DNA of 64,000 bases, taken from contig OX485803.1 of NCBI GenBank assembly GCA_950295325.1, forward strand, positions 66,913,554 through 66,977,553, given 5' to 3'. Positions 1 to 64,000 of this stretch are shown piece after piece; position 1 is the first letter of the stretch, and every line of letters begins with the position of its first letter. The notes below the pieces were generated by a model. That model had not been told where the DNA came from. It worked only from the letters and a program-made list of their open reading frames with translations, and did not search any database. The stretch comes from Polytrichum commune. Taxonomy: Eukaryota > Streptophyta > Polytrichopsida > Polytrichales > Polytrichaceae. The translations under genes were made by a program, and so were the position numbers.

Positions 1-500
1 AGCACATAACTTAAGATACTTGAGTGTTGACAAAATTTATTTAAGAGATTTGGGGGTGTTAAGACTTGAAGCATTTGACTTAAATGATTTGAGAGTTCAA
101 GAGTTTCTTTTAGAGCTTTGAAGGTGTTTAAACTCCAATAGTACATGACTTGAGAGGCTTAAGTTTTGAGACTATAAAACGCATTTGACTTGAAAAGATC
201 TCATTGAAATGATTTGAGTGTCCTTAGACCTCTCTTGAGGTGTAATTTTTTTTTATTTGAATGATTTAAGAGTGCAAGACATTTGAGGTGAATGAAATCT
301 TATTTGAGTGATTTGAATGTTTTTCGAATTTTTTAAGGTGTAAAAATTTATATTTGAATAATTTGAGAGTGTAAGGCATTTGAGGTGAAGAAGATCTTAT
401 TTGAGTGATTTGAATGTCCTAAGAACTTTCACAAAATATAGAAGATCTGACTTGAGATATTTGAGAATGTAAGGCATTTAGGGTGACAAATATATTATTT
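1..500. repeat. Degenerate tandem repeat, ~97-110-bp period
   Basis: A GCATTTGA-type motif recurs at about 71, 181, 279, 376 and 474, giving spacings of 110, 98, 97 and 98 bp. Each is followed by a block resembling TTTGAGTGATTTGAATGT. About five diverged units are visible and the array may continue off the left edge. It lies directly upstream of the copia gag start, so it could be a remnant of that element's leader or LTR, but no LTR partner was found downstream. Confidence 0.6.
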
Positions 501-530
501 GAGTGTTTTGAACATATATTTGAACATACG

Positions 531-1110
531 ATGGCATCATTTGAAAGCGAGGCCACTAGAATCATTAAAAATTCAATGAAGGGAAGTTCAATTTTTGGAA
601 GTTTAAATTCAAAATGTTGTTGGCATTCATGGATCTTTGAGATATTATGGATGGATCCGAGGGACCTCTACCATCCAAAGCGATCCCAAAGTGTTAAAGG
701 AGTACCAAAGACGTGTAAAGAAGGTCATGTCCATCATCGACCTCAACTTGGTGGACAACTAACATGTACACATCAAAAGTTGCAAAGGACCTACGAATTC
801 ATAAAAGACCCTTTGCAATATTTATGAGACAAAGAATTTTTATAACATCCTTTTCATTCGCCGCAAGTTTTTCACGTGGAAGATGCAAGAGGGCGACTAC
901 TTGTTAGACCACGTCAACAAGGTCAAGGGTCTTGCGAATTAAGTCCTTGTTTGGAGGTACTCGTGAGAGACGAAGACATTGTTATGACCTTGCCTTGCTC
1001 GAGAGCTTGCCGGCATCGTTCAAAAAATTGATCATTGCCATGAAGACAATGTCAATGGAAAAACTTACAATGGACTACGTGACGGCGCGTTTGATATATG
1101 AGATATGAGG
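531..1110 (+). pseudogene. copia gag-like region, frameshifted
   Basis: An ATG at 531 opens MASFESEATRI, the kind of start seen in plant copia gag proteins. Gag-like peptides then continue in shifting frames: the frame from 483 stops at 825-827, and later pieces (DHVNKVK around 918-938, LTMDYVTARL around 1065-1094) lie in other frames. A decayed CCHC zinc-knuckle-like stretch (YSWK...HKHW..) may sit at about 1165-1215 but lacks clear cysteines. Gag would package element RNA; this copy cannot encode it. Confidence 0.65.
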
Positions 1111-1255
1111 AGACTAAGGCCTATAGGCTAATGTGTTTATAAACTAAAAAAATCATAAAAAATAGAGACTTGGTATTCATGGAAGATGACATAAGCATTG
1201 GAAACACTTTGAAGATTCGTCTAAGTGGGAGAAATGAAGGCCTACGACGGTTGTT

Positions 1256-3098
1256 GTGAACAAATATTCCAAATCATTTTCTTGTATTGATGGTGAGGAG
1301 CACGAGGAGCACAAGGAGCAAGTGGGAGATCACTTGGTTACAAATGAGGAGGCAATTGAAATTTCGGCGGATAATAATGGCCGCGTTGAGAGATTTGGCA
1401 CGGATGAAAGATATCCTAAGAGGGAGCGACGTCCGCCTGGAAGGTGGTGGAAGAATCACATTCTATCCCAACACGGCGAAGAACGGGCCAATATAGTATT
1501 GTTGGATGATCCTTTGAAATTGTGTGAAGCGTTGAGATCCAAACATACAAGCAAGTAGGAGGCCGCAATGCAAAAAGAGTACGACTCGCTCATGGCCAAC
1601 GGTACGTGGAAACGGACCAAGCTTCCAAATGATCGCAAAAGTGTAGGATGCAAATGTGTGTTCCGCACCAAAAAGAATGCATTGGGTGAAATTGTTAGAT
1701 ATATAGCACGGTTAGTAGCAAAGGGATATTCTCAAGTGGCCGGAGTGGATTTTAATGAGACCTTTGCTCCTGTGGCCAATTTTATTATTAATAGATGCAT
1801 ATCCACATTAAAAACGGCCATGAGTTGGGAGATTCACCAAATTAATTTAAAAACAACGTTTTTGAATGGAAATTTATATGGATCAATTGGAGGGTTTCGT
1901 ATAAGAGGGGAAAGAAGATCTAGTGTGCAAACTCAAAAAAGCTTTGTACGGGCTCAAGCAATTGCCAAGGACATGGTACCACCGTATCGACTCATTCTTC
2001 ATTAATGAGGGTTTTTGTAGGAGCCAAACGGATCATTCGTTGTATGTCAAACAAATGGATGAATATTTGTTGCTGACAATCCTCTTCGTAGATGATTTGA
2101 TCATATTGGCAAGCAATGTAACCCAATTAAAGTGGCTCAAATCGGAGCTCGAGAAGGAATTTGAGATGAGCGATCTTGGATAATTACATTATTGCCTAGG
2201 AATGAAATTTGAGAGGAATGGAGAAGCCCGTATCATTATCATAAACCAAAAGAGCTACATCGAAGAGATCCTGAAGCATTTTAACATGGAAGAATGCAAA
2301 CCGGTTGGAACTCCGTTCGATGTGAATTCTAAATTGTTAAAACTTTCGAATGAGGAATTTTTGAATATGCAAAGGGAAATGAAAGGTGTTCCATACAAGG
2401 TTGGAGTAAGATTTCTCATGTTTGCAATGGTGGCCACGAGGGTCGATATTGCATTTGCGGTAAGTACACTGAGCCAATTCATGTCGAAGGCCGGTCCACC
2501 GCATTGGATGGCCATAAAATGCATCATGAGGTATTTGAAAGGCACTTTGGACTTCAAATTATGCCTCGGAGGCAAGGATATTTTTTTAAGAGGTTTTTGT
2601 GATGTGGGTTGGACGGGAGATGCAAATGATTGGCGACCCATCACAGGATAAGTATTTTCTGTTGGCGTTGGAGTCATTTCGTGAAAATGCAAGAAACAAC
2701 CAACCATTGCATTATCTACGATAGAGGTGGAACACATGGGTACTAGCCATTATACTAAGGAAGCGATTTGGCTTCAGCGACTTTTGGCGGATGTGGGATA
2801 TGTGCGAGGACCAACATCCATCATGTGTGATAATCAAGGATGCATAGCACTTGCAAAGAATCCCACACACCATTCTCACATTAAATATATCGATGTACAA
2901 CATCACTTCATTAGAGAGAAACTAGAAAAATAAGAGATATGTTTGAAGTATTGTCCTACAGAGGATATGATAGCGGATGTGCTAACCAAACCACTTGTAA
3001 AGGATAGGCATCAAACATTAACAAAGACAATGGGTTTAGAAGCCTTTGACTACTTGCAAAGTGAGAGTGTAAAAGGTAGAGCATTAGATTGCTCATAG
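1256..3098 (+). pseudogene. copia pol remnant: RT and RNase H
   Basis: The frame from 1256 gives the integrase-RT linker (KRERRPPGRWW), an in-frame stop at 1556-1558, then RT (AMQKEYDSLMANGTW; RLVAKGYSQVAGVDFNETFAPVA). A frameshift near 1880-1923 moves RT into another frame, which carries YGLK and the polymerase motif FVDD at 2085-2096 (usual YVDD). Stops at 2181-2183, 2649-2651, 2682-2684 and 2931-2933 interrupt the rest; the frame is otherwise kept. RNase H is seen as GFCDVGW (about 2595) and CDNQGCIALAKN (about 2827), then ADVLTKP near 2972 and the final TAG at 3096-3098. Most stops are single-base changes at conserved codons. Nonfunctional. Confidence 0.88.
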
Positions 3099-5003
3099 TT
3101 AATAAAAATATAAAGGAAGAAGCATGAGAAAGAATAAGGTTAGAATAAGGCTACCATGCTAGTCCGAAGAGGGATACGAGTTATTCCATATTGTTTGTGT
3201 GAACCAATGAAGAGAAGAAAAACAATAAAAAACAAAACAAGGAGAACATGAGACCATCTCACTTCAAGTATTGTTCATATGCCTTTGTATAGGTGTCCAT
3301 GCTTGTGCAATCTTATCTCCTATTGATTCCAATAAATCTAACTCCCTCCTTTCATAGTAGAAAAACAACCTTGATGGACGTACTTGCTGAGCAAAAAATT
3401 GGAGCTATATTGAAGGCATGATCAAGGTATCATGCTATACCAAGGTTCAAGAATCTTTTGCATGAATTTTTGGATATGTTGAGCAAAGTGACATCCATTC
3501 TCCGCAGTGTTCCATCAACATATTTTAGCATTACTTTCATCACAAATTTGACAAAACATTCCTTTGATTTTTCATTCAAAACATTTTATTTAAAACACCA
3601 TGGAAGATTGTCATGATACTTTTTCTTAGCATGCAATAATGTACGTCACATTCATATAGCATTAACACTATCATGTGTTGGACGAGGTTTTGGCATTTTT
3701 CATCATGTTGTTTAAATTCCTAAACAATTTTAGTATTATTGTGTATCTTTTCTTTAAATTGTGTGATATTCAAACATCAATATATACTATTTTTAGGCTA
3801 CTTTGTGTTTGGTTGAGTCAAGAAGAATGACTTTGTAACACCATAAGTATCTATCAAAAAGTCACATCACAATATACATTCACATTGTATGTTCTCGAAA
3901 TATTGTATGTACCGAAGAGCCCAAATCAAGATCCAAAAACATATAGGGGTTCAGGTTTTTGCACACCTTAATTAGTGGGCTAGAGGCTAGCATTCTCCAA
4001 CATTTTTGATACTACGTTTTTTTTGGGGGGAGGGGGTTGGGGGGATCTTTGACATGCATGTGGCCTTTTTTCTTTGGATTTTTTGTTGGGCTTTTTTTTA
4101 GGCAAGAACGGTTAAGATCACCATCACCATGATCACAACCACCAAGTCTTCCAATGTACTCATATATTTTAGTTTTGAAAACAAATGTGGCAGCCCACAA
4201 AAGAAATGATCAATTTTTTTTTTATAGATAAATGCATATGGACTCTTCTATACAATGAGTATAAGAATTTCTCAAACTATAACAAATTATAACACTTCAT
4301 GTTGCATTAGAATGCATTACAAACTTTAAATGTAACATGCACCCATATAATTAGGGTGTTGCATACATGGGACCATGAGAATCAATTTCTTGAATTTTTA
4401 AGGTGGATGTATAAGGTGTGTGGGCCTTATGTGGTTGCTCTTCTTGATCGGACACCTAGGTGTCCATATTTGTCATGTGAGTGGGATTTGAGTTGTACCC
4501 GTAGCCCTACATGGCAAGGCTCTTAGTGAAGAATGGACACCAGAAAATATATGTTATGATGCGATAAACACCATTCTAGGTTCAACAATCAACACAAGTG
4601 GGAAAGAGCTTATATGATCATCACTTAAAAGAGAGAGAAATCTCACTTTGACCTCTTATAAACTTTAACATCTAATCTTTGATTTTGAAACTTGTCAACA
4701 CAATCTTTGTGCTTAGCAAATTTTGGCCGGATGAGGCCATTCCTAGCTTAATCCAACAACCAAATCTATATGTGAAGTTGAGAATGCCCACACTGTCTAT
4801 CATTATTTAGCTCGCATTGCAAATTTTCAAGTGAGTAATTATCATGTCAAAAAACAACTACTAGTGATGTATAATATAATATTTTTATTTAAATAAGAAG
4901 CATACTGTGATATATGGATGAAAATATTGAAAGATATATAACTCTATGACATCAATTGGAGAATTCTAATGTGGATTCAGCATCTGGTCATTTAACATAA
5001 TCA
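3099..5003. other. AT-rich intergenic DNA, no gene seen
   Basis: Downstream of the copia remnant. No coding frame resembles a protein and no paired terminal repeats were found. A G-rich patch (4024-4043) is the only compositional oddity. TTTTGCAG at 5004-5011 looks like a splice acceptor just before the transporter relic. Confidence 0.6.
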
Positions 5004-5011
5004 TTTTGCAG

Positions 5012-6956
5012 TGAAAACTTGTGATGAATGGACTCCAATGTTTTGGTGCAGCAGGTGTATGAGTCATTGTTGTATTCATCGTGGTTATGCTTGTCTTGTG
5101 AGATTCATAGTGCAGCATGTCAAGCCTTCGTGGAAGAGGTGGTGGCAGTGTTCAAGATTGAAGTCTTCAATGCCCTTCAAACGCGATTTGGCCCTTCAAA
5201 ATATACCTCTCTCAAAACAACTCTTCAAAACACAACCCCAAATTGAAAATGAAGACGTCACTTGAAGTCCTCAATATAATTTGCCCGCCACAAGAACCAA
5301 CAGGCGTAGGATATTGTCACTACAAGAAGTGAAATTAGATGGTTGATTCTTAATTCTTCACATTGTATTGGAAACATGTATCATATAATTCATGCACAAA
5401 TTTAATATGAGCTTTGTATTTCATTTCTATATTCTTGGATTGACGTCTTGGATTGAAATTTGAGAGCCCTTCAAAATGAAACTCATACGAGGGCTTCAAT
5501 CTTGAACACTGGGTGGTGGAGTTAGTGGAATTACAAACCCTATACAACGGCCTTGTCGGCCTCCCCGGGAGCATGGCTATCCACGGAGCGAAGGAAACGT
5601 CTCACGATAGCCGTTGAGCTTGTGGCCAACCCTTGAATAATCTTGATGGACAAGCCAACTTCAGGAATGGATGCTCTAGCAGCCGCTATAGTTATGCAAA
5701 TGGTTCGCAACACTGTGGGCACGAGGAGAACAGTTGTGTGCACTATTAACCAACCTAGCATCGACATCTTTGAGTCTTTTGATGAGCCTCTCCTTCTCAA
5801 ATGCGGCGGTGAAGTTATATATGCGGGTGCCCTCGGAGAATACTCACGGGACCTCATTTCGTATTTCGCCAACATTGAAGGCATGCCTTTGGTAACCCAT
5901 GGATGCAACCCGCGGCGTGGATGTTGGAGGTCACGGCCCCCACCTTAGAAACGAAGCTCAGAGTGAACTTCACACAGATTTTAAATTCCGACTCGGAGTT
6001 GAACAAAAGGAAGCGAATCATGATCAAGGAATTGACGGTTCGGAATCCTGGCTCCCAAGATTTGAACTTCCCGAACGGTTCTCGCAACCCATGATGGTGC
6101 AATTCCAGGCTTGTTTGTGGAAACAAAACCTCACGTATTGGCGGAGCCCGTATTACAACGCAGTGCGGTTTTTCTTCACAATTATCGTCGCGATCTTAGT
6201 TTGGATCCATTTTTTGGAACATTGAAATGAAACGACCAACCCAACAAAATGTACAAAATGTACAAAATGTGATGGGTGTATTAATGCTTCCGTATTATAT
6301 TTGGGCGTCAACCATGCTTCGAGTGTGCAACCTATAGTTTATGTGGAAATATCGGTATTCTATCGAAAACAAGCAGCCGGGATATATGCGCCTCTACCAT
6401 ATGCACTCGTGCAAGGGTCAATTGAAATCCCTTATACTGTATTTTCATGCAAACAATTAGTGTATGGTGTCATCACCTATGCCATGATCCATTTCGAATG
6501 GAAAGCCATCAAATTCTTTGTGGTATCTCCTTTTCATGTTCCTCACTTTTCACGTATTTCACATTCTGAGGCATGATGGCTGTAGGCTTAACCCCCAACG
6601 AGCAGCTCACTGCCGTGACTTCATCGGGTTTTTATTCTCTTTGGAACCTTTTCTCAGGCTTCTTGATATCGAACGCAAAAATGCCCAAGTGGTGGGTTGG
6701 GTTTTACTGGATTTGTCCCATGGCATGGATGCTCCATGGCTAAACTTAATCGCAACTGGGTGACGTCGATACACCCTTCTACGCCGCCGGTTTTGGTGCC
6801 CAAATCACAGTGAAGGACTTCATCACAAGCTACTTGGGATACCATTACGATTGGTTGAGTTACGCGGTGGTAGTTTGCATTTCCTTTGTCGGGATTTTTT
6901 ATTTTCCAAAATCGGTGAACATGGTACTTTATAACCAGCAAGTGGAGAGTGGATGA
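5012..6956 (+). pseudogene. PDR-type ABC transporter (ABCG) 3'-half pseudogene
   Basis: Only the second nucleotide-binding domain and second membrane domain are present. In order: VYESLLYSSWL (about 5056), FVEEVVELVEL split by a MITE, signature LSTE.RKRLTIAVELVANP (about 5577-5635) ending in TGA, Walker [10 protein letters not shown]-loop, [104 protein letters not shown] and a C-terminal helix ending at TGA 6954-6956. Family members are plasma-membrane exporters. Here the catalytic Glu is Lys (AAG 5652-5654) and the switch His is Asn (about 5748). Frameshifts occur near 5905, 6085 and 6225. A 9-bp duplication (GTACAAAAT) lies near 6250. Without the MITE it reads about 1.45 kb with no obvious intron. 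Confidence 0.88.
5146..5511. mobile_element. hAT-like MITE inside the PDR exon, 8-bp TSD
   Basis: The 366-bp insert begins CAGTGTTCAAGATTGAAG (5146-5163) and ends with its exact reverse complement (5494-5511): 18-bp perfect terminal inverted repeats. It is flanked by perfect 8-bp direct repeats GGTGGTGG at 5138-5145 and 5512-5519. The 8-bp duplication and CAGTG terminus fit non-autonomous hAT elements. Subterminal CCCTTCAAA motifs occur near both ends. Removing the insert and one duplication copy joins the conserved transporter frame (VEEVV to ELVELQ), so the element hit coding sequence. No transposase is encoded. Confidence 0.9.
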
Positions 6957-9148
6957 CAGGTTGTGATGTCTTACAACGAGACATACACCTACTCAAGCCA
7001 TTTATGGAGCAAAACCGATCTACTCTTGGGCAAAACCAGAAGAATTTATGGATAAAGTGCTCTATGCGTGGCTAGACGAGTACATAAGGGAAGTCACTGC
7101 AAGTGTTTCCCACTTAAATGAGCGATGGTTATGTACATTCATTGACTGTCACCAAATTTGTTAACAATGAACTGATGAAGGATACATCGGACTCCAGTGA
7201 TCCTCTCCTTGATTTGAGGATCACTCTATGTCAGAGATTTGGTTTGTCAAATTACACATTTTGCTTCATACAACCCTTTCGTAAGCCCCATGTAAGTTGC
7301 ATATTAACTCTTCCAAAGTTTCTTGTCAATGTTTTCTATCTTGTTAAGAAAGGCATCCACATCCAGTTTTGTTTCAATGTGATTACACGTTTAAAATATT
7401 CATAGTTTTGTGGTTGTTGAGTTTCAAATTCTCAACTTCAAATAAAACGATTTCTGTCCTAAAGAGTATAGCATGCACAACGATTGTGCAAATTCATATC
7501 ACAATTCTTGTTGCAAAGTTTTTTGGATTCGCTCCTAGGCAGTCAGTGTTGTGAAGTTTTATATGAGCTTGCAATCTTTGCACAGTTCGACTAATTGCAA
7601 ACTTGGGGAAAAGGTTTAAATGAAATGTAATGGACTATCTGCAGGGCTGGAGTCTCAAGATTTCTCGAGTTGCATCTTGAATACTTAGTAGGACACGAGA
7701 CTAACTGCAAAACGTACCATGTTTGTATTGTAAAGCAAGTTTTTGTGTTCAATACATTGATTAAATTGGAGGAAATTGAGCAAGAAATAGGGTCCCACAT
7801 TCGCCAAAATGAAAATGATCCACATGGATAGTTGATATCTGCATGATGAGAAGACTTGGGCCAATTAGAGAAATAACTGGGAATTTTAGAAATGTGCCAA
7901 ACCACAATGATCCATTTAGCAACAAATGAGACACGGTTGAGTCTTCACTTACACCCTAAAGACTCACTTGTAAGTTGTGTTTAGGGCCTTAGATGAAACT
8001 TTGAAAGATGGAATGAATCAACATTTTGCCAAATATTGTATTTGATGCATGATTGCAAGGTTAGTGGAGCATCCATGTGTGTCAACTATTAATTTTGAAG
8101 AGGGTGCCAACTCTTAGTAAACATTCACGTGTGGTAACATTTAAATATAGTATGATATTTTAAATCATCTAGATAAATATGGATCTAGTCTACTCAACAT
8201 GTATGAAAAAAAATAAAAAATAAAAGACATTGCATGGGTGGACATTGATAGAATGGAGAGTCCAGGTGGGGTTCAAATTTGAAAAAAATTGTGCAATATA
8301 TATTGTCCAATGTAAGTTACATTTACGGTGATGTTCACAGGGCATAGTTTGTGTTCACTTCCCTATGCTTGGACATCACATTTGTGATTTGAAATAATAA
8401 TTCCATCGTTTAAATTATTATTTTTAAATAATTAAAAAAGCATCACTCAACATACATGAGCACACATAAATATGAAGCAAAATGACTCTATGTCCATTTT
8501 GCTTCATTTTGCTTCATCTATCTCCAACCTTTAAAAACTTTGCATTGGGACAACGACAATATCTTAAGCATTTAGGAGTTAAATATATGTTAATTGAAGA
8601 AACAATGTAATAGTTCTACATAATATTTGAAACCTCATAATTGCATAGTTAGCATGTAAGTTTCTCATTAGTTTCAATCAAGTTATCAAATGAGCATTTT
8701 TGTTTTCCTTCTTTTGATAGCTTACTTAGGGGCTTCATGGGGTTTTGACCGGACCTTTGACTTGGATACTAAGCAAATGGCCCACACTACTCTTTCTGTC
8801 TTTGTTCCTTCTCCTTATTAATCCCATCAAACCCTCTACTATGCAGATCCTTGGTTTTATTCCTCTTTGGTTATCGGTGCCAAAGGTATATAGAGCACCT
8901 ATAAAATGGGACAATAGCATGTGGGCAAAGACACTCCTTATGCATGCTTAATGATCTCCAGGAGCTAGTGTCTACTTCTATCAAAATTGGCTAAAATTCT
9001 TCATGATCGCAACAAGAGCTATGCTCATTCTTGTCAACCAACCCTAGAATATTAGTCAAACACATTTAGCGTCCTTGAGCCCCAAAACATCATTAAAAAA
9101 ACTCAGTATTCCAGAATAACAAATAATGTTTGTCTTTGAATCTATAAA
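6957..9148. other. Intergenic, no recognisable gene
   Basis: Short frames just after the transporter (7028-7180, including AKPEEFMDKVLYAWLDEYIRE) look mildly protein-like but match nothing I know. The rest is AT-rich with no paired repeats seen. Confidence 0.5.
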
Positions 9149-9156
9149 GACATGAA

Positions 9157-9446
9157 CTCGGGGGGTTCACTGGCGAAAATCATGGAACAACGTGCGATAA
9201 AAAATAGGGTCCAATATATTCATTGTAGATAAATTTTGTAAAAAATGTACATGTAAAATAGGGGATTTTAAAATAGTGAAACATGTTTACATGTAAAATT
9301 CCATCACATATAATATTTTTAGGCTTTTTACATGTAAAATACCATCACCTTATAATCTTTTTTGCAAGGTAATACCCCCCCCCCCCCAATAAATAGGTCC
9401 CGAATGCACGTGTATGCAAAATATAAGAGGGAGTGAACCCCCCGAG
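9157..9446. mobile_element. MITE with CTCGGGGGGTTCACT TIRs and 8-bp TSD
   Basis: Terminal inverted repeats CTCGGGGGGTTCACT at 9157-9171 and 9432-9446 are perfect over 15 bp. They are flanked by a perfect 8-bp duplication GACATGAA (9149-9156, 9447-9454). Near each end lies a similar ACGTGC motif (ACGTGCGATAAAA on the left). No coding. The 8-bp duplication suggests hAT or another superfamily with that footprint. The same family recurs at 38207-38615. Confidence 0.88.
9375..9388. repeat. Poly-C tract (14)
   Basis: Fourteen consecutive C inside the MITE at 9157-9446; one of eight such tracts of 12 or more in the window. Confidence 0.95.
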
Positions 9447-9454
9447 GACATGAA

Positions 9455-10547
9455 TCACTCACATAAAAATCATAAGAATCACAAAATCTTGCATGTGGTG
9501 TACAATTTTCTTTAGGGACAAATAATTAACAAAGTGAGGATCCTCAAAGAAACAACAACCGGAAGATTCATGGGTTTCAAATTGACCCCTCAAGGCCAAA
9601 AATCATAAAATTAGATACATCCTACACAATATAGAACAAGTGTATATTTGGGTTCATTGGTTGAGGGGAAAATAATCCATGAAATTCCCATACGATGTAG
9701 CAAACTCATTGTAGAGTTTTAAATTTTGGGTTGCATTTAGCAAAATCCTTTCATAGACGACAATTTGTCTATGCACATAGATGTTTTGATGAATGCGTTC
9801 TTCCAAAAAGAGTTGTTGTTTGAAAAGACGCGTCCCATCATGATTCTCACAATTCTTCATTCAAGAGTTCATCATCAAATTTCCTTTGATTCCAAATCAC
9901 ATAATCCAACCATCCTAGAACCATTTCAATGTTAGGAACAACCAATACATTACTTGAAGAATTTGATGTTAGTGGAAAATTGCGATCAACAAAGCTTGTG
10001 TGCAGGGAGGAATTTCATGTGGTTGATGGTAATGTTTTTTGTAGATATGTAGAAACTTATATTTCTCCACTACCAAAGTTGAGTGAAGTGTAATGAGGTT
10101 ACCACATTTAATCCAACCTAGACATGATATAGATTTTGTAGCACTGAAAGCAAATGCAAAACGATTACACTCATAAAGAAGGTCTTAAAAGTTACATATT
10201 ATTGGCACAAAGAGAACAAAGAACATTTACTCAGTTTTCCTAACACGTGTGTTCATTGCTCTATCAAGGATTATGAGTAGCTTGACATAGAATATATATT
10301 GACTGCTTTGAGCATTTGCAAGATCACCCAAGGTTTCCAATATTCAACACCGTAACTTCGAATAAGGTAGAACATTAAAAGTGCAAACATCATGATACCA
10401 TGTTTTCTCTTCATCTTTTCAATGTTTAAAAAGCTTAATAAAATGGTAGATTTTTATCCTACTCTAGTGTTTTTTTCATAACATGCTTTGTTCTCTCCCC
10501 CAAAACTAATTTTGATTTCTCCTTTACTTCAAGTTTGAAAGCTAGTC
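9455..10547. other. Intergenic, nothing recognised
   Basis: AT-rich DNA without convincing coding frames or paired repeats. A pyrimidine-rich patch at about 10490-10530 precedes the ATG at 10548. Confidence 0.5.
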
Positions 10548-10874
10548 ATGGAACCTATTGAGGAAAAGGTTGAAGAGTCTCCTCCACCTCCAAGTAGTGA
10601 CCAAAAGGCAGTAGAATGCTCCCCAATTGGTGACCAAAAGGCAGTAGAATGCTCTCCAATTGGTGACCTCACCATTGAAGATTTCAGGAAATTTGAAAAA
10701 AAGATTGAGATTGCACTCCGCATCTTTGTTGCGGGCAAGGATCAAAGACCGATTCCAAAGTTGTACTTGATGGGCACACGAGTTGCAGCGAGTATGAGGA
10801 GGAATATGAAAGCCAACAGGTGGTTGCTAGCATATGCAATAAGACGACATGGTCAACAAAAATGGTTGGAGTGA
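10548..10874 (+). CDS. Hypothetical 108-aa ORF with 11-residue tandem repeat
   Basis: An ATG at 10548 opens MEPIEEKVEESPPPPSSDQK. The 11-residue unit DQKAVECSPIG is then present twice in tandem (10599-10631 and 10632-10664), followed by a charged segment LTIEDFRKFEKKIEIALRIF. The N-terminus is acidic and proline-rich and the C-terminus basic. I do not recognise the family. AACAG-GTGG at about 10816-10824 could be a splice donor, so the real reading may end near residue 90 and continue in an exon I cannot find. Preservation of the frame through the repeat is the main support for coding; it may equally be a gene fragment. Confidence 0.35.
   Translation: MEPIEEKVEESPPPPSSDQKAVECSPIGDQKAVECSPIGDLTIEDFRKFEKKIEIALRIFVAGKDQRPIPKLYLMGTRVAASMRRNMKANRWLLAYAIRRHGQQKWLE
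10599..10664 (+). repeat. 33-bp in-frame tandem duplication
   Basis: Two copies of a 33-bp unit starting GACCAAAAGGCAGTAGAATG, with a single silent difference (TCC/TCT, both Ser). The array keeps the frame of the surrounding ORF. Confidence 0.95.
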
Positions 10875-11679
10875 TGAGTCAATATTTGCAAAAGGGAAAT
10901 GAGCATGGTCACGATATAGGGTTTTTCCCCATGCAAGCAATAGATCCATAGCAAAATGACACGGAAAAGTACAACCCAAACCACCCAACAAGGATTCACA
11001 CATGCACCCCATCTTCAATTTTAATAGAACTTAGTCATTATCGATATAGGTTTTTGAAAAAGTTATGATATGGTCAAAGACAAGTTGGAAAGGTTGAAGC
11101 ACGACGGGTTCGGGAACGTTGGGTGAAGGAAATAGCACATCAAGATGCCAAACTATGTCATATTATGATGATTTTTACATGGATTCATACCCTTGGTTAG
11201 GAATAGCATTCACATTGCAATACATAAACATGAGTCCTTAGTAGTTGTTGGAACCCATTGACCTATACTTAGGTTTACTTCGTGTCTAGTATCATTTGCA
11301 AGTGTTCAACCACCTAGCAAAACTTAAAGAGAACACTTTGGTTATAATTCAGGTTCTTAAAGATACCCTCATACACATGGGCCCACCTTAGCACTAGATG
11401 CCCTCTTTAGGATACATTGGTTTCTTCCATCTTGGTTGAAACATGATAATATTCTTGCAAAGAAATAGACGGGCATTCTCACAAATGGATTTGTTTGTTA
11501 TCAATGTCAAAAAATTTAGCAACCCTACACCCAATATTAACATTGCCCCAAACCTAGCCTAAAACCCCGAAGAAGTCATGTGTTGTTACCACATTAATTA
11601 AGACCTTAAAGAAGACTACATGAATATGACATTGCAACAACTTTAACCTTGTAAGCAATATTTTGCAAAGGTTGCAACA
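10875..11679. other. Intergenic, nothing recognised
   Basis: No coding frame or paired repeat was recognised between the hypothetical ORF and the next MITE. Confidence 0.5.
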
Positions 11680-11681
11680 TA

Positions 11682-12097
11682 CCATAGTTCTCTAGCAGCT
11701 TGGGCATAAACAAATTAATTTAAAATGTGCCTAAAAATATGGGAAATTCATTTTGTTGAGTGTCAAAAAAATAAAATATCTCAAATAAAAATAAACATCC
11801 AAAGAATGCCTAAAATCACCATAATGTCTAGAACCCCGACATACAAGTAATAGACAAACTTTAAGATAAGGAATGTTGGTTAAAGGAAGTCTTTAGGTTA
11901 ATTGTAGCCACCATAGATGAAATTAGGAAAACCATCCATGAATTATAGAAATGACTTGGATGAATGTCTAACTTATGTTAAATTTATTTTTTAATATGCC
12001 CAATTTTAGAATATTCATTTTTGGGCTGCCTAACTTACTTTTGCACTTTAATTAAAATATTAGGCAAAATGATGCCCAAGCTGCTAGAGAGCTATGG
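11682..12097. mobile_element. MITE with 26-bp TIRs and TA flanks
   Basis: The left terminus CCATAGTTCTCTAGCAGCTT (11682 on, 26 bp to 11707) is inverted at 12072-12097 with 25 of 26 bases matching. TA lies outside both ends (11680-11681, 12098-12099), compatible with a Tc1/mariner- or Stowaway-type footprint, although TA alone is weak evidence. Similarity between the arms continues loosely inward (TGCCTAA and TTCATTTT motifs on both arms). 416 bp, no coding. Confidence 0.8.
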
Positions 12098-13236
12098 TAT
12101 CCTTTCAGAGCTTAAGTTGATTTAGTAGGAGAAATTATGTTCATCACAACCATTTGTTTGTCTTGTCCTATGTGGCTTCCAACAATTCCAAGAACAAGTA
12201 GAACTCATGTTTTGTTGCCAATCATTCACACATCTTCATAAATAGGCAAGTAGAAAGTTTGATGATAACTACGCAGGGGCGGGGGCAGGGCGGCCTGCTT
12301 ATGAAAGTTATGATAACTTGCAATAGTCATCATATGAATTTACCACATAATCAATACACCTACTTCCTTGGTGAGGGCACTGGCAAAAAAACGTAGGAGT
12401 TACATGCAATAAAATATATGGTAAAATGTGTAAAGTAATTACATATAGTATAGGGTGCACTAGGTGCGTGGAAATTTATTACATGTATTATAGAATTTGA
12501 CATAATGTCATAAAGTTGCCTAAGTGGTACATATGAAATACTAGGAAACGAGGAGCTAGATTTGTAAAATCATATACCTTGCAATTCAATTATGGAGAAT
12601 GGATATAAATAGTTGATTTTTATGTGAAGAATCAATGGATGGATGAAATCACTTGTGGAATCATCATCCCAACATCTCCTAGACCAAGTGTATATTTATT
12701 CTAAGAGAGAGTGGAACCCCCCCCCCTCCCTCTGAGCCTACTTGAAATAATACACTTAAAATTATATAATATAAATACCAATGTAGGTCCAAATCGTAAA
12801 TTCAAGGATGTATCTCATCAAATGTATCAATGTTAATAAGGGAAATGATTTACAAACTTCTTTCACTTAAGAAATTGTCTAAAATAATTTTATTCACTCT
12901 CCATGATAAATTTTGCATCTTTTATTATAATTAATGTGGGCAATTGAGTAAGTAGACCAAATTAATTTGAAAGTTGCTTGGACTTAAGATGGATCAAATA
13001 AAATGGTCACTTGTCACTAGACATGGTTATCATCAACAACTTACCACTTGCAGATCAATAGACATAAGTACAATGTTTATGATAGTAATGTCTATTAATA
13101 TTAGTGGACCGCCTACTTATCAAAGTTATATGGTGCTTCAATAAAAGTTTAGTTCTTGCCAAGTAAATTATTGTGTTTTATGATTACCAAATGCCCTCTT
13201 TGTATAACATTTGAAAAATCTAAAATCTAAATTACA

Positions 13237-13268
<32 letters not shown>

Positions 13269-15078
13269 GAAATAGAACTAGAAAGAGAGAGAGATTACAT
13301 AATTTTAGAACCACAGAATCCAAATACTAGATTGGGACACCAATTACCGTACTTTAAGAACGTCTCATCGACAACTCACCATTACCAAGTCAATGATTCA
13401 TGTAATTGAATCTATTCTTTTGCCACCAAATCTTGGGGATGCACTCTATGTTGCAATACCTACTCACATGGGTGCCCAAAAGCCTAGGTCTCAATGAGGT
13501 CTCAATTGAACAGGTTCCATACATTGTTCACACATAAGGGATATTATTGAAGGTAAGGTTTGTATGTTTATTTCAAGTTATAATGTGATGTTTCTAATAT
13601 GTTAAATACAATAGGCTCATTATTTGGATGAGAAATTCAAAATCATGAGTCTAGCGATGGTTGAATGCATATAATTTAACCTATTACATTTGTTCTAGGT
13701 ACATGATGCATTTTATGATGAATTTGACCTGGAAAACGCAAAAGGTCCATTGTCTAGGCAAATATGCAAAATTAGGATTCTATGAATAAGTGAATGCAAA
13801 TTTTTTAGACAAGTAATATATTTGAAGCTATATTAAATTTCTACATTTGTATATCTATTCTTAATTTTCTTGCATATATTTTTGTAAAAGATATTAATTT
13901 GAAGGTGACGCATGCATCTTACATTCTAGTTTATTGAAGAATGCATCTCCCAAGCACCAAGTGCTTGCCTTTTGTAGAGAAATATCCATATGGAGCACCA
14001 TACATACGTGGTATATTGGACAAATTATTTTTCATATCATGTGTTTTCAACACTTCAAGCATTATTCAAAGTGTTGAAATCTTGAACATAGTGAGCAAGT
14101 GCATTGGTATTGCGTGAAATGTTTAAACATAAGTTTGGTAATGTCACGTGTTATTTAACATGTACCTAGATGCCAAATATTGCTTGATACATGTATATTA
14201 CATGTTCACTTAAAATATTTCCTCAATGTTGGGCAAGTTCATTGAAATTTTTTTACATCAATTTTTTCTAAACGAGATAACCAATAATCAAACTAAACAT
14301 GTATAGAAATCGCACCAAATGTGACCTACATGTAGGATACATATTTTAAAATCAATAGCTATGTGATATCACATTGCTTCAAAATACACATTATTTTGTG
14401 TATACAATAATAATTGTGGTCAACATCATTTATACACCACAATTGCATGGAGCTCATTATTGTTTGGAGACCTACTATTGGGGTGGTAGTATATTGCAAA
14501 CAAGAGACTTTTCATTCATGCTCTCTAGCTCATGAAATCGACAGTTGTATCTATCTACCACATTAACATTCTTACTGTCATAATTGACATTGACTTGAAA
14601 TTAATGTGAACCACATTGATTTTTAAAATGAAGATGATCCATAATCAATCACATTGGACACACCATGTGCAATAATTGGTGCAGTAGGACACATAAGATA
14701 TGTGAAAGTCCTCCTTCCTTATGCAAGGCAAAGTCTAAATATTCCTCATAAAACAACCAAAACATTCAAATCTTACATCTATGTACACAACATTGTTCCA
14801 AATTAACAACACTTGGCACCTAAAACCAAATTGCCAATCACATCTTTTGCACTAAATTCTTGTCATTTACTATAAGTAAACACACAACACTCGATAACTT
14901 TTTGTAGGTGTGGTTTTGAGGGATTGCAATATCATGTCAAAACAAGGATTTAACTCCTAACCCTAGATTTCAACACCACAATACTTGTACGTATTGACGA
15001 AGTGAGCACTTGAGACAGGGTTGACCGATGAACCCCAAGCCTAGGAACGTTGAGTGCTTCTATTATCGGGGAGACACA
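12098..15078. other. AT-rich intergenic DNA
   Basis: No gene recognised. Contains a GC-rich patch at 12270-12300 inside AT-rich DNA, a 10-base poly-C at 12717-12726 and an AT microsatellite near 13236. No paired terminal repeats found. Confidence 0.5.
13236..13262. repeat. (AT)n microsatellite
   Basis: About 13 AT units, followed by short GA-rich runs near 13284-13294. Confidence 0.9.
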
Positions 15079-15081
15079 ACT

Positions 15082-15311
15082 CACTAGAAGAAAACTTGGC
15101 CATTAGCTTACAACCATCCATTGGGACTTGGCCATTGTGACTCATGGCAAGAAATTGCATAAACAAATCATTTTGGTTGCCAACCAGAGGGTTTTGATTG
15201 TCAATTATCCAAAAAACGCAACCATAATGATTTACTTATGCATTTCCTCGTCATGAGTTGCAATGGCCAAGTCGCAATGGAGGGTTGTAATGGACAAGCT
15301 CTCTTCTAGTG
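15082..15311. mobile_element. CACTA-like hairpin MITE, 3-bp TSD
   Basis: Starts CACTAGAAGAAAACTTGGCC and ends with the inverse of CACTAGAAGAGAGCTTG. The two arms (about 15082-15181 and 15218-15311) are inverted copies nearly throughout, separated by a loop of about 35 bp, so almost the whole 230-bp element is a foldback. Direct repeats ACT at 15079-15081 and 15312-15314 are the 3-bp duplication expected for CACTA (En/Spm) elements, whose ends are CACTA. No coding. Confidence 0.85.
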
Positions 15312-15314
15312 ACT

Positions 15315-15760
15315 TACATGTAAATGTGAGGTGCAACCCACTTGACTTGGTTTGCAAAGCAATGGGTGTGCTAATTAATTGCCATTTCCCAATTATGTAG
15401 CTAAGCATATAGAAGGTGTTTAATAGATTCCAACACTCATGGTCCTCTCATAACATTATTCAACTCACTCTACGCGCTAGGTGGGGCTGGGAATAACTGA
15501 GGTTCTATTCAAAATTTGTGTTTATTCTATCAACAAAGCGCTGCACTGATAGATTTAGGTTGAAAAATCTTGAGTGAAGCAGTGCACTGATATTATTATA
15601 ATGAAATGGTCAATAGCAGCTGAATAGTGTTATGCTACATTCTACCACAATAGCGATAAATAAAAAGGTGAGTCATCAAATTTACACATATGACGGTGCG
15701 CGTTGTCACCCATTTCTTTCCACTTCACTGAAATCAATTTCCCAAAAATCACCTAGCATG
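15315..15760. other. Spacer with short repeated motif
   Basis: GCACTGATA-type motifs recur at about 15543 and 15585. Otherwise nothing is recognised before the minisatellite. Confidence 0.4.
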
Positions 15761-16945
15761 GGCTGCCACTGCAGGCAGACATGCAAATTCATTTGATGTG
15801 ATCAAAAGAGAACTTGAGAAGGCTGTAGAATTCACACAAAACATTTTCTGGGCTGCTGCTGCTGCATATTTGGTACGAAGAAAACAGTTGATGTGATGAA
15901 CATAAAGATTCACAAAGGTGTATGCATTTCTATATATATCCTGTAGGATACTACAACAGGCAGATTTTATGTTTTATAGTCCATTTGATGCATAAAGAGA
16001 TTGAAAAACCAATATGGTTTACACAAAATATTTTCTGGACTCCCACTACTGCAAAATTTGGCACAAAGAAACCATTTGATGTGATGAAACGAAAGATGCT
16101 CAGAGTTGTGTGACCTTCCATATATTTTGTACACTGCCACTGCAGTTTGAAATGCAAGAACAGTTGATGCAATTGAAAGAAGACATGGAAGACTCACAGG
16201 AATCATACAAAATATTCTCTGAGCTGCCACAGCAGGCTGATTTGAAAATGGTCAATTGTGAAGAAAGAAGACTGGGTTTACATGAATTTACATTTTCTGG
16301 CCTGCCACTGCAAAATTTAGTATTATGAGGAAGACAGTTGATTTGTTAAGAAGCAAACTTGAGCTGTCACTGGAGTTTGATTTGTAAAACGTTCGGTAGT
16401 GATGAAAAGAAAGCTCAAGCAAGTTATGAATTTACATGATGTTATTTAAAACTATTTGTTATTATTATTATTATTATTATTTTATTTGAAAAACCTTCTG
16501 GGCTGTCACAGTGTCACTGCAGATTTGGTTTGATGAAGGAAACCAGTTGATGTGATGAAAAGAAAGATTACAAAGTTCTTTGATTTTCCATATATTTTGT
16601 CCACTGCCACTTCAGGCTGATTTCAAAAACAAGTTGATGTGATGAAACATAAACTTGAAAGAGTTACATGATTTGAGTGGAATACTTTCTGAGTGGCCAC
16701 AGCAGGCTGATATGAAGTACGGTTGACTGTGATCAAAAGAAAGCTTGAGCAAGTCACATGGTTTACATGAAATATATTCTGGGCTGCCTCTGCAGATTTG
16801 GTACACTGAACGAAGCCAGTCTACGTGATGAAAAGAAAGATTTACAAAATTATGCGATTATCTGTATAATACAACTTATAGGCTGCCGCTGTAATGTGGA
16901 CATCAGAAAAGAGTTCATCTGATGAAAAGAAAACTTGAGACTCGA
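15761..16945. repeat. Minisatellite of ~90-bp units in two alternating types
   Basis: About 13 diverged units, each opening with a form of CTGCCACTGCAG. Starts lie near 15761, 15851, 15944, 16037, 16133, 16221, 16300, 16362, 16501, 16602, 16692, 16782 and 16878. One type continues GGCTGATTTGAAAA and ends near AAATATTTTCTGG. The other continues ATTTGGTAC..AAG and ends near CCATATATTTTGTACAC. Both share GTTGATGTGATGAAAAGAAA. The types mostly alternate, giving a partial ~185-bp higher-order period. An (ATT)n run interrupts a unit at 16458-16482. Frames contain stops in most units, so I see no coding. Confidence 0.85.
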
Positions 16946-18666
16946 GAATCACTCTGATGGCACTAAATATTATAAGGGTTCCCCATGTGAGATATGGGTT
17001 TTTTTCTTGAATGGGGCAATTGTATGACATTATACACCAATGTTTGCCTGCTCTGTGGCCCCTGGAATTTATAACCAGTATACCCGAATCATACCGTAAG
17101 TATGCTTGATAATCGTTGATTGCAGTTTGAATACATGAGAGATTGAAGCACTGCCGAGATAGATCTAATAATCTTCGTGAAATGGGGAGTGATCCTTGAA
17201 AGTTCTTGACGGAATACTATAACCTGCAGTATTATGGTGTAGGTTGTGTACAGCATTAGAAAAGAGGATATCTACATAGTGTGTAGTAATGCTAGGTGTG
17301 TAGAAGCACAGGGAATAGATATATATATATATATATAAAATAAAAATCTCCTATCAGTCCTTTCTTCATTTCCCCATGTGAATTATGCAGAGGAGGCACC
17401 ACTTCACCACTTGCACGTTAACTTGATCCGACATGTAGCACATGGGTGCACCATTGGGTACTGATTGTGATATGGATTACATAATATACATAGGGCCTAT
17501 ATATTACTCTTCCTGACAATGTAGATAAATAATCATACCCTCTGGAACATTGAAATCTGTACGTTAATTTACAACAAGAGTATACATATACATGAGACAA
17601 TAGAAAGTTAGGTTAGCTTTACCCATTTTTTAGAAAAAAAATCTTGGTTATTTGGTAAAGCCATATGGGAATGGGCCTAAAGATAAGTAGTGCGAAGGGC
17701 TCCAGCAATGTAACCATGGACCTGATGATACAAATTTCAGTTTTTGACAACCATAAATGAGGTGATTTTATATCAGCTATCCAAATTGTGATGAATTTCA
17801 CAACACCTCCACTACCTCAATTTGGGTCAAGAGATCGATCGCATGTCAATGTTTGTAGAAGTTTAAGTTGAACCAAATCCCCATTTAAGTATTTTTACTA
17901 AATGGTCAACTATAGCTCACTCCAGGAAGAGCAACTTGTAATTTACTCCACAATCCAATCGTGACATCTAATGACTTTGCAATCTTGATATATGAGATGG
18001 AGACACAAAGATTTGCTCACAAGATTTCTTAATGAAAGACCATTGCCTTTTCTTTCCTTCGTGAAACTTTGAGCAAAAGAAGAAGCAAGATTAATATGAA
18101 AGTATGGAAAACTATGATGGGCATAATTGTTCCTATCAGCCTTCACTTTGAAAAGCTTGCAAAAATCATCGTATAACTTGTCAAAGGCTTCAGAAAGAGG
18201 CCATCGTTGACAACTAATTTTGCATTTGACAAGGCGATGAAGCTTTCAAAATATCAGATATCCAACGACATAACATTATTCAGATTCATACCAATGTTTT
18301 GTGGGATTGATAATATTCCACAGAAGATTCCCCACATTCAAACTTAAAATGGACGTGAAATATTGTTAGTCCCACAGAACATTGTTATGGATCTTTTTTG
18401 CTGCTCTAGATTTTCTTGTCAATTACTGTTAATTTGGGTTGTTATGACACCCTCCAACATTTCTATTCTTGATTATGACTCTCCCCCCCCCCCCCCCCCT
18501 CTTTTACAATTCCACTAATGACCAATGAAAGTAGTAGCCGAGTCCTTTGTTAGGGTGTATTGCTAGAATAAGGACATCACCACACGTAAAGACCAAGCAA
18601 CAGTGGAGATCGGGTGTTTGGAAATGATTCAGAGAGCTCAAACTTGTAATGCCATTGAGCAGGCAT
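16946..18666. other. Intergenic, microsatellite and poly-C only
   Basis: An AT microsatellite near 17318-17335 and a 17-base poly-C at 18483-18499; no gene or paired repeat recognised before the assembly gap. Confidence 0.5.
18483..18499. repeat. Poly-C tract (17)
   Basis: The longest C/G homopolymer in the window, in an AT-rich context shortly before the N gap. Confidence 0.95.
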
Positions 18667-18866
18667 NNNNNNNNNNNNNNNNNNNNNNNNNNNNNNNNNN
18701 NNNNNNNNNNNNNNNNNNNNNNNNNNNNNNNNNNNNNNNNNNNNNNNNNNNNNNNNNNNNNNNNNNNNNNNNNNNNNNNNNNNNNNNNNNNNNNNNNNNN
18801 NNNNNNNNNNNNNNNNNNNNNNNNNNNNNNNNNNNNNNNNNNNNNNNNNNNNNNNNNNNNNNNNNN
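18667..18866. other. Assembly gap (200 N)
   Basis: Exactly 200 undetermined bases, a typical scaffold placeholder; the true distance is unknown. Confidence 0.99.
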
Positions 18867-19010
18867 TCACTTAGTGAGCACGAAAATCTTAACTTTGATA
18901 ATGAACTAGAAATTCATACGATCTCCATACATTGTGAGGAAAGTGGCTACGAACTTGATTTGGATTCACTAACCATCTCGTGCTAGTCATGTGTTTTGTA
19001 TCCTAGGAGA
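18867..19010. repeat. Dispersed repeat family member (TCACTTAGTGA...)
   Basis: The stretch after the gap resembles 34024-34180 and, more weakly, 20960-21120. Shared blocks include AACTTTGATAATGAA, ATTCATACGA.CTCCA, GAGGAAAGTG and a later CATATCCTA.GAGAA. Its left end is hidden by the gap. Confidence 0.5.
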
Positions 19011-19040
19011 AATGGACTAGTTGAAGAAGCTAACCATTAA

Positions 19041-19328
19041 GGGACAAGTTCACATGGGGTTCAAGTCCTAAGTTCCAAGTATGGCATGGCAACACTTTTT
19101 GGAGGTGAGGCTTGGGACTTGATTTGAGAGTTAGGTCGAGCTAAAAGCTAGACCCAACCCTCAACATGTCCCGAGAACATTTTTTGCATAAATAATCAAA
19201 TTTGACACTAATGAAGATAAACTATAATTTAATGTTTTTTTGAGGCTCAAAGTTGGGACTTTGCCTCCATGCCGATACTTGCTGACATGAAGGGGATTTA
19301 AAACTTGGGACCCCATGTGAACCGGCCA
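19041..19328. mobile_element. Tourist/PIF-Harbinger-like MITE, TAA TSD
   Basis: The left end GGGACAAGTTCACATGGGG (19041 on) and the right end, read inversely TGGCCGGTTCACATGGGG, match apart from a small indel and a few bases near the tip. TAA flanks both sides (19038-19040, 19329-19331), the 3-bp footprint of PIF/Harbinger elements. A second inner inverted pair around GAGGC..GGGACTT adds foldback structure. 288 bp, noncoding. Confidence 0.72.
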
Positions 19329-19331
19329 TAA

Positions 19332-20188
19332 GGTAAAGGGTGCTTAAACCAACACTTTAAGCTATTGCACATACATATGGCAATGTGGTTGATATTAAAA
19401 AAATGTTCATATTAGCCTTTGGGCTAAACATGGGTATAAAGAACAACAAAATATTTCTAGCCTCAATTGAACATTTTATGAATATTCAAAGTCAAAGCCA
19501 CTAGCTTCCTTAAACCAATCCCTAGGCGATGACCAACATCGCACCTTCATTGCCTATAACCAACACAAGACTGTTCAGAACCAACACAACCTAGTTGGGT
19601 ACTAGACCCAAGCTAGATCAAAGCCCAACATGGTCACCTCCATGATCCCACCTGGTTCAGTTATAGAACTATCCCCTCGCATCTTGGGTACCAACCCCCT
19701 TGCCACCCAGAACCGACCCCCTTGGCTTTGTGATCTTGAATCATCATCTCCCCCTCCCCCCAATGAGCCCATTCTAGGAGTGGGGAAAGGTGGGGAAAAA
19801 TATCCCGACCCCCTTTCCTTTCTCCGTTTCACACCAAGCATGGGATTTGGCATTTCTTTAAATGCTTAATGCTTAAATGCTTTAGTGTTTTACTATTTTG
19901 CAAAGTCTGTTTTTTTTTTCACTGTAATGGGATCACCTACAATTGTGATAGCCCAAGCCACAGATAAAACCTTGCAATTAAATCTCCCTTCACTAATTTA
20001 CCAACATTCCACACTATATAGGTATATAGTACCACAATAACAAAATACAAAGTTGATGTTTTATTGTGGTTTATTTATGTATGAACAAACAAAGTACATG
20101 TTTAAGTGATTTGATATTGACCCTAGGTAATTTGCATTGGTAAAGATGCAACCTAATTGCACACAACAGTATAAATTGGCCACCAGAT
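19332..20188. other. Intergenic, partial dispersed repeat
   Basis: A T-tract near 19909-19919. At about 20025-20175 lies a member of a family with GCAACCTAATTGCACA, seen also near 30088, 33938, 61635 and 61831. The ORFs on both strands at 19602-19869 are low-complexity Pro/Gly frames and not convincing. Confidence 0.5.
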
Positions 20189-20191
20189 TAA

Positions 20192-20678
20192 GGGTTGCTT
20201 TAAACACAACCAAAAGCCGTGAGTATGAAAATCTATAGGTTCTTGAAAATCATCCAAAGGTCGAATCATGGGATATAGAAATCCAATCCTGCAATTGATG
20301 GGCCCTCAAGCATTGTGTAAAGTGTGCAAGGACCATGTTGAGGAACCCCAACATATGTTTGGGTTTGGATACCCACCACGGCAATATAGTATTTATAGGA
20401 GCTAACAGCAATTTGATTGGTATTGGGTCCCCTTGTTTTGTATTAGACCCACCTCTTTTTGATGGGTCCAATGCAATATCCGATAGACCATGAAACATCA
20501 TCCACTTGATGCCATGTAGGATGCCATGTCGATTTTTCATCCTTGCAAAAAAAAATTGGTCCTTTTGGCCTTCAAGGTCTAGTGTGAAGTGAACTTGAAT
20601 TGTCTCTAGCTTCTTGACCAATCACCTAATGTATGCATCACGAGACAAGGGCCCTCAAGCTCTAGTGTAAAATGGCCC
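20192..20678. mobile_element. Tourist/PIF-Harbinger-like MITE family A, copy 1
   Basis: Left end GGGTTGCTTTAAACACAACC after TAA (20189-20191). The right end, read inversely, is GGGCCATTTTACACTAGAGC, with TGA outside where TAA would be expected. Interior blocks (GAAAATCATCCAAAGG; ATGGGCCCTCAA; CCATGAAACATCATCCACTT) are shared with copies at 22819 and 49740. 487 bp. The long minus-strand frame here (20250-20621) is not conserved as protein and is treated as spurious. Confidence 0.72.
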
Positions 20679-20681
20679 TGA

Positions 20682-22815
20682 AATCATCAGATTCTATACA
20701 TTTTTTACATAAAAACAAATTGTTGTTATAATCAAAATTCCACGAATTGGTTGAGTTTCTTGATTTCTACATATCCAATTATCATGGAAGCTTGGTGTAC
20801 ATCTCAATGGCATCGGTTTTTCCATTCAAATTCATTTGGTATATTGAGTATTGTGTGGTGTGGATTTAGACTTGACATCAATTAGAACCGTGTTAAAGAG
20901 GATTGGATTATATGCTCAAAAAGTGTTACCAATTCCAGGTTCAATAGGCTACATAATTGGGGACAACCTATGTCATCATTGAGAAGAAAGCAATTCTTTA
21001 CTTTGATGAGGAATATACCATTCATATGAGCTCCAAAATTATACAAAAATAGCTATGCCTTTTATATGGTATCATCTATAATCTCATACTAATCGCACGT
21101 TAAATATTTTGGAGACATTATGAGAGAAGTGGTTGCAAATCTAATTTTAGGTTTTTGCCCACTTACATTAGTGAGAAGCAATTGAAATGAAATAACAACA
21201 AATTCATGAGGGACATTCTTTTGATTTTGATAGTTACGCCCCCCCCCCCCCCCCTAGCAACAACTTTCTTTCATGTCCAAATGAGTGCACTAGTTTCAAA
21301 GCACCCAAATGAACATGGACATATTAAACCTAAACGCAACAACATTTATTGGAAGGCATTTGGAAGGAGATGGGAGAATCATTGTAGAGTTGAAAGAAGT
21401 TGTGGAAATTTGGACTACTTATTTGCACAAAAGTGTCAATTTCAACAGAATAAAATAAAAGGAAAAAAGAAGATGAAATAAGTAGACAAGAAACCTCAAT
21501 AGAAATGATGTTGATTAGATAAATACTAGTGTAAAATTTATTGCACATTGAGTGACTAGCGCTCTAATTTCTTGAAGTATATGTTTCATATATTGCATAT
21601 AGATCATACTTTTAGAAAAATAGTTTTATGTCAATGCATGGGTTTGGGGTTTATATGGCTATATATATAGATATAGATATATAAGTATTCATTATTTAAA
21701 CCAAGTATCATTTTGTTTGATTTCTGATGGTTGATTTTTTTAAGCACATATTTTTAGCAAGAAGTCATGAATATACTAAATTTGGTTTGCAAGAGTTACA
21801 TTCTGAAAACATGCTAATTTGGTGATAAGGTATGCAAGTGCTATTCGGTTTATTTTTTCAATAGGACACCTATTTGAATGATGTGTGGTTAGGTCTGGAT
21901 CAAAGAATATACAACATAATATAACACGTGTTTAAAGGAAAAAGGACTTCAACTTCAAATCGTATTAACTACTCTAGAATACTCAACACTCAACACAATT
22001 AGAGGGACCTATGCATTCATTCGAGAAGGAAGTAACTCATATGCACTTCCAATCATTTCCATAACTAAATCATGAGAAGTACTATTTTGTTGGTGGTTCA
22101 TCGTAGATTTCCTAATGCAACAGAAATGTCAAAACGTAAATATGTTCAATAAAAGATAAAGAACAAAAAACATTGGCCGAATAACACCTGCATACCTTAT
22201 TCAAACAATCTTTGACTCTTCCTTCCTTTCTTTTCCTTCCTCCCCCTTTTTTTCCTACCCCATCATAAGGTGGACCCTACCCCCTGTGAATAGAATGGCT
22301 AGAATAGGCATTGACAAGCTACCCTAAACCGACCTTGAACCAACCTTAAATAGAGTGGAGCTCGTTACCTTTTGGGCGGGGTGTTGGTTTTAGGGTGAGC
22401 TTCTATGTAGGTTGCTTGTCCACCATATTCTAGTTTGCATAAGGACAAATCCGCCCAAATGTAGAGGGAATCTAATGGGGTAGGGTTCATATGTGCCAAC
22501 TAGCTACTCCCACCTTCTCATATCTAGGACCACCTACTAACCTCCTCTGCTAGGTTAAAACCTCCTCCACCAAGTTAAAATCTCTTCCTCCTCCTTCTAA
22601 AACCAATCTTCAATCCCTCGGTGACATGCACTTGGAAGTCAAGGATTCTTTAGTGGATGCATGGAAGTCTAGTGGCATGTGTTCATGGCCCTTCACATTC
22701 TAGCGGACCACCAAAATTTGGATGGATGGTAGCTTGTCCTTAACTACATGCGAACACCTCCGACCCACTATTTTATAGCATCTAGTGGGCAAGCGGCCTA
22801 CATGGAAACTCACCC
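20682..22815. other. Intergenic, repeat fragments
   Basis: Contains a fragment of the TCACTTAGTGA family (about 20960-21120), a 16-base poly-C (21239-21254) and an AT-rich stretch near 21660-21685. No gene recognised. Confidence 0.5.
21239..21254. repeat. Poly-C tract (16)
   Basis: Sixteen consecutive C, in AT-rich DNA. Confidence 0.95.
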
Positions 22816-22818
22816 TTA

Positions 22819-23294
22819 GGGCCACTTCACACATGAGCCAAGAGTTGTGACCATGAAATTGTGAGAGCCCAAAAGAAAGTGTCCAAAGGCCGTCCCAAGA
22901 CACCTCCGAAATCATGTAGTGTGAAATCATATGTGACCGGGCCCTTAACCAAATGCTATTTCAATGAATGTCTATTCATGTGGGTCCTCACACATGATAA
23001 AATAGAATAAACCAACGGTTATGAGCGTTCGGAGTGCCATAGTCTCCCGGTTTTATGCTAGGCCTACCTCCAAGAGGTGGTTTTTGAAAATAGTCCAAGT
23101 GACCATGAAACGGGATCCATTCGATGCCATGTAGGAATTCATGTCGACTTTACATCCCTCTTGCATTCACTTACTCCGTTGGTCCCTCAAGCGTAGTGTG
23201 AAGCGAACTTGGACCGGCTCCGCCTTTTTCCACCAATGAGAGTGCTTGAAGTGTACTGGGTCACGGGCTCTCAGTCTCGTGTGTGAAGTGGCCC
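22819..23294. mobile_element. Tourist/PIF-Harbinger-like MITE family A, copy 2
   Basis: Terminal inverted repeats GGGCCACTTCACACATGAG (22819 on) and, from the right end at 23294 read inversely, GGGCCACTTCACACACGAG: 18 of 19 matching. TTA lies outside both ends (22816-22818, 23295-23297), the PIF/Harbinger target duplication. Interior blocks such as CCATGAAA, GTCCAAAGGCC and CGATGCCATGTAGGA link it to the copies at 20192 and 49740. 476 bp, noncoding. Confidence 0.82.
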
Positions 23295-23297
23295 TTA

Positions 23298-23714
23298 ACC
23301 TTCTACCTTCCATAATTTCCTGGGTTCAGGGCACTGACAAACGCCTATTATTGATTAAGCGCAACTGTGTGTGATGCCAATATTATTGTAGACAGAATAT
23401 AGATGGGAAGTCTGCTCTCATCACTCTGACGTAAAAGGCGGTGAAGTCATCGCAGGACGTCATGTGGTGTGAGCAGGACGGACATCACAGCTCGCGCAGC
23501 AAACCAGGAAGGAAGGAAGGAAGGAAGGAAGGAAGGAAGGATTCACCATGACCAGAGGCATGACTCCGGCATCACAGGATTCCTGCAACTCTGCTGCCAA
23601 AAATTCCCCGATTACCAGCGGCAAGCAGCTCGCCGATCTAGATACACCCTCCCTGGAACCCACTTCGCAAGATGCATGGGATCGCCAGAAACTACCTGCC
23701 TTGTCCTCACCGAC
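23298..23714. other. Spacer, GC-richer, with (GGAA)n
   Basis: GC content rises from about 23400. Contains (GGAA)n at 23507-23540. Open frames on both strands here are short and low-complexity; no protein recognised. Confidence 0.45.
23507..23540. repeat. (GGAA)n microsatellite
   Basis: About eight and a half GGAA units. Confidence 0.95.
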
Positions 23715-23787
23715 TCCCCTCCCCGCCCCGCCCCGCCCCACCCCACCCCACCCCACCCCACCGCTCTCTCGCTCGCTATATATATAC
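23715..23787 (+). promoter_or_regulatory. Promoter-like: C4-run tract plus TATA box
   Basis: At 23715-23762 runs of four C alternate with G or A (CCCCGCCCCG then CCCCACCCCA), about nine runs in all. CT-rich CTCTCTCGCTCGC follows, then TATATATATACAAATA from 23777. The order (C-rich tract, CT patch, TATA) resembles a plant core promoter facing right, with transcription expected near 23810. The complementary strand has enough G4 runs for a quadruplex. No expression evidence is available. Confidence 0.4.
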
Positions 23788-23817
23788 AAATATAGAGCTT
23801 AATATATACTAGTCAGT

Positions 23818-23880
23818 ATGAAAGGGTTCTTCCGGAAGCACCTCGCCACAGTTGCCGATGCATCAAGGATGGCTTTGTGA
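23818..23880 (+). CDS. Possible 20-aa small ORF after the TATA box
   Basis: ATG at 23818 reads MKGFFRKHLATVADASRMAL then TGA at 23878-23880. It is the first ATG after the TATA-like box at 23777. The peptide is basic and could start a longer spliced protein or be a leader ORF. No family recognised and no downstream exon found, so the coding call is speculative. Confidence 0.2.
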   Translation: MKGFFRKHLATVADASRMAL

Positions 23881-24450
23881 TGAGGTTGTATGTGTACCGA
23901 CCCTACCCACTCACCACCGACTCCCACGAATCACCAGATCTCACAACATCCAAGAATAGGCGAATTGCTAAAGCTGTGCATCGAAGCCACCTGACCCCAT
24001 GCGTGGCACCAGGAACAACACATAGTCCAAGGCGTGGGACACTCACCGACTCTACCTAGGCTAGCCTGGGCTAGGCTGGGCTGGGCTAGGCACCTCACCT
24101 CAATAGTAGGAGGTAGCTAGGTTGCAAATGTGGTTGGGGTAAAATGCAGTCTGTGTTTTTATTGCATTCTACAGCATGCGCGGTGGCTTGCCTTGGCTGT
24201 AGTCATTTTTTTTGGTTTTTGTTGTACAACCGTTCACCTGGTTGTCTCCCCAGCAGCTAAAAACAGCTGCAGGGCAATAAAAGTTGGGTCACGTGCCCAA
24301 CCCTTCAGGAGATTATCCTCAACAAGCGCACTTTTCATTCGTCCCACATAAAAGCCCTGAAATAGTATGCAGCCCAGAGGTTACTTATTATAGTCGATTT
24401 GTGGACAATGATAAGGGATAACTGGTCGTTACAGTAGAGGCGTCCATAAC
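23881..24450. other. GC-richer stretch without a recognised gene
   Basis: Contains short GGCTAG/GGGCTGGGCTAGG repeats near 24060-24090. AAGCCCTGAAATAGTATGCA near 24352 recurs in diverged form at about 26710 and 27108. No gene recognised. Confidence 0.45.
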
Positions 24451-24587
24451 CGATCACTCTAGGTAGTCCTTGGTATGGTGGTTTTGGGGGGTTGGAGTTG
24501 CTTGGAGTTGCTTGGCCGTCTTCCTTTACATGGCGGTGTCTCGCACGTAAGGGGCCCCGCCTCCCCTCGGTGAGGGCACGTGTTCTT

Positions 24588-25315
24588 CTTCTTTTTTCTT
24601 CTTTTTTCTTTTTTTGAGACAGAAGGCCAACCAGCCAATGCCATTCATTGAGAAGAAAAAAGGAAAACGCGCCCACACCAAGGGGAGGCGGGGCCCCTCA
24701 GACGCGAAACACCGCCACGTAAAGAGTAAGAACAACCAACACCCCCACGGACAACCCACCGGACCCACCGAGCCAAGGACCACCCCCAAACCACCAAAAG
24801 AGGCCCCAAAGGGCGCTACCTACCTAACTACAAACCTTTTTCCAGTTCCACTCCATATGTAAGTTGTGACGTCTACAAAGGACATTCCTAGCTCCCCACG
24901 TTTTATCAAATCCTTTGAGAAGAGCCATCGTGGAGAAACTACTAATTTTGATGAATTTAAGTACCCGATTCCAAGCCACCTTGGCATAAATAATAAGCGC
25001 GTCCCAAATCTTGTGTTTGACCTTAGTCTCCTGCCATTGCTCATGGTTGAACACCTTGTCGTTCCGTTCAATCCAAATGGTCCAAAGAGTAATGCCTCTA
25101 AGGAGGTGCCAAATTTTGACCTTCTTGCCGAATTTCTGTGGAATTCTTTCCCCAAACAATGCTTGTTTCCAATTGAAGGAATCGTAGTTACCCGTTCTAA
25201 TTCCACACAATTCGTGCATGATGAAAGTGGCCCATCTCCAAGCCCTTCGAGCTTGGATGCAATCCCAAATTTTATGTTTAACTGACTCGCTCGTGTTAGG
25301 GAGGCAAAAAACACA
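24588..25315 (-). mobile_element. Younger 5'-truncated LINE with 17-bp TSD
   Basis: Flanked by perfect 17-bp direct repeats TGAGGGCACGTGTTCTT (24571-24587 and 25316-25332). On the minus strand it runs from a truncated ORF2 end (starting at 25315) through a 3' untranslated region to GGCCTTCTGTCTC and an A-rich tail (24588-24619). 5' truncation, poly-A and a long target duplication are the signature of target-primed reverse transcription. The perfect duplication and an intact remaining frame suggest it is fairly recent. The same 3' tail occurs in the SINE at 32601-32743. Confidence 0.92.
24824..25315 (-). CDS. LINE ORF2 C-terminal fragment (zf-RVT region)
   Basis: Open minus-strand frame of about 163 residues from the truncation point to a stop at 24824. 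It begins with a zinc-binding pattern CVFC-x10-H-x4-C (CVFC..ESVKHKIWDC), then ARRAWRWA, and the plant LINE motif LLRGITLWTIWIERNDKVFN. These are the hallmarks of the zf-RVT domain after reverse transcriptase in plant non-LTR elements. Endonuclease and polymerase domains are absent, so no active product. The frame continues a few codons into the target duplication only by chance. A long plus-strand frame over the same bases is an antisense shadow. Confidence 0.85.
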   Translation of the reverse strand, partial: CVFCLPNTSESVKHKIWDCIQARRAWRWATFIMHELCGIRTGNYDSFNWKQALFGERIPQKFGKKVKIWHLLRGITLWTIWIERNDKVFNHEQWQETKVKHKIWDALIIYAKVAWNRVLKFIKISSFSTMALLKGFDKTWGARNVLCRRHNLHMEWNWKKVCS

Positions 25316-25411
25316 TGAGGGCACGTGTTCTTGCTTTTGGTTATTTCATTTTTGGCGTTGGTTGTTTTGGCTTTCTTTGAAAATAAATAAATAAATAAAC
25401 GATCACTCTAG

Positions 25412-25437
25412 AGATTGTGTGCCAAATATGGAGAACA
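25412..25437. other. Short spacer
   Basis: Unremarkable sequence between the older LINE duplication and the next MITE. Confidence 0.4.
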
Positions 25438-25588
25438 TAACATTACTAAGCAACTACATGCCCTAGGAATATAACCATTTGATGTTGGGAGCTCAATCAA
25501 AATCTTAGTCTCTTTGCACAAGGTTTGTGTATCCCAAGGTTATATTCTCAAAGCCCATAGAACAAACGCACACTACTTAGTAATGTTA
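25438..25588. mobile_element. 151-bp MITE, TAACATTACTAAG family, copy 1
   Basis: Perfect 13-bp inverted ends TAACATTACTAAG at 25438-25450 and 25576-25588. A second inverted pair inside (AGGAATATAACC near 25471; GGTTATATTCTC near 25543) makes a foldback. An element of the same length (151 bp) with matching ends and interior (GATGTTGGGAGCTC) lies at 62495-62645. Related copies lie at about 34886 and 50578. Noncoding. Confidence 0.82.
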
Positions 25589-25889
25589 AAAAAATAAGGC
25601 GGTGCAAATTTTTCCTATGTAGGAAGATAGAAATCAGGAGCACTACATATTTTTTGGCAATTGTATTCTTTAAGTTGAAAATATTTTGAATTTTTCAAGC
25701 CAAAAGTTGGCCGAACATATTCCCAATGTCTAGTTTGCCATATCTGCTCAATAATCCTCATTTTAGCACTCAAACCAGGGATATGTGTCATGGCAATATT
25801 GATTCCCGCCTAATCAAAATTTAGTCCCATCCTGATCAAAATTATGTCACCCTATAGGTTCCCAATGGGGGGACTATTGGAAATAGGTG
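25589..25889. other. Intergenic, nothing recognised
   Basis: AT-rich, no gene or repeat identified. Confidence 0.4.
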
Positions 25890-26102
25890 GTTCGATTATA
25901 GTTATAGATGAACCGGTTGAGTTTGAGAAATAATCGGTTGAAGTTCAAGACTTCAAGAAAATTACCCATCATTTTAGAGGAATTTATCGAATGTACCTCA
26001 AATCAATGAAGAAAAACTAAAATATCACAACATGTAATAGATTGGACTTGGAAACACTAGGATTTTGATTGATTATGCCCAAAATTCTCCTTGAACATTG
26101 TT
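25890..26102 (-). repeat. Dispersed repeat R1, copy A
   Basis: Read on the minus strand it runs CAATGTTCAAGGAGAATTTT, GGGCATAATCAATCAAAATC, CCTAGTGTTTCCAAGTCCAA and on to CGGTTCATCTATAACTAT. The same order of blocks is found at 33031, 34241, 36209, 36428 and, inverted, at 49530. Unclassified, noncoding. Confidence 0.8.
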
Positions 26103-27340
26103 TGCGATAGATAATGCCCAAGGACCACAACATTTTGTGAATAATGGCCCTCCCGAGGACATGGTCATCTTTCACGAATTGACATGTTATGAGGGTGTTA
26201 TTGAGTGTAAAATCCTAGAATAGATTTCAGCCATTGGATACCTGCCAAGATCTACAATTCATGTGCCGTTTTATTTGAAGTCCCACCGTGATCCACAACA
26301 AGTTATCATGTTGTGTGGGGCACCAACTCTTACCAAAGAGAATTTGAACCCCTCAATTAGTATACTCTAAGGTTATTTGAGATGAATTTGCAACAAACCT
26401 ATAGGGAGTCAAAGTTTTTATGTTGGATGGATGGATGGATGGATGAGGTATGCTCATATATGATAATTCCCGCTCTCCTTAATTATGCTAGGTGGCCCCA
26501 ATAAGACCAGAGGATATCACTACTAGGAAACGTGGTCCTAAAACACAAGTCTTCTCATTTCACATGGATGGTCATTAGCACATAATAATTCCATTGACAA
26601 ATGTTGAGTCTGATTCACAATTTCATATGTTGCATTCAGCTCTTGTCAGTGGAATCATGTGCCAATGACCATCTGTGACGTGACCATATTTCTCATCCAT
26701 CCTATATGAAAAGCCCCGAAATAGTTTGTTGCCTGGGGCTAACTTATTAGTTGATTGACACCGTACTAATCTTCAAAGGCATGATCCTGGGTGTTACATA
26801 TGCTACGCGACCCCAATAGGGCAAAAGAGGATTATTTTGTATGAGCATACAACCTTAACCCTTAAAGGACAATGCTGCCCCGAGGGCTTGGTATTATTTT
26901 GGGAGAATCTTGTTCAAAACTTCTACTCCATTACACCAAATAGGGTTTTTAGAATGCCAAATCGAGCACCTTAGCAAGATCTATACTTTTTTAGAATAGA
27001 ACCTATGTAAATTAATTGGTTAATCATGCTTAAAATGAATTTTAAAATATGTTTTGGGTGTGGTATCAGGAAAGCATATGTCCTTTAAGGGTTAACTCAT
27101 CCATCCAACATAAAAGCCCTTAAATTGTATGTCGTTTGGAGATGAATCAATTTAGTTTGTTTGATATGGGAGTATCTTCAAAGGCCCCAAATTAGGGCGA
27201 GAGGGAATTATCACATATGAGCATGCTTTTCAATCATCCAATACAAAGGTCTTCAAATAGTGGGCAGCCTGGTGGTGAATTTATTTGGTTGATTTGAAAT
27301 CGGAATTACTTTTCAAAGACCTCGAATAAGTATGATATAG
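26103..27340. other. Intergenic with one decayed hairpin element
   Basis: An inverted pair lies at about 26565-26605 (GATGGTCATTAGCACATAAT..CCATTGACAA) and 26640-26675 (TTGTCAGTGGAATCATGTGC..ATGACCATC). Its outer left end CACTACTAGGAAACGTGGTC at 26518 resembles a CACTA tip, but the right end is eroded. Short tandem GGATGGAT at 26427-26446. No gene. Confidence 0.5.
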
Positions 27341-27720
27341 GTTATTTGAGGTAAAATGGCTACAAGCCTGTAGAGGTCAAGTTTTTGTATTGGATGGAGG
27401 AGAGGTACACTCATGCGATAATTCCCTCTTGGCCCGAATTAGTCTAGTTGAAGCCATTCGAGGTGAAAAAATCACAAACATATAGGGGGTCAAGTTTTCA
27501 TATTGGATGGATGAGAGATACACTCATGTGCAGCAATAATCTCTAAGCATGAATTAGTCTAGTTGAAGTCATGTGAGGTGAAATGGTCACAAACCCATAG
27601 GGGTCAAGTTTTATTTTATTGCCAAGCCAATAAGTAAGCCCCACAACCTAAAGCAGTTGGATGGATGAGAGGTACGCTAGTATTCAATAATTCCCTCTTG
27701 GCCCCCAACATATTGTCATT
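27340..27720. repeat. Tandem array, ~112-bp unit, three copies
   Basis: TTGGATGGATGAGAGGTACA-type starts at about 27390, 27503 and 27657. Each is followed by CACTCATG, AATAATTCCCTCTTGGCCC and, in the first two, GAATTAGTCTAGTTGAAG, ACAAACCTATAGGGGTCAAG. The third unit is offset by a ~44-bp insertion. Single diverged relatives lie near 26400, 33340 (TTAGTCTAGTGAG) and 50345. Confidence 0.7.
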
Positions 27721-27744
27721 TCACAACACCTACTAACAAGTAAT

Positions 27745-28653
27745 ACTCCTTTGGTAAGATGAATTCACAAAAGTGCAAACTCAATTTCATGATTTTACAT
27801 ACCATCTTAGCAATAGGTTCTACCAATTTCATTGGAATCATGAAATAAGCTCACTATATATATAGACGACCAATTTAATTTGAATTTTTAGCCAACTTCA
27901 CTACATTTCATGATTTGGTACACATATCCACAACTTCACATAATCAATTTCATGAACTATATAATTTCATTTCACAAAGAACAATACATCATGTATAAGA
28001 TTCTCCTAATCGCTCCTCACCACTAGTTCTACCAAAACTTTGATTGACCTCTCTTATCCAACCGCAAAAGTAGACACCACACTCCAAACATGTTTTGTGC
28101 TCTGCTCACATATTCAACACTCTTCCCACAATCAAATCCACAACCACACTTCTCTCTCAAATCCACGAGATTGAACACTCCAACTACATTGGTTTCGTGG
28201 GGTTTGCTTCAATGCACAATGTTCAAAGACCAAAGAAGAAACAACATTGCTTGCTTCCGGTTTTGAAGTATTGTAATGAAAGACCGAAGGAAAACCAACA
28301 TCAAGGCTAGAGGCTTCCAGGTATAGACAAAACAAAGAGAAACCAATGAACAACAAGAAAGCAAAGAATGCAAAACAAGGAGGTGAGAAGTTGAGAATAC
28401 AAAAACCACAAAGTGCGAAAAGATGCATGAAATTGGTCTGGAAGGTTCATTAAGTTGCTAAAGGTAAAAGTCCACTATCATGAAATTGAGGTGTGCCACA
28501 TGCCTAGTCAGTTAGAAGAATCATGATCTAATTTAGAAGGTTCATGAAATTGGTAAAACACTCTGGTAACATTGATTGGAAGGTTCATGAACAATCTTGA
28601 AACCTTCATGAAATTGAGTTTGCACTTACATGAAGTCATCTTACCAAAGGAGT
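27745..28653. mobile_element. 909-bp TIR element with ~48-bp inverted ends
   Basis: Left end ACTCCTTTGGTAAGATGAAT (27745-27792 as a whole) is repeated inversely at 28606-28653 with about four mismatches in 48, including AAGTGCAAACTCAATTTCAT in both arms. TCAATTTCATGA motifs recur within the arms, as in transposon subterminal repeats. No clear target duplication. The long minus-strand frames (28132-28428) have no recognisable domain. A truncated inverted copy lies at 31829-32545. Confidence 0.82.
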
Positions 28654-28859
28654 GAGAACTTGCCCCCTTATAGTTTTGTTGCTAATTTAAGCTCAATTTA
28701 AGCTCACTTCATTGAATATTGTATTAGGTATCATATGGTATTTTATGTCATTGCGGTAACTTTTCTAGATTCATTATATGAACTAGTTTACAAATGTTGT
28801 CATCCCAACTTACTTTTAGGTCATCCAAATGTCAATTATTGAAACAAAGTTTGGTATAA

Positions 28860-29095
28860 TTTGCATCCTAACAAATCTATGAAGAAATATTGTCATGGAT
28901 GAATAAAATTGGATGACTTCGTTTGCAACAACGTAAATCTATAACGTCCAAAATAATTACAAATAATGTTAGGTTAACATATAGTGTTGGTGACACTACA
29001 CTGGGGATTACAATCAGTATTGAGGAAGACAATCAGAATTGGTGACACTAAATACAATATTTAGTGTAGTTCATTGCAAGGTCTTTGACCTTGTT
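28860..29095. repeat. Dispersed repeat R2, copy 1
   Basis: Shares with 39095-39335 an ordered series of blocks: CATCCTAACA, AATATTGTCATG, ATAATGTTAGGTT, TAGTGTTGGTGACACTACA, AGTATTGAG.AAGACAA, GACACTAAATACAAT and TTTAGTGTA. The paired TAGTGTTGGTGACACTA is itself palindromic. Noncoding. Confidence 0.75.
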
Positions 29096-31044
29096 TTAAA
29101 GGGGTGTTTGGATAGAGATAGTGATCCCCATGCTTTTGAAACACTAATTTGAGTTCTAACCCTCCCCTTGGTGGGTGTCACAAAACATCACCCATCCCAA
29201 CATAATTTTAATTGACTCAATAGTTACAATAGATACCTATCATCTTCATTAAATAGGTTCTTTGACATCACCTATTTGATTAGTTTCGTATGTTATGTTC
29301 ACTTGCAGTTTTAATTATTTAAATAATTATATATATACACACAAACAAGAGCCCACCCACCGTAAGATAGGTAGTAAACCTCACCTTGCATCAAGGGGAT
29401 TCTTGAGTAGGGTAGGGTCAATGGGCTCAAATTCACATTGGATTATCTGACGTTGGTTCTTCTTCTTCTCTTTACCGAAATAAAGTCATTTTTATATATT
29501 ATGTTTGCTACTCATAAATCACTCACACATGAGAGGTTACAACTTGAATTGGCAACCAACACATAATTAATGTTTGTTGGTGACCAAAATTTGAGTTGGT
29601 GACCATTGAGTGAGCTTCTTCAAATACATGGGTGACCAACTTGACATGGTCACTATTGGCTCAAACAAGAGGAGACACATGTCATTTATATGTGGGTTTG
29701 ACATTTGGAGTTAACAAATCTTCATATGTGAGTGATGTGGTACCAATGGCAAGTATCTTACTTTTGAATTATAGTGATTTATTTAGTATTTTAAAAATTG
29801 TCAAGTATTGCATTGAATATCAATCGTTATAATTTTTATGCTTATGAAATGTCATGAAATTAGTCTAAGTCACACTAAAGAGCCTTTAAAGTGTGTAAAA
29901 GCTAAAATCAATATGTGCATTTAGGTTTCCCCACGCTATGTTATAGACATTTCATGCTATTTTGGATAATTGTTATCACAATAACATAATACATGAATTT
30001 ATTTACTGTGGTTGTTATACGGATTGATAAAAGAAAAAGTAACAAGTAATTGTGATATAATTTTGATTCAAGGTGATTTGTACATGTAAAGAGGCAACCA
30101 AATTGATGCACATATTGATGTAGTGAATAAGTAATGCGGTATTAGGTCACATGCGATGGTAATAAATAGTGTGTTGAGATGAGCATTGGCCGAAAAAATC
30201 TCTATGGATATTGTGGGTGAAGCAATGTTGAGATTGATTAGGGTGGGAGAAAGGGAGGGGGGAGTCACTTTACCTGCATTGTTAAATTGGGTGTTGCCGA
30301 GTGGCAACAACTTGCAATTACTGTATTTGGAAGGCGGTGAGGGCAACCACCAATTTAAGGATTGCCATTATCTCAATAGGGATTGATTGACTCTTCTCTT
30401 GCCATTGCCTCAAAGAAGGTTGGTAGAGACTAAGGCGTCAAAATCAAAGAAATTGAAGAAAGTGAGGCAATGATCATTGAGATTGTTGTAGGCACAGTGG
30501 AATATGTTCAAGGAATTGAGAGAGAGTTGTCTTTTTTCAAAGATTTTTAAACTCAAAGCTTGATCTTCCTCTTTTTGGAAGGCATTTTCCTTTCTATTCT
30601 TCATCAAAATGAATCAAGGGTATGTGGGTGGGGTTTTTCTTCATCACAAGTTATTGCATCCCTAGTCATAACATCCGGTATCGTAAACATGGGTTAAATG
30701 CAATGTTTTAGGTATCCAACAAAATAATTGAAAAACAAGTAAGGATTATGTATGTTCATCAAAGTAACTAGAGATCCATCTTTATTTCTTGCTTTCAAGT
30801 CAAAGTTAACAACAAGGGTTGGAATAAATGTATAAAATCAAGTACTAGGATACTAAGATAGATACCTTGGTATCAAATATTCATTACCTATGGTAAGTGA
30901 GTCCAACATATTGTTCTTCACAACAACCACATTATGTTTGATGATTCCCTAGTACTAATTCAATCAAGTTATGACGAAATGAAATGAAATGTAGGTTTAC
31001 ATACCTCATTTGTTGTTTGCTAGAAGTACTCAAAATGTCTCACT

Positions 31045-31099
<55 letters not shown>

Positions 31100-31600
31100 A
31101 CTACCACCTCTTATAAAATTTCCCATCTCAGCACCTATTGCGAGCTTGATATGACAATTTTTGTGATTTGCAATTGCTTGCTTGATGAAACATTTCACCC
31201 ATTGAAATTTTATGGGATGCTAAGTACCCGATGCTACACTAATTGTCCCAATTAGTGCGTGTTATTCATCTAAGTTACACAGTGCAATAATGTCTTACTC
31301 AAGAGTTCTATAGGTTGTTTGGATATCATAAAAGATAAATGACTTTGCTTAGTATTATATTACATTCTCATTAAATAGTTATAGCGTTGCGTAACTCTGA
31401 ATAGTCAGATACACTATTCGGGGTGCTCAATGTAGAGCTCAGATGGAAATGTAACATGAGAAACAATAACATTGTGCGCCAAAATTTCATATCAACTCAT
31501 GCGGCACAAAGAGTACATAACAAACACTATATCTCAATCATAGCTACGAAACCCATGAAGTAAATCACTCAACCTCTTGTGACTATCCAAACCTATTACT
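29096..31600. other. Intergenic, microsatellite and repeat fragment
   Basis: A fragment of the GCAACC.AATTG family lies near 30085-30125, a direct repeat of TTGGTGACCA-type motifs near 29575-29640, and a TA/CA microsatellite at 31045-31097. The frames at 29632, 30068 and 30186 are short and unrecognised. Confidence 0.45.
31045..31097. repeat. (TA)n(CA)n compound microsatellite
   Basis: About 10 TA units followed by about 16 CA units. Confidence 0.95.
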
Positions 31601-31603
31601 ACA

Positions 31604-31660
31604 CTAAATATGATATTTAGTGTGACTTACTACTTGGAATTACACAATGTTATATCTATT
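31604..31660. repeat. TAGTGT-family MITE end with 21-bp palindrome
   Basis: CACTAAATATGATATTTAGTG is preceded by CTA and followed by TGACTTACTACTT. The segment resembles the ends of the element at 39854-40066 (ATCTAGTGTCACTTAC). Probably a decayed relative; the far end was not found. Confidence 0.45.
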
Positions 31661-31828
31661 TACTGTACATCTCATATTTTATCAACAAATGTTAAATTGA
31701 TAGTTTGGACATTATAGAACATTGACAACTTTACTTGGTAGAAAATGTATTTCAATAGTAAAAAGATATAGCACCTTGTAAATCCAAATAGCAAATCACA
31801 AATAGTAGAAATTAAAATTCTTCTAGGA

Positions 31829-32545
31829 ACTTCATGACTCTTCCAAACCAATTTCAAGAATCTTTTCGCTTTGTGTGGTTTTCACATTCTCAACTTCTCA
31901 ACTTCTCACCTCCTTGTTTCACATTCTTTGCCTTCTCGTTGTTCACTGATTCCTCTTTGTTTTGTGTTTACGTGGAAGCCTCTAGCCTTGACGTCGATAT
32001 TTCTTTGGTCTTTCATTATAGTACCTCAAAGCCAAAAGTTAGGAGTGCTAGTTCTTCTCTAGTCTTTGATTATTGTGCACCGAAGCAAGCCACACAAACC
32101 CAATGTAGTTGGAGCACGCAATCTCGTGGATTTGAGAGAGTAGTGTGGTTGTGTGGATTTGATTGTGGGAAGAGTGTTGGCCGCGTGAGCAAAGCGCAAA
32201 ACATTGCTTGGAAGTGCGTTGGAGACATGGTCCAAGGTTGGATAAAAGAGGCCAATCAAAATTTTGGTAGAGCTAATGTTGGGGAACAATTAGGAGAATC
32301 TTAAACATGATGTATCATTCTTTGTGAAATAAAGCCATACAATTCATGAAATTGATTTTGTGAAGTTGGGAATATGGGTACCAAATCATGAAATTGATTG
32401 AAATTTCAAGTTAAATTGGTTATTCATATAATGAACATGGTTCATGATTCCAATGAAATTGGTAGAACCTATTGCTAAATGTGTAAAATCATGAAAATTG
32501 ATTTTTCACTTCTATGAATTCATCTTACCAAAGGAGTTATTGTCA
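31829..32545. mobile_element. Truncated inverted copy of the 909-bp TIR element
   Basis: Inverse of about 27745-28450. Shared blocks include TTTTCACATTCTCAACTTCT, CTCTAGCCTTGACGTCGATA and AATCCACAA.CACAC read inversely, and the terminal CTTACCAAAGGAGT near 32527-32540. The other end (about 200 bp) is missing. It contains a 156-codon frame (31834-32304) with Ser/Cys/Phe-rich sequence. The first copy has no equivalent single open frame, so I treat it as chance. Confidence 0.75.
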
Positions 32546-32600
32546 AACTCCAAAGTTGCAACACTTGATCTTGGAATTCTACCTATCAAGTTACACATTT

Positions 32601-32743
32601 ATTTTTTGTTTTTTTGTTTTTTGAGACAGAAGGCCGACAAGCCAGTGCCAAAGCACAAGAGACAGTTGACCACCTAGCAAGTTTTTTTTTGTCAAGTAGA
32701 GAGGAGATTTCACAGCCGGGAATCAAACCACCAACCTCTTCCC
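32601..32743 (-). mobile_element. tRNA-derived SINE (5'-truncated) with LINE-like tail
   Basis: Flanked by 12-bp direct repeats AGTTACACATTT (32589-32600, 32744-32755). On the minus strand it starts GGGAAGAGGTTGGTGGTTTG and carries GGTTTGATTCCC, close to a pol III B box (GGTTCRANNCC). It ends TTTGGCACTGGCTTGTCGGC then CTTCTGTCTCAAAAAAC with an A-rich tail. The last ~35 bp match the LINE 3' end at about 24612-24655. No A box is seen, so the head is truncated or decayed. Short length, B box, A tail and target duplication support a SINE mobilised by that LINE family. Confidence 0.75.
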
Positions 32744-33030
32744 AGTTACACATTTTGTCAACTTCAAGCATTATTACATAAAATGAATAAAGTCTAGCAC
32801 TTTAAAATAATCATAAGGAGGGGATAACCTCTGACTCAAGGCAAAAAAGTTGCTTGTTGACTTTACAGCATTTACATGATTGTTGAAGTGGAGTTACTTC
32901 CTCACTTGGAGTAAAGAGCTTACAAATGACATAGCACTTAGCAATAAGGATGGGGATGATGTCATAGAGCTGAATATCACTTTATGACCTTGTCAATTGT
33001 CCCATTTTTATTTCCATATAATTTCCCCCC

Positions 33031-33202
33031 AATGTCTCAGGATATTTTTGGGCATAATTGGTCAAAATACTAGTGTTTCCAAGTCCAACCGATTACATGT
33101 TGTGATCTTTCAGTTCTTCTTTATTAAGTTGACATATATTCCATAGATTCCTCTAAAATGAAGGGTAGTTTGCTTGAAGTCTTCAGCTTCAACCAATATA
33201 TT
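33031..33202 (+). repeat. Dispersed repeat R1, copy B
   Basis: Starts AATGTCTCAGGATATTTTTG and carries TAGTGTTTCCAAGTCCAACC, ACATGTTGTGATCTTTCAGT, ATATTCCATAGATTCCTCTA and CTTGAAGTCTTCAGCTTCAA in the family order. Confidence 0.85.
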
Positions 33203-34023
33203 TGAAGGAAGAAAAAAAACAACCACATGGAATTGTATCATCACATTTGGTGGTAAGCACCTGGAAAGGAGGGAAAAATGTTGATTATTATTGTAGAGCC
33301 CGGAAGTTTCTATTTGAAGTTATTTTAATCCCTAAATCAGAGTTAGAGACCCTAAATTAGTCTAGTGAGCTTAAATTGAGATGAATCAACAACTAACCTA
33401 TAGTCAATCAGTTTTGTTGTAAACCCCCTTGGTAGGTGTCATGCAATCTTATAAAATTGCATTATTGTTTGTCCAAAACATGTTAAAATACTAAAGGAAC
33501 GTCAAGCCAAAGCTCAACAATATGATATATATTCAAATAGTGGAACTTGACCTAGATCATATCACATTTTTCAATCTTAGTATTGATATGAGCTTGATAT
33601 TTGCACATATGCCACTGTAAAATTCCTACATATCCTTGGACATTTAGAAATATGTTTAAAACAATGATCCAGCCTCCAACAGGTATCAAATTTTGAATAT
33701 TCTTTGAAGTACCAATACTAACTGGTAAATGCTGAATGTGGCAAGATTTTGCTCAATTCTTCAAATCAAGTTCAAGTCCTGGAGGAATGGCCATCCCTAA
33801 AGGATCAATATCATATCCCCACAATTATTACTTCGCCCATTCATCCGTATAGCAACCACACTTTTTTTTTAATTATTTTGTTATTGTGGTAAAATAAAAT
33901 TCAAAATAGTGTGGAACATCAATAAATTAGTGTGGGACAACCTAATTGCACATATCATTATAAACGCAACAATCAACATAATAGGAGGGGGGGGGGGGGG
34001 ATGAACCTATATGTTCATTTAAT
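33203..34023. other. Intergenic, repeat fragments and poly-G
   Basis: TTAGTCTAGTGAGCTTAAAT near 33357 belongs to the family of the 27340 array. GACAACCTAATTGCACATAT near 33937 is another dispersed motif. Poly-G (14) at 33987-34000. No gene. Confidence 0.5.
33987..34000. repeat. Poly-G tract (14)
   Basis: Fourteen consecutive G. Confidence 0.95.
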
Positions 34024-34180
34024 AACTCACTTAGAATCTTCACTTTGACAATGAATAGGGCATTCATACGAGCTCCAAAAATTATGAGGAAAGTGACCAA
34101 GGCACAATCTGGAATTGCTAATCATCTCAAACTAATTGTATGTTTCATATCCTACGAGAAGTGGGGTGTTGGGAGAAAAG
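34024..34180. repeat. Dispersed repeat, TCACTTAG family
   Basis: Matches the stretch after the N gap: TCACTTAG.., TCTTCACTTTGACAATGAAT, ATTCATACGAGCTCCAAAAA, TGAGGAAAGTGACC, CATATCCTACGAGAAGTGG. Confidence 0.6.
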
Positions 34181-34240
34181 TGTCCTTTTAAGACCTACTT
34201 ACCTACACCGAAGATTGCTGAAACCCACAGAACTCATGCA

Positions 34241-34492
34241 CAGTGTCCATGGAGACTTTTGGACATAATTGGTCACAATCCTAGTGTTTCCAAGCCCAAC
34301 TAGTTAGGTTGGGGCGAACCAACCCGTACACTGGTACCTTGGAGGCAAGGGTTCAGGCATCCAACAACTAGTTACATGTTCTGATCTTTCGGATTTCCTT
34401 TATTAGTTTGAGATATATTCCAGAGAATCTTGTAAACTGTTTGGTAATTTTCATGAAGCCTTGAACTTCAATCGGTTCATCTGTAACTATGC
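34241..34492 (+). repeat. Dispersed repeat R1, copy C, with 59-bp insertion
   Basis: Starts CAGTGTCCATGGAGACTTTT and follows the family order to CGGTTCATCTGTAACTAT. A 59-bp insert (34307-34365) splits it, flanked by the 9-bp direct repeat AACTAGTTA (34298-34306, 34366-34374). The insert begins GGTTGGGGCGAACCAACC, a small hairpin. Confidence 0.8.
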
Positions 34493-36208
34493 AGTTGGTA
34501 CTCCCCATTCATTGCTCGTGCGTTTGATTGCATGCACTAAAAAACAAGTCGACGTTTATTAAATTGAGGAACAGAATAACATTCACATGGGCTCAAGGCT
34601 AGGCCCACAAGTAAATAACTTATATGCACAGACTCACTCAGGGGCGGTGATCAGGCTTGCACTTTGGCTGTGGCCAAGCTTTTGTGGTGTTGCTCTATAT
34701 GTAGGTCCGTACGCATGTGCGTTTTCATATTGCGTGTTTTTATTCCATGGGCCCGGAGGCCCGGGTGAGGAGCATAGTACTTATGTACTAGCTAAGCTAA
34801 CTGCCATTTTTTTGGGGAAAGAAAAGAGAACAATAATAAAATACAAAAAGAATACAACCAAGTATCGTGGAACAAGTTGGGTTCATGACATTATTAAGTA
34901 ATGTGCGATCGTTCGTGTGGGCCTTGAGAATATAACTATGGGATGTTCCAGCCTAGTGCAAGGAGACTCAAATCGAGTTTGAATCTACACTAGGTGGGGG
35001 CATCCCATGGTTGTTGTCACAGGGCCCACATGGACGGATGCACACTGCTCCATAGTGCTATGTTTTCTATTCTCCACTAAGTTAATGGAATTGTCCATGA
35101 AAAGACTATTCAACCGTTGTCCAAATGATAAGACCACTCCTTGATTGACTCGAGTATTGAAAATTCTCAAGTGTTTGGTAGTATATGTGACAATGTGGCA
35201 ATAACGTTGATGTGTATGTTGATTAGAGTGACCTCCATAATTGCTTATGTAGCCACAAACCTCGGGCACCTTCTTTGGTCGTCACCCAATGATCACAAGA
35301 CATTGAAATGGGTTGATGATAAATAGTGTGGACCACGCTAAAGGTTAGTATTGCCTATGCAAGCACTAGAGTTTATTGGATACTTCACTCTTCGGTGTGT
35401 TTTAACCCTTCAAATGACACACCTTGATTTCACCATGAGATAAACCTTTAAAAATCGCTATGGGCAAAAGCTTCATGGTGTCTGGGTAAAATCGTCAGTT
35501 TGGGAAACAAGAACATAATGAACCATTCTACCTTATGCATATTTCCCTTTTCAACTACTTCGACATCAAAAAAAAAAGGCACCAGAGACCCCAAATTGGT
35601 TCTACACATTCTCTACGCATTGGCGTATGTAAAGGGGCTTCATCTATAATTCCATGATGGATGAGTTTACGTAGACGCCACGAAGCCCGAGCCAAGCCCT
35701 ATTGGCATCTACTTATTACAACAAGATCATATATGCTTGCATGGATTGTGGTTCAAACACCAAGCCATTCCGAACAAACTTGGCGGCCACATGCATCAGT
35801 GTGAACTTGTCAAATATACTGCCAAAACATCTTCCACCATTGGAGGTCCTTTATGACTCACTTTGTGGGTTTGATTCCTTCAACGGAAGTTGATTGGAGT
35901 CAAGCAAGCTCGCGCCATCGTTGAATTTTAGCAACCACTTTGGAAGCGTTAAAGAGTTTGAAGAGTCAAGCGAAAGAAGCCAGAAATTGCACCTTTAATT
36001 TTGTTGCTTTCTGCTCTGACCTCTCCAGATTTTTGTGCACTGTAGGCACTGTCGGTGCCGATGTTGCTGTGGGTGCTTCTGCTTCATCCAATATTCAACT
36101 GCCCAGCGATTTCAGGCGACCTAACTTCGTTGTCGCTTCGTATATTGTATTCATGGTATATTGATGACGAAGTTTCTTTGATTAGTGTCCCAGTTATCAG
36201 ACCATGAG
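34493..36208. other. Intergenic, possible MITE relic and gene fragment
   Basis: 34886 to about 35036 is a diverged member of the TAACATTACTAAG family (GGGCCTTGAGAATATAACTA, GCAAGGAGACTCAAAT). At 35940-36164 a plus-strand frame reads NFVAFCSDLSRFLCTVGTVG and NIQLPSDFRRPNFVVAS, which looks protein-like but is not a family I can name. No other gene evidence. Confidence 0.4.
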
Positions 36209-36390
36209 CAGTGTCTGGGGAAGATTTTTTGGCCACAATCGGTCAAAATCCGAGTGTTTCCAAGTCCAACCGGTGACATGTTGTGATCTTTCAGTTCTTC
36301 TTTATAAAGTTGACATATAGTCCATAGATTCTTCTAACGGATTGGCAATAACCAGTCTTCAACTTTAACTGGTTATTTTTCAAACTTAAT
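36209..36390 (+). repeat. Dispersed repeat R1, copy D
   Basis: Starts CAGTGTCTGGGGAAGATTTT; carries GAGTGTTTCCAAGTCCAACC, ACATGTTGTGATCTTTCAGT and TTCAACTTTAACTGGTTATT. Confidence 0.85.
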
Positions 36391-36427
36391 ATACTTCTTT
36401 TGAGCATATTGTGTGATATATGCAGCA

Positions 36428-36560
36428 ACATTCAGGGAGATTTTTGGACATAATCAGTCGAGATCCTAGTGTTTCCTTCTCCAATCGCTTACATGTTGAC
36501 ATCTTTCGATGTTTCTTTATCAATTGGGGGTATATTCCATAAATTCCTCTAAACTCACCC
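36428..36560 (+). repeat. Dispersed repeat R1, copy E (short)
   Basis: Starts ACATTCAGGGAGATTTTTGG; carries CCTAGTGTTTCC, CTTACATGTTGACATCTTTC and TATATTCCATAAATTCCTCT, then stops short of the 3' third of the family. Confidence 0.75.
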
Positions 36561-36909
36561 ATTTGTGCTAGCATATTATTGTTCTTTATCTATAATATGA
36601 CATGTTTGGTTGTATTTAGTAAAGTTGTTTGACCAAAGTTTTTCAAGAGAATGGCATATTTCAATGTAAAACGTCATTGTGTGTGTGTGTGAACATTTTT
36701 ATCAAAGAAATATGCTCAACTTATCACACAATATGGAGATAGAAAAACATAGTCCTACGATGATGTCTTCACCATATCACGCACTACAAATGTAAGATTC
36801 TATTGTATTCTAATAATGTTTATTGATGTTGGAAATTGACATCTTGCTCAATTTATTCATAAAAGCTTGCATGTTCATCACATCTACAACTAAAAACTAT
36901 GAAGGATGC

Positions 36910-38200
36910 TTAGATTAATAATAATTGGGCATACTCATGGGCTCGAGGAAGCTTGACTATTGGTGTTGGTTGGTCATCCACATCATTACCCTTCATTGGT
37001 CGTTCATTCAAATCTAAATCTAAATGGATTTCTGTACCCCATGCCAAATCCACCAACTCAATCATGTATTTTGCATCAACAATTTCCTCTCCTACCAATT
37101 GCACATATTCTTCGATAGGCAATTCTTCAATTCCAAGATTCAAAGATGAAGTGAGACTCGCTAGTTCATATGTTGCTTCTTTCCTTCTCAATTTCTCATG
37201 TTTATCATCCATTCTCAATTTGCAGGTAAAATCTTGCACGTCCTTCAGTTGTTTCGTATGATTTGGGGATTCATCTCTCTCCACACTTGACAATACCAAC
37301 ATAGTATTTGTGAAAACGTCCTATTCACATGTGATGTTTTTTTCAATGCTAATGTAGTTTCTAGTCATATGCAATGCCTTTGAACTTTAGAAAAAGTTGT
37401 AGTTGGCAAACTTGCCTCCAAAGACCAATTCAAGCTAGCCTTCCTTGTATTCGCAAAAAGTCATATGTGACGTTTCACGTACCAAGTGACGTGTTCAAGA
37501 ATACCATGTTCACCACATATTACCATGGCCTTATTAGGCACTACTTTCCTCAAGTCCTAGTGAGTAGTAGAAGAATCAAATTGAGAGAGAACCCATTCCA
37601 AAAGTTTTTTTTTTCTTATTGTAAACATTTAATGAAGCAATTATTTCATGATGCAAGGGTTGCACCACACTTGTAACACTAGGTGGTAAGAAAACAATAT
37701 TAATGTTGCTCAACTGTGAGGTTCACAAAATGATTCACCCCTACTAACATGGTCAAGAGAATTATTAGTAGAATTGTCCATAACTGAACGTACCTTCCAC
37801 TTTTGAGATTTGAAATGTACATTGAGGCTCATCATCCAACTCTCAACTACATCTGATGTCATCCAAGCCATTTGGTTTGCAAACCACCGCACATACTCTA
37901 TGGGCAACCACCTTTCAAATCAGTTTGGAAATAGAGATTTGTAAATCATCACAGTTTTCAACTTGTCAGTGCATGCCGTGTTTACATTAAGAGCAAGACT
38001 GAGATGGTCCTTCTGAATTTTGCGCCCAAAATGTTTTCTTTGCACTTAATGTCTTGTTTGGTTGGGCATGATAAATAAACCAATCTCATCCATATTGTAA
38101 ACATCTTCTAGTGTTGTAACCAATGCACATGAGGTCAACGCTTACCGAATTTGGTGCAAGTTGTTTTGTGTACAAACATGATCATCAACAATGATATTGT
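36910..38200 (-). pseudogene. pogo/Tigger-like (CENP-B-type) DDE transposase pseudogene
   Basis: Pieces of a DDE_1 transposase are read in order on the minus strand. YNMDEIGLF (38073-38099) contains the first catalytic Asp. Then come LSLALNVNTACTDKLKTVMI, WFANQMAWMTSDVVESW (about 37836-37883) and KWKVRSVMDN with the second Asp (codon near 37776). NINIVFLPPSVTSVVQPL (about 37655-37710) follows, where the usual QPLDQGII reads QPLHHEIIAS, so the third Asp is His. The C-terminal tail is EEIVDAKYMIELVDLAW down to a stop at 36910. Stops and frameshifts separate the pieces. The helix-turn-helix N-terminus is not found; a MITE lies directly beyond. Such proteins cut and join element ends; this copy is dead. 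Confidence 0.85.
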
Positions 38201-38206
38201 TGAAAT

Positions 38207-38615
38207 CACGGGGGGTGCACTTCATTGTCAAGTTGAACACCACGTGCGATAAAACAAAATCTACTTTTTACATAAAGCATCACCAAAATGGTTCAAAAGT
38301 TTATGATTTTTTTTCATGAGTAGATATACATAGTATCTATTACATAGTAAAAATTGGTAACCAAATTTGATGATTTGTTTTTTTTATAAAACATACCGTT
38401 TCTAACTAGAATGACGCAACATTGAACTAAACAAATTACTACAAAAAATGAAGATGACTAAAAATTTCAAAAAAATATACAAAAGATATTATCAATGGTT
38501 ATGTGTATTTAGAAAAAATATCATAATTTTAAAAATGATCTATGGCATGTAATATAGGGTAGCAAACTTTTATCGCACGTGGTTATGAAATGTAAGGGGG
38601 TGTGATCCCCCCGTG
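38207..38615. mobile_element. MITE of the 9157 family, near-perfect 8-bp TSD
   Basis: Ends CACGGGGGG (38207-38215) and its inverse (38607-38615). Further inward both arms carry CCACGTGCGATAAAA. The 8-bp flanks are GTTGAAAT (38199-38206) and GTTTAAAT (38616-38623), seven of eight identical. Same family as 9157-9446 (CTCGGGGGGTTCAC tips, ACGTGCGATAAAA). It abuts the broken N-terminal side of the transposase pseudogene. Noncoding. Confidence 0.82.
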
Positions 38616-38623
38616 GTTTAAAT

Positions 38624-39094
38624 TATAACTGGAATGAAAAACATCCACCACTCAAGATTGCCGTCAACTTTGGAGCCAAGAAATTGAAGAGGGGCATGGG
38701 CAAATCTAGGAGTATAAGTTGACGAGAATTGAAATTTCCAATCTAAAGAAATGTGAGATTCAGGTGTGAGGCAAGATATCGAATTATGAAGTGAAAACAA
38801 CAACTTTACAATTCTAGTATGAAGATCCAACAATCCCTAAACCCTTCGACCTCTACCCAAACCCAAAGACTCAAAAGTGAAACGTTTGTTTTGAAACCAA
38901 GGTCTAAAAAAATCAACCTCAGTTTAAGTTTAACCTAAGTTAACTTATTGACGACCATGTACTCCCTGATCCCAACGCAAATCCTAGTGTGGGCCCCACC
39001 ACATTCGCTCGTTAATTACCTCTATTATATGACAAATCAGTCTTGACAAATGTCATATTACAAATGTTGTAGTCGTAATATCGAGGTATATTCT
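38624..39094. other. Intergenic, nothing recognised
   Basis: No gene or paired repeat identified. The minus-strand frame at 38618-38833 shows no known domain. Confidence 0.45.
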
Positions 39095-39335
39095 ACATCC
39101 TAACATTTTTGTAACAAAATATTGTCATGATTGATTGAGATTAGGATGTAAAAACACTAAGTAAGTGATAGTGTTTGCAACATTATAACTCTAGAATGCT
39201 CAATTTGTTCTAGAGGAATGATATATAATGTTAGGTTTACATTTAGTGTTGGTGACACTACATGGGCACTTTATAATTAGTATTGAGCAAGACAAATTGA
39301 ATTGGCGACACTAAATACAATGTTTAGTGTAATGT
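39095..39335. repeat. Dispersed repeat R2, copy 2
   Basis: Second copy of the 28860-29095 repeat in the same orientation, including ATAATGTTAGGTTTACAT, TAGTGTTGGTGACACTACAT and GACACTAAATACAATGTTTA. Confidence 0.75.
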
Positions 39336-39853
39336 AGATAAGAGAGTTTTTTTTAATTTTCTTGGTGTGTATATTTAAAAAGGCTATCAAGAAAATTGAA
39401 GTAAAGGTAGATGCACAAAAGGGAGGCCCAAGGTTTATAGAAAGTGTCAATGCTAGTTTCATCCAATTTACATTTTTCTCATCCAAATGATGTGTGTTTT
39501 AGGGTCATATCATTAAGAGTTATATCCTATATATGGAAACGTGTTTAATGACCTTTTCATTGGATAGTGAAAGTGGATTGTATATGTAGTAACTGCCTAA
39601 TTATTTCATGATATTTATTTTGTGTATATAGTGGAGACATTATCACAGTAAATTGGATAGCTTAGTATGATTAAATGAGTCCATTTTCTAGACTATTGTT
39701 ATACATACATATTTGTTCTTTTCTATAAAGTCTTGTATTTGAAGTGCTTTATTTCATAGCTAAGCATGCAAATCATTTAATAGGTTTCCAATGAAGCATC
39801 CCACCCCTAAAATGGGGACTAACAACAAACTTGGGAGGGGTAAGGTTTAAATG
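39336..39853. other. Intergenic, nothing recognised
   Basis: AT-rich; no gene or repeat identified. Confidence 0.4.
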
Positions 39854-40066
39854 CACTACATGATAAACCATTTATGGTATCTAGTGTCACTTACAATTAG
39901 GAGTTAATTAAATTTGAATAATTAAAATAATTAGTTTAAACATTATAGAATATTATAGACTCCCAATAGAATTCTTTTAAGACTTACATTTCACATAAGA
40001 AGCTATAACACTTATAAAAGCATAACCCCAAATAGTAAGTGACACTAAATATCACATACAATGTAG
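39854..40066. mobile_element. 213-bp MITE, TAGTGTCACTTAC family
   Basis: Left arm CACTACATG..TATCTAGTGTCACTTAC and right arm (inverse) CTACATTG..ATATTTAGTGTCACTTAC pair with a short indel. Related arms occur at about 40165-40200, inversely at 40945-40985, and at 31604. The target duplication is unclear. Noncoding. Confidence 0.65.
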
Positions 40067-40999
40067 GACTTTGTCATGAACAAAAATCCTCACACTACAG
40101 GGTTGCCTTGGGTAAGTCGTCCCATACAAATTCACACTATTTACTAAATCAATATACATCGCTCATACATTGTTTATGATATCTAGTGTCACTTACTATT
40201 TATGCTTACACATTATTACAAGTTCCAATATTTTAGTTAGAAGGTAAATTTTTATCAACTACAGTTTTTGATGTTATAGAATGTTAAAAGAATTCAACAT
40301 TTGTTGATTTATCATAATATTATTCAGCTGCACGGTTGTGTTTTAGTTCTATATTTAGCATCTGACATGGGTCTCCACTATCTTCATGGGAAGAAACGTA
40401 GAAAATAAGAAGAATTGACTCCGGTACGAATAATGAATAGTGCCGGTTTGCATGGTAGAATATTGTGAAAAATGTCGGTATGTTTGATGATAGTGTAGCT
40501 AATAATAATAATTTAAGGGAATAATGCTAGGCTGAACAATGTTCCCTGTGTCCTCGGATGAACAATAATTCATGTGCTTAGTGTTGGGAGTATGACCTCA
40601 CCCAGATTTCCAAGTCCAACATGAATGTATGAATAGTAAACAAATATTCCTTGTTTGATCGAGGGGTCCACAAAACATAATTTACATACTCCCAAGGTCA
40701 TGGAACCTACGAGCTCATAAGTTGAATAATGTTACAATGCCCACCAATGAGTGTGGGAATGGCTTTAGAAGGATTCTAAAGGGCTCCCTATTTCATCTTT
40801 ACATGTGCTAGAATATAATTTCCATATGGGATATAAGTGGGTTGTGGCAAACGTGAGCATGACATGAGGCAAATTTTGAGGGGAAATCGTTCTTTTGTGT
40901 CGGAATAGAGAACCCTCTACGGGAGAAAAGTAGAATGTTGCACAATTTCAAATAGTAAGTGAAACTAAACACTGTAAATAGTGTAGTTCCAACTAATTG
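40067..40999. other. Possible larger element bounded by the same arm sequence
   Basis: TTTATGATATCTAGTGTCAC at about 40165 and the inverse TAGTAAGTGAAACTAAACAC at about 40950 could bound an ~820-bp element of the 39854 family. Between them no coding frame is recognised. Confidence 0.4.
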
Positions 41000-42450
41000 T
41001 TAGAGTGTGAGTGGGGAATCGGCGCCATAGCCACCGAGAAATGCAAGTGGACGGGGGTGTGCATCGGGATGTCCACCTTCCTCTTGAGCACCGACGATCC
41101 GCCGCATGTCCCGACACAACAACAGTGATCCTACTGCATGCAGTGTGGGAACTATGCAATTCACCCATTTAAGGAATAATTTCATAGGTAGCCTTGTCGA
41201 AGCAGCTACTTGCAACGCTTCGTGAACAATTCTTCTTCCACCAGCTACCGACATCTCTCACTCTCTGTGTGAGAATATTCTGCTTTGGGAGAACTTCTTG
41301 AGTGAATGATTGATGCATACTAGGTACTCGTGACAGTTGAGTCGGAACCGGGACAAACAAATTACTGCGGCACGGGAGAAGGTAATCCAATCCGTAAGGT
41401 AACGTAAGGTAATTTAGGTCTGCACGATCTCCAATCTCAGCCAAGCAACATCTGCAGCTCATTTTGTCGGTGACCACCTGAGCTTTTTGAGATTCCTCTG
41501 TTCTTGGAGCGACACGCATGTCGAACTCGCCCAACGTTGCAACTTGCTGCTCATCAATCTCTGTGTAATCGGATACACAAAAAGTTACAACTTCGCTGGA
41601 GTGTCGCTCCCCTCGCTCCGTCCATTCTCATCCAAAGCATTATTGCATGCTCCGGGTAAACCCCAAGTAAACCATTACCACCAGGAAATATGCTCTATGC
41701 AGCATGACCCAAAGTGACCAGTCCCGACCATCATTTTGTTGACACAAAATGTATGTAGCCTGGGCTCGGGTCATTCTAGGTCGCGCTGCGAAGCGCAGCA
41801 TTGCCTAAGCCCGATATTTGGAATTTTTACTCCTCAACTCTCCCCCACTGTCATGATCCGATCAGTTGAAACGTACCCTGCACTCTGCTCTCTTTACGTG
41901 AACTGCCTGCGAGCTCCGCAAACCAGCATCAAAAAAATAATGCCTTAACAACCTCCACTTGCATCAGAGACAAAAAAAAAGTCAAGTTTCCTAAAATCTT
42001 CCACACGCTAAACGACATGGGAGACGCAGGCACTCTAGTGCTGATACCACTCCCTGCAGGCCCATGTATATAGAGACCTCCATCAGTGCTGAGGCTCTCT
42101 ACGACACATCATCTTCGACACGATGCGACGATGACACATGGGATTTTGTCGGTGCCTGACTGCACTCATCAACGTCTCTTTAGTGAGTCCCATGCATATT
42201 ATTGGGTTTAGTCTCTACCTCTGGAAAGGGCAGCTACAGACACCAAAGGTGCACCAATTGTGTGAAGCTTATCGATCGGATTCAAACTTTGCACCGACAC
42301 AGCTTGCTGAGCATTGGTCGACTGACACAACTTCCTGGCCCAGGGTTGATCATATGATGCGCCGGACTGCCTTGAATCCCAGAAGATCTAACAATTACAG
42401 GTTATGGGTTGCAGAGTGATTTATTTGCAATGATTTGAACCTACCTACCG
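41000..42450. other. GC-richer island without a recognised gene
   Basis: Frames here are longer and less AT-rich than the surroundings. The best is minus-strand 41169-41534 (121 codons; AQVVTDKMSCRCCLAEIGDR), but no domain is recognised. TATATAGAG at 42067 precedes an ATG at 42138 (MGFCRCLTALINVSL) that runs into a GTGAGT donor-like site at about 42181. An unrecognised gene, lncRNA or pseudogene is possible. Confidence 0.35.
42067..42075 (+). promoter_or_regulatory. TATA-box-like element
   Basis: TATATAGAG in a GC-richer context, about 70 bp upstream of the first ATG (42138). Suggestive only. Confidence 0.3.
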
Positions 42451-42698
42451 TTCACGTGCAGATGTGTTATCTGAACTTTAATCTGGATGGTCATTTACAC
42501 ACAACTACTAGGGTAGTTGGGATTGTGGTTGTGGCCCACTTTCAGCAATAACTACTGCTTTTTTTGAAACTAAATTGCACACAAGGTAGATGGGCCTTTA
42601 CTTCGTTGATTTGATTGTTTGTTGCATTATACTACTCGCATCCGCAAGGTTGAAGTTTTGTGTGTCTGCAAATCTATCTAGAGAAGCCAAATGCATGT

Positions 42699-42841
42699 AT
42701 CTTTTTATAGTCTTAAATCTATCTGAACAAATGTAAGGCAAATAGTTTTGGAGTTAAGATTCTCAAATTGTTATGTTTACATCCAACTCCAAACCTTTTT
42801 GCCAAACATTTGTTCAGATAGATTTAAGACTATGAAAAGAT
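42699..42841. mobile_element. 143-bp near-perfect hairpin (MITE or miRNA-like foldback)
   Basis: The left arm of 57 bp (42699-42755, core TAGTCTTAAATCTATCTGAA) is inverted at 42785-42841 with 52 of 57 bases matching and a loop of only 29 bp. TA lies at the outer edge of both arms (42698-42699, 42841-42842). Fits a foldback MITE; as RNA either strand would form a long hairpin of the kind processed into small RNAs. Confidence 0.85.
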
Positions 42842-42842
42842 A

Positions 42843-45430
42843 ATGGTCTGTAGAAAGGCCACATGTAGGTAACGCCCCCCTCGCCCTCCCCCAACCATGT
42901 TGACTATTGAGTCTAAATTGCTCAACGCCTCATATGAAGAGGCCAAAGGCTCAAGTTCTTTTGGTGTTTGGTTTTAGATGCACCTTAGCACCTAAATGAA
43001 ATAAAGGTGTCGTGTTTAGCATAATGACCAAAAATGGTCTTGATAATACTTGTAGATTGGAGTTGAAGAGTGGATTTGAACTCATTATCGGTGTGTTCCT
43101 CCTACTGGTGCAATTTGTGGAGTGAAGATAAATATTCTATGGATTTTAGTGGGAAGATTGTCTAAGTGTAATTGCCTCCTATGATTCCTCTCGCATGTTT
43201 TGGCCTTGAAGTCTTCTCCTGGTGCCACATAGTGACTACAAATAAATCTAAATCGAACGCACTAACTAGTACAACCCACCTTGTGGTGTAGTTGGGCAAG
43301 CAAGAGTGGTTGTGGTTGTCATGAATGCACGTTATCCCACCTTACCTCTAAACAATATAATAGTCAAAGAAAGTAAAGCATAACTATCAACCACCAAAAT
43401 GGGGGTTGTGTCTACAATGTATACTAATTCTAGACTGGTATAGAAATGAATGCTTGATATCAATACAAAATATCAATAATGGTGTTAAAGAACCTACCTA
43501 ATCAATCTCAAATTGTAATACCAGTCAAATATTCATGCTTGATGGGTATCACAAGGTGGGAGAATCTTTGTATGCCCAAGAGTCATTATTTGGGTCAATA
43601 TCATCTTCATATCATATTGAAACTGGGTGAATTTACCCAGGCATAAAACTTCTAGCTAGCTAAACAAACCATGTACAAACCCAAAGAGTAACATAAACAG
43701 TGGAATTTATTCAAATACCCTTAACTTAATGTTGTCACAAAAATGAAAATCTTTATTATGTATACTTGAATAGTATTACGAAAGGGTGATACTAGTCCAA
43801 CACCAATGTAAAACCCCCTTGAAGGGTTTTTTACATTATGAAGGTGGTTGTGGTTGTGGTTGTAGTTAACCTTCATAATCAACCACAACTACGTGCAAGC
43901 ACAGTAAAGTGGACAGCTCTTGATCCCTACATAGGTATAAGTGAAAGTAATTCAAAACCATATACTAAGTTTGAATTTTGTAAAGAAAAAAAATTATGAA
44001 CATCTAAGAAAACATAGTGCTCTACATAGCCGAGCAATTCAAGTTGACAAAAACAGTTTAAAGAAAAGTCTCATATTTTAGAAGATGGTGCAAGTGATGT
44101 GCAAGTGGGTGATATTGAACAAGTGATTGTCCAAAATCTATTTAAAATGTAACAAAATAACAGCAAATTGATGATTTTTGACAAATTCTTGTGATGATGT
44201 CCTCAAGTTTATAATGACTCCAAAAAAATTTGTGAAATAAATTCAACTTCAAATATTCAACTCTAAAGGATTGCTGTGAAAAGCATGTTGGAATATTTCC
44301 AAACATTGAATTTCTAAGGACGAACTATATTATGGAATGATTTTAGGAATGGTTCATGCACAAGGGGAAAGCCCTTAGGGGAGGGATTTATGAAGATTGA
44401 GTCCAAGAGTGCAGCCCGAGGGACATGGCCGAAATTTTCGTGAATTCTGACTGGAAAGGTTTTCCCCTACTTGAAAATCTGGTCCCAGTTTTCTCTTCAT
44501 TTTTGTGTATATTTGTCACCAAAATGCCCCAACTGCCAGTGTAATGCCTCCATGGTGTGTGTAATGCCCTTGCCCATGTGTATTTCCTTTCCCTCCATTT
44601 CAAGCAAGGAAAATAAAAAACAAAAACAGGGACAGGTGTTTTTTTAGTTCTTTCTGAGCCCTTAGAATTGTCGTAGGCATCATCTACCCAAAGCTTTGAG
44701 AATCTCGACCCTCTTTGAACCATCCTTATCGAGAATATGTCACAAACCATCAATAATCCTAACATGAAGGGCTGGTATCTGCTATCAAAATTTACATCAT
44801 GTTAACCTAAATATAGAAGGGGGAAAATGCCTAGATGAAAGTGTAACTTTTGGTCAATTTGGATGTGTAGAAAATGTTGATCAATGTAGCAAGCATGAAT
44901 GAAGAGCCTCTTTGCCTGCATACTATTGTCTCATGTTGGTGATGATTTCATCTTAAGAATCATTAATCATTCAAGTAAACCCATATTTGTAGGAGGAATC
45001 TAATGGCTCTATCAAGCATATGAAGGATTGTATGATGCCCCAAGGTTTGTGTGATAGTTGGTGAGGACATTAGTGTACAGTTTGATTAAAGGTTTGAGGT
45101 CACAACCCCGAGTGGTCCTTTGGAGCTCGCTAGTGTATGCAAGATAACAACCGAACTCCCTACTTGAATTGAGAAAATGGAGAGCCTTGGTAGCTACCAA
45201 TGTTCATAGTTTTGTTGGGATGGGGTTCTGTGAGTGGTGTGTTTTAAATTCCATATTTGTATTTTGAGGATGACAATGGAGAGTGATTGGATGGTTGTAG
45301 TATGGAGTCATGGTTTTTAGTTTTTGAGATAATATCATGGGGGGGGGGGGGGGTTGAGTTGTTGGACAGTTATCTATTGAGTGTCTATGTAGTTTCCTCC
45401 TCTTTAGCATGCGGTCAAGACCATTACTAA
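42843..45430. other. Intergenic, small hairpins only
   Basis: A small hairpin GTAAAACCCCC..GGGTTTTTTAC at about 43809-43836 and GTTGTGG repeats near 43847-43862. The minus-strand frame 44388-44765 has no recognisable domain. Poly-G (15) at 45339-45353. Confidence 0.45.
45339..45353. repeat. Poly-G tract (15)
   Basis: Fifteen consecutive G. Confidence 0.95.
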
Positions 45431-45433
45431 TTA

Positions 45434-45946
45434 GGGGCGGTTTACACTATGGACCATGAAGTCGTCCCACGTAAGAGGCCTATTTTGCGTGGGACGACTT
45501 CATGGGACGACTTCCATGGTCCGAGTTACTAAAATATTAGTTTTCATGATTCATGGGCCCTTCACTAGGTGTAAACCGAATGTGGACCAAGAGGAATGAC
45601 CACACACCAAAAAGTGAGGTGCTGATTTTTTTAATACATGCCCAAAAAAAATCGGGAAAACAAAATATTAAAAAAAAATTCGGCCAATGGCTGATTTTCA
45701 GCCTTACGGCTCCCTTGATTTCCGTTGAGTCGAGCATTTTGCCTCGCCTCAACGGAAAACCCGTTGGACCATGGCACATTATCCAAATGGCAGATTTTAG
45801 TAGTTTTTGGGGACCTCAAAGTTAGTGGTCATTCTCCTTTTTTCAAGGTAGTGCAAAGCCAAATGGGACCAAGAGCACTTTACTCTCCAATCACAGATTT
45901 TAGAATTTCATGGTCATGGCTCTTGGTCCATAGTGTAAACCGCCCC
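45434..45946. mobile_element. Tourist/PIF-Harbinger-like MITE family A, copy 3
   Basis: Perfect 23-bp inverted ends beginning GGGGCGGTTTACACTATGGA (45434-45456 and 45924-45946), with TTA outside both ends (45431-45433, 45947-45949). The right arm, read inversely, continues CCAAGAGCCATGACCATGAA as in copies at 22819 and 49740. An internal inverted pair around GTCGTCCCACGTAAG / GCGTGGGACGAC occupies 45460-45500. 513 bp; the frames inside are spurious. Confidence 0.9.
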
Positions 45947-45949
45947 TTA

Positions 45950-48600
45950 GACCTTCCATCCTTCTATTGCAATGTTGCTCCAGGGAGGTGTGGAATGTTT
46001 GGTCATTATTCTTTGGATTGTTGTGAATAGAATATGTATATTTTGAGAATGTCCATCCAATATTTGGAATATCCTATGAATGTGCCCAAACAAAGGAGTG
46101 GTGTCCCCCTCCCCAAGTGCAAGCATGCCGGTGGAAAGACTAGTGCCTAGAGACTACAATATGTGATTTTTTGCAATTTCCTATGTATTGGATATTTTGT
46201 TCTTTAATGCTTTCATGGATGTCGGGAATTGGAATTGATGGGTTGGCCCAAAGGGCATTTGAGACGTGGGGGTTCATTCCTCATTGGAATTCCATATGAT
46301 GTGCATGGTGGATTATGAAATACAACCCCCTATATATGAGGAAATTTATAGAGTAAAACAAATGTAGATGTACTAACGATATGTTGGACAACAGACTCAT
46401 GGATTTAAACTAAGGTTTTCAATATGATACACAACATACAAATATGAGGATTTAGGTCTTTACTCCCCATATTTGAGGGGGTGGCAGGTGCACGTTGGTT
46501 GTCCATTTGCGGATGGGGGAGTGGTTTGGGATTTGATGTCTTGGCTTTGGTTATAGTATAGTGCAAGGTGTGTGTCAAGGTTGCGTACATTGTACAAATC
46601 TTGTTTGAAGGAGATTGTTGTGTATGATTCAAGGTGAATATTTCTACTAGTAGGTCTAGTAAAAATGGGGATACAAATGAGTGGAGTGGGCCGGCCTGGA
46701 TTAGTTTGGCAGGGGATGGAGATGTTTGTAGAGTTGTTGATAGGTATCTTTCTAAGAGCTATGTGAGTTTTGTGTTGAAAGCGTGTTTATGAGTTTGTAT
46801 ATCATTTTTAGAGTGGACATGTGGTATTGAGACCCCTAGATAGGCTACTCCAATCATTTGAAATACCTACATGGAACACAATGTGGGATGCCTAGTATTT
46901 TCATTGCATGTCAAAATCCATGAAAGTCCAAAACCAAAGTATTATAATACCATAGGGTTCAGGGAACAAGGTAGTGTATTTTCAGAATAAAAATAATATG
47001 GGGCCATGATTAGGGGGAGGACTTAAAATATATAACTAACTTGAAATGTTTAAGAATCAAGATGTGTTAGTAACCCTTGATGGCTTGGAAGACAATGGCG
47101 CGAGGCTAGGGCATCCTCGTCAAACACACATTCATCTCAACAAGAAAAAAACCAACACACCTCCCCCTTGGGGCCTGTGCCCACACACACACACACACAC
47201 ACACAAATTTGCCAATTTTAAGGTTCATTAGCAAACATGTGGAGGGGTGGATAAATCTTGTTATAGAATTTACAAGGGTTAAGTAATTATTATTTATTTG
47301 TGTATTGTTGATTGTTTGGAGTTTTGTAGTTGAGCTTTACATGAATCTTGTTCATTGAGCATCATATCATGTTGAGGTAGTATTAAAAAAAAGATGACTC
47401 AATTTTAGAATCACTTATGGAATACTCAAAAATTCGGATATTGGAGGGTTACATAATGATGGCCCCCAAAAGAACTCCTTGGACATAAAATACCCCCCCC
47501 CCATGGCGTGATTTACTCTTTTGGTCGCAATTGATACCTTAACCTTATATTTACAAGGAGTAACCTACCAAGTTCATGCCATAGCCACAAGAGCTAGGGG
47601 AGGAGAATGAGCTTGTGTGTTGACCATCTTTTAAATCTTGAAATAAGATCTTAGATTGATTCATCCTATCAATATTTTAAGCTTATACTCAAAATGAAGT
47701 TAAAGTGATAATTTCCCTTGTTGGCCTTGGACTATAGTGTTAAAATGGTCCCCTCATAACTTTCTTCATGGGCCCAATTAGCATTAAGGCTCCAATATGT
47801 TGTGTACCCATTATATACCATGCGAATTATTTGGATGTTGTTCACAAATAGGGTGTATTGTGAAGTCAATCATTGTAGTTATGTCATTGATACATGTTGC
47901 AATGTCCTCATTCTTACTAAGCCACTTGTCTTGAGATGTGTTGTTATTTAGTCAATCAATAAAAGTAATCTTGTCTACATATCATGTGGCGCCACCATAT
48001 TTAGTGGTATGCATTGTACTATGCTTTTGTTATGATCACACATTCAACTATATATGAATCACAACAACCCATATCACACTTTATACCATATATGTTTCAC
48101 GATGCATCCAAGGCACTTGAAGATAATGTAGCCCACTCTATTTACATTGTTGAATATTGGGTGCATAAGTCTAAGATTCCTATGGATATTGGAGATTGGG
48201 GGCCAATTTACACATGTGACCAAGGGCCATGAGTAAAACTACTTTAGGGTTTCTAGTGGTCATGTTTGGTTGTGACCAAAAGAAATCCACATCACTTTAT
48301 AAAACCTGTGGTCATGGGACATAGTCTACAGTGCACTTAGACAAGGAACTTTTTTTTATGAAATAAACTAAAATAAAAATGTAAAATCAAGAAAAAAATC
48401 TACTATAATTAAACTTGTCTAAAATATAAATTTGTATAAAGTAAATGCTTTTGACGTGGTCGCCTTGACATTTTCCAAAACACAAACGAATGTCAATCGA
48501 CATCCACATTTCAAACAGAAGAAAATGTCACCTCATTATGACAAGCCTTGTAGGACGTGCCATTTTCGATTTCCTACATGTCAAAGTGAGGTGCAAATGC
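45950..48600. other. Intergenic, nothing recognised
   Basis: (AC)n at 47180-47204, poly-C (10) at 47493-47502. The frame 48014-48232 has no known domain. No paired repeats found. Confidence 0.45.
47180..47204. repeat. (AC)n microsatellite
   Basis: About 12 AC units. Confidence 0.9.
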
Positions 48601-49500
48601 GAAAAAACTTTGTCACAAATACACGCTGCTGCTGCTGCTGCTGCATACTTACTTGCTGCAGGATGCATGATGAGGTGAGAAGGTACACTATAGTATTGGC
48701 AACGGCCGAATGAGCCTACAATCTCGAGCTCCTAGGGAGTGAGCTAGTGATGAGGGAGGCGCAGCAGCAGCCTACATAGCCTATATAGCCTAGCCTGGCC
48801 TGGCCTGCCCTGCCCCACCACTAAATGCTTTCTCCGCACCATATTAAAGCCCCTCCGCAGGACACTTCGGTGACTGTCAGAGGCTGCAACCAATCTGGAG
48901 GCTCCTATGTAACATACACATAGAGTAATGGAGTAGCTAGCTAGACTCCTCACATTGCAGAGACCCCTATATATATAGAGAGACTCTAGAGAGAGGCTAG
49001 AACAATATAATGAGCTCTGCCAAGCTCCAGTCATGTCGGTATGCACATTTTACATATTTATTAATTCCTTATAAAAAGGCATCACTACTAGCTACCCACC
49101 CATCTATAGCTAGCTAGCTAGCATGCGCCTGCAGATCAGATCGGATCATACTACCGACAGGAGTTTATGGCCCTGCCCTGCCCTACCTCGAATTTACACA
49201 GCGTAAATGACTGCGAAACTTTCAGAGGGGGCAGCCGGGGCAGGGCAGGGCAGGGCAGCAGGGGCAGCAGGGGCAGCAGGGGCAGCAGGGAAAGGACTTT
49301 GATAGCTTGCGCTGGGAGGCTGGGGCATGGGCGCTGAGATTCCTTGGGACTGGAGAGGCGTAGACTTCTTACTTTATCAGAGAGGTGTGAAGGACCACAT
49401 GTGTGAAAGGAACACATTCTGCCGTGGGTATCTGGGAAGAGAGTGGGGAATGTTCAAGGAAATCACTTTGTAAGTTAAGTGAACTTCCGACTAGTGCCAA
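48600..49500. other. GC-richer island with CTG and GGGCAGCA repeats
   Basis: (CTG)n near 48626-48643, short CCTGG/CCTGCC runs near 48793-48813, and a palindromic TATATATA at 48969-48978 next to GAGA runs. Tandem AGGGGCAGC units lie near 49237-49290. Promoter-like composition, but no coding sequence recognised. Confidence 0.35.
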
Positions 49501-49529
49501 TGGGCGGGGAGGGCTAGCTGATCGATAGG

Positions 49530-49739
49530 TGCAGTTGAACTGGATGTGTTTCAGAAACCATCGGTTGAAGTTGAAGACTACTTCAGGAAATTTACCAAAC
49601 GGTTAAGAGGAATCTAGAGAAGAATATACCTCATGCGAAATAACGAGAATCTGAAAGTTCACAACCTTGTGACTGGTTGGACTTGCAAAAACTACAGGAT
49701 CTTAGCCTGATTATGCCCAAAAATATCCCCAGACATTGC
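49530..49739 (-). repeat. Dispersed repeat R1, copy F
   Basis: Inverse copy: reads CAATGTCTGGGGATATTTTT, GGGCATAATC and on to TTCAACTTCAACCGATGG and CCAGTTCAACTGCACCTAT. Its tip abuts the MITE that starts near 49740. Confidence 0.82.
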
Positions 49740-50214
49740 TTTCACACTTTGAGTGTTGAGGGCCCTCAACCGTGATACAAATCATGTGGTTGGTTGAGAG
49801 GCCGGAGACGGTCGCAAGTTCGTTTTACACTAGATCAAAGGAAATTCAAATGGATGAAAAATCTACATGCCACCAAGTGGATAATGTTTCATGGTCTATT
49901 GTATATTGCGTTAGGCCCATCAAAAAGAGGTGGGTTTAATGCAAAAGTAAGGGCCGTGGCAAGCAATTGAATTGTCTTTGATTGGTAGAATTATTTTATT
50001 GTCAAGATGGGGTCTTCAATTTCTTACTATTTTGGATTGTTCAAGAATATGTTGCGGTCTCTCAACATGGTCCACTTTCACTTCACATGTAGCTTGAGGG
50101 CCCATCAATTGCAAAACAAGTTCCTATTTCCCATGGTATGGCCTTTGGATGATTTTCAAGGGTCCTTAGTAGATTTTCACTATCATGGCTCTTGGTCCGT
50201 GTGTAAAGCAACCC
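49740..50214. mobile_element. Tourist/PIF-Harbinger-like MITE family A, copy 4
   Basis: Right end, read inversely, is GGGTTGCTTTACACACGGAC with TAA outside (50215-50217), then CCAAGAGCCATGATAGTGAA as in the other copies. The left end is eroded (GCTTTCACACTTTGAG near 49739). The interior shares CAAGTTCG.TTTACACTA and GAAAATCATCCAAAGGCCAT (inverse) with copies at 20192 and 22819. Noncoding. Confidence 0.75.
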
Positions 50215-50217
50215 TAA

Positions 50218-50577
50218 GTAATCATTTGGCCATGGATTGGTGTCACTCAAGTAAGTGAAAGGTGAAAACGTTGGGAACCACTTACAACTTGAAACTTTAT
50301 ATTCTTAGTGAATTTGATCTCAAAATCAACATCAAAGACTCTAGATTAGTCTAGTGAGGTTAAGTTGGAATGAATCAACCATGAATCTATATGGGTTAGG
50401 TTTCTACTCGAACCCCTTATTTGAGCGGCGTAAATCTTGAGTCAGATTTCACTTTTGGTTCTACTAATGGAGTTTTTATTAAGGTAGGTGTGCCATGTGT
50501 TTAAAACATTGTGTACCACTGTTACACATTTCAAAAGCTCATAACATGTGATTGTGTTAGTTTTTGGTTTGAGGTCA
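50218..50577. other. Spacer with fragment of the 27340 family
   Basis: ATTAGTCTAGTGAGGTTAAG at about 50345 and AATCTATATGGGTTAGGTTT match the family of the 27340 tandem array. Otherwise nothing recognised. Confidence 0.45.
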
Positions 50578-50719
50578 TAACATTACTTAAGTGATGAGTT
50601 GTGTTCATGGACCCTACAATAGATTTGAGAATAAAGCCTATGGATGCTAGAATCTAATTTCTTCATATTGAATTTGAAGTCAAGGCGGTTGAACACAACT
50701 CATCAGCCAAGTAATGTTA
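50578..50719. mobile_element. 142-bp MITE, TAACATTACT family
   Basis: Ends TAACATTACTT (50578 on) pair with 50690-50719 over 30 bp at 27 of 30, including TGATGAGTTGTGTTCA in both arms. The interior TTTGAGAATAAAGCCTATGG resembles the copy at 25438. Noncoding. Confidence 0.78.
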
Positions 50720-51022
50720 CGGTCTACATACATCAATTCTTCATATTGAGATTTCAAGAAACTTATTTCAACTTGTTATTTAGCTCAGGTTTGCTATGTC
50801 TTCACCCCCTCCCCCAATTGATTGTTTTGTGCCCTATTCACAATTCTTAAAATCATTAATTCTGAACTTTATCATGTCCTAAAGTATGTCAAGAGAGGAG
50901 CCTTACTTTCAAAAAAACCAAAACAATCTAAATAATCATGTTGATTGAAATAGACTTGAAAATCCAATGCACGATATGGAAAATTTGATATCTTGCATAA
51001 AAAATTTGACGACGACAACAAC

Positions 51023-51110
51023 TATATATGTATACATATATACATATATACATATGTGTATGTATATGTGTATGTGTATGTGTATGTGTATATATACACA
51101 CACACATTGG
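51023..51110. repeat. TATACA/TGTATG microsatellite
   Basis: Alternating TA/CA and TG/TA units over about 90 bp. Confidence 0.9.
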
Positions 51111-51199
51111 ATGTCATGTTTTGGTCTTTGTTCTTCATTTATTCACCACATAAATGACACCTCTTTCCCAGCTTCCCTTGAATCCCAAGTCCTAACCCC

Positions 51200-51606
51200 A
51201 CTACGCTAAATAGGTAGATTAGTGTTGGAAACACTAATAATCGACAAAAACGCTAAATGTCAATTGTCTTCATAGTGTTAGAACGCTAAATGTCAACTCT
51301 AACAGTATTTGTACCAATTAGTAACTTTGAATATTTACAAAAGCGCATTTAGTGTTAGATGACATTTTTGTAGATCTTCAAATGAAGAATTGGAGGTAGA
51401 ATATGTGAGCCTCATAGAAAATGTAATATGCTAGGAATTTGATATTACAAAATTTAAACTTAATGGAACTCAACTTTGACAATGCAAAATAAAGACAAAG
51501 GAAATTGTAACACTAATTGTACTTTCAAGTGACATTTAGTGTTTTGGGTAACTATTGGCTCTAACACTAATCTTCATCTAACACTAATCTACCTATTTAG
51601 TGTAGT
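51200..51606. mobile_element. 407-bp MITE with 27-bp TIRs, TAGTGT-rich
   Basis: Left end ACTACGCTAAATAGGTAGAT (51200-51226 as a whole) is inverted at 51580-51606 with 26 of 27 matching. Flanks CCTAACCCC and CCTAAACTT share six of nine bases, possibly a decayed 9-bp duplication. Inside, AACGCTAAATGTCAA occurs twice and AAGTGACATTTAGTGTT is its inverse, so the element is multiply self-complementary. Noncoding. Confidence 0.82.
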
Positions 51607-52850
51607 CCTAAACTTGTAGGAAGGGGGAAGAAGTTTGTATCAATTGATGGGGTTTCTCCTCCACAAGGTAAGAGCGGCCTCTTTTGGTGGTATACTTGAC
51701 GAATTCTGTATTATACTTCTATGATCTTCATTTACCAAGATCCCACTCAAGGGTGGCAAGTTTACCATAGTATTCACCGCCCATCCACTCTCTCACACAC
51801 ACACACACTTGTGTTTCATTAAAGCAGTCAGATTGGGGTGCCAACTTTGAAGTAGGTAGTGGAGACAAGGAGTTGAACTATGACTCCTAAAAGCGACGAG
51901 GCTCAAAGGACTCGTTGCACCTAGTAACCATGGCAATTCTCCATTGATGAATATAATCCGATGTACTTCACATACTCCTAAGTGACCCCAAGCCTAAAGC
52001 TAGGCTTCATGATAAAAGTTAGGCTTGCTCCCCATTTATGATTTCTCCACATGACTCTGGATAAATGAAATTATGAAGGCACTAGCGAAAAAATCAGAAA
52101 CATTCTAGTCATTTCCCAGAAAGAAAGAAAAAAGGGGGTGTCTTGGCCTTGGGAGTTAATATACGAGGTGGTGAATAAAGTAAAGGTCCTCAATTCCAAC
52201 CCTTATTTTATGTCTCAAAGTGGACAAGTACTTACTTCAGAATGAATACTACTGATATTATTTTGAGGATCAAAAATACAATTCCTTGGTTGAAAGAAAA
52301 AAAAATTAATGCTCAACAATGCCAACTTCGAAATGAGGGTTGTGTAACCACTTTAGAGCACAAAAAACTCTTGACTTTCATTGATCATAATATCTCAAAC
52401 AATCACAAAATGTTGAAAGTTCTATAAAGGTCTTGAACTGAATAACTTTGAGATTGGGAAGGGATGAGTAGAGATATTGGACATTACCATTTGGATGCCT
52501 TCCCATTTGAAGCCATTTGATCATGGAGATCGACATCCTAGATTGACGACAAGGGAGGGCGAGAGTTACATTATGGAGAATTCATCCTCTACCCCAATCT
52601 TGGAATGCCACCTCAGCCCAAAATGATTACATGAGGTTAATGATTCTTTCACTTTGGTCACTTGGGATTAATGTTGGTCACTCTCTTTAGAGTTTAATAT
52701 CTTTTAATGGTAACTCAACAGTCAGCTAACAATTCACTCAACATTGATTCAACTCATAGATCAACTTTACGTCTTGCAATGATCCAATATAGAATCAAAA
52801 GACTAACATGGCAAGCCTATATCTGGTAAGCATTCATTCAGTGTTGCAGT
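51607..52850. other. Intergenic, nothing recognised
   Basis: A short (AC)n at 51796-51808; the 61-codon frame at 52242 is unrecognised. Confidence 0.45.
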
Positions 52851-55800
52851 CTGATGTGATGTGATTAAGCTTGTGAAAGTAGTGCTGATGATATATGAAG
52901 TTAAAGGTTTATGATGGAGTTAAATCTTTGCTGAACCTGTATACAGAAGAGATACACAACTCTGTTCATCGCTCCAGCGCATCCAAAAAGCTCTTTACAG
53001 ATCTGATATCTCGATCAAACGAAAGTTTGGATTACAGATCTACATTGTAGCATCAATCTCATTCAACCTGTTGCTTTAGCATGCGTCTGCATAATTGTTT
53101 GCGAATGAATACAACCTACTCAGATGCATAAACAATCATTCTGTGAGCGCAGAAGCAACTGTTGCACTAATGAAGTTTACCTTTTGGAGCTTCAAATCTT
53201 GTCCAGGGAACTACTCAGGTAATAAGCGAATAACCTTTTCCCTGAAGCCAAGAACCTGGATCGAACTTTCGATGAGGTTGCCGTATCTGGGCATCTAGGA
53301 TCGCTTGGGTGGTGGCAATGAGCACATCTCCAAATGGTGCCAATACTTACATTCGGACCTCTGGAGTGGGATAATGCTGATCACTGCAAATGCATGTCCA
53401 ACTTGTTGAAGAGATATGCATACATTTCGAGGGAGACCTTATAATCTGATGGTAATGATTTTCATGTGAGTATCACGGTAGACCCCAATCATATGATATT
53501 GCGTATTTGTAAAACACTGCACACTACTAAACTCAAGTTACTGTAACTTTTTGGTTCTTTTCTCTTTTTGGTTCGTACAAAAAGTTGATGAAATGACTGA
53601 ATCGCAAAGAGTAAAATACACCCACAAGGCAAGCAAAACCCAAGCACCGGGCAAAGTTATAGTACCTAACATCGACCCAAAATCAGACTTTTAGGTCTGC
53701 AAGAAACCACGAGATTACTCCTAGCTATGATCTCTCCACAATGCCAGTTCGAATCGAAACACCTCAAACGCTCCAAATATTTTAAACACTCCAACGGTTA
53801 GCAATTGGAGGGAGTCAAGCCTAATTACACTCCCATCATGAATTTCTCCCAGAAATCTTATTTTTAGCCTGCCATAGTCAAGGAAACCTTTCTTCCACGG
53901 ATGGTGGACTTACTATCATCTTCTTTCAGTTTTCGATTCCAAAACGACAAGCCTGCTTGTGACTCACATGGTCATTGGTAAGCTGTCGATTCACTTTCGA
54001 AGTACAAATCACACTCCGTGAGTGGTGCGAAACTTTAGCCACTTCTGTATGATCGATCACATTCGGAGCTTCGGTGATCGCGCTGCCTCCACGTAAGCTA
54101 GAGTGAAATGGAGCACTTTGTTGCTCGGCTAGCTGCACTTTTACTGCAGAGGGTTTTTTTTTTTGGGGGGGGGGGGGGTGTCAGCTCTACCTGCCAATAA
54201 CCCAAAAGCCTTACAAAATGTTGAGGCTGAGCTCCCGTCGGTGGCTGCTGGCAGGCAGGCAGGCAGGCAAGGCAGCAAGCTGCAAGCATGATGAAGCTTG
54301 CCAAAGGCACCCAATGACGGTGAGGCCAGGATAGGGACAAACTGGGAAGGTCACCTTGATGACAAAAACAAAAGAGATTGTTGCAGCAAGCCGCTCCCAG
54401 CTGGGCCCACGTCTACATGTGCAGTCAACAAGTTTCCAGAACAGATTCTACGGGATTGAGGACTCTTGCCAATCTGGCTTTCAATTTTGGCGGTGCCTGA
54501 TTGACGGACGGAGGGATGAACTTTGAAATCCCATCGTGATGAGTAATAACTTTATAAACAGGGTATTGGATTCAACCGCACGCAACTGCCTGCGACTTCG
54601 ATCTCAAGTTCATCAACAAATTTACTAATCTTCGTCGATTCCCAATCGTGATACATGCCTTCCCTGATACGCAGATCCAGACTTGACCTATATATCCACA
54701 GAAATAAGACCAAAAATTGAAACTGTGGAGTCATGATACCCGTACCGGCACACAAAAACAAAATAAAAACTGACTCTCTCTTTTGCCACGTTTCGCTTTT
54801 TCATTGCTTGAGACCTCTTGAGTATATTCTGTGTAGATGGAGTATTATACGGTAGTAAGTTGTTTGAGAGTTTTTCAAGCTGCGAAGGCAAAGAAAGCAT
54901 GTTTGCGGAGGAATCTGTGGGGGCCGCCCACGTGGGTCGGCTGAGTTGTCGGCAAAAGGCATGACGGCATTGCCATGATACGTAGCTAGGTTACTTCGCA
55001 GCAACCGATTCGCTTCTTCCTTCTTCAAAAGAAAGAAAAGCACTTTCACATCGGCTATTGATCCTCCTCCTCCTCATCATCATCAGCTAGTATCTCATCA
55101 CCTTTGCTTCTACGGCCTTCCATTCCCTTCAACCACTTTGTTGAACAGGAAACCTTGCTTCTTTTGGGGAAGAGGAGAGGGAAAAAGGACTTTTGGTCGT
55201 ACAGCAGCACTAGGTCAATGGACTTCTACTAGAATACATGTGCTAGTGCTGCACTGGATGACAACATTTGCTCTCCTTTAAATTTTCCGTGTTTCTGAAG
55301 CAATTTTCGCCAAAAACACCTTTGATATGAAACTATTGTGTTTTGTCAATCTTGAAACATTTGATCATCTACATAGTAATCCGTTCTAAGCAATTATGGT
55401 GGAAAGCTTGATGATGTGCAACGAGTTTGTTGAACATGTCCTTAGTGTGAAGATTAATATGATTATCATATTTGAGGGAGTTTTGTTGGGTTGTCTCCAG
55501 ACCTACTGTGCAGCTGGAATTGTTGAAAGCTCTAATGACGGTCCAAAAATTATAGGTATAGACTAATGTTATTGATGGAGGTAGAAGAACAAGTGGATAT
55601 AAGTTATGAAGCCGATTTGCATGAATCTGCCACGTGGCTGTGAGGTGGCGGACAGGTAGGTGGCGGTGGCAGTCATTACAAGTGATTTTTGTAAAAGTAC
55701 AATGATTCTGGGAACGCCACAAAATGTACACAGCATGGGAATTGGGGTCACAGGAGCTTGTAGGAGAGAGATCAGAAAGGCGTTCAAATTGCAGACACGT

Positions 55801-57139
55801 TTGATGTTAAATATACCTCCCTCCTAATTAACCAAGCCTGGGCTTAACGTGGCCATCCTTGGAGTTGATGCACCTCCGAAGCTACTGATTCGGCAGGTTA
55901 AATCCTCGGTAATGTAAAAGTCAACAGTTTGGCAAGTTATTTCGGCAGCTTTGCCGCTGTGGTCTAATTTTACTCATGTTCGTGATTTGCAGTGGGAGCT
56001 GACCTTTTCTTACCATAATTAGAAAGCGTCAGTCAGCTCAAAGCGCAAACACATCCTCCTATACTGCATCTATCTGTCTGGTTCCAAACTCCGAGGTATC
56101 TATTGCACACCAAGAACCTGCCGCCGAGCATTTCACATGGGGTTGACAGGCTTTTTAGATCTGTGTCAAATGACCGTTCAGACGTTCAGACCAAGCTACT
56201 TTGTGCCTTTCACATTACCAAGCGGTATGTCTTTTTTCTATGCTGTTTTTTTGGGGGCATACAAGGCCAGCAAGCCAAAAATCACCAAGTGATACGACTC
56301 TGTACAAGATACTAAGTTCGCTGCAAGGTACACATACATCAAATTCAATTATCCCTCCAAAGATGTATATAGTGATATCCGGACCACAACTATTTATTCC
56401 TTATAACAAAAATTCAACGCATAATGCTCACAGTCAAGAAACAAATTCATATAAATATATGTATGTGTACGTATCACAACACCATAAACTGCAGTGAATC
56501 ACCGTAAGAGCCAAATGTGTGTATGCTTCTTGAATCTGGTGCCGGAAAATTTCAGTGTCTTGAAATGTAGGGCTTACAATTCATAAGGGAAACTTTAAAA
56601 GGGGAGCAGCTGCGAGTAAAAATACCACATCCTCCTCCCACATAATATACACGTTCCTCGCTGGAGGACTCTCTTCTACTGCACATCATCATGGCCCAAC
56701 TAAATCCTTGCGTCGGTTTATGTAAAAGTGTAACTTTTAGGGGAGGGGACTTGAGAGCAGAAGGAACTCCACATGAAAGAATTTCATCAGCATCAAAAGT
56801 TAAGTAACGTGGAACTGGGGTTTGAGGAGGATTTACATGGGTGAATTCTTGCACACATTGCATTCTTTCTTCCCGGGTGCACACCCATGGCTCAAAAAAC
56901 ACCTACCCTAACTTGACTCACTTGTGGGCTTCCGCCTCATGTCCTCATGGGTTGGGTCTCATATCACAATCTTCAAGCCACTCATACGAACATGAACATC
57001 ATGGCCCACATAGAGACGGCATCAACTTCCTTTTCTCTCTGCCAGTCAGCCAGCCGACGATCATCATCATCATCATCAAACCTATTTGAAAAAAATGTAA
57101 AACCCAAATTTGTTGTTGATGTGTATAATAATCTTCATC
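52851..57139. other. Gene-flanking DNA, higher GC, no recognised gene
   Basis: Contains a T/G tract (54154-54178), (GGCA)n at about 54249-54268, a CCT/CAT trinucleotide run at 55060-55084 and (ATC)n at 57059-57076. Frames at 53926-54340, 54801-55049 and 55369-55787 (minus) show no domain. The minus-strand frame 56552-56902 (PRYLTFDADEILSCGVPSAL) lies about 240 bp downstream of the AP2/ERF stop and could be part of its 3' region or an unrecognised exon. Confidence 0.4.
54165..54178. repeat. Poly-G tract (14)
   Basis: Fourteen G directly after a run of eleven T. Confidence 0.95.
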
Positions 57140-57730
57140 TCAGCTAGAGGAGGGACCCCTAGCGCGTTTGGCTGCCGATGTAGCTTTCTGCTTCACAAGT
57201 GCGGCGAAACTCTCCCATGGCAGCTCCGGTGGGATAGGCTGCAGTTTGAGTTGCTCCGGTGAATCCTTAAAATTGTAAGGTATTTTCTTCTTGGTGTAGA
57301 AGATGCCCACATCGTAAGCACGGGCTGCCTCCTCCGGAGTTTCATAAGTTCCCAGCCATATCTTTCGTTTCTGCGATGTGGGACGAATCTCAGTGACCCA
57401 TTTATTGAGCTCCGGGCGATGGCGGACTCCCCTAAACGGTGGTGATTCGCCAGTGCCAATACCACAACTGCCGTCGTCCGTGTCCCATGACGGCGGTGCT
57501 TTGTTCAAGTCTATGTTCCGATACTTAAATGCATTACGACTGCTCGAGTCTTTGCAGCTCCCCGTTGATAAACGCATTCCCGAATTTCCCTCCTCAAAAC
57601 TGCTCTCCTCCCCCTCCCGCTTTACCACCTGGCCTTCTATTTTTACTGACTCGATACAACCACCCTTGAGTTTCTCAATCTCTGATGCAGTGATTCCCCT
57701 TCCCTGCCTGCCTGCCCGTCCCCCACACAC
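57140..57730 (-). CDS. AP2/ERF transcription factor with DLNxxP repression motif
   Basis: Open frame of 196 codons. Numbered from its first codon, a single AP2 domain spans residues 99-157. It has FRGVR (YRG element), WVTEIRP, IWLGTY and EEAARAYD, the usual landmarks of the three-stranded DNA-binding sheet and helix. The usual RPWGKW is RPELNKW, and Val at the DREB/ERF-diagnostic position 14 is followed by Pro at the position-19 equivalent, so it is neither a typical DREB nor ERF type. Residues 74-79 (DLNKAP) fit the EAR motif DLNxxP exactly, predicting TOPLESS-type repression. [16 protein letters not shown] and a basic KRARG tail follow. The first codon is GTG and a stop lies at 57749-57751. 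The only in-frame ATG before the AP2 domain is at 57575-57577 (145 residues), unless an upstream exon joins near 57715. No disabling change seen. Confidence 0.85.
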
Positions 57731-57819
57731 ACAAGAAATTCCAACAAACTAACTTTGCCAAAACGACCACCAGAGGGAATATCTCCGGTTACCAAAAATA
57801 AACTCTCCCTTCTTTTTAA

Positions 57820-57840
57820 CTAAGCTGCGGTCACCACCAT
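57820..57840 (-). promoter_or_regulatory. Upstream ORF (6 codons) in the AP2/ERF leader
   Basis: ATG at 57838-57840 reads MVVTAA and stops with TAG at 57820-57822, just after the putative splice acceptor and about 240 bp before the main ATG. If transcribed it could lower translation of the main frame. Confidence 0.35.
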
Positions 57841-58881
57841 GTTCTCAATCAAGCCTGCAAATAACATAACCAAAAACGGAACGTCAGAATACAGATGATG
57901 TGGCTGGAGGCCCAAAAAACAGCAACTCCTTCAAATACATCTTCCCCGAAATCAACAAAACCTGCACATGATATCTTCTATTACTGCAACTCTTATCTTC
58001 CCGACCAACACAGTCATTCTGCTAGCCTCCCGAGTCCGGACAACGTGCTGCGTGTCCAAAGCTTTCCTATTCAACTCCCAATCCTCTGCAGATTTGGTAG
58101 TAATGGAAGAAACCTTGTATTAAGGTTTCTGCCTCCACCAAAGGATGAGAGACTACTTTTCTTAACCTGAGCTACCTTCCCACCAAACGTCGGTGAACGG
58201 TAGCTCCAAAATGTCTCCTATCACTGATGAGGAAGACTTCGTACGCTTTGCGACGAACACTACTATCAACAAACACAGACATAGGCATTCACGAAGACCC
58301 TGAGCAAAGCTCCAACAGAACCTCGATTGAAAAAAAACTGCAATCATCAAGATTGGCGGTTGCAGCCTCCCAAACCACCACCACCACCCCAGATCCAAAC
58401 TTTCACATGTGGATGCTGCTACTTCGCCCTCAAGATCACTAAACACACCCGAACAAAAACAGAACACCAAGAACCGACCAACCAACCCCCACACCACAAA
58501 CACACATATGCATTAAAGCATCTCACTTGCACACGCACACGGATCACAGGATCGGAGTCCACGAGGTGAGAATCCCACATCGAGGTGTCCGCCCCTCTCG
58601 CCCAAAAGCACCAAAACGCCGGACGCCGAACTACTCCCTAACCACACATAATCGCCTTCACAAACAACCACTACCACCTCCGAGAAAAAGCCCCTCCAAA
58701 TCCCAAACGCTCCCACAACTCGATCACCCCAATGCGCCAGATCACCGACCCGCTACCGACCGACGAGAATCAAAACCACATCGCACACAATTGCACCCAA
58801 AACCGAGACTTTTGGTCCTCTCTCAGTACCTGGCGAGAGCAGCACGAAGCATCAAAGCCCCTCCCCTTCCCTCCCCCCGCG

Positions 58882-58893
58882 CCCCCCCCCCCC
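58882..58893. repeat. Poly-C tract (12)
   Basis: Twelve C within a GC-rich leader. Confidence 0.95.
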
Positions 58894-59126
58894 GGAAACA
58901 CCGCGCAGCGGCGGCGGCAGCAGCAGCAACAACAGCAGCGAGAGAGAGAGAGGTCACCCGCTGTGAAGCTTGCGGTAGTTGTTGTTACGATGGGATTGGA
59001 GTCAACACACGAATTGTTCGAGGGACATGTCTGTAGGTTGGAAGGGCTAACAAGATATATGGCGAGTTCGGAGTTGGGAGCTCTGATGAGTTGTGAAAGG
59101 GTGGAATGGAAGTGGTGGTTGGTTAT

Positions 59127-59170
59127 CTAGAGAGAAGAGAGAGGGAGGCGGTGGGTGTATCTATATGTAT
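59127..59170 (-). promoter_or_regulatory. Candidate core promoter of the AP2/ERF gene
   Basis: On the minus strand ACATATAGATAC (59159-59170) is TATA-like and is followed by a pyrimidine patch CTCTCTCTTCTCTCT (59129-59145). This arrangement is common in plant promoters and faces the AP2/ERF gene. Confidence 0.35.
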
Positions 59171-59198
59171 GCGCGGAGTCGGCAGTGAGGGAAGGGGA

Positions 59199-59258
59199 GG
59201 GGGGGGGGGGGGGTTGCGTGGCGGTGCGTTAAAGATGATGATGATGATGATGATGATG
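59199..59258. repeat. Poly-G (15) and (GAT)n microsatellite
   Basis: Poly-G 59199-59213, then GATGAT repeats at about 59234-59258, upstream of the candidate AP2/ERF promoter. Confidence 0.9.
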
Positions 59259-61620
59259 CATGGAGGGATGCAGTCGATGATCATCGAGAGTAAGTAATAA
59301 CTTTAAAAGTGGAGTGGTGCAAGGAATGGGAATGGGAATGGGAAAGCGCAAGGGAAAGAGAAAGAGAAAGAGAGAGCGAAGGAGCATCTTGGTGGGCGAG
59401 GAGGAGCCGCCGCCTGCTGCAGTACTGGAGTTCCTAGCCCATCGCCTACCATTACTTTATTGTGGAGTGAAAACCGACATTGGATGTATTTGATTGAGGT
59501 GTAGGTGTATGGTTTGCCATATGCTGAGCATGTTCGGTTTGGCCTTCCACAGTGATCGAAATATGAGTATTTTCGATGAGTTTTTGTGGGGAACGTGACG
59601 TTCACACAACGGTCCATGGTTGGAGAGTTTCCGTATACAATAAAACTATTGTGAGGATTCTACAACATCCTTCACAAACATGTCAGAGAGACAAGTTTTA
59701 GAACATGATGAACATATGAATTGTATTATTTTTCAACACATTTTTGCATGGGTTGCCTCCAAAGAAGGTCAACAATGTTGATCCGATAATAACGTACATA
59801 CATGAGGTTAGTTTGATACTCATGAGCTCCACCCTAAATAGAAAGGGGGGGGGGCTTCTATACTTTTATGGCTTTAATTGGTTTTAAGAAAACACAAATA
59901 AAATATCCATTGTTAAGCAATGTGAAATAACCCTTATTGGGACTGAGGATCAGATGTTCAGATGTGGAGGGTTATGTTTGACGAAAGAGGCGGGAAAGAG
60001 GCCAATTTGGGGGATTAAGTGGACCATGTTTTAAGATGGTCCATCTATGATCATCCAAATTGTGCATGGGATGGTCTTACTCTTAACTTTGTTGAGCTTA
60101 TAAATGCAAAAAATAAAAAAATAAAAAATGTTATGGAGGCAAGTTTTGTTGAATCTGTGTATTTCCAATGAAAGTATATTGTGTCCTCTATCAACACCAT
60201 ACCAGTACATGTCCCTAAGTGTTAGTGGCCCATTTTTACTTAAATATATCCACATAAATTGATAATGTTTGATAATAATAAATAATAAATAAAATTCCTC
60301 CCACAGTCATGCAATGGACATCAACCACACTATTTAACAAGGACCCAATCTTTGAATCTAACTTAGGACAAATCATTGTTAAAGAAAACCATTGATAACC
60401 ACCAAGATCCCATATACATGTGCATGTTGAAGTCCACCTTCTATTGGACTGGCTTAACTAAGCAATGCGTATGCTTGTACCATAGTATGAATATGCCATG
60501 TTTTCCACAAGGAATAACCGTTTTTGGTGGAAATGGGTCTTGCCCTAGCATACAAATTAACCAAGAAATGTTCATAATTTTGGGATCCCAAGAAGTTGAT
60601 GAAAACGAGGGCTATTTTGAGAATATGCCTAACAGATCATTACCAGAAACTAATTAACCATTTTGCATTCAAAGAATTGAAAGTACTGTACAGCCAAAGG
60701 ACCACACCAAACAACTTAGACCATACCCACGAAACTTGAAATTGCAGGATAGAATTTTTCTCAGGGTGACTTTCGACACATATCTGACGCAATCGGCATC
60801 ATATTTTATCTTCTTATTCGTATTTTTCGTCAAATTGTCTAGCCAACTTATTGCTATGCTATCATATGACTGTATACTGTGTTGAAATTGATGAAAACAA
60901 GTATAAGTTGTGCCAACTGGAAATGTGATTGGAAAGCGACAAGATTCTGGTCTCATATGCACTAGACTTTGACACACATCAAGTTGCCAATGATTTGCAG
61001 TCACACACATACTTGTAGGTAGAAATAGTTCCCACCACTTATTCAGACCACAAATGGGTTCCCGACTACAAAGAATATTCAAATTTTAGCCTCTAATAAA
61101 GATGGCACTAAAACCATCACTCTGGGCGCTGAGTATGCATACTACTAATGGATTACACATTTTTGAATGACTTTTGTTAAGAATTAAGAGGGGGTTCCAA
61201 CGCACCAAAGTATCTCTTATCTAAATTTTGTTTGCAAAAGTTATAAGGATTCAATGTTCTATTGTCAGATAACTCACAACCAACATGATGGACATTGTCA
61301 TAATCAAGTATGCAAGACTTTAAGGTGTTGGTTTTGAGTGTGGTGTTGGTTTTAGCACCGTCTATCTTACCAAACAACCACTTCCTTTTCACCAATGCAA
61401 TCACTTGCTAAAATTAGGTAAACATTCGGTGACCTCCTTTAGAAGATTGTAGTACAACCAGTCAATAAGTTTCCACATGTTTTGATGTGTTACCTAACAA
61501 CAATTTTGGTGCACAGCAAGAGACACAAAGAGAATCGCGTGGTCTAATTCTTGGATCTCTTCCATTAGATGATTCATAATCTTGCATCTTCATATATCAC
61601 ATAGCCATGTAGTGGAAGAT
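59259..61620. other. Intergenic, unrecognised frames
   Basis: GGGAAT and AAAGAG short repeats at 59325-59372. Frames at 60376-60657 (plus), 60669-61082 and 61177-61404 (minus) are 75-137 codons but match no domain I know. The two minus frames could be pieces of one decayed element protein. Confidence 0.4.
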
Positions 61621-61860
61621 AACTATATTGATGTGCGCAATTAGGTTGCCCGACACTGGTTTATCAACATTTCACCCTATTTTAAATACTAATTCCCTCA
61701 ACATCAAATTGCAAGGATTATTCTTTTATGTTGTCGTTGCTATACAAATGAATAAACAAAGGTTACAAGTCATGTAATATGATTTTTTTTCAAGGTAAAA
61801 TTTGCATGGGCAATACAACGTATTCACAAAGGCAACCTAACTACACATACTAATGTAGTG
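61621..61860. mobile_element. 240-bp MITE, GGCAACCTAATTG family
   Basis: Ends of 29 bp (61622-61650 and 61831-61859) are inverted with about 22 of 29 matching, ending in TTAGGTTGCC. The same terminal motif recurs singly near 20149, 30091 and 33937. Similar GTAGTGG.AAGA flanks lie just outside the left end (61610) and across the right edge (61854). Noncoding. Confidence 0.62.
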
Positions 61861-61866
61861 GTAAGA

Positions 61867-62494
61867 CTACACAATCTTTGTAGTGGAAAATGGTCATATG
61901 TTACACTGGTTTGATTTCCTAACACCTACCAAGGGGTAATAGTAAAAACTAATTTCTTGATAGTTAGTTGCCTATTCATTGTGGTCTAAGCTCACAATAT
62001 TAATGTGCGGTCTTTTGACCCCAATTTAGGTGTTAATTCAGCTTAAAAAGCAACCTCTAGACTCTACATTAAGTAGTAATTAATGTTTTTAATTTCCTCT
62101 CCCTTGGTTTATCATCCACTTTGATAGGTGTTATGAACATTCACCCATGGTGTTATGAATATGGAATATGTTCATGGGAAAAAAAATTACAATCCCTTAA
62201 TCACCACCCTTCAATGCCAAGACTTGGAATGTTGTCTCCCTATCTTCCATAGTGCCATCTATAACACGCATTTGTCTCAAGTTGGTAAACACACGAGGAC
62301 AAACCTCAATAACTTGAATATGGATTTTGTTTCATGATGTTGCAATCAACAAAGGCATCAACTTTCTCATCCTTAACAAGCTCAAACTTGAGAAATGCCA
62401 AAACCCATCCTAGACCTCAACCTCCCCAAACATATGTCAAACATATCATGATTGCCCTCGACAACATAAACTAATTAAGGTGAAATTCAATCCA
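61867..62494. other. Intergenic, nothing recognised
   Basis: No gene or paired repeat identified. Confidence 0.4.
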
Positions 62495-62645
62495 TAACAT
62501 TACTAAGCAACATGGGACATCATAATAAAACAATGGGATGTTGGGAGCTCGGTTTGAATTTGAGTCTCCTTGCGCAACTTTTTGAGTGTCTAATTATTAT
62601 ATTATGATGGCCCACATACTGAGAGATGAACGTTGAGTAATGTTA
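62495..62645. mobile_element. 151-bp MITE, TAACATTACTAAG family, copy 2
   Basis: Left end TAACATTACTAAG (62495-62507), right end inverse GTTGAGTAATGTTA (62632-62645). Same length and same interior blocks (GATGTTGGGAGCTC, GAGTCTCCTTGCGCAA) as 25438-25588. Confidence 0.82.
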
Positions 62646-62828
62646 GGTCCCCACTTAACCCCTCGTAAATTTAATTATCACTTGTATGGCCCACCCATTT
62701 CTTAAAACTAACATTTTGCACCAAACTCATACATTTGAGAACTTGGATGTATGAACATGATTTAGTGATTTTAGAGTGTCCATATTAGGATTACATGTTG
62801 GTTTAGATGCATGACAATAATATACAGT

Positions 62829-62831
<3 letters not shown>

Positions 62832-62861
<30 letters not shown>
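62832..62861. repeat. (GA)n microsatellite
   Basis: About 15 GA units. Confidence 0.95.
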
Positions 62862-62864
<3 letters not shown>

Positions 62865-63041
62865 CTTCATTTTGAGACAAATGAGACAAGATTTTATTTC
62901 ATTGCCAATGAACTAACAAGGCCAACATGGACCCGACAAACAAAGTTTTGGCAACTCTCGAGGGTGCACCAAATGGAACCAACAACATCACAAAGTGTAA
63001 ATCACCTAAGCATGATCTACTAAGCCTACATTAGGCACTCT

Positions 63042-63042
63042 A

Positions 63043-63086
<44 letters not shown>
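63042..63086. repeat. (GT)n(GA)n compound microsatellite
   Basis: About eight GT units followed by about 14 GA units. Confidence 0.95.
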
Positions 63087-63090
<4 letters not shown>

Positions 63091-64000
63091 CACTAGGAAA
63101 GGAGGCAAAGCCCCTCAAGCATGTCACACCACCATGTAAAATAGCATTGACAAAACTACTAAGCAAACTAGGATAACCCCCAAAACCACCACCAACCCAA
63201 GAACAACCACCATATTCCTTGAAAAACTTCAATTCCATTGTACCTCAAGCTTGTCACATTAGCCAAAATGGTCTCACACACCCCATATTTGATCCAATCC
63301 CTACAAAAGGGCCTCCTCTTCATAGATGTTGATCTTTACCCTTAAAAGCCACTAGGAGTTACACAAATGGAAGTTGCTAAAAAAGTCCACAAACATGACA
63401 TCTATACGATCAAGAATTAAATTCAATATCTTGATTTGGCTTAAAGCCATGTATAAAATCTCAATGATAATTATTCATACAAACTTCTAACAAGGTACTA
63501 TATAATGATATTGTGTCCTAGAGCTCAAACTAACCTATGTAAAACATAATTTGAAATTTTTAAAAATATATAAATATAATCATGTGTAGAACATGTGGCT
63601 ATAGATATTGTACACTGCATAGAATTGTATATATTCATTGTAGTTACAACCCATTTTTTAAATATATATATATATATATTCCTCTAGTTCTAGAAGCTCA
63701 CTAGAAGGGGATGCTATTTCAATAAGGTTTGTTTTTCTAAGAATTAGCTAAAAATGAAATTAACAACCAAACAACATATACTTCCTTGTCTCCAACCCCC
63801 CTCGAGACCTTGGAAACCTTTAAGGTAGACAACCCTTATTTGGTTACCTACTCTTCTTATTAGGACATATATATTTGAATCGCATTTGAGTTGGTGTGGC
63901 TTCAAGCATGAATACCAAAACAACATGTGCATAAGTGATATTGGATTGCATTCTCCAAATAAGATAACAATTCTAGGCTCAATGAACGACATAAACGAGG

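What the first reader, a model, noticed from the sequence alone, without database searches (positions are those of the whole stretch)
24451..25411. LINE nested in LINE, both target duplications intact
An older plus-strand LINE fragment is bounded by CGATCACTCTAG. It was split by a younger minus-strand, 5'-truncated LINE bounded by a perfect 17-bp duplication (TGAGGGCACGTGTTCTT). The two share 3' untranslated sequence in opposite orientation, so they are related elements. This gives a relative-age pair from one family.
Basis: partly seen in the sequence, partly recalled or inferred. Interest (0 to 1): 0.7.

Follow-up and report, generated by a model that had tools for sequence, protein, structure and literature searches.

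The report
Nested plant LINEs plus SINE partner
A plant jumping gene (a LINE) landed backwards inside an older copy of its own family, and a small parasite element 7 kb away carries the same end sequence as that family, which suggests that it is copied by the LINE's enzyme.

Summary
Window 24451-25411 is a LINE inside a LINE in a plant genome of 407.8 Mb; the inner duplication is perfect over 17 bp, the outer over 12 bp. All 28 genome copies of the older element that I held run across the point where the window copy is split, with at most 2 inserted bases. Among the 40 best-scored of 3743 candidates, only the window joins flank, older and younger parts. The younger fragment encodes the last 163 residues of ORF2 and is 90% identical over 158 aa to a genomic copy with an open 1415-codon ORF2 matching endonuclease, reverse transcriptase and (below Pfam's cut-off) zf-RVT. 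The two copies belong to different subfamilies. The nesting is ordinary. The added result is a SINE family (1326 first-look candidates, 40 scored places) with a copy at 32601-32743. About 30 nt at its 3' end match the LINE's conserved 3' end (LINE-SINE identity 0.79, LINE-LINE 0.81). This is a plant L1/SINE pair suggesting stringent 3'-end recognition, without a conserved hairpin.

The parts
24451..24462 (+). Outer target-site duplication, left copy (CGATCACTCTAG)
   Evidence: Exact repeat of 25400-25411, found nowhere else in the window
24463..24587 (+). Older LINE, left piece of its 3' UTR; its last 17 bases (24571-24587) are the left copy of the inner duplication
   Evidence: Aligns to the younger 3' UTR, score 112 against a highest shuffle of 52; uninterrupted in 28 of 28 loci held
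24571..24587 (+). Inner target-site duplication, left copy (TGAGGGCACGTGTTCTT)
   Evidence: Exact repeat of 25316-25332
24588..25315 (-). Younger LINE, 728 bp, 5'-truncated, antisense to the older one
   Evidence: 39 other scored genome places match it, none beyond query 483-1216, the element being 488-1215; best other copy 88%
24588..24615 (-). A-rich 3' tail of the younger LINE, interrupted by G
   Evidence: Sequence
24616..24643 (-). Conserved LINE 3'-end box TGGCATTGGCTGGTTGGCCTTCTGTCTC
   Evidence: Mean pairwise identity 0.845 among 34 sequences, against 0.772 for the coding part and 0.723 for the rest of the 3' UTR; 12 of 645 upstream windows are as conserved
24827..25315 (-). C-terminal 163 codons of ORF2, beginning at the finger CX2CX9HX4C; stop codon TAG at 24824-24826
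   Evidence: 90% identical over 158 aa to residues 1258-1415 of the ORF2 in L057; finger and stop
25316..25332 (+). Inner target-site duplication, right copy
25333..25399 (+). Older LINE, right piece, ending in the AAAT-repeat tail (25380-25399)
   Evidence: Continues the left piece in genome copies; weak on its own
25400..25411 (+). Outer target-site duplication, right copy
32589..32600 (+). SINE target-site duplication, left copy (AGTTACACATTT)
   Evidence: Exact repeat of 32744-32755
32601..32743 (-). 5'-truncated SINE; B box GGTTTGATTCC at 32719-32729 (one mismatch); shared LINE 3'-end box at 32623-32650
   Evidence: 40 scored genome places, itself included, at 87-100%; full-length copies 172-175 nt before the A tail; box matches the LINE with 3 mismatches in 28
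32744..32755 (+). SINE target-site duplication, right copy

Best explanation
Two successive insertions by target-primed reverse transcription. First, a copy of an L1-type plant LINE, cut down to 192 bp of 3' UTR and tail, inserted on the plus strand and duplicated CGATCACTCTAG. Later, a 5'-truncated copy of another subfamily of the same LINE family inserted in the opposite orientation inside it and duplicated 17 bp of it. The family carries a conserved 3'-end box (majority of 34 tails: TTTTGGCGTTGGCTGTGTTGGCCTTCTGTCTC, then A's). Nearly the same box ends a tRNA-type SINE family, one copy of which lies 7 kb away, so the LINE reverse transcriptase most likely recognises this box and copies both RNAs. 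Shown: the nesting, the shared family, the shared box, the duplications. Inferred: the insertion mechanism, that the enzyme recognises the box, and that this LINE moves the SINE. The confidence below is for the nesting; I put the recognition step at about 0.65.
For: Perfect 17-bp and 12-bp duplications at the element edges. The older element is uninterrupted in 28 of 28 loci held. In 39 other scored places the younger one stops at its own edges. ORF2 match of 90% over 158 aa; Exo_endo_phos, RVT_1 and zf-RVT in L057, with an upstream 830-codon open frame matching DUF4283 (zf-RVT 21.7 bits, below Pfam's cut-off of 27.5; DUF4283 28.2, above its 27.2). Synonymous change far exceeds amino-acid change against L057 (pS 0.70, pN 0.048; dS near saturation). 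The box: 25 of 28 bases shared between the younger LINE and the SINE, 0 matches in 100 shuffles; LINE-SINE identity 0.79 over the last 31 columns, 34 by 30 rows.
Against: No conserved hairpin: joint RNAalifold energy -0.38, with different structures for LINE and SINE alone; single folds are not clearly better than shuffles (z -0.67, -1.18, -0.25). The box is not the only conserved stretch: 12 of 645 upstream windows of 28 nt are as conserved, and keeping only copies whose match reached the box favours it. The older copy has drifted in the box (GGCTTTCTTTG). No empty site was found. Only 40 of 3743 candidates were scored, and one piece of the right flank (query 1381-1488) recurs beside a LINE copy on C3. 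The right half of the older copy is weak on its own; the 12-bp outer repeat is not rare by itself. The B box with at most one mismatch arises in 287 of 20000 shuffles of the window SINE.
Confidence: 0.96

Rival explanations
1. One event with internal inversion (twin priming or template jumping) made the plus/minus/plus arrangement.
For: Both strands carry related 3' UTR in one 961-bp stretch.
Against: The inner piece has its own A-rich tail and its own 17-bp duplication, and its subfamily differs from that of the outer piece; one RNA would give one subfamily and one duplication.
Confidence: 0.02
2. 24451-25411 is a composite repeat unit that spreads as a whole.
For: None found.
Against: 78 matches from the 40 scored candidates, none but the window itself joining flank, older and younger parts (a collinear copy should rank high, but 3743 candidates were seen and most not scored); 28 of 28 older copies held are uninterrupted.
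Confidence: 0.01
3. The SINE and the LINE share the 3' box by common descent only; the LINE enzyme needs just the poly(A) tail (relaxed recognition, as the review PMC3747384 proposes for many plant L1s; passages read).
For: Both end in A-rich tails; no conserved hairpin; some LINE copies lack a perfect box.
Against: The box stays close between SINE and LINE (0.79) while the sequence just upstream is unalike: mean local score 35.9 for the last 31 nt against 8.7 for the shorter stretch of about 19 nt upstream, 34 LINE by 10 of the 30 SINE rows.
Confidence: 0.25

Closest known systems
Plant L1-clade LINEs (Exo_endo_phos + RVT_1 + zf-RVT, with a DUF4283 upstream frame)
   Same: The same domains in a genomic copy of the family (L057; zf-RVT below cut-off), 5' truncation, A-rich tail, 12-17 bp duplications
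   Different: Not placed among named plant L1 lineages; no reference LINE proteins were fetched here. That this domain set marks plant L1s is recalled
Maize LINE1-1_ZM with ZmSINE2/ZmSINE3, and sorghum relatives (PMC2774510, PMC3747384: passages read)
   Same: tRNA-type SINE sharing its 3' end with an L1-clade LINE; the LINE 3' end more conserved than the rest; A tail as in ZmSINE3
   Different: The grass 3' end is described as a hairpin with compensatory changes and a conserved CGAG 3' of the stem; here there is no CGAG in about the last 60 nt before the tail of the younger copy and no covarying stem. ZmSINE2 ends in poly(T)
Tobacco TS SINE and legume SINEs with RTE-clade LINEs (PMC3747384, PMC13295347: passages read)
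   Same: Plant SINE with a LINE-derived 3' end
   Different: Those partners are RTE-clade with (TTG)n, (GTT)n or T-run ends; here L1-type domains and A-rich tails

Membership tests
L1-clade plant LINE | Endonuclease and reverse transcriptase in one ORF2, zf-RVT finger downstream | tested here: met
   L057 ORF2: Exo_endo_phos 1.6e-12, RVT_1 1.7e-35, zf-RVT 3.2e-4 (below its curated cut-off). The window fragment itself has no Pfam match (a 42-aa piece gave one FANCF hit below cut-off), probably because it begins at the end of the finger
L1-clade plant LINE | Phylogenetic position of the reverse transcriptase in the L1 clade | not tested
   No reference reverse transcriptases were fetched; clade assigned from domains and tail, partly recalled
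LINE insertion by target-primed reverse transcription | 5' truncation, A-rich tail, target duplication at the edges | tested here: met
tRNA-type SINE | Short, many dispersed copies with target duplications | tested here: met
   40 scored places of 1326 candidates; 172-175 nt before the tail in 27 of 30 loci held; exact duplications of 9 bp or more in 21 of 30 by script, 20 after I drop L016 (no shuffle control was run)
tRNA-type SINE | Internal A and B boxes of a tRNA-type promoter | tested here: inconclusive
   GGTTCGANNCC in the three full-length copies printed, and GTTCGA somewhere in the extracted stretch, flanks included, of 23 of 30. The A box was not tested in full-length copies; GATGG there fits a motif that I recall. 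No tRNA or Rfam match in the window
Stringent-type SINE/LINE pair | Shared 3'-end sequence beyond poly(A) | tested here: met
   LINE-SINE identity 0.79 over the last 31 columns, 34 by 30 sequences; both sets were found with probes that include the box
Stringent-type SINE/LINE pair | Conserved 3' stem-loop with compensatory changes | tested here: not met
   Joint alifold -0.38 with two pairs, no supporting covariation
Stringent-type SINE/LINE pair | 3' end required for retrotransposition | not testable with these tools
   Needs a cell assay

The most novel reading that the evidence does not exclude
This genome holds an unreported plant pair of an L1-type LINE and a high-copy SINE. The LINE enzyme recognises a roughly 30-nt 3' box by primary sequence, without the covarying hairpin described for the grass pair, so stringent recognition in plant L1s would be wider than the lineage described from maize and sorghum.
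Probability: 0.4. Interest if true: 0.55.

Novelty: new member of a known kind. Interest (0 to 1): 0.4.

Why it matters
The nested pair orders two LINE subfamilies in time without any clock. The SINE/LINE pair matters more: a 2013 review counts only three SINE/LINE pairs in flowering plants (PMC3747384, passages read; legume RTE pairs came later, PMC13295347), and whether plant L1s recognise a specific RNA end or only poly(A) is an open question that this family makes testable.

Tried and rejected
Pfam on the window fragment alone gave nothing useful. Viral contigs and genome-contig searches with the protein found no relatives; the tail pattern was absent from viral contigs. Rfam: nothing; ARAGORN: nothing. 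A scan for direct repeats next to A- or T-rich runs was not specific: 26 rows in the window, 11 of them one GA microsatellite, against a mean of 3.45 in 20 simulations. Hairpin in the 3' box: not supported. A genome-wide count of GGCCTTCTGTCTCAAA did not complete. Twin priming, a composite unit, and the two copies being from one subfamily were considered and rejected.

Ten paper searches were answered. Ohshima 2012 (PMC3472496) is not held; I know it only through the 2013 review. Seibt 2020 (Angio-domain) I saw only as cited in PMC9033089 and PMC13295347; whether this SINE carries that domain was not tested.

Full report
WHAT IS THERE. The window lies in an assembly of 407.8 Mb (G000:C1:66913554-66977553). 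That it is a plant rests on the AP2 and RVT_2 matches and on recalled knowledge of these families. At 24451-25411 two direct repeats enclose each other: CGATCACTCTAG (24451, 25400) and TGAGGGCACGTGTTCTT (24571, 25316), each exact and each found only twice in the window. Between the inner copies lies a 728-bp minus-strand piece that reads, in its own sense, 163 open codons beginning with CVFCLPNTSESVKHKIWDC (CX2CX9HX4C; such a motif in 17 of 20000 shuffled proteins), a TAG stop, a 3' UTR and an A-rich tail. A frame this open appeared in 0 of 20000 base shuffles. Outside it, 125 + 67 bp form a plus-strand 3' UTR with an AAAT-repeat tail.

IS IT MORE THAN CHANCE. Exact 17-mers repeated 100-1500 bp apart: 4 in the window, 0 in 20 simulated windows; 12-mers: 38 against a mean of 8.3. 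So the inner repeat is strong by itself and the outer one is not. The outer repeat is carried by its position. In one search (query 24101-25760), 29 pieces from other places match the left half of the older copy; 19 start at query base 362 and none earlier, while the element begins at base 363. Three pieces match the right half; all start at base 1216 (first base of the right inner duplication) and end at 1274, 1298 and 1299, the element's last base being 1299. The left half aligns to the younger 3' UTR far above shuffles; the right half alone does not (98 of 1000 shuffles reach it), though it lands exactly where the left half stops.

THE NESTING TEST. In one search, 40 candidates of 3743 were scored and gave 78 matches; only the window itself joins flank, older and younger parts. 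The 39 other scored places for the younger element stay within query 483-1216 (the element is 488-1215). A collinear copy should outrank these, but unscored candidates remain, and copies of the flank alone could be missed; one right-flank piece (query 1381-1488) does recur on C3 beside a LINE copy. With the joined older element as query (197 candidates, 40 scored, 41 matches, 3 of them the window's own), all 38 other places are single matches across the join. In the 28 of them held as loci, 28 span query 110-140 with at most 2 inserted and 5 deleted bases. The best, L074, is 82% over 180 bp.

WHAT THE LINE IS. The younger element found 784 first-look candidates, of which 40 were scored; 43 matches were listed, the best other copy 88% (L002). 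L057 carries an open 1415-codon frame with Exo_endo_phos, RVT_1 and zf-RVT matches (zf-RVT below Pfam's cut-off), and an 830-codon frame upstream with DUF4283 just above its cut-off. The window fragment is 90% identical over 158 aa to its residues 1258-1415. Between these two, synonymous sites differ at 70% and non-synonymous at 4.8%; dS is near saturation, so the ratio of 0.025 is rough, but it indicates selection on the protein. In a tree of 47 3'-UTR rows (younger, older, 33 LINE copies, and 12 of the 28 loci found with the older element), YOUNG pairs with L002 and OLD with L074, both starred; 21 of 44 inner forks are open and the bootstrap had not settled.

THE SINE. The younger LINE's last 28 nt recur at 32623-32650 with 3 mismatches; 100 shuffles gave none. 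That copy is a 143-bp minus-strand insert with a 12-bp duplication. Its genome probe gave 1326 first-look candidates and 40 scored places, itself included, at 87-100%, plus one 84% partial piece. Among the 30 loci held, the window's included, 27 have the 5' end GGTCCGAG... (up to 3 substitutions) and are 172-175 nt long before the A tail; GTTCGA occurs in the extracted stretch, flanks included, of 23. Exact duplications of 9 bp or more were counted in 21; I drop L016 because the script matched a wrong 5' end, leaving 20, and no shuffle control was run. A match to GGCCTTCTGTCTC with at most 3 substitutions was found in all 30 SINE loci and all 34 LINE sequences, but both sets came from probes that include it. 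Over the last 31 columns mean identity is 0.81 LINE-LINE, 0.90 SINE-SINE and 0.79 LINE-SINE.

LINE SET AND WHAT WAS LEFT OUT. Of 39 other full places, 38 were fetched. Four (L053, L062, L071, L072) were dropped for incomplete coverage, three of them because their match stopped before the box, and one identical row was removed, leaving 34 with the younger copy. Box identity 0.845, coding 0.772, remaining 3' UTR 0.723; 12 of 645 windows of 28 nt upstream are as conserved. So the box is among the most conserved stretches but not alone, and the filter favours it somewhat.

MECHANISM. Each insertion fits target-primed reverse transcription (established for LINEs; not tested here): the nicked target primes on the A-rich RNA end, copying stops early, and the target is duplicated. 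The 3'-end box shared by LINE and SINE suggests that the LINE enzyme recognises it (stringent recognition), as proposed for maize LINE1-1 with ZmSINE2/3 (PMC2774510 and PMC3747384, passages read). Here, however, folding and covariation give no support for a hairpin, and the CGAG described for the grass 3' end is absent from about the last 60 nt before the tail of the younger copy. Relaxed recognition of poly(A) with inherited similarity remains possible.

VERDICT. Nested LINE: real, ordinary. SINE/LINE pair: a new member of a known, thinly populated kind in plants, worth a follow-up.

Noticed in passing
32601-32743 (minus), duplication 32589-32600 / 32744-32755: 5'-truncated copy of a high-copy SINE family whose 3' end matches the LINE 3' end.
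   Followed up: yes
L025 (G000:C4:15353871-15354072): A SINE with an inverted partial SINE (84%) beside it and duplication CACAGGAGGCA, apparently inserted antisense into another SINE of the family, the same self-into-self arrangement as the LINE pair.
   Followed up: partly
27745-28460 and 31824-32537: Inverted 80%-identical arms about 715 bp long, which may be the ends of a 4.8-kb inverted-repeat transposon; the SINE lies just outside.
   Followed up: no
57143-57748 (minus): Open frame with an AP2 domain (Pfam 2.2e-11), likely a plant AP2/ERF transcription factor gene.
   Followed up: no
1559-2002 (plus): Reverse transcriptase fragment of the RVT_2 family (5.6e-24), probably Ty1/copia.
   Followed up: no
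18667-18866: Run of 200 N, probably an assembly gap.
   Followed up: no
15763-16938: Cluster of diverged short direct repeats.
   Followed up: no
G000 as a whole: The seven contigs whose lengths were shown (C1-C7, 42-78 Mb) add up to about 406 of 407.8 Mb, suggesting seven chromosomes.
   Followed up: no
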